A DNA stretch of 21,975 bases. It comes from a virus. Each line of letters opens with the position of its first letter. The first letter of the stretch is position 1. A program made the translations under genes and the position numbers. The notes below the pieces were generated by a model. The model ran no database searches, was not told the origin of the DNA, and saw only the letters and a program-made list of their open reading frames with translations. The stretch spans positions 1 to 21,975 of the IMG/VR virus record IMGVR_UViG_3300046468_001577, one strand, 5' to 3'. Shown in pieces: positions 1 through 21,975 of this stretch.

Positions 1-52
1 TTTATCAGGGTTCTAGCGTGTAAAAATAAATGATAAATAATTTGTTTGGGGC

Positions 53-81
53 TTGACACTATACGGCTTTCCGTACATAGT
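53..81 (+). promoter_or_regulatory. Promoter P1 with palindromic operator in its spacer
   Basis: TTGACA at 53-58 and CATAGT at 76-81 are separated by exactly 17 bases. The spacer contains the palindrome TACGG-CTTT-CCGTA (62-75). The same arrangement recurs at 7151, 8814 and 13459. It drives the small-gene operon 127-1148 after a leader of about 40 bases. A repressor bound to the palindrome would cover the spacer and block RNA polymerase. The identity of the regulator is not visible. Confidence 0.75.
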
Positions 82-100
82 GGTAATTATACAGCGCATT

Positions 101-126
101 ACTAACCACAAAAAAATAAAAAAAAA
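101..126 (+). promoter_or_regulatory. A-rich translation leader with CTAACCA motif
   Basis: ACTAACCACAAA followed by an A-run precedes the ATG at 127 with no Shine-Dalgarno sequence. Related CTAACCA-plus-A-rich leaders precede the genes at 343 (two copies, 311-342), 7415 (7394-7414), 8124 (8099-8123) and 8889 (8868-8888). Several end in AATAAG directly before ATG. It probably acts as an unstructured ribosome entry leader. A protein or sRNA binding site is also possible. Confidence 0.5.
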
Positions 127-309
127 ATGAAAACAGAAATTACTATAACCTCTAAGAGCGGAACCTACAAAATAACAACAGCCCAAGCAAAGGAGTATTC
201 ACAAGAAGCCGAGAAATTCTGCTATGTTGTTGACACTTACGGGTTGCTCAACAGCCAAGACAGACTGATTGCTAAAATAGAAAAAGCATTAAATTTCCTC
301 GCCTCCTAA
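127..309 (+). CDS. Small hypothetical protein, first gene of the P1 operon
   Basis: This encodes 60 residues, starting at the first ATG after promoter P1 and its A-rich leader. The N-terminal part is rich in Thr, Ser and Lys (MKTEITITSKSGTYKIT), suggesting a short beta-hairpin. A likely helical segment follows, ending in KIEKALNFLAS. There is no signal peptide, membrane segment or cysteine pair. I do not recognise the family. Its place directly behind an operator-controlled promoter suggests an early or accessory phage function. It is supported as a gene by the promoter, leader and following colinear genes. Confidence 0.55.
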   Translation: MKTEITITSKSGTYKITTAQAKEYSQEAEKFCYVVDTYGLLNSQDRLIAKIEKALNFLAS

Positions 310-342
310 CTAACCAAAAACTAACCAAAAAATACAAATAAG

Positions 343-639
343 ATGAAAAATAGAATATACACAACAGCGGGCGGCATGACAGGATACAAGCAAATTGAGA
401 TAGCTAATAATGTTAGAATGGATATAGCTAAAGCTAATGCGATATGTAAGGGATATGCTTTTCTCGCTAATTACTTTGCAAGCACAGGGATAAGCCCCAA
501 AAATTCACCTTGGGAAATAGCAGAGGGCGATGTAGTTCTTGCTTCTTACAGAAACACAGAGGATATGCAAGAGATGTCAAATTTAGTAACTACTGCAAGA
601 CGCAAACAACTTGACCAAGCGATTGCTTCACTTAATTAA
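343..639 (+). CDS. Small hypothetical protein
   Basis: This encodes 98 residues. The ATG at 343 follows a doubled CTAACCA leader ending in AATAAG, the same start context seen at 4160, 7415 and 9886. The protein is soluble and mixed alpha/beta, with no recognisable motif. A segment around residues 25-60 (AKANAICKGYAFLANYF) looks helical. Its stop lies one base before the next start (641), so the two are probably translationally coupled. I do not recognise the family. Confidence 0.6.
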   Translation: MKNRIYTTAGGMTGYKQIEIANNVRMDIAKANAICKGYAFLANYFASTGISPKNSPWEIAEGDVVLASYRNTEDMQEMSNLVTTARRKQLDQAIASLN

Positions 640-640
640 A

Positions 641-910
641 ATGAGCAATATAGGATTTGTAGTAGTTGGATACTCAAGAATTAATAGAGCCCCCCTGTAT
701 TTAGGGGCGGGCTCTACGATTTCCCAAACTAAGAAAGATGCGTATGGCGTAAATACCACTTTTAGAAAGATGGAGAAATTGGGACACCAAATGCAAGAAG
801 TTACAGAAGACGATGAAGGCACTGATGCATATGATTTCTGCGTTCGTACTATAGAGGAAAGAGCAGAAGCCGCCGCCGAACAAGATTCACTAAATAACGC
901 CAACTGTTAG
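641..910 (+). CDS. Small acidic hypothetical protein
   Basis: This encodes 89 residues from the ATG at 641, one base after the previous stop. A TTG at 611 would add ten residues but overlap the preceding gene, so it is disfavoured. The C-terminal half is strongly acidic and helical (EVTEDDEGTDAYDF, then EERAEAAAEQ). Such small acidic phage proteins are often inhibitors or DNA mimics, but that is speculation. The reverse strand is also open over most of this gene. The + frame is preferred because it continues the operon. A strong hairpin (685-716) lies inside the coding sequence. Confidence 0.55.
   Translation: MSNIGFVVVGYSRINRAPLYLGAGSTISQTKKDAYGVNTTFRKMEKLGHQMQEVTEDDEGTDAYDFCVRTIEERAEAAAEQDSLNNANC
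685..716 (+). repeat. GC-rich inverted repeat inside a coding gene
   Basis: TAGAGCCC (685-692) pairs with GGGCTCTA (709-716), and the inner CCCT (693-696) pairs with AGGG (703-706), with a 2-base bulge and a 6-base loop. No T-run follows, so it is not a standard terminator. It stands out from the AT-rich surroundings and could affect translation or mRNA decay. Confidence 0.6.
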
Positions 911-917
911 GATAATT

Positions 918-1148
918 ATGAGTACAAAAGTAAAAACGATAGCCGACAAAGCCCCAACACTTGAAGAGTGCCAAGAGTTTGTCGGTGGATTAATAGCGAT
1001 AGTGCCACTAATGGACGGCAGTCAAATGATAGTAAATGAAGATGGTTTGCTCTTGAAGTTGCCATACAACGATAAGGCTTCTCAGATTGCGGGTCAGGAT
1101 TTAGTTGGCAATGCACTTGTCTTACGGGGCGATGCAAGATTGACATAA
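918..1148 (+). CDS. DUF3846-like small phage protein
   Basis: This encodes 76 residues. The core reads VGGLIAIVPLMDGSQMIVNE, then a GLLLKLPYNDKAS stretch, then GQDLVGNALVLRG. That order (a VGG-ΦΦ-V-L pattern, MIVNEDG, LP-N--A, then AG--LVG--LVL) is the pattern I recall for DUF3846, a small domain common in cyanophages and other phages and in accessory bacterial DNA. Its biochemical role is not established. It is last in the P1 operon. A hairpin at 1162-1188 follows the stop and may end transcription. The assignment rests on recalled sequence pattern only. Confidence 0.6.
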   Translation: MSTKVKTIADKAPTLEECQEFVGGLIAIVPLMDGSQMIVNEDGLLLKLPYNDKASQIAGQDLVGNALVLRGDARLT

Positions 1149-1151
1149 AAG

Positions 1152-1171
1152 GTGTCAGCAAAGTGGCAGCA
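1152..1171 (+). repeat. Putative integrase arm-binding sites, left pair
   Basis: Two GTGKCAGCA units (1152-1160 and 1163-1171) are spaced 11 bases apart. The same doubled unit occurs on the other side of the tRNA core at 1314-1333 and matches at 19 of 20 positions. Direct repeats of this size flanking a core in the same orientation are typical of arm-type sites bound by the integrase N-terminal domain. Confidence 0.6.
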
Positions 1172-1188
1172 CGATTGTGCTGCTCACT
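1162..1188 (+). terminator. Hairpin downstream of the P1 operon, possible terminator
   Basis: GTGGCAGCAC (1163-1172), loop GATT, then GTGCTGC and CAC with one bulged T (1177-1187) form a stem of about 10 bp. It lies 14 bases after the stop of the preceding gene. Only TGTTTAT follows, so the T-tract is poor. The left arm overlaps a putative integrase arm site, so the fold may belong to attP function instead. Confidence 0.4.
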
Positions 1189-1205
1189 GTTTATCAGGAT
1201 AAAAA

Positions 1206-1254
1206 TTAGCCTTCCAAGCTGGTATCGACGGTTCGATCCCGTCTGCCCGCACCA
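1206..1254 (+). other. attP core: 3' half of tRNA-Gly(TCC), not a complete tRNA
   Basis: CTTCCAA (1211-1217) is a 7-base anticodon loop with anticodon TCC. GCTGG (1218-1222) is the 3' anticodon strand. GACGG-TTCGATC-CCGTC (1227-1243) is an intact T arm, TGCCCGC (1244-1250) is the 3' acceptor strand, and A plus CCA follow (1251-1254). The 5' side reads TTAGC instead of the fully pairing CCAGC, and no D arm or 5' acceptor is found upstream. It is therefore a tRNA 3' fragment. Such fragments are carried by phages that integrate into tRNA genes and restore the gene on insertion. Phage genes lie on both sides, so this is best read as attP. Confidence 0.8.
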
Positions 1255-1313
1255 TTTCTATCAGCGTTAAAACTACTTAACACGACAAGAGAATTGACAA
1301 AGCGATGCAAAAT

Positions 1314-1333
1314 GTGTCAGCAAAGTGTCAGCA
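1314..1333 (+). repeat. Putative integrase arm-binding sites, right pair
   Basis: GTGTCAGCA units at 1314-1322 and 1325-1333 have the same 11-base periodicity as the left pair and lie about 60 bases beyond the tRNA core. They end immediately before the ATG at 1335. Integrase binding here could repress its own gene. This supports 1335 rather than 1305 as the integrase start. Confidence 0.6.
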
Positions 1334-1334
1334 G

Positions 1335-2363
1335 ATGGCGATACGAAAAGATACACAACGAGACTCTTGGGTTGCTGATTATTCAGTAATCAATAACGGA
1401 ATCAGGAAACGGCAACGAAAGTTTTTTAAATCTAAAGCACAGGCTAAGGCTTTTATTGATTTGCAAAATCAGAGCAAGCTCACTTACGGGCAAGCATCTA
1501 GTTTTGATATTGAGGATTATCAGCGGCTGAAAAAATTAGAGCATCTGTTGCTACCTGAGACATCAGGGGTAAAAGCTGAATCATTGGTAAAAAGTTTTAT
1601 CGAGCACCAAAGATCACAAGTGTGCAAGGAACACCTAGTGAACTTAAGATGCTATCTTAAGAAGTTTATATCATTTTTTCACGGAACAGAGATAATGCGA
1701 ATTGGCTTATCAGAGTTGGAGGAATTTTTTTCTGCTATCGATTACGCAAATGAGACAAAAAATAATGTAAGAAGATCGCTTTATACGATGTTTGAATTTG
1801 CCAAAACGAAAAAGCAAATCAAAGACAATCCTATTGCTGATCTCTCAATGTTTGTTATCGAGCCAAGACCTATCGAATTTATATCCGTAGAGGACACAGA
1901 AACGCTCTTAAGACATCTACAGGAAAGTAGACCGCAATTGATACCTCGCATCGCTTTAAGGGCTTTTGCGGGGATGCGGACAGAACACACGGCAAGATTG
2001 ACTTGGGATAATATAAATTTTGAAGAGCGAGGTATCAGAATAGAGGCACAGGGAAAGGCACGGGCATCTTTCTTGGAGGGGCATCCGCCGAACTTATGGG
2101 GATGGCTAGAAAGATATAAGTCTCAGCCCCTCTTGACAAAAGATACCAAGGCACTTCGTGCTGAAGTTCAAAAGATTAAGATGCAAATACCAAGAAACGG
2201 ATTACGCCACGGGTTCGCGACATATCATATTGCTAAATACAGGGATGCGGGGCTTACCCAATTGTTAATGCAACATCAAGGGAACAGTAGGGTGCTGTGG
2301 AATAAATATCGAGGAGTAACATCCCGAACCGAGGCTAATCGCTTTTTCTCGATACAGCCTTGA
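1335..2363 (+). CDS. int: Tyrosine recombinase / phage integrase
   Basis: This catalyses site-specific recombination between attP and the host tRNA-Gly gene. From M1 at 1335 it has 342 residues. The N-terminal arm-binding segment begins MAIRKDTQRDSWVADYSV, an SAM-like core-binding domain spans about 80-170, and the catalytic domain follows. Counting from an alternative ATG at 1305 (ten residues more), the active-site residues are R225 (GMRTEH), K251, N298-G-L-R301-H302, H324 and nucleophile Y335 (NKYRGV). The usual box II His is Asn here. I recall that variant from integrases of Verrucomicrobiota. The 1305 start would translate through the arm-site repeats, so 1335 is preferred. It lies beside attP and converges on the leftward RHH genes, overlapping by 29 bases. 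Confidence 0.93.
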   Translation: MAIRKDTQRDSWVADYSVINNGIRKRQRKFFKSKAQAKAFIDLQNQSKLTYGQASSFDIEDYQRLKKLEHLLLPETSGVKAESLVKSFIEHQRSQVCKEHLVNLRCYLKKFISFFHGTEIMRIGLSELEEFFSAIDYANETKNNVRRSLYTMFEFAKTKKQIKDNPIADLSMFVIEPRPIEFISVEDTETLLRHLQESRPQLIPRIALRAFAGMRTEHTARLTWDNINFEERGIRIEAQGKARASFLEGHPPNLWGWLERYKSQPLLTKDTKALRAEVQKIKMQIPRNGLRHGFATYHIAKYRDAGLTQLLMQHQGNSRVLWNKYRGVTSRTEANRFFSIQP

Positions 2364-2541
2364 TTGGCAGAACAACAAAAGGCTCCCCCCTTTTAGATAC
2401 CTCAATCCTTGCTATGTGAGATATATACTCACTGAAGGACATTCGAAGCTCATCAGCCCTGTCCTGAATTTTAGCAATCAACTCAGGGTCGAAGCTAATC
2501 GACTTCGGGACGCATATCCTACCCGTTGTTTTCTTCCGCAT
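2335..2541 (-). CDS. Ribbon-helix-helix DNA-binding protein
   Basis: This encodes 68 residues. ICVPKSISFDPELIAKIQDRADELRMSFSEYISHIARIEV shows the RHH layout: a short basic strand, a helix, then a second helix starting at MSFSEY. RHH proteins bind DNA as dimers through the strand and usually act as phage or plasmid repressors or antitoxins. It is the second gene of a two-gene leftward operon. Its start overlaps the end of the upstream RHH gene by 23 bases, and its end overlaps the 3' end of the integrase. No toxin partner is seen. Its operator could be the GTGTAG-type repeats at 2760-2853 or the TACGG palindromes; the sequence does not decide. Confidence 0.75.
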   Translation of the reverse strand: MRKKTTGRICVPKSISFDPELIAKIQDRADELRMSFSEYISHIARIEVSKRGEPFVVLPIKAVSRKSD

Positions 2542-2719
2542 TTATCTCTGTTAGTACTTTGAAAATCGGGCTTACATTTCCTGTATCAATATACAGGACG
2601 GCTCCTTCAATCAGCCATCTATAAACTTGCGGCAACGAATCGGTGTTCGTCTGCCTTTGGTATTTTTTTAATCTTTCAGCAATTTCTTCTGAAAGGGTTA
2701 CATTCATCCGTGTATTCAT
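2519..2719 (-). CDS. Ribbon-helix-helix DNA-binding protein
   Basis: This encodes 66 residues. MNTRMNVTLSEEIAERLKKY is a classic RHH start: a short beta-strand (MNVTLS) then helix 1. It continues with QRQTNTDSLPQVYRWLIEGAV as helix 2. It is the first gene leftward from the divergent control region, where a TTGACA box on the minus strand (2778-2783) would serve it. Together with the overlapping second RHH gene it may form the lysogeny-control side of the element, in place of a CI-type repressor. That is inference from position. A homodimeric transcriptional repressor is the most likely role. Confidence 0.75.
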   Translation of the reverse strand: MNTRMNVTLSEEIAERLKKYQRQTNTDSLPQVYRWLIEGAVLYIDTGNVSPIFKVLTEINAEENNG

Positions 2720-2865
2720 ATCTTACCTTATTTTAATTGGGTGCTATATTCTCCCCTTACTACACACTTTCGCACACTGTCAACACTGAATTGATGTTTT
2801 TTTTATTTTTTATTAATTATGTATATTGTGTTGACTTGTGTAGAAATGTGTAGTGCTGTGCTTAA
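2720..2865. promoter_or_regulatory. Divergent control region between RHH repressors and early operon
   Basis: Two outward -35 boxes are each part of GTGTTGAC: minus strand TTGACA at 2778-2783 and plus strand TTGACT at 2831-2836. Downstream of each lies a related element ending in TGTGTAG, rc 2760-2777 and + 2836-2853, identical at 13 of 18 positions. Both contain two TGTG half-sites about 11 bases apart, suggesting operators in the two promoter spacers. Between them is an extremely T-rich tract (2795-2820). The -10 boxes are weak (TAAGGG leftward, TGCTGT rightward), so activation may need a factor. Confidence 0.6.
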
Positions 2866-3051
2866 ATGGATGCGGAAAAATTGTACTCAGTGGCTGAAGC
2901 CACAAAAAAACTAAAATATAAAAGCCAAACCTCGATTGAAAAATTGATAGGTAAGGGGTTGCTGCGGAAGTTTAGATTTCCACAGAGCCGTAAGATATAT
3001 GTATTGAAAAGCGAAGTTTCAGAACTGACAAAAGCGATTGAAGTAGTATGA
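2866..3051 (+). CDS. Small excisionase/MerR-like winged-helix protein
   Basis: This encodes 61 residues. YSVAEATKKLKYKSQTSIEKLIGKGLLRKFRFPQSRKIYVLKSEVSEL follows the HTH_17/excisionase pattern: a helix with S/T-V-x-E-A, then a recognition helix, then a hairpin wing ending in a YVLKSEV-type strand. It is the first gene of the rightward early operon. Likely roles are recombination directionality (Xis) or early transcription control. Its TGA overlaps the next ATG (ATGA), so the two small DNA-binding proteins are translationally coupled. No enzymatic motif is present. Confidence 0.65.
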   Translation: MDAEKLYSVAEATKKLKYKSQTSIEKLIGKGLLRKFRFPQSRKIYVLKSEVSELTKAIEVV

Positions 3052-3221
3052 GTGCCGATGCATTGCCTTTGGTTCTGTTCACTGATGAGGTTCGTGACCT
3101 ACTTCGATACAAAAACACTGAAAGTGTATTGCGGTTAGTCCGTAGAGGATTGTTGAAGCCGATAAGTAATACCAAGCCGTACCGATTCAGTCGGGGCTCA
3201 GTGCTTCGGCTAATAAACTAA
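3048..3221 (+). CDS. 57-residue excisionase-like winged-helix protein
   Basis: The ATG at 3048 overlaps the previous stop by four bases (ATGA) and reads 57 codons to TAA at 3219-3221. The sequence includes LFTDEVRDLLRYKNTESVLR, then LVRRGLLKPISNTKPYRFSR and SVLRLIN. It has the same fold pattern as the preceding protein (helix, KN/KS-T-S/E-SV helix, R-G-L-L-K/R, then a wing). The two look like diverged paralogs. It could be an Xis or Cox-like factor, or the two could form a heterodimer. It is short enough to be missed by simple length cut-offs. Confidence 0.7.
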   Translation: MSADALPLVLFTDEVRDLLRYKNTESVLRLVRRGLLKPISNTKPYRFSRGSVLRLIN

Positions 3222-3222
3222 A

Positions 3223-3259
3223 ACGCCCCACCCCCGAATGATTCAGTGGTGAGGCATAA
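3223..3259 (+). other. Imperfect hairpin between early genes
   Basis: GCCCCACC and GGTGAGGC pair at 7 of 8 positions around a loop of about 15 bases, in the 68-base gap after the second excisionase-like gene. No T-run follows (ATAAAATAAG). It may be an attenuator or RNA-processing site. Evidence is weak. Confidence 0.25.
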
Positions 3260-3289
3260 AATAAGATAAAAATAACATAAGGATAAAAA

Positions 3290-3982
3290 ATGGATGATGT
3301 CAAATTATTAACGAAAGCGATGGAAAAGGTTTCTGCCGCACATGATGCCAATGGCGTAAAAGTGGGGGGCGGTAAAAAATACACGATGGTTGTAGATAGG
3401 GTAAACGCTCTGCGACAAGTGTACGGATTAGGTGTCGGGATAACTACACACCTGATTGAAAATGATGGCAAGCGTGTGGTGATGAAAGCAGTGATTAAAC
3501 TTGCGGGTGAAACTGTAGGCTCAGGATACGCGGAAGAGGTCAGGGGCGATAGTAATGTAAACAAGACAAGTGCCCTCGAAAATGCTGAAACTTCAGCGAT
3601 TGGGCGGGCGTTGGCTTGCATTGGATTGGCGGGTGGTGAGTACGCAAGCGGCGATGAGATGCAAGCAGTTTCACGAAAGAGTGAAGCGATGGGTGATGAG
3701 CCCGTGCGGGCAACCAAAAGTTTTGAGCCGCCAAAGGATAAAATTTACTTAGCCGTTCCGTTTGATGAGAAGGCAGATGCGAAGGCGGCGGGTGCTTGGT
3801 GGGACGGGGATGCAAAAAAATGGTACACGACACCCGCGAAGATGAACGATGACTTAAAGAAGTATGCTCCCGCAGATGTACAAGATATTGTACCACGGGA
3901 TAATGGAACAGATGCCTCGCAAAGTGTGGAGGATATGCAGTCAGACTCAATGAGCCCCGAAGAAGATGATGTCCCCTTTTGA
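3290..3982 (+). CDS. ERF/ssDNA-annealing-like protein with DUF5710 module and SSB-type tail
   Basis: This encodes 230 residues. The N-terminal part (about 1-125) holds VNKTSALENAETSAIGRALA followed by GLAGGEYASGDEM. That is the phage ssDNA-binding/annealing signature in which an ENAETSAIGRAL helix lies near the domain end. Residues about 152-190 (IYLAVPFDEK, AGAWWDGDAKKWYT) match the DUF5710 pattern, a small domain often attached to DNA-processing proteins. The C terminus is acidic and ends EEDDVPF, like the DDDIPF tail by which bacterial SSB recruits partners. It probably coats or anneals ssDNA during replication and recombination and recruits host SSB-partner proteins. The exact recombinase family is uncertain. 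Confidence 0.65.
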   Translation: MDDVKLLTKAMEKVSAAHDANGVKVGGGKKYTMVVDRVNALRQVYGLGVGITTHLIENDGKRVVMKAVIKLAGETVGSGYAEEVRGDSNVNKTSALENAETSAIGRALACIGLAGGEYASGDEMQAVSRKSEAMGDEPVRATKSFEPPKDKIYLAVPFDEKADAKAAGAWWDGDAKKWYTTPAKMNDDLKKYAPADVQDIVPRDNGTDASQSVEDMQSDSMSPEEDDVPF

Positions 3983-4154
3983 TAGGGAAAAAGTAGCCGA
4001 GATTCTTAGTGGATACGGGAATTGGTTCAACGCTAAATTGCTCAGATTAATTTCTGAAGCGGATGAGGAAAGTCGGGAGAGATTGCACAAAGGATTCCCC
4101 GAACAAGTAGAGATAGTACATAAGTACCAAACAAATAAAGATTGGAAAAAATAA
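3966..4154 (+). CDS. Small conserved phage protein, recombination operon
   Basis: This encodes 62 residues from the ATG at 3966, or 61 from the ATG at 3969. The start overlaps the SSB-tail codons of the preceding gene by 17 bases. FNAKLLRLISEADEESRERLHKGFPEQVEIVHKY is an amphipathic helical pattern (W/F-x-A-x-LL-x-LI-x-x-AD, then FP). I recall it from small proteins next to recombination genes in many phages. No catalytic motif is present. Its function is unknown; an accessory to the annealing protein or the nuclease is plausible. Confidence 0.6.
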   Translation: MMSPFDREKVAEILSGYGNWFNAKLLRLISEADEESRERLHKGFPEQVEIVHKYQTNKDWKK

Positions 4155-4159
4155 ATAAG

Positions 4160-4957
4160 ATGGAAAAGTATAAACACGCGATATTCGATATTGAAACAAG
4201 TCCGAAGAGTTCAGTTCTTGATGGATTTTTTATGGACACGCCCGTTTTTCGGGAAACTGATGTAAAGGTTGGGAACCTTAAGGATGAAATAAAGATTGCT
4301 GCAAAGATTGAGCAAGCAAAGATTGACCACGAAAAGGTGGTGAGTGATTACACTGAGGCTGTGACGAAAAAATGCTGCCTTGATGCAGATTATGGTCATG
4401 TCGTAGCAATTGGCGTGATGTACCTAGATGAAGGGATGAAGCCGACTAGGACTGATATACTGTCAGGCACTGAGGATGGGGAGGCAACGATGCTACAGGG
4501 CTTTTGGCGGGCTTTTGAAAAGATAAGAGGTTCGTATGGTCAGATGTTCGGGTGGAATATACAAAGCTTTGATTTACCATTCCTGATTAAAAGGAGTTGG
4601 CATTTAGGGGTAGAAGTTCCTAGCGATGCGGTAGATAAATATAGATTCTTCCACCCTGTTTTTATTGACCTGATGAAAGTTTATACTTTTGGGGGTTTTG
4701 GGAAGGATGCTTACTGTAAGTTAGAGAAAGCTTGCACAGCTTTTGGATTTATTCAGCCCGAAGGATTGAAAGTCACGGGTGAGATATTTTGGAGAGAGTG
4801 GGCAAGTGGTGATGCAGCACGGATGAAGGAGGCGAAGAGGTATTTACAGAATGATTTAGATATGACTCTTGCTGTTGCTTGTGGGATTCACCCGCCGCCA
4901 AAGAAAGAGATTCCAAAGGAACACACTGAAGATGCATTCGGAGGTGATTTACTATGA
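4160..4957 (+). CDS. DnaQ/PolB-type 3'-5' exonuclease
   Basis: This encodes 265 residues. The ATG at 4160 is preceded by AATAAG, as at other starts here. A TTG at 4142 would overlap the previous gene. Exo motifs appear in order: ExoI D10-I-E12 (IFDIETSP), ExoII around N133 to D138 (GWNIQSFDLPFL) and ExoIII D232/D234 (YLQNDLDMTLAVA). An insertion of about 50 charged residues (38-75) follows ExoI. This is the predicted PolB-like exonuclease family, seen in phages as a stand-alone enzyme beside a recombinase. It probably processes DNA ends for annealing or proofreads. No polymerase domain is attached. Confidence 0.85.
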   Translation: MEKYKHAIFDIETSPKSSVLDGFFMDTPVFRETDVKVGNLKDEIKIAAKIEQAKIDHEKVVSDYTEAVTKKCCLDADYGHVVAIGVMYLDEGMKPTRTDILSGTEDGEATMLQGFWRAFEKIRGSYGQMFGWNIQSFDLPFLIKRSWHLGVEVPSDAVDKYRFFHPVFIDLMKVYTFGGFGKDAYCKLEKACTAFGFIQPEGLKVTGEIFWREWASGDAARMKEAKRYLQNDLDMTLAVACGIHPPPKKEIPKEHTEDAFGGDLL

Positions 4958-5244
4958 TTCACGAAAACAGCAAGAGAAGCTTGAGCGATGTACAGGAAAA
5001 GGTTGGTGGGCGTTGCCAATTGATTCTCGATTGCTTGAGAAAAAATAGTCGTGGCATGAGCGATAGGGATATTATGATGGACTTAAGCTTTACAGACCCC
5101 AACGCGGTTCGTCCAAGGGTTACAGAATTGATTAAACGCGGGATGGTGGAAGAGTGCCTCAACTCTGCACAGTGTGCGATTACGGGGCGGCGTGTGAGGT
5201 TAGTTAGATTAGTTGGTAAAGGTCAGGGGACTTTGTCTCTATGA
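4954..5244 (+). CDS. Winged-helix DNA-binding protein
   Basis: This encodes 96 residues, with an ATGA overlap to the exonuclease upstream and another to the initiator gene downstream. CQLILDCLRKNSRGMSDRDI then LSFTDPNAVRPRVTELIKRGMVEE is a winged-helix layout: a helix, a turn with D-R-D-I, a recognition helix with R-P-R-V-T-E-L, and a wing with V-E-E. Small phage wHTH proteins of this kind often sit next to the replication initiator. It may take part in origin recognition or early control. There is no Cys cluster or catalytic motif. Confidence 0.65.
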   Translation: MIHENSKRSLSDVQEKVGGRCQLILDCLRKNSRGMSDRDIMMDLSFTDPNAVRPRVTELIKRGMVEECLNSAQCAITGRRVRLVRLVGKGQGTLSL

Positions 5245-5738
5245 GCAAGAGAAGATTTACTGATACAGGCAAATGGACTCAAGTTTGGTTTCGGGGATTG
5301 GCTCCCGATGCCAAGCTTGTGTTCCTCTACCTTCTAGATAACTGCGATGATGGAGGCTTTTGGGAAATTGATAACGATAGCGTGAGTTTTTATACAGGGC
5401 TCAGTAATGATAAAGTTATTGATGCACTAGCCTCACTGTTAGATGTGCAGCGGATTGAGCCTTTGCAAGGATATTTCTTTATTAGGAAGTTTTGTAAATA
5501 CCAATACCCGAATGGGATAAAGCGAGGATTCAACCCGCACAAAAGTGTGTTTCGTTCATTGGATAAACATAAAATAAAGGTAAAAGATATATTTAATTCT
5601 GAAGCCTTGCCCAAGGCTTGCCCAACCAAACAAGATAAAGAACTAGAACTAGAACTAGAATTAGATAAAGAATTAGAATTAGATAAGGAACTAGACAAGG
5701 GGATTTTAAGGGGGAGAAGAAATGGCAGAAACAACTGA
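5241..5738 (+). CDS. Phage replication initiator / replisome organiser
   Basis: This encodes 165 residues. The N-terminal domain (TGKWTQVWFRGLAPDAKLVF, then LYLLDNCDDGGFWEI, then SVSFYTGLS) is the winged-helix N-terminal domain of phage replisome organisers and DnaD-like initiators. The C-terminal part (about 130-155) is a low-complexity run of E-L-E-L-D-K units encoded by hexanucleotide repeats, then a basic end (RGRRNGRNN). It lies directly before the helicase loader with a 17-base overlap, as lambda O lies before P. A palindrome and the hexamer repeats inside the gene make a candidate origin. The protein is short for the family and lacks a second folded domain. Confidence 0.75.
   Translation: MSKRRFTDTGKWTQVWFRGLAPDAKLVFLYLLDNCDDGGFWEIDNDSVSFYTGLSNDKVIDALASLLDVQRIEPLQGYFFIRKFCKYQYPNGIKRGFNPHKSVFRSLDKHKIKVKDIFNSEALPKACPTKQDKELELELELDKELELDKELDKGILRGRRNGRNN
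5602..5700 (+). other. Candidate replication origin inside the initiator gene
   Basis: AAGCCTTG (5602-5609) and CAAGGCTT (5612-5619) form an inverted repeat with perfect 8-base arms around 2 bases. From 5641 to 5700 come ten consecutive hexamers related to AACTAG (AACTAG x3, AATTAG, ATAAAG, AATTAG x2, ATAAGG, AACTAG, ACAAGG), purine-rich on the top strand. Iterons plus AT-rich DNA inside the initiator gene, upstream of the loader gene, is the lambda-type origin arrangement. Activity is inferred from layout only. The repeat could simply encode a flexible linker. Confidence 0.45.
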
Positions 5739-6465
5739 GATAGCTGAGTTTAGTGATAGGACTATCGAAGTAACTTGCTCGATTACAGGCAAGCCCTTTA
5801 CAGTCAAGCAATATAGATGGGGAGGGATGTGGTGTCCTAACCCTGATGAATGGACTCACCCCGATGAGCAAGATAGATTAATTGCTGAAGAAAAGAAGGC
5901 GAAGCTTGAGATGGAGGATAAGGCAAGGGCTGACCTTACGAATAAATGGATTGAGGATAATGTGCCCAAGGCTTTAAGGGAGACAGACCCTAACCACGAT
6001 AGTCTTGATAGGGAGAGCTACAGGAAAGCGATTGATTGGCGGTACAAAGGTCGAGGCTTGGTGTTAGATGGTAAGATTCGTAAGGGTAAGACACGGGCGA
6101 TGTACCAAATAGCGATGAGGTTCGCACAGCGTGGGATTATGCCCGTGATAAAAACTGCGGAACAGATGCATAGGGATTTGGTCACGGCGATAATGAAAGA
6201 CCAAGCCGAGCACGAGCATAAGATGGCGATTTATGCTGACTGCGAAATTCTGTTTATTGATGACCTTGGTAAGGAGGTCGTATCAAAAAGGACACAGTCT
6301 GATTTCTTTGAGATTGTTTCTCAGCGGTGTGATATGGAAAAGCCTATGGTGATAACAAGTAACTTTACTAAAAGCACTTTGGTTAATAGATACCCCGATA
6401 GAGTTAGTGCTGAAAGTATGTACGAACGCATCAGAGAAACTTGCGATTCAATTAAGTTTCGATGA
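5722..6465 (+). CDS. DnaC-like AAA+ helicase loader
   Basis: This encodes 247 residues. Walker A is G117-KIRK-GKT124, Walker B is LFIDDLG at 177-183, sensor I is around MVITSNFT, and an RIRE segment near the C terminus fits the arginine-finger helix of the DnaC/IstB group. An N-terminal region with C19 and C38 precedes a charged helical linker (49-75). It should load the replicative helicase, probably the host's, because no phage helicase is seen in the window. A strong GGGGGAGA ribosome site precedes the ATG, one of the few clear Shine-Dalgarno sequences here. The start overlaps the initiator gene by 17 bases. Confidence 0.88.
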   Translation: MAETTEIAEFSDRTIEVTCSITGKPFTVKQYRWGGMWCPNPDEWTHPDEQDRLIAEEKKAKLEMEDKARADLTNKWIEDNVPKALRETDPNHDSLDRESYRKAIDWRYKGRGLVLDGKIRKGKTRAMYQIAMRFAQRGIMPVIKTAEQMHRDLVTAIMKDQAEHEHKMAIYADCEILFIDDLGKEVVSKRTQSDFFEIVSQRCDMEKPMVITSNFTKSTLVNRYPDRVSAESMYERIRETCDSIKFR

Positions 6466-6704
6466 AAGCACTAGAAGCACCTTGGCGATGGGTTTGTGAT
6501 TCCTCAAGTAAAGGGGAGGCACATCTAATTGATTTACTTGGAGAGAGCGGCAATGGAGAGTGTAGCTGCAAGGATTTTCAAATTAGGAGAAGACCCAAGC
6601 TGAGAGATGGACACGCATCAAGTCGATTTACTAGATGTAAGCATATCGATCTCGCAAGAGAGCTCGCCCTTAACATGATCATTGATGCACACAGAACTAG
6701 TTAA
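6462..6704 (+). CDS. Small SWIM-type zinc-binding protein
   Basis: This encodes 80 residues with the zinc ligand set C34-x-C36 ... C59-x-H61, the CxCx(n)CxH pattern of SWIM domains. An ECSCKDF start and an RCKHIDLA end match that fold closely. SWIM domains bind DNA or protein and are commonly fused to nucleases, helicases or transposases. Here the domain stands almost alone. It is coupled to the helicase loader by an ATGA overlap and overlaps the RusA gene by 20 bases. A role in recombination is likely from context; biochemical detail is unknown. Confidence 0.75.
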   Translation: MKALEAPWRWVCDSSSKGEAHLIDLLGESGNGECSCKDFQIRRRPKLRDGHASSRFTRCKHIDLARELALNMIIDAHRTS

Positions 6705-7131
6705 AGAGTTCTTCATTGATTGCCTCCCGCCCAAGACTACGCATCAGGCATCACTGCGTATCTTCAAGACCAAGGCGGGGCGGCAATTTGTGGGGCGAGA
6801 TAATAAAGGGAGAAGCGTAGCACGAATGCTTGAATCTTTACTTATCCCTTACCGCCCTACTCACTTAATCGATGAGCCTGTTCTACTGACAGTTCGTTAC
6901 TACTACCCGTATCGAAAATCAGAACCCAAGAAGAATCGCAATGCACTTATCCCGCACACATCAAAGCCTGATGCTGATAATATCCTTAAGGGGTATATCG
7001 ATGCGATGACACGGGCGGGCTTTTGGAAAGATGATAATATCGTTTTCCGTATAAATTTTGAAAAATATTTTGATAAACGAAGTGGGATATACACAGGAAT
7101 CTCAGTGTTCAAAGGGTGGTTAGGGGAATAA
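6685..7131 (+). CDS. rusA: RusA-family Holliday junction resolvase
   Basis: This encodes 148 residues from the ATG at 6685; an upstream TTG at 6682 adds only one residue. The hallmark block is KPDADN (94-99), then D106 and WKDD (114-117), giving the acidic residues that bind Mg2+ in RusA. The enzyme nicks four-way junctions symmetrically. In phages it resolves recombination intermediates or debranches DNA before packaging. Length is close to the family norm, slightly longer at the N terminus. It ends the early replication/recombination operon, 19 bases before the next operator promoter. Confidence 0.93.
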   Translation: MHTELVKEFFIDCLPPKTTHQASLRIFKTKAGRQFVGRDNKGRSVARMLESLLIPYRPTHLIDEPVLLTVRYYYPYRKSEPKKNRNALIPHTSKPDADNILKGYIDAMTRAGFWKDDNIVFRINFEKYFDKRSGIYTGISVFKGWLGE

Positions 7132-7150
7132 ATTATTTTTAAAATAAGTG

Positions 7151-7179
7151 TTGACACTATGCGGTATCCCGTACATAGT
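7151..7179 (+). promoter_or_regulatory. Promoter P2 with palindromic operator in its spacer
   Basis: TTGACA (7151-7156), a 17-base spacer with TGCGG-TATC-CCGTA (7160-7173), then CATAGT (7174-7179). The next ATG is at 7187, seven bases after the -10, where transcription would be expected to start. The first mRNA may therefore be leaderless. It drives 7187-8624 up to the terminator at 8632. Confidence 0.75.
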
Positions 7180-7186
7180 TATCTAC

Positions 7187-7375
7187 ATGGAACACATTAT
7201 TTCTTTTTACTCTTTCGCAAACGCCCGCTCTTTCGTAGCTCAAAACTTAGTTTCTACAAACGATGAAAATGTTTTAGAAATTGGTCAGAGTTACATTCGT
7301 GTAACTGACAGCTTTTTGAATGAAGCCGATTGGTCAAACTCCCACCATGTATACCAAATTAACCCCGCCGCTTAA
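7187..7375 (+). CDS. Small hypothetical protein, possibly from a leaderless mRNA
   Basis: This encodes 62 residues from the ATG at 7187. A longer reading from GTG at 7148 would start inside the -35 box of promoter P2, so it is rejected. The sequence has an aromatic start (EHIISFYSFANARSF), then VLEIGQSYIRVTDSFLNEADW, and ends VYQINPAA. There are no cysteines and no membrane segment. I do not recognise the family. It is the first gene of the P2 operon, which also encodes a gamma-glutamylcyclotransferase-like protein. The ATG sits about at the expected transcription start. Confidence 0.6.
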   Translation: MEHIISFYSFANARSFVAQNLVSTNDENVLEIGQSYIRVTDSFLNEADWSNSHHVYQINPAA

Positions 7376-7414
7376 GGGGTAACTTTTCCAAACACTAACC
7401 ACAAAAAAAATAAG

Positions 7415-7750
7415 ATGAATTATATAAAATTACTAAAAGAGCTTGAAGAGCTCACAAAATGGAACGACCACACGAACGCACGATTAACTTTAGTCAATGC
7501 ACTGATTTCATTTATAGATAATAAAATTGATGCGGGGCTCAAAACTTACGACCCAAATTTTAAGCCCGTAAAGCTTGATGGTTTGCTGTTACTTCGCAAG
7601 TCTTACGATTTAGTGAGAAAGCAGCAAGCTTTCGATGGCTACTTAAAAAAGGAGTCAAGTAATTTACGCGATGAGGCTGATGACATTCTTTACATGATTG
7701 CAACCAAGCTGCACCCGATTCAAGCCCCAACCCTTTTAGGAGCACTTTAA
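7415..7750 (+). CDS. Hypothetical helical protein
   Basis: This encodes 111 residues. The start is set by the CTAACCA leader ending AATAAG just before the ATG. The sequence is largely helical and charged (YIKLLKELEELTKWNDHTNA, later LVRKQQAFDGYLKKESSNLR). It has no cysteines or catalytic signature and no membrane segment. I do not recognise the family. It is followed one base later by the next gene, so co-translation is likely. Confidence 0.6.
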   Translation: MNYIKLLKELEELTKWNDHTNARLTLVNALISFIDNKIDAGLKTYDPNFKPVKLDGLLLLRKSYDLVRKQQAFDGYLKKESSNLRDEADDILYMIATKLHPIQAPTLLGAL

Positions 7751-7751
7751 G

Positions 7752-8096
7752 ATGAGCGGTGCGAGAACTTCAGCAAATAACTTCACCCGCACGATTATGG
7801 CGGCTTGCAATAACTTTGCATTGGTAGGAGTTAAAAACATATTACAGGACGGCGATAAAAATTGGATTCGTGTCAGTTTTAAGGGCTCCCGTAAGTGTAA
7901 CACGATGACAGTTAAACTGAACGGCTTAGATTTACTTGATGTCGAGTTCGGCAAGCTAGTAAATAAACGAGTCAAGGATTCCGTAATTGGAATAAAGATG
8001 CCCGTGATAGAAACCAAGGCAAAGCACGATTCGATATATATTGATATGCTCAGAGAGATATTTGAACAGGAAACAGGATTATACCTGACTTTCTAA
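7752..8096 (+). CDS. Phage hypothetical protein (DVEF...YxDML family pattern)
   Basis: This encodes 114 residues. The C-terminal half reads LDVEFGKL, then a short strand region, then DSIYIDMLREIFEQETGLYL. That pattern (V-E-F-x-K/R, then I-Y-x-D-M-L-x-x-I-F-E-x-x-T-G-L) I recall from a small conserved protein of marine phages, including cyanophages. The function is unknown. The likely fold is mixed alpha/beta, with no catalytic motif visible. It starts one base after the preceding stop and precedes the cyclotransferase-like gene. Confidence 0.6.
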   Translation: MSGARTSANNFTRTIMAACNNFALVGVKNILQDGDKNWIRVSFKGSRKCNTMTVKLNGLDLLDVEFGKLVNKRVKDSVIGIKMPVIETKAKHDSIYIDMLREIFEQETGLYLTF

Positions 8097-8123
8097 AGCT
8101 AACCACAAAACAAATAAGATAAA

Positions 8124-8624
8124 ATGATTATACATAACTTCTACGATAGAGGCATTCACAGCCAAGAAAAACTTGATGGCAATGACCCACAGATTGAAAG
8201 GTCAACTAGGCGATTTCTTTTTGTCTACGGGACATTAAAAAAAGGAGGCAGTAATAATTTATTACTAAAAGATGCTAAATTTGAAGGTGAGGCACAAACT
8301 TTAGCACCTAGGGCGATGATGGATGGGGGGATTCCCTTCTTGGTGAAAAGTAAAACATACTATGATAGAAATTTAGATTTAAATTATGCTGCCCATGTTA
8401 CGGGACACATATTTGATATTTCTAAATATAACCTTGCCGATTGTGATAGTTTAGAGGGTCACCCAAATTGGTACAGGCGGGAAATTGATTATTTCACGCT
8501 TGGATGTCAGATGGTTTCTGCCTATGTTTATTACTTAAACCCCGATAGACTTAAATGGCACAATGATTTACCTTTGATTTCTGCTCCTGTGGTTAGTGAG
8601 TGGCGAAGCAAGCGATACGCTTGA
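8124..8624 (+). CDS. Gamma-glutamylcyclotransferase (GGCT/AIG2)-like protein
   Basis: This encodes 166 residues. FVYGTLKKG (33-41) is the family's substrate-loop motif. The DSLEGHPNWYRRE block (about 108-120) holds E111, the expected catalytic Glu. GGCT-fold enzymes release 5-oxoproline from gamma-glutamyl amides, or remove gamma-glutamyl-amine crosslinks. The first 28 residues are a non-conserved extension. It is last in the P2 operon, just before the terminator, and 265 bases upstream of the amidoligase/amidotransferase operon. Together the three suggest making and breaking of gamma-glutamyl or related amide bonds. The CTAACCA leader precedes the ATG. Confidence 0.85.
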   Translation: MIIHNFYDRGIHSQEKLDGNDPQIERSTRRFLFVYGTLKKGGSNNLLLKDAKFEGEAQTLAPRAMMDGGIPFLVKSKTYYDRNLDLNYAAHVTGHIFDISKYNLADCDSLEGHPNWYRREIDYFTLGCQMVSAYVYYLNPDRLKWHNDLPLISAPVVSEWRSKRYA

Positions 8625-8631
8625 TAAAACT

Positions 8632-8657
8632 AAGCCCCCGAAAGGGGGCTTTTTTTT
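8632..8657 (+). terminator. Strong intrinsic terminator of the P2 operon
   Basis: AAGCCCCC (8632-8639), GAAA tetraloop, GGGGGCTT (8644-8651), then a run of eight Ts (8650-8657). It lies eight bases after the cyclotransferase-like gene and separates the P2 and P3 operons. Confidence 0.95.
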
Positions 8658-8813
8658 GGTCATCTTTTATATCGATATACGGCGATTAAAATAAGAAACT
8701 TTTTTCTTTTTTTTTAAAACTATTTTTTCACCGATGGTATCATATAGGCTGAAACCCTGATGAATACTGACTTTCCTATCGTTGATATTTTTTTTAAAAA
8801 CTTTGTTTAAATG
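8658..8813. other. AT-rich intergenic stretch before promoter P3
   Basis: No gene is apparent between the P2 terminator and promoter P3. The segment carries long T runs (8700-8716, 8788-8797) and the short self-complementary ATATCGATAT (8669-8678). No -35/-10 pair or RNA fold stands out. It may insulate the operons or bend DNA. Confidence 0.5.
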
Positions 8814-8842
8814 TTGACACTATACGGTCTCCCGTACATACT
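8814..8842 (+). promoter_or_regulatory. Promoter P3 with palindromic operator in its spacer
   Basis: TTGACA (8814-8819), a 17-base spacer ending in TACGG-TCTC-CCGTA (8823-8836), then CATACT (8837-8842). It drives the amidoligase operon (8889-10955) after a leader of about 40 bases that contains the CTAACCA motif. Confidence 0.75.
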
Positions 8843-8888
8843 GAGCTTAGTTTTACTTAATTATTCACTAACCAAATATTAAAAAAAT

Positions 8889-9845
8889 ATGAAAACCGCA
8901 GAACAAATTACCGCCGCAATTAAAAACGCCACTTTTGGAATTGAGCTTGAGACTTTGATGCCTCGCTCTAAAGCCGCCGAATTGGGGCTTGTATTAAATT
9001 CCTCAAATTGGAGCCGCCCGATTAACCTTGGGAGTTTTGGTTTTCCTTTATGGGAAGCCAAGTACGATAGCACGATTACGGGAGTGAGTGGAATGCAAGG
9101 AATTGAGTTTGTTAGTAAGCCTCTTAAGGGCGATGAGGGAATTAAGGACATGATTCGCTTCACACAGTGGCTCAATGATAATGAGGTAACTGTAAACAGT
9201 AAATGTGGATGTCACATACATTTGGGAATAGGTTCAGTGACTGAAGGGCTCACCTCCGATGAAGTTATTCAATTTGTCATTAACATGACCAAAGCCGCCA
9301 ACAAATTGAAAGGTGCGATTTTCGCACAGTGCGGCAGTGCAAACCGCTTTTTCCGTAACACTTGGGGCAAGCCTTTACAGGCACAGCACAAAGCGAGAAT
9401 AAACAACGCCGACAAGGATAGAAATATTCCTGATTTAGGCGACCGCTACATGATGATTAATACTCAACCCTCGATGGCTGCGGGTCGTGGTAGAACAGCG
9501 GGCAAGGTAACGATTGAGTTTAGGGCTTTCTGCGGTACAACTAACGCCGACAAGATTCTTACTCACCTTTACACAGTGTTTGCTTGTGCAACGCTTGCCC
9601 TAGGTTCAAAGTCGATTTCATGGACAAATGGTCGTAACGCTACAGCCGATAAAGCTGATAAGCAACTCAACTCACTGTTCAATGGCAAGTGGGGATTCCT
9701 TTCTGTTCTACCTACGATGCAAGCCCGTCAACGCAAGTTCAAGAAGGTTGCCCGTGCGATGGCTGCGAAGTTCACCAATAAGGTGAACCGCATGATAACT
9801 AACGGCTCACTAAGTCATGCAACAATTGAGCGCTTGAGCGCTTAA
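8889..9845 (+). CDS. Putative amidoligase (COOH-NH2 ligase, Amidoligase_2-like)
   Basis: This encodes 318 residues. Motifs in order: FGIELE (16-21), with paired acidic metal ligands; an AKYDST then GIEFVSKPL block (57-79); CGCHIHLG (106-113), the His-x-His motif; and TIEFRAF (208-214) followed by GTTNADKI. This order is that of the glutamine-synthetase/GCS-like fold used by putative amidoligases, which join a carboxylate to an amine with ATP. The substrate is unknown; candidates are a small peptide, a protein side chain or the cell surface. The C-terminal 70 residues are basic and may bind nucleic acid or be a separate tail. It is first in the P3 operon and followed by a glutamine-amidotransferase-like gene. 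Confidence 0.82.
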   Translation: MKTAEQITAAIKNATFGIELETLMPRSKAAELGLVLNSSNWSRPINLGSFGFPLWEAKYDSTITGVSGMQGIEFVSKPLKGDEGIKDMIRFTQWLNDNEVTVNSKCGCHIHLGIGSVTEGLTSDEVIQFVINMTKAANKLKGAIFAQCGSANRFFRNTWGKPLQAQHKARINNADKDRNIPDLGDRYMMINTQPSMAAGRGRTAGKVTIEFRAFCGTTNADKILTHLYTVFACATLALGSKSISWTNGRNATADKADKQLNSLFNGKWGFLSVLPTMQARQRKFKKVARAMAAKFTNKVNRMITNGSLSHATIERLSA

Positions 9846-9863
9846 TTGTTAACCGATAACAAT
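9845..9863. repeat. Perfect inverted repeat before the amidotransferase-like gene
   Basis: ATTGTTA-ACCGA-TAACAAT has 7-base arms. A looser version, TGTTA-N8-TAACA, lies at 10983-11000 just before the glycosyltransferase-like gene at 11003. Both sit in short intergenic gaps upstream of start codons. A shared operator or an mRNA hairpin is possible. Confidence 0.4.
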
Positions 9864-9885
9864 TCTTAACAGGAGATAAAATAAG

Positions 9886-10548
9886 ATGTGTGTGATAATA
9901 TATTGTAAGAAAGGCGGCAACCGCCCGACAGAAAAAGTTCTTAAGAAATGCGAGCGGGCAAACCCGCACGGGATAGGAGTTGCCTACCAACGGGAAGGCT
10001 CCGATATGTACACGATTGCAAAAGGCATAGGCTTCAAAACTTTGATTCAAATAATGAACAGGCATGACGGAGAAATTGGGATTCACTTCCGATATGCAAC
10101 TGTAGGGGGCAAGACAAAAGAACTTTGCCACCCCTTCCCTACCACGCCGAAGGTAGAAACATGGCTTGATTATGAAAGTAATGCGATTCTGTTTAGTAAT
10201 GGGACTTGGGCAAATTGGGATGAGTCTTATGAAATGCACAGGCAACTTCTTAAGCTGAAAAAATTGGAAGGGCAAATGTCAGATACGCGAGCACTTGCAA
10301 AGCTCGTTTCCAAGCACGGCAAAACGGGATTCTTGCGCCATGTAAAAGATACCCACGCAAAGCACGATTTCGTGCGATGCTTAATTATGAAAACTGCAAA
10401 GCCCGCAGTGATGACAGGAACATGGCATAAGGTTAACGGCGTGATGTACAGCAATACGCGATGGCAAGTTGCTCCCGCCCGCTCGATTTCTAACTATTGG
10501 GGTAAGGCACGAATTTCCGATATACTTGGTCAGGCAACACTAGGATAA
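9886..10548 (+). CDS. Class II glutamine amidotransferase-like (Ntn hydrolase) protein
   Basis: This encodes 220 residues. C2 directly follows the initiator Met (MCVIIY), as needed for an N-terminal cysteine nucleophile. Supporting motifs are NPHGIG (26-31), HFRYATVG (67-74), HPF (82-84) and SNG (104-106), the glutaminase-domain order of class II GATases. It would hydrolyse glutamine to supply ammonia, or act on a gamma-glutamyl or amide substrate. No synthetase or isomerase domain follows, so a partner is expected. The amidoligase 40 bases upstream is the natural one. The start is fixed by AGGAG at 9871 and AATAAG before the ATG. The C-terminal half (130-220) is less recognisable. Confidence 0.82.
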   Translation: MCVIIYCKKGGNRPTEKVLKKCERANPHGIGVAYQREGSDMYTIAKGIGFKTLIQIMNRHDGEIGIHFRYATVGGKTKELCHPFPTTPKVETWLDYESNAILFSNGTWANWDESYEMHRQLLKLKKLEGQMSDTRALAKLVSKHGKTGFLRHVKDTHAKHDFVRCLIMKTAKPAVMTGTWHKVNGVMYSNTRWQVAPARSISNYWGKARISDILGQATLG

Positions 10549-10553
10549 AAATA

Positions 10554-10955
10554 ATGGAAGTATATTTTAAAGAGTTGACGGACTACGGGAAACCGATTAG
10601 TTATTCTGTGATGTCCGATGATAAATTAAGAGTCGATGCTTTGATAGAGCGAGTAAATAAAGTTATTGATGGCGGGGTCAGGATGGCTGACCTCGCAAGA
10701 TACCTTGGTAAGTCATGGAGTCAGTGTAGCGAATGGGTTAGAACAAAGCGATACACGCCAAACGCAGAAGTAGCCCTCGCGATGCAAGAGTGGTGTGCGA
10801 TGCATGAACCGATGTTAGGCAAGAGCCTGTCGATGGAGAAAAGAGATGACGGGTCTATTAGGCTTACTATGGATGGCTTAGATTTAAGTGCTCTTGAACA
10901 AGAGCTTTGGTTTGAAAACCATTCGATGAGGCAATTACTAGGGGCTAAATTATAG
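10554..10955 (+). CDS. Helix-turn-helix DNA-binding protein, last gene of the P3 operon
   Basis: This encodes 133 residues. GVRMADLARYLGKSWSQCSEWVRTKRYTPNAEVALAMQEW (about 41-80) is an XRE-type HTH: M-A-D-L-A-x-x-L-G as helix 2, then S-x-C-S-E-W-V as the recognition helix. The N-terminal 30 and C-terminal 45 residues are unassigned. It could regulate this operon or the four TACGG operators, which is a guess. It starts six bases after the previous gene. Its stop codon lies inside the terminator stem. Confidence 0.7.
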   Translation: MEVYFKELTDYGKPISYSVMSDDKLRVDALIERVNKVIDGGVRMADLARYLGKSWSQCSEWVRTKRYTPNAEVALAMQEWCAMHEPMLGKSLSMEKRDDGSIRLTMDGLDLSALEQELWFENHSMRQLLGAKL

Positions 10956-10966
10956 CCCCTTTTTTT
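10940..10966 (+). terminator. Intrinsic terminator of the P3 operon
   Basis: AGGGGCTA (10940-10947), a 5-base loop, TAGCCCCT (10953-10960), then seven Ts (10960-10966). The TAG stop of the preceding gene is part of the 3' stem. Confidence 0.95.
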
Positions 10967-11002
10967 ACATCTGATTATTAACTGTTAACAACTGATAACA
11001 AT

Positions 11003-11698
11003 ATGAAGAATCTTGGTTTAATCCAAATCGTAAATCACCACTCAAGGGAAAGAGAGGCAAAAGCGATGGCGATGCTTTTGGAGCGTGAGTCAGATGAGCC
11101 TGTCGAGCAAGTTGTTGATTATGATACTTGGGGCGTGTGGAAGACCTACAGAAAGGCTTTTGATACGCCAAACAATAAAGAGTGGCGGTTGATACTACAG
11201 GACGATGTCAGCTTCTCTTGTGGCTTATTGGAAAACATCGATGAGATTCTTAATTTTGTGCCTCAAAAAACTTGGATGAGTTTTTACTGTCCTACTAATG
11301 GCAGTTTCAAGGAATGCTATCAGATGGGATGCCATGTATTGAAAAGCCCATCAAACTTTTCTTGTCTTTGCATGGCGATGAGGGAATCAGATATTTCTGC
11401 ATTTAGAAAGTGGGAGCTTTCATCAGGATACCCCGAAGACCAAATATCTGAAGATGCACGAATGAAAACTTTCAACCTAGATGAAGGGCATTTAGTTTAC
11501 ACTATCGTTCCATCTCTTACTCAGCATCTTGGGGCTTATCGTTCAACTTTAGGAACCAATGGAAAAGTTGGGAAGTTCCATCGTAATTCTTTTTGTTATG
11601 AGCCTGATTTCGATGTTCAATCAGTTGATTGGAAAGATGCAATGAGTAAGCCCTACAAATGTAAGGCGGGCAACGGGAAGGTGCATCGATATGTTTAA
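11003..11698 (+). CDS. GT-A-fold glycosyltransferase-like protein
   Basis: This encodes 231 residues. An N-terminal strand (LGLIQIVNHHSRE) is followed by LILQDDVSF (63-71), a DxD-like metal/nucleotide-sugar motif in the usual GT-A position. Downstream are YPEDQISEDARM, a likely acceptor/base region, and YTIVPSLTQHLG, with a His that commonly completes the metal site. The gene at 12125 has the same plan (MEDDI, then FVPSLVQH), so the two are probably paralogs around a ParB-like gene. In phages such proteins glycosylate DNA bases, surface glycans or proteins. The sugar and acceptor are unknown. No clear promoter precedes it, although a terminator does. Confidence 0.65.
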   Translation: MKNLGLIQIVNHHSREREAKAMAMLLERESDEPVEQVVDYDTWGVWKTYRKAFDTPNNKEWRLILQDDVSFSCGLLENIDEILNFVPQKTWMSFYCPTNGSFKECYQMGCHVLKSPSNFSCLCMAMRESDISAFRKWELSSGYPEDQISEDARMKTFNLDEGHLVYTIVPSLTQHLGAYRSTLGTNGKVGKFHRNSFCYEPDFDVQSVDWKDAMSKPYKCKAGNGKVHRYV

Positions 11699-12140
11699 GG
11701 ACAAAAGTTACGGCGTGAAACTGAATCGTAAGGATTCAGTTCTCACTATTGAGTATGTTGAGGGACTGAGCATCAAACCTAATCAATATAATCCCAATAC
11801 GCACTCTGCTAGGTCGTTTGATTTATTACTAAGGTCTATAGCACTGTTTGGATTTACACAGCCTATCATTGCCCACAGGCAAACAAGAGAAATTATTGAT
11901 GGTGAGCATAGATGGAGGGCTTCATGTGTTTTAGGAATCGAAAAGGTTCCTGTATGTTTTATCGACTTAACAGAAGAGGAAATGAGAATCGCAACCTTGA
12001 TGCATAATGAGGCAAGAGGAAAGCACTCTAAGAAATTACGGGATAAAATGGGAAAGTTTTTAGAAACTAAAGGAATCGAACTAGATCAGGAAATGTTAAA
12101 ATCAAGAGAGAATGCTAAAATTGTATGTTTAAAACAATAA
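11691..12140 (+). CDS. ParB/sulfiredoxin-fold protein, short IbrB-like
   Basis: This encodes 149 residues. NQYNPNTHSA (31-40), GFTQPIIA (54-61), DGEHRWRAS (70-78) and ATLMHNEARGKHS form a ParB N-terminal-type domain. The last block closely parallels ATVRHNRARGSHS in the IbrB-like protein at 15413, but the C-terminal helical domain of that protein is missing. ParB/Srx folds bind CTP or ATP. Besides partition, phage versions are proposed to act as nucleases or kinases in DNA modification. The gene sits between two glycosyltransferase-like genes, overlapping by 8 and 16 bases, suggesting a shared modification pathway. Confidence 0.78.
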   Translation: MFKDKSYGVKLNRKDSVLTIEYVEGLSIKPNQYNPNTHSARSFDLLLRSIALFGFTQPIIAHRQTREIIDGEHRWRASCVLGIEKVPVCFIDLTEEEMRIATLMHNEARGKHSKKLRDKMGKFLETKGIELDQEMLKSRENAKIVCLKQ

Positions 12141-12691
12141 TCAGAAGTTGCGAGGGACGGGAAAAGTTTGCGGAATACTTGATGGGTAAGCTCGCCCCGT
12201 TAGTTCCTTACATAATCGTAGATGATACGGGAAATGCTATGAACTGCTTTAGGCAAGCTCTAGATATAGCAAAAGATTCACCCGCTTTACATATGGAGGA
12301 TGATATAATTCTCACTGAAGGCTTTTGTGAGAAGGTAAAGACCGAAATCGAAAAGCATCCCGATCAAGTAATTCAATTCTTTAGTATTAGGAAAAAGGAT
12401 TTAACTGAAGGAACTAGACTTGAGTCAGGTGGGAAGTTTTTGATGGGTCAGTGTTTTTACTTGCCCGCAGGTTTATCGATGGCAATCAAAGCTTACTTGC
12501 CTAGTTGGAAGGGAATCAAGGAGCATCCTACGGGATTAGATTCTATGGTTATGGATTACTTAAAGGTAACAAAGCGTAAATATATACATTTTGTCCCATC
12601 CTTGGTTCAGCATAGAGAAGTTAAATCAATGATTGACCCGCGTAGAAGCTCAAAGAGGCAATCACCAACCTTCATTAATCCCGATTTATGA
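12125..12691 (+). CDS. GT-A-fold glycosyltransferase-like protein
   Basis: This encodes 188 residues. LHMEDDIIL (55-63) is the DxD-like motif. A C-terminal HFVPSLVQHREVKS carries the candidate metal-binding His. This matches the neighbour at 11003 in motif order but is about 40 residues shorter. Between the motifs, GQCFYLPAGLSMAI resembles the acceptor-side strand of small GT-A enzymes such as family 25-like proteins. It probably works with its paralog, either as consecutive sugar transferases or as a heterodimer. The target is not known. The start overlaps the ParB-like gene by 16 bases. Confidence 0.6.
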   Translation: MFKTIIRSCEGREKFAEYLMGKLAPLVPYIIVDDTGNAMNCFRQALDIAKDSPALHMEDDIILTEGFCEKVKTEIEKHPDQVIQFFSIRKKDLTEGTRLESGGKFLMGQCFYLPAGLSMAIKAYLPSWKGIKEHPTGLDSMVMDYLKVTKRKYIHFVPSLVQHREVKSMIDPRRSSKRQSPTFINPDL

Positions 12692-12909
12692 ATCAAGGAA
12701 CTAGTGGAAACTACCCGCCGATTTCTTATGATGAAATGCTAAGGGCATCAGAGTTATTTTGGAGTAAAAATAAACTAGCCGTAGATAGTAACGGAAAAAC
12801 TTACAGGACTAATATTCCAAGGAAAGCCCCGCAAGATAATTTTAATTATAAAAGTAGAAAGAAAAGATATGAAGGTAAATTGCAGTTACAAAAAGCTCAT
12901 CGTAATTGA
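12688..12909 (+). CDS. Small basic hypothetical protein
   Basis: This encodes 73 residues, starting by ATGA overlap with the preceding gene. The C-terminal third is very basic (KSRKKRYEGKLQLQKAHR). The N-terminal part reads NYPPISYDEMLRASELFWSKN. There is no catalytic motif or membrane segment. It overlaps the next gene by 41 bases, an unusually long overlap here. Either this gene really ends earlier in function, or the next one starts internally. I do not recognise the family; nucleic-acid binding is possible from charge alone. Confidence 0.5.
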   Translation: MNQGTSGNYPPISYDEMLRASELFWSKNKLAVDSNGKTYRTNIPRKAPQDNFNYKSRKKRYEGKLQLQKAHRN

Positions 12910-13462
12910 AGAGCTCAAGCCAAATCCTGATAACCCAAATAGGCATAGTAATGAGCAGATAGAAAAGCTTGCAGCCGTAATTAATTATCAAGGGTGGCGA
13001 GCCCCTATCGTGGTATCTAACCTATCAGGTTATATCGTAAAAGGACATGGGAGATTAATGGCAGCAGAGAAGGCGGGATATAAAAAAGTTCCTGTTGATT
13101 TCCAAGATTACGATTCATTGGAGCAAGAAAAGGCTGACCTAATCGCTGACAACAGATTAGCAGAGTTATCAGAATGGAATGACCTAAAGCTCAACGATAT
13201 GTTGGCAGAACTTAATAAAAGTGAAAATCTCGACATCGAACTGTCAGGATATTCAGCAGATGAGTTTAGTGGTTTGGCAGAAGGTCTATTTAATCCAAAT
13301 GAATCTCCATCTGCGGCACACGGCGAGGTGACTCAAGTTCAGATCGATGCCACAGGCAGAAGCTTGGATGGGCAGTTCCAAGGAAAAGATAGCCATCTTG
13401 TAAATGTGACTTGCCCGCACTGTGGTGATGATTTTTCTGTAAGTATGCGGGAATCTAGTTGA
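12869..13462 (+). CDS. ParB-like domain protein with C-terminal zinc-ribbon-like motif
   Basis: This encodes 197 residues. KPNPDNPNRHS (17-27), APIVV (45-49), KGHGRLMAAEKAG (58-70) and LIADNRLAELSEWND (about 90-105) are exactly the ParB-type domain found at the N terminus of many phage DNA methyltransferases. No methyltransferase domain follows. Instead an acidic linker leads to CPHC near the C terminus (C182, C185), half of a zinc ribbon. It may be a modification accessory, a DNA-binding scaffold, or the remnant of a ParB-methylase. Its stop codon overlaps the -35 box of promoter P4. Confidence 0.75.
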   Translation: MKVNCSYKKLIVIEELKPNPDNPNRHSNEQIEKLAAVINYQGWRAPIVVSNLSGYIVKGHGRLMAAEKAGYKKVPVDFQDYDSLEQEKADLIADNRLAELSEWNDLKLNDMLAELNKSENLDIELSGYSADEFSGLAEGLFNPNESPSAAHGEVTQVQIDATGRSLDGQFQGKDSHLVNVTCPHCGDDFSVSMRESS

Positions 13463-13487
13463 CTAAGTACGGGAACCCGTACATTAT
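13459..13487 (+). promoter_or_regulatory. Promoter P4 with palindromic operator in its spacer
   Basis: TTGACT (13459-13464), a 17-base spacer ending TACGG-GAAC-CCGTA (13468-13481), then CATTAT (13482-13487). It is the best palindrome of the four (TACGGG-AA-CCCGTA). The ATG at 13494 is only seven bases beyond the -10, so the transcript would have little or no leader. It drives the IbrA/IbrB and packaging genes. Confidence 0.72.
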
Positions 13488-13493
13488 AAAGGA

Positions 13494-14243
13494 ATGAAAC
13501 AATATTTCACCAATAGGAAAGCAAGAACAGAACTAATAGAACTTTTCAATGAGGCTTCAGCAGAGCTAGCTATTGATTACAGCTTCCTAGAACAGGGTGA
13601 CTTTTATACGGCTTTCAAGCTGAGAAATAAATATATTGGTTTTATAATGGTAAAGATGGAGCCGTTTTCCGATGCGGAAATACTTTTCTCTTTTGTCACT
13701 AGAAACGCCCGCCATAAGGGGCACTACACGGAGATGCTTAAGCGAACTCGCGAAAGAATAGTAAAAAAACTTGATGGCGAACCCTACGGCATAATTGTAA
13801 GCAACCCTACAGTTTCCTATTTGCACGAAGCTAGAGGTGCGGTGAGAAATGAAGATGGCAAGCTTAGGTATGACTTGCCCGCGATACAGCAAAGCGAAAA
13901 GAGGCTAATTGATGACCGCCCCGCAATACAGCAAGCTAACCGCGATAGCCCAACTTACAAAAGGGTTAAGGCTGATGCATGGTCGGTCTTAGCTGATGCA
14001 CCTTGGAGTGGTGGCGGTTGGGGTTATAACCCGCACCAATACACAGCAAAAAGAAATTGGGAAGAGAAAGACAAGTTCCATGAGATGGTTGAGTTTTTAC
14101 AGAACTATGGTGAACGAGTTCGATACGGGCGAGAAATGTATGATGTTGTATTCTTTGATACTCACAGGGTGTGGAATTGCTCACTGATAGAGCACCCCTT
14201 TGAGGTTTCCATAATTAACCGCAAACCTATAGCCGCCCGATGA
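13494..14243 (+). CDS. Hypothetical protein with GNAT-like N-terminal region
   Basis: This encodes 249 residues. The segment around 47-110 resembles a GNAT acetyltransferase: a strand pair (KYIGFIMVKMEP, then ILFSFVTR), R73-H-K-G76-H-Y in place of the acetyl-CoA loop R-x-x-G-x-G/A, a helix, then YGIIVSNPTVSYLHEARG. The C-terminal 120 residues are rich in Trp, Tyr and Arg and not recognised. It is the first gene after promoter P4 and couples by ATGA to the PAPS-reductase-like gene, so it may supply or modify that pathway's substrate. The acetyltransferase call is tentative. Confidence 0.5.
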   Translation: MKQYFTNRKARTELIELFNEASAELAIDYSFLEQGDFYTAFKLRNKYIGFIMVKMEPFSDAEILFSFVTRNARHKGHYTEMLKRTRERIVKKLDGEPYGIIVSNPTVSYLHEARGAVRNEDGKLRYDLPAIQQSEKRLIDDRPAIQQANRDSPTYKRVKADAWSVLADAPWSGGGWGYNPHQYTAKRNWEEKDKFHEMVEFLQNYGERVRYGREMYDVVFFDTHRVWNCSLIEHPFEVSIINRKPIAAR

Positions 14244-15412
14244 GAAGTTATTTGACTAGTAATGTATTTGATGCGTCACTTGCTAGGCTGCGATACATAT
14301 TTGATGAGTTCAAGAATGTAGTTGTTGGATTCTCAGGTGGTAAAGATTCAACTGTAACTTTAAATATGGCATTACAAGTGGCACGGGAGAAAAACCGATT
14401 ACCTCTTACTGTGATGTTCTTAGATCAAGAAGCTGAGTGGCAGACTGTTATTGATTACATTCGAGTTATTATGTCGAATCCCGAAATCAATGCTCATTGG
14501 TTACAAGTTCCGATCAAGTTATTTAATGCGGCATCAATGAATCAACCTTGGCTGTACTGTTGGGCAGAAGGTGCAAAATGGATGAGGGAAAGAGAGCCAA
14601 ATTCAATTCAATCAAATGACTACGGAACGGATCGATTTACTAAGATGTTTGGTGCATACATGAAGAAACACTTTGGAGATGAGCCTTGTGCGTTACTAGG
14701 TGGCGTAAGGGCTGAAGAATCACCCGCAAGAAGAACGGCACTGACTCAGAATGTCACATACAAACACATCACCTATGGTAAAACATATTGTAAGAAAAGG
14801 AATCATTATACTTTTTACCCCTTTTATGATTGGGCTCTTTCTGATGTGTGGAAGGCAATAAATGATAATGGATGGGAATACTGTAAGATTTACGACTACT
14901 ATTATCAGCATGGATTACCCGCTCACAAAATGAGAGTATCCAATCTTCACCATGAAACAGCAGTTGACCAATTGTTTTACTTACAGGAAATCGAGGGTGG
15001 AACTTGGAACAGACTCACACAGCGATTAGAGGGAATATCACAAGCGAGGCATTTCAAGAAAACTGAGATGTTTAGAGTGGAAGAACTCCCCTTCATGTTT
15101 AGGAGTTGGAGGGAATATCGTGACCATCTAGTTGAGAATTTAGTAAGCGATGACAAGCGTGATGTCTTTATTGCTCGATTTAAGAAAATGGAAGCAATGT
15201 ATGAAGGTATGGCGAACGATTGGGAGATGTACAAAACTCACATCTTGTGCGTACTGAGGAATGATTACGAATTTACTACTTTAGGCAATTTCCTTGCCCG
15301 CCCCGAAAGTATTAATTTTCACAAATGGAGGAAAGGGGTCGAAATAGAGTGGAATCGACCTGAGAGAGACTTACGCTTCATCCCGCATCAAAAACGCCCA
15401 AAAACAGCCTAA
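14240..15412 (+). CDS. ibrA: IbrA-like PAPS-reductase/PP-loop ATPase family protein
   Basis: This encodes 390 residues. VVVGFSGGKDSTVTLNMAL carries the PP-loop SGGKDS (32-37). VMFLDQEAEW and LLGGVRAEES are the downstream family motifs, and the C-terminal region carries FHKWRKGVEIEWNRPERD. This is the PAPS-reductase-like group (DUF3440) that includes E. coli prophage IbrA and, more distantly, DndC. Such enzymes adenylylate a substrate or handle sulfur; the true substrate of IbrA is unsettled. The next gene is an IbrB-like ParB protein, the expected partner. A Cys cluster for an Fe-S centre is not obvious (C-K-K around 180 only). Confidence 0.85.
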   Translation: MRSYLTSNVFDASLARLRYIFDEFKNVVVGFSGGKDSTVTLNMALQVAREKNRLPLTVMFLDQEAEWQTVIDYIRVIMSNPEINAHWLQVPIKLFNAASMNQPWLYCWAEGAKWMREREPNSIQSNDYGTDRFTKMFGAYMKKHFGDEPCALLGGVRAEESPARRTALTQNVTYKHITYGKTYCKKRNHYTFYPFYDWALSDVWKAINDNGWEYCKIYDYYYQHGLPAHKMRVSNLHHETAVDQLFYLQEIEGGTWNRLTQRLEGISQARHFKKTEMFRVEELPFMFRSWREYRDHLVENLVSDDKRDVFIARFKKMEAMYEGMANDWEMYKTHILCVLRNDYEFTTLGNFLARPESINFHKWRKGVEIEWNRPERDLRFIPHQKRPKTA

Positions 15413-16066
15413 ATGGATAAAGAAACAATCACAGAGCAACTAAAGGGAAGTTCTACAGTTGAAAAAATAGAATTACTTGAATCAATAAGAGAAATACTTC
15501 ACGAAGAGAGCCCATTGATGGAACAGCCAATCGATAGAGTACGATGGGTTAATATTGAGCTCGTTGAGGCTAATAATTACAATCCAAACAGTGTTGCGTC
15601 AAAAGAGATGCAATTACTATATACCTCGATTAAGCATGACGGATATACTCAGCCAATAGTTACGATATATGACACAGAGAGAAAGAAATTCGTAATTATT
15701 GACGGCTTTCATCGATATTACACTGCTAAATCAAACAAAGATATTCTAGAGCGTAATCACGGAAAACTGCCAATTGTAGTTTTGAAAAAGGATATAAATG
15801 AACGCATGGCGGCGACAGTTAGACACAATCGAGCAAGGGGAAGCCATTCAATACAAGGAATGAGCCAAATGGTTTTTAAAATGCTAGACAATGGATGGGA
15901 GGATTCAGCTATATGTAATCACTTAGGAATGGAGCCCGAAGAGTTGCTGAGGCTAAAACATATAACAGGATTCTCGAAACTATTTGAAGATGTGGAATAC
16001 CAACAAGCGTGGGTAAGCAAGAAGCAAATCAAGCTCGCAAAAGAGGCTAATCGTCATGTCCAATAG
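15413..16066 (+). CDS. ibrB: IbrB-like ParB/sulfiredoxin-fold protein
   Basis: This encodes 217 residues, with an ATG immediately after the ibrA-like stop. The ParB-type core has NNYNPNSVAS (54-63), YTQPIV (78-83), DGFHRYYTA (97-105) and ATVRHNRARGSHSI. The C-terminal helical part, MSQMVFKMLDNGWEDSAICN then GMEPEELLRLKHITGFSKLF, is the HTH-containing tail typical of IbrB. IbrA/IbrB were named as prophage regulators of immunoglobulin-binding proteins in E. coli; their chemistry is not settled. Here they sit next to other ParB-like and glycosyltransferase-like genes, pointing to nucleic-acid modification or control. Confidence 0.87.
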   Translation: MDKETITEQLKGSSTVEKIELLESIREILHEESPLMEQPIDRVRWVNIELVEANNYNPNSVASKEMQLLYTSIKHDGYTQPIVTIYDTERKKFVIIDGFHRYYTAKSNKDILERNHGKLPIVVLKKDINERMAATVRHNRARGSHSIQGMSQMVFKMLDNGWEDSAICNHLGMEPEELLRLKHITGFSKLFEDVEYQQAWVSKKQIKLAKEANRHVQ

Positions 16067-16514
16067 AAAGCCTTTTATTAGTAGGGCAAACCCTGTAGGG
16101 GATTGGGGAGAGGCAAAGGTAGAAGATTTATATTATGACGAAACAACAAATCATTGGGAAGACGAGAAGGACAAATCATTTGAGCTATTGGGTGATATGT
16201 TGGGGGAACTACTACATTGGCTCATTCAAGGCAATCAAGAAGGGGTTGACTATAGGATGCTTGTTTTTCGTAAAACCATTGCTTTCGTTTGGTGTATCCG
16301 TCCTGACCTATTGGGAAATAAGAGTCTTAGGAATCTTGCCAAATGCAAAGGAATTGACATCAGCGTTGCATCGTTATCACGACACACGGCACAGATTACA
16401 AAAGACTTTGGGCGGTTACATAGCGGACACAAAACAGAATCAGCAAGGAAGAAGTATGCTAAGGCAAGCAGAGATAGACACGCTCAAAAAGCTAAGTTGG
16501 GGAGAAAGCTATAA
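16056..16514 (+). CDS. Putative DNA-binding protein upstream of terminase
   Basis: This encodes 152 residues; the start overlaps ibrB by 11 bases. The N-terminal 60 residues are acidic (DETTNHWEDEKDKSFELLGD). The middle, LLGNKSLRNLAKCKGIDISVASLSRHTAQI (about 95-120), looks like an HTH: L-R-N-L-A-K then S-x-x-S-L-S-R-H. The C terminus is strongly basic (ARKKYAKASRDRHAQKAKLGRK). A longer-looking alternative frame at 16135-16536 is rejected because it breaks the overlap pattern. It is probably a transcription or packaging factor. I do not know a named family. Confidence 0.6.
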   Translation: MSNRKPFISRANPVGDWGEAKVEDLYYDETTNHWEDEKDKSFELLGDMLGELLHWLIQGNQEGVDYRMLVFRKTIAFVWCIRPDLLGNKSLRNLAKCKGIDISVASLSRHTAQITKDFGRLHSGHKTESARKKYAKASRDRHAQKAKLGRKL

Positions 16515-16535
16515 CCCCCCTCGCAATTTAAGGTA

Positions 16536-16904
16536 ATGATCAAACACCCAAGAAAGAAGCCTAGCAAACTTGATGTTAATGGACTGCCATTTCTGTCAGA
16601 ACTAAGCCCCGAAGATAGGGCTACAAGAATCAAGGGAGAAGCAATAAAGAAAGCATCACAACTTCTTGCCTTACTATCAGGAGAAGCAGAGTTATCAGAG
16701 TATGACAAGAAGCTAGGCTATGTTACAGTAGAGCTTACATCTTTATTACTAGCTAACCAACTTGCTTATGCTATGAAATTATTGATAAGGGAACCTTTAA
16801 TTATTGAAGATGCACAGGTAGGAACGAAGTGGGAGCACACCCTTTTTGCACGAGATGAAAAAAAGCCAATGTCCCATGAAATTGATGGCAAGGCGCGCGC
16901 GTAG
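16536..16904 (+). CDS. Hypothetical protein upstream of the small terminase
   Basis: This encodes 122 residues. AAGG six bases before the ATG is a plausible ribosome site. The N terminus is basic (MIKHPRKKPSK); the middle is helical (ATRIKGEAIKKASQLLALLS, then VTVELTSLLLANQLAYAMKL). There is no cysteine or catalytic motif. Its location directly before terminase suggests a packaging or head function, but the sequence alone does not assign it. The gene ends in a GCGCGCG-rich stretch. Confidence 0.6.
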   Translation: MIKHPRKKPSKLDVNGLPFLSELSPEDRATRIKGEAIKKASQLLALLSGEAELSEYDKKLGYVTVELTSLLLANQLAYAMKLLIREPLIIEDAQVGTKWEHTLFARDEKKPMSHEIDGKARA

Positions 16905-16934
16905 GGTGAGACATCATTGGACACGGAATCTAAT

Positions 16935-17528
16935 ATGAATGAAGAAGAAGAAGAAGAATCAGGAATTTCATCTGACCTTTTGGATGCGGCTGAAAAAAAG
17001 GTTAAAGAAAATATTATCAAAAAAATCCGTGATGGTCATGTCCCAACCGATTCGCAACTCGCACGGCTTTATGGTTCATCCACTCGTTATATCAAAACAA
17101 AAGTTAAGCTTGCCGAGGTTATGGGCGTTGATCGCAAAACGATTACTCGTTGGGGTGAAGATAAAACTTTTCCCAATGCTATGTCGGATGGTCGTTGGGA
17201 TGTTGTGGCTATTAGAGATTGGCGTGAGCGTAAGCGTAAAGCTACTGATGGAACTGTTGAGGAACAATCAAAAGCTGAAGGTGAAGCTCGAAGAGTTTGG
17301 CTACAAGTGCAGAAACTTGAACACGATTTAGAAATTGCTACAGGAAGTTATATGTCAGTCGATGAAGTGAAATCAGAAGTTGCCCGCATGGTGCAAACTG
17401 CAAGAACCGCGTTTCTCGCTTTGCCTGACAAGTTAGCCCCTATCGTTATAGGAATGAAGACGACTGAGGCACACGCACGGATGCGAGAAGAAATTGATTA
17501 CTGTATGGGATTAATTAACAAAGGATGA
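16935..17528 (+). CDS. terS: Phage terminase small subunit (Nu1-like)
   Basis: This encodes 197 residues from the ATG at 16935; a TTG at 16917 would add six residues. An acidic start (NEEEEEESG) is followed by a helical region. LAEVMGVDRKTITRWGEDKTFP and GRWDVVAIRDWRER form a Nu1-type winged-helix DNA-binding domain. A coiled-coil EARRVWLQVQKLEHDLEIATG follows, then the C-terminal VARMVQTARTAFLALPDKLAPIV-type helix found in small terminases. It recognises the packaging site and recruits the large subunit. Its stop overlaps the metallophosphoesterase start by four bases. Confidence 0.82.
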   Translation: MNEEEEEESGISSDLLDAAEKKVKENIIKKIRDGHVPTDSQLARLYGSSTRYIKTKVKLAEVMGVDRKTITRWGEDKTFPNAMSDGRWDVVAIRDWRERKRKATDGTVEEQSKAEGEARRVWLQVQKLEHDLEIATGSYMSVDEVKSEVARMVQTARTAFLALPDKLAPIVIGMKTTEAHARMREEIDYCMGLINKG

Positions 17529-18202
17529 AGCGTTGGGTTTTTGCTACGGACTTACACGGGGATAACCAAGACCCCGATGCGGTTGGGGCTCTGCATTACT
17601 TTGTTAAGAAGTTCAAGCCTGATATAAGAATTTTTGGAGGTGACTTATTTGACTTTAGACCACTACGCCGCAATGGATCGAAGGGAGAGCAAGGGGAGTC
17701 TATGGCGGCAGATGTTGAGGCGGGGATGGAGTTTCTTAAAAGATTTAAACCAAATGTATTTTTGAGAGGCAACCACGATGAGAGAATCTATGATATTGAA
17801 AAGTTGTGCCGAAAGTTAAAGTGCAAGATGTACCCTTACGATGTTAATAAGGGAGTCTACCAACTTGGGAAGATGAAGTTTATTCATGGATTTCATGCGG
17901 GAGTAAATGCAGCCCGTCAACACGCCTTAGTTTACGCAGAAGATGGCGGCTGTGTTTTACACGGGCACACACACTCAATTCAAGCAGCTACAATCGCACG
18001 ACTAGGAGGAGCCACAGGAAGATCGGTGGGGTGCTTGGCGAGATTAGATATGGAATACTCACGGGCACATACCGCACGGCTTGCCCATTCTCACGGATGG
18101 GCTTATGGGCTAACTTGGAATAAGGGTTATGAGGCGTATCAAGCTAGAAAGATTGGGCGGCAGTGGATTTTTGCAACAAGTATAGAAGAATATTATGAGT
18201 AA
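17525..18202 (+). CDS. Calcineurin-like metallophosphoesterase
   Basis: This encodes 225 residues. The full metal-ligand set is present: D9-L-H11, G39-D40-xx-D43, G82-N83-H84-D85, H121/H124 and G147-H148-x-H150 (HGHTH). The fold hydrolyses phosphodiesters or phosphomonoesters, often on nucleic acid or cyclic nucleotides. It is encoded between the small and large terminase subunits with overlaps on both sides, so it may act in DNA packaging, end processing or turnover of a signalling nucleotide. The C-terminal 50 residues (YSRAHTARLAHSHGWAYGLT) are unassigned. Confidence 0.9.
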   Translation: MKRWVFATDLHGDNQDPDAVGALHYFVKKFKPDIRIFGGDLFDFRPLRRNGSKGEQGESMAADVEAGMEFLKRFKPNVFLRGNHDERIYDIEKLCRKLKCKMYPYDVNKGVYQLGKMKFIHGFHAGVNAARQHALVYAEDGGCVLHGHTHSIQAATIARLGGATGRSVGCLARLDMEYSRAHTARLAHSHGWAYGLTWNKGYEAYQARKIGRQWIFATSIEEYYE

Positions 18203-18431
18203 TTGGATTCAACATTTAACCGAACATATCCCGCCTGTTAAGCTCACAGAGCCCAAGGGCAAAGGATGGAGAACGATGAAGCAGATTATTGCAGAGTGTG
18301 AGTGGGGTATTAATAAAACTAGGGCGATGGTTATGGATGGAGTTAAGGCGGGGAAGATTGAGGTGTTTGGTGGTACACAGCTTAATGCATCAGGAATTAA
18401 GACCCGACAAACTTGGTACAAGATTAAGTAA
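18195..18431 (+). CDS. Small winged-helix-like hypothetical protein
   Basis: This encodes 78 residues, overlapping the phosphoesterase gene by eight bases and the large terminase by one. GWRTMKQIIAECEWGINKTRAMVMDGVKAGKIEVFGG suggests a helix-turn-helix with a short wing. It has no catalytic motif. It might assist terminase or regulate late genes, which is inference from position. I do not recognise the family. Confidence 0.6.
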   Translation: MSNWIQHLTEHIPPVKLTEPKGKGWRTMKQIIAECEWGINKTRAMVMDGVKAGKIEVFGGTQLNASGIKTRQTWYKIK

Positions 18432-20212
18432 TGGTAAGCGTTGTTGAGGAAACTTTTAGATCTGCCTTTGCCCCACCTGATCGCAAGCCCGTTTGGGAAT
18501 GGGCTCAAGAAAATGTAAAAGTTGATCCAACCTCACCCTTTCAAGGATTGTGGAGAAGTGAGATTAGTCCTTGGGTTCGGGAGTTTATGGATTGCTTTCA
18601 AGATATAGAAGTTGAGCAATTGACGATTATGTGTTCGGCACAGTCAGCAAAGACTCAATCTTTAATCTGCGTTTTGGCATGGTGTTTATCTCAAGAGCCC
18701 GCCCCTTCGATGTGGGTGACAAGTAACGGAGGGGAGGCAGCTTATTTTATGAAAACAAGATTAATGCCTACTATCCTAGATTGTGCCCCGCTTGCGGATA
18801 CCTTAGTTCAAGGTAGGGATAAGGTAACTAAGTCACAGGCTAATTTCCACGGGGCATCCTTGAAGGTTACAGGAGCCGCATCTCCAAGTGGATTGCAGTC
18901 CAAGCCTGTCCGATGGCTTTTCCTAGATGAAGTTAGAAACTACCCCGAAGGAGCCTTAGAGATGGTTCAGAAAAGAACAAGAGCTTATTGGAACTCTAAA
19001 ACCTTAATCGTTTCAACGCCTGATAAAGAAAATGACGGGATACATAGAAGCTTCCTAGAAGGAGATCAAAGAACTTTTCATTACCGATGCCCAAACTGTG
19101 AGGACTTGATTCCGCTTCAGTGGGGAAATATGAAATGGGCAGATGACTGCAAGAAAGATGGAGCCTATGACTTTGAGAAGCTTAACCCGTCAATTCGATT
19201 ACAATGCCCTCGCTGTGAGCATGAGATGTATGATACTCCTGATAACAGAAGGCATATCGCAGAAAAGGGAGAGTTCGTAAGACTTAATCCCAAATGCGCG
19301 AGAAGTAAGGTTTCGTTTTATTGGAACGCAATCTTGCCGCCGTGGGTAAAGTGGCGGGATTTGGTAGAGGAGTTTTTGTCAGGAATGGCAGCGATGAAAA
19401 ACGGAAACCCACAGCCCTTAAAGGATTTTATTAACGAATCAGCGGGAGAGCCTTGGAAGGATAGTATGACAGCAGTAGACGATGACACGATTGACGACAG
19501 GCGAGACACTTACCGATTAGAGGAGAAATGGGATGAAGAGTATTGCCGATTTATGTCTGTAGATGTTCAAGGAGGAGGAGGATTGCATTATTGGTATGTG
19601 ATTCGCTCTTTCGCAAAACAAGGAGCCGCATCGAGATTGCATACTTTTGGTAAGGCGTACAGTGAATCTGAGTTGTTGGAGATTTCAAAAGAGCATGGAG
19701 TGCCACCGACACGATGCGTAATCGATTGTGGGTGGAATACTGCATCAGTCATAAGGTTCTGCCAAAGATACGGATGGAAGCCTTTTCGTGGAGATGCAGC
19801 AAAGCAGTTCACAGTGCGAGATAAAAAGTCAGGGAAAGCAGTCCGACAGATATGGACAGAAAACTATGCCGATGCTGAAATGGGAACAAGATTGCAAGGA
19901 ATGACAAAAAGGGTAAAGCGATATATGTGGTCGAATGATGCGACTAAAAACATACTTGCAGAACTCATGGCGGGAGGATTAGGAAGATGGACAATTCCAA
20001 AAAACACACCGCAAGAATACATTCAACAACTAACAAGTGAGATTCGGGAAGAAAAGAGAGAAGCTAATGGGCGAATATCTTATGTATGGAAACAGACCCG
20101 CCGAGATAACCACCTGAGAGATTGCGAGTTAATGATTGTAGTTGCAAGTATTGCGGCGAGGTTAGGGTTAGATGCCACTCCTATTGACATTGAATCTGTT
20201 ATAGATGAGTAG
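18431..20212 (+). CDS. terL: Terminase large subunit, GpA family
   Basis: This encodes 593 residues, the packaging ATPase and nuclease. The ATPase N-terminal half has a Walker A-like CSAQSAKT (68-75), in which the usual glycines are Ala/Ser, and Walker B LFLDE (163-167). Two CPxC pairs (220-223 and 259-262) form the zinc module common in lambda gpA-type proteins. The nuclease half begins at MSVDVQGG, where D378 is the first metal ligand; WTENYADAEM and a C-terminal HLRDCELM complete the family pattern. Length is close to lambda gpA. It starts with a TAATG overlap and is followed by gpW-like and portal genes in lambda order. Confidence 0.95.
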   Translation: MVSVVEETFRSAFAPPDRKPVWEWAQENVKVDPTSPFQGLWRSEISPWVREFMDCFQDIEVEQLTIMCSAQSAKTQSLICVLAWCLSQEPAPSMWVTSNGGEAAYFMKTRLMPTILDCAPLADTLVQGRDKVTKSQANFHGASLKVTGAASPSGLQSKPVRWLFLDEVRNYPEGALEMVQKRTRAYWNSKTLIVSTPDKENDGIHRSFLEGDQRTFHYRCPNCEDLIPLQWGNMKWADDCKKDGAYDFEKLNPSIRLQCPRCEHEMYDTPDNRRHIAEKGEFVRLNPKCARSKVSFYWNAILPPWVKWRDLVEEFLSGMAAMKNGNPQPLKDFINESAGEPWKDSMTAVDDDTIDDRRDTYRLEEKWDEEYCRFMSVDVQGGGGLHYWYVIRSFAKQGAASRLHTFGKAYSESELLEISKEHGVPPTRCVIDCGWNTASVIRFCQRYGWKPFRGDAAKQFTVRDKKSGKAVRQIWTENYADAEMGTRLQGMTKRVKRYMWSNDATKNILAELMAGGLGRWTIPKNTPQEYIQQLTSEIREEKREANGRISYVWKQTRRDNHLRDCELMIVVASIAARLGLDATPIDIESVIDE

Positions 20213-20576
20213 TTTAGTAAGTCTTGGCAGTAGCGTAAGTATAGGTGCATCAATAGGTGCATCAATAGGGGGAGGCAGTGCCCTTACTTCAATCTCATCA
20301 CAGCGGGCAGATACGGGCGGGATATATGGGCACTTGACAGAACTTGAGCTTGTGGAGTTAAGGGATCAAGTTGTTTCGTACATCAAATTAGTCCTAAAAG
20401 GTGAGAGTATCATTAATGTTTCTATTGGGGGGAAATCTGTATCCAAGAACCTACCTACGATTGAAGAGTTAAAGTCGGAATTAAATGAAATTAAAAACAC
20501 TCTTAAGGCTTTAGACCCTATCACTTACGGGAAGAAACGCCGTAGGTTTGGGTTCGACCATAGATTTAGAAACTGA
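20205..20576 (+). CDS. gpW-like head-tail connector protein
   Basis: This encodes 123 residues. A Ser/Gly-rich low-complexity N terminus (about 1-33, containing a repeated SIGA unit) is followed by LTELELVELRDQVVSYIKLV, then a strand pair INVSIGGKSV and a second helix TIEELKSELNEIKNTL. This helix, hairpin, helix layout matches lambda gpW, which joins head and tail. Position between terminase large subunit and portal is exactly that of gpW in lambda. The protein is longer than gpW at both ends. Sequence similarity is weak, so the call leans on context. Confidence 0.6.
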   Translation: MSSLVSLGSSVSIGASIGASIGGGSALTSISSQRADTGGIYGHLTELELVELRDQVVSYIKLVLKGESIINVSIGGKSVSKNLPTIEELKSELNEIKNTLKALDPITYGKKRRRFGFDHRFRN

Positions 20577-21975
20577 TGATAAATATATTTAAGAGAAACA
20601 AGAAGTACAAAAAGGGCAAGCTGTCGGATCGAAACGCCATGCGAGCGAAAGGTCAACATACTTTCATTGATGGGTTGGGTAGAGGTGATCCTAATCGTCA
20701 GAACATACCATACTATTTTAGGCAGAGAGATCCGATTCCAAAATGGGAAAGGGAAGAGCTAATAGAAATGGGCAGATACCTTTATGGAAATGACGGAATC
20801 GTAAAGGGAGCAATTGATGATATGGCGAGATTTAGTTTTCCGCTAAAGCCCCAAGCTTGCACAGAGGATTCTGAATGGAACATGGCAGCGGAATACTACT
20901 TTGAACATTGGGCAGCAAATGCAGATATTAAAGGTAGATTGCATTACTATGACTTGCAGAGACTCGCATCAATATGTTTAGACAGGGATGGAGATATTGG
21001 GATTCTTCATGTAGTTACAGATAATGGCGTGAAGCTTCAGTTGATCGAAAGTGATATTATAAAAGACAAGCCTGATAACAAAGGGGAGTGGGATCAAGGG
21101 GTGAAGTATGATAAGCACGGAAGACCAACTGCTTACGCGATTCTTGACGATCCTGACAAGCAAGACTCCTTTCGGGTTGTGCCCGCATCACAAATGCAAC
21201 TTTTATTTGACCCTGAGAGAGCAGATCAGCAAAGAGGTATCTCTGCAATCTCTCATGCAGTCGCACACATTCGTGACAAAAAGGAAATTTTGGGATACGA
21301 GAAGATTGGTGTAAAGAACCTATCAACTTTTAGTGCGGTACTACAGTCCGATTACGATGAAGCTGATGAGGATGCATTTGGATTAGCAGAAGTTGAAGGA
21401 GTAGATGCTAATGGGCAACCTACAGAAATTACAGTAAGTCAGATGCAGTCGGGTGAGATACCCGTTTTAAGAAAAGGCGAACAACTTACAGCATTTCAAG
21501 GTAATCGCCCTAGTTCTACATTTGAAGGATTCTTAGAGTTTTTAATCAGAGAGTTCGCAGTTGGATTAGGATTACCTTATGAATTTGTTTGGAACACATC
21601 TGCATTAACAGGGACATCACAAAGATTTGTAATGGGGAAGGCACAAAGGAAGTTTGAAGAAAGGCAGAGATTGTTTACCCCTTTTGTGAGTAGGACATGG
21701 GCGATGGTGATAGCAGAAGGCGTAGAAAGCGGAGAATTGAAACCCGTGGAGGGATGGCAAAGATGCAAGGTGCAACCACCCGCAAAGCTAACGATTGACA
21801 TAGGTAGAGAGATGGCACAAGAGCGGGAAGATGTGGCAGCGGGATTAATGTCGAAAGCACAACATTTTGGTCAACGCGGATTAGATTGGCAAAGTGAGAT
21901 AGACCAACAAGCAAAAGAATTTAGTTACATCATGGATAGAGCCGAGAAGTTAGCCGATAAGCATGGATTGCCGAT
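20576..21975 (+). CDS. Portal protein, lambda gpB-type (partial, runs off the right edge)
   Basis: The ATG at 20576 overlaps the previous TGA by one base and the frame stays open for 466 codons to the window end. YFRQRDPIPKWEREELIEMG, then YLYGNDGIVKGAIDDMARFS, LASICLDRDGDIGIL, GYEKIGVKNLSTFSAVLQ and LPYEFVWNTSALTGTSQRFV follow the lambda-type portal pattern, including the DGD strand and the clip/wing region. The portal is the dodecameric DNA channel at one capsid vertex. Lambda gpB is about 530 residues, so perhaps 60-80 residues are missing. Gene order terminase, connector, portal supports the call. Confidence 0.9.
   Translation, partial: MINIFKRNKKYKKGKLSDRNAMRAKGQHTFIDGLGRGDPNRQNIPYYFRQRDPIPKWEREELIEMGRYLYGNDGIVKGAIDDMARFSFPLKPQACTEDSEWNMAAEYYFEHWAANADIKGRLHYYDLQRLASICLDRDGDIGILHVVTDNGVKLQLIESDIIKDKPDNKGEWDQGVKYDKHGRPTAYAILDDPDKQDSFRVVPASQMQLLFDPERADQQRGISAISHAVAHIRDKKEILGYEKIGVKNLSTFSAVLQSDYDEADEDAFGLAEVEGVDANGQPTEITVSQMQSGEIPVLRKGEQLTAFQGNRPSSTFEGFLEFLIREFAVGLGLPYEFVWNTSALTGTSQRFVMGKAQRKFEERQRLFTPFVSRTWAMVIAEGVESGELKPVEGWQRCKVQPPAKLTIDIGREMAQEREDVAAGLMSKAQHFGQRGLDWQSEIDQQAKEFSYIMDRAEKLADKHGLP

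Follow-up and report, generated by a model that had tools for sequence, protein, structure and literature searches.

The analysed window, a linear stretch of 21,975 bases from an IMG/VR virus record, carries three real, co-regulated enzymes that make or break gamma-glutamyl-type amide bonds, namely a cyclotransferase (GGCT), an amidoligase and a class II glutamine amidotransferase-like protein (GATase). Comparison of phage sequences points to a slot rule, by which either a GATase or a GGCT of the YGxN type (in one locus a PuuD-like hydrolase) would stand beside the amidoligase, with a GGCT of the YGTL type as an optional addition. We favour, with a confidence just short of even, the reading of the three genes as a compact phage set that makes and breaks gamma-glutamyl amides over one of plain ammonia supply, because all of the partners that fill the slot open gamma-glutamyl amides. 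The three genes cluster at 8124-10548, where they had been placed by an earlier, sequence-only reading, and belong to two adjacent operons, A and B, with the following features:

53-81, + strand: third copy of the promoter-operator (TTGACA-17-CATAGT), upstream of an early operon that begins at 127 and is unrelated; DNA search and promoter scan
7151-7179, + strand: promoter-operator of operon A (the GGCT operon); element search, 40-nt repeat D1
7415-7750, + strand: small gene of operon A with no assigned function; no Pfam or PHROG match
7752-8096, + strand: small gene of operon A, PHROG 9437 (no assigned function); E = 4.7e-17
8124-8624, + strand: GGACT-like gamma-glutamyl(amine) cyclotransferase (GGCT), YGTL type; PF06094, aligned with the GGACT/AIG2 structures 1vkb and 3jub
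8632-8651, + strand: intrinsic terminator (terminator-like site) at the end of operon A, predicted from sequence
8814-8842, + strand: promoter-operator of operon B (amidoligase-GATase); repeat, promoter scan and element search
8889-9845, + strand: Amidoligase_2 of the GS/GCS fold, predicted ATP-dependent carboxylate-amine ligase; PF12224, AlphaFold2 and Foldseek, invariant residues
9886-10548, + strand: class II glutamine amidotransferase (Ntn) domain with Cys2; family profile against GlmS, AlphaFold2 and Foldseek, invariant residues
10554-10955, + strand: third gene of operon B, no assigned function; the nearest relative, L008, has a homologue (37%) in the corresponding place after its GATase
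10940-10960, + strand: intrinsic terminator (terminator-like site) at the end of operon B, predicted from sequence

The GGCT scored 57.6 bits against PF06094 (cut-off 22.8, E = 2.5e-15), and both sites by which it had been recognised from the letters alone were recovered: YGTL lies at residue 35, and Glu111, the predicted catalytic residue of this putative cyclotransferase, aligns with the corresponding Glu of the GGACT structures. The amidoligase matched PF12224 with 40.7 bits (cut-off 22, E = 3e-10). Its FGIELE (E19, E21) and CGCHIHLG (H109, H111) motifs fall in columns conserved across 63 homologues, and E19, E21, D60, E73, H109, E210 and R212 are invariant in these 63, the window included. 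The best Foldseek matches of its AlphaFold2 model (pLDDT 92) were bifunctional glutathione synthetase, YbdK, glutamine synthetase and gamma-glutamylcysteine synthetase (E from 4e-5 to 5e-4), which bears out the GCS/GS fold proposed earlier, and the modelled enzyme is predicted to ligate amides in an ATP-dependent manner.

The GATase-like protein is a stand-alone domain of 220 aa and, as a single sequence, falls under the Pfam GATase_6 cut-off (23.3 vs 27 bits), a threshold that is a database cut-off rather than a biochemical feature. This shortfall may be read as divergence, since the profile of its family (52 homologues) matched GlmS at 4.5e-22; the same profile matched PurF at 3e-17. Its AlphaFold2 model (pLDDT 88) matched the GlmS glutaminase domain 1xff in Foldseek (E = 5e-7). 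The protein starts with MC, and the Cys2 that had led to its description as an Ntn amidotransferase is invariant in 52/52 homologues; H67, R69, P83, N105, G106 and D133 are also invariant. We take R69, N105, G106 and D133 to be the equivalents of GlmS R73, N98, G99 and D123 and, by analogy with GlmS, these four together with Cys2 to be the nucleophile, glutamine-binding and oxyanion residues. The predicted structures of the amidoligase and the GATase have the GS-like and the Ntn fold, respectively, with their active sites present.

On the + strand of the window an integrase-like gene (1305-2363) is followed by replication and recombination genes (IstB/DnaA-type ATPase, RusA) and then by the three-enzyme module, downstream of which lie ParB, PAPS-reductase and glucosyltransferase-like genes, a terminase gene (18431-20212) and a portal gene cut off by the end of the contig. 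Two lines point to a host that probably belongs to the PVC group: the terminase is related (~25% identity) to phage terminases, that of Verrucomicrobia phage P8625 among them, and most of the 18 bacterial loci nearest to the amidoligase are from Akkermansiaceae, Planctomycetota and Victivallales. The block at 11003-16066 comprises two glucosyltransferase-like genes (PHROG 854), three ParB-like genes and a PAPS-reductase/DUF3440 gene, of which the ParB and PAPS-reductase genes are common to the nearest relative. Between ParB and PAPS reductase, 13494-14243 encodes a 249-aa protein with no Pfam or PHROG match.

The 29-base promoter-operator element TTGACACTATNCGGTNTCCCGTACATANT is present at 7151-7179 and 8814-8842 (0 expected in shuffles), and a copy with 2 mismatches lies at 53-81 (again 0 expected). 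The adjacent operons do have the same operator design, as the sequence-only reading had it; the co-regulation, which it had counted as evidence that the enzymes act together, is a weak pointer to this and is not specific to them, because the third copy precedes an unrelated early operon. The shared operator, which governs at least three operons, marks a phage-wide early regulon. Weaker, partly similar operator sites were seen on the - strand at 13467-13485 and 10583-10601, and two small RHH-like proteins encoded on the - strand (2335-2719) were picked by eye as repressor candidates. An A-rich leader, CTAACCACAAAAAAAAT, is repeated at 102-118, 321-337, 7395-7411 and 8099-8115 (4 found vs 0.11 expected by chance), directly upstream of start codons and at the expected Shine-Dalgarno position.

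Recurrent linkage of the three families in other phages, which the sequence-only reading had anticipated, was found far above chance in censuses run in both directions. The search of IMG/VR with the single amidoligase protein confirmed nothing, and alignments were needed; for the genome scan the 63-row amidoligase alignment was too diverse, and one of 8 rows worked. A GATase-like or GGCT gene lay within 5 kb of the amidoligase in 52 of 62 non-redundant IMG/VR loci, and in 40 of the 44 loci where the sequence continues for 3 kb or more downstream. By comparison, 0/43 control RusA loci (418 kb) carried any of the three families (Fisher p about 1e-20), these controls being drawn largely from cultured-host prophages and so not fully comparable with the environmental contigs behind the census. 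Starting from the GATase, an amidoligase was present in 51/57 loci; starting from the YGTL-type GGCT (60 non-redundant loci), it was present in 34, and all three families in 29. Among these 34 loci, GATase and GGCT were fused in one protein in 15, and 5 of the 34 carried homologues of the ATP-grasp and COOH-NH2 ligase enzymes of phage PaP3. The annotated genome of phage C75C1 likewise encodes a GATase-GGCT fusion.

A partner gene lay within 50 bp of the amidoligase, in some cases overlapping it, in 37/106 loci. To look for a hidden target enzyme we also compared 128 neighbours with Pfam and PHROGs; no strongly recurrent extra family emerged, the next most recurrent being ParB (within 5 kb in 28/117 loci vs 1/43 controls). 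In 23 loci between L230 and L294, neither amidoligase nor GATase lay within 6 kb of the YGTL GGCT, whose neighbours there were other recurrent genes; these loci mark a second, separate use of the protein in phages. One locus (L042) encodes two amidoligases in divergent orientation, at 4396-5769 (-) and 6019-6897 (+), one near a GATase and the other near a YGTL GGCT, and a Christensenellales phage (L003) encodes at 9321-10334 (-) a second protein that resembles the N-terminal part of the amidoligase (32% over 66 aa).

The GGCTs of these loci are of two types, YGxN and YGTL, and that of the window is of the latter. In the amidoligase-first census a YGxN GGCT occurred in 0/31 loci with a GATase vs 20/31 without one (p = 1.8e-8), a Fisher value inflated by related sequences, so that the number of partner changes on the amidoligase tree is what matters; on this tree the partner type switches several times. 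The same slot is occupied by a GGCT in one Christensenellales phage and by a GATase in a related one, the two having amidoligases 72% identical and flanking genes 39-86% identical. The YGTL GGCT accompanied either a GATase, to which it was fused in some loci and not in others, or a YGxN GGCT. In one locus (L080) with neither GATase nor YGxN GGCT, the amidoligase adjoins a gene of the Peptidase_C26 (PuuD-type) family. The exception in a wider, selected set was a single GATase locus that also had a YGSN gene. Two GGCT genes, one of the YGSN/FGSN type and one of the YGTL type, were observed at amidoligase loci L238, L245, L266, L273, L284 and L062.

Judged from these sequence patterns, the GATase and the YGxN GGCT would be functional alternatives whose common reaction may be the opening of a gamma-glutamyl amide. 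Leaving aside the comparative study of Iyer and colleagues (2009), which is reportedly the source behind claims about phage cassettes of these enzymes, the slot rule is new here. It narrows the chemistry, in that the product of the amidoligase must suit a class II GATase, a YGxN cyclotransferase or a PuuD-type hydrolase as partner, and it is a concrete, testable constraint for which sister phages differing in the slot offer a natural comparison.

The simplest explanation of the rule is that the partner's substrate is a gamma-glutamyl amide of the amidoligase's own pathway. Precedents are EgtA/EgtC, PuuA/PuuD and BtrJ/BtrG, in each of which a gamma-glutamyl ligase has as its partner an opener from one of the three classes that fill the slot. 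In the cycle that we favour for the window, the amidoligase would spend ATP on linking an amine to a carboxylate, most likely that at the gamma position of glutamate; its partner, the GATase-like protein, would hydrolyse a gamma-glutamyl amide via Cys2; and the YGTL cyclotransferase would open gamma-glutamyl-amines, turning their glutamyl part into 5-oxoproline by cyclisation, which would free the amine. The set may thereby place gamma-glutamyl groups on, and remove them from, an amine-bearing metabolite, a cell-wall precursor or a protein early in infection, a cytosolic cell-wall precursor being our leading guess. We infer the substrates, the direction of the reactions, the action of the opener on the ligase product and the target. 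A wider formulation, which is possible but which we hold with little confidence, is a two-slot system of one ATP-driven gamma-glutamyl ligase, an exchangeable gamma-glutamyl-amide opener (GATase, YGxN GGCT or PuuD-like) and an optional GGACT. Such a system would be widespread in phages, with a core unit other than the podoviral cell-wall cassette, and would cycle a gamma-glutamyl tag or protecting group on and off an amine of the host or the phage, perhaps for anti-defence or cell-surface conjugation. As for the isopeptide or amide modification first proposed for these genes, the enzyme assignments and their linkage hold, and the data choose none of a tag, a surface modification and an anti-defence conjugation.

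Several points weigh against the favoured cycle. To make a group and then remove it would seem to serve no end without a step by host or phage in between, and the GGCT of the window lies in a separate operon from the amidoligase and GATase. The GATase profile is closest to the ammonia-supplying enzymes GlmS and PurF, and no EgtC-like hydrolase was found by name among its matches, both of which favour ammonia supply. Glutamine-dependent amidation or amination, of which MurT/GatD and asparagine synthetase B are examples, is accordingly a possible alternative, albeit one we consider doubtful: the GATase would split glutamine and pass the ammonia to the amidoligase, which would amidate a carboxylate with ATP, while the cyclotransferase would act elsewhere in the pathway or supply other amines. 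The glutamine-binding residues expected for such a GATase (R69, N105, G106 and D133) are all invariant, and the close spacing and overlaps of amidoligase and partner genes are as expected of subunits. However, many other phages fill the slot with a cyclotransferase or a PuuD-like hydrolase, neither of which delivers ammonia, and the loci fetched yielded no fusion of amidoligase and GATase, although GATase-GGCT fusions are common.

A cassette for peptidoglycan modification, in which the peptide side chains of cell-wall precursors would be rebuilt for a superinfection block or in preparation for lysis, is a claim about the target that fits either chemistry, and it too seems to us possible but rather unlikely. 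It draws on the same three enzyme families: podoviral clusters of amidoligase, GATase, GGCT, ATP-grasp and COOH-NH2 ligase have been called peptidoglycan-modification cassettes, and for the fuller cassette a role in superinfection exclusion has been proposed, a role that rests on prediction (PMC5498523, PMC11945000). In addition, directed evolution of a Pseudomonas phage on biofilm gave missense mutations in both the amidoligase and the GFAT-like gene (PMC11450229), a hint, independent of the rest, at joint function of the two. Against the cassette, the ATP-grasp and COOH-NH2 ligase were found neither in the window, a fragment, nor in most loci. The ParB and PAPS-reductase block that follows the module both in the window and in its nearest relative, together with the enrichment of ParB near amidoligases, could suggest that the enzymes modify phage DNA or nucleotides along with the ParB, PAPS-reductase and glycosyltransferase-like genes at 11.0-16.1 kb. 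This is improbable in our judgement: a PAPS reductase lies near only 4/117 amidoligases and a glycosyltransferase-like gene near 2/117, no base-modification synthesis gene recurs among the neighbours, and ParB, though enriched, adjoins terminase genes in several loci. That the three are unrelated accessory genes brought together by chance, as the placement of the window GGCT in a different operon might allow, is barely credible in view of the censuses from both sides, the fusions and the exclusivity of the slot.

Annotations of phage amidoligase cassettes go back years, and the cassettes have been described again and again as cell-wall modifiers, in cited accounts that report no measured substrate. 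Like the window, the podoviral cassette (RIO-1, PSA-HP1, phiEco32, PaP3 and LUZ24) has clustered amidoligase, GATase and GGCT genes in the early region, whereas the host lineage of these phages is unlike that of the window phage and the GATase of PaP3 is a 517-aa GFAT-like protein rather than a stand-alone domain. Among the ORFs of the window, which is a contig fragment, no homologue of PaP3 orf43 (ATP-grasp) or orf48 (COOH-NH2 ligase) was detected, and a search with PF14395 (COOH-NH2 ligase) gave no match there, the control genomes being silent too. We did not file the set as the full podoviral cassette.

Marine OM43 phages share with the window the amidoligase and GATase pair (PF12224, PF13522), and the portion of that account at hand mentions, unlike the window, no cyclotransferase (PMC10580990). 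Clostridium clostridioforme prophages have an amidoligase and a GGCT (PHROG 2443, 2520) in one prophage region, and here the portion at hand mentions no GATase, which the window has (PMC11318856). By the slot rule, the GGCT of these prophages is expected to be of the YGxN type. The set of amidoligase, GATase and GGCT was thus already known in phages, and the window adds another example. By enzyme class, the closest likenesses outside phages are EgtA/EgtC, PuuA/PuuD and BtrJ/BtrG, in which a gamma-glutamyl ligase is matched with a remover (a class II GATase, a C26 enzyme and a GGCT fold, respectively); these are bacterial metabolic pathways with known substrates, whereas the genes of the window are those of a phage.
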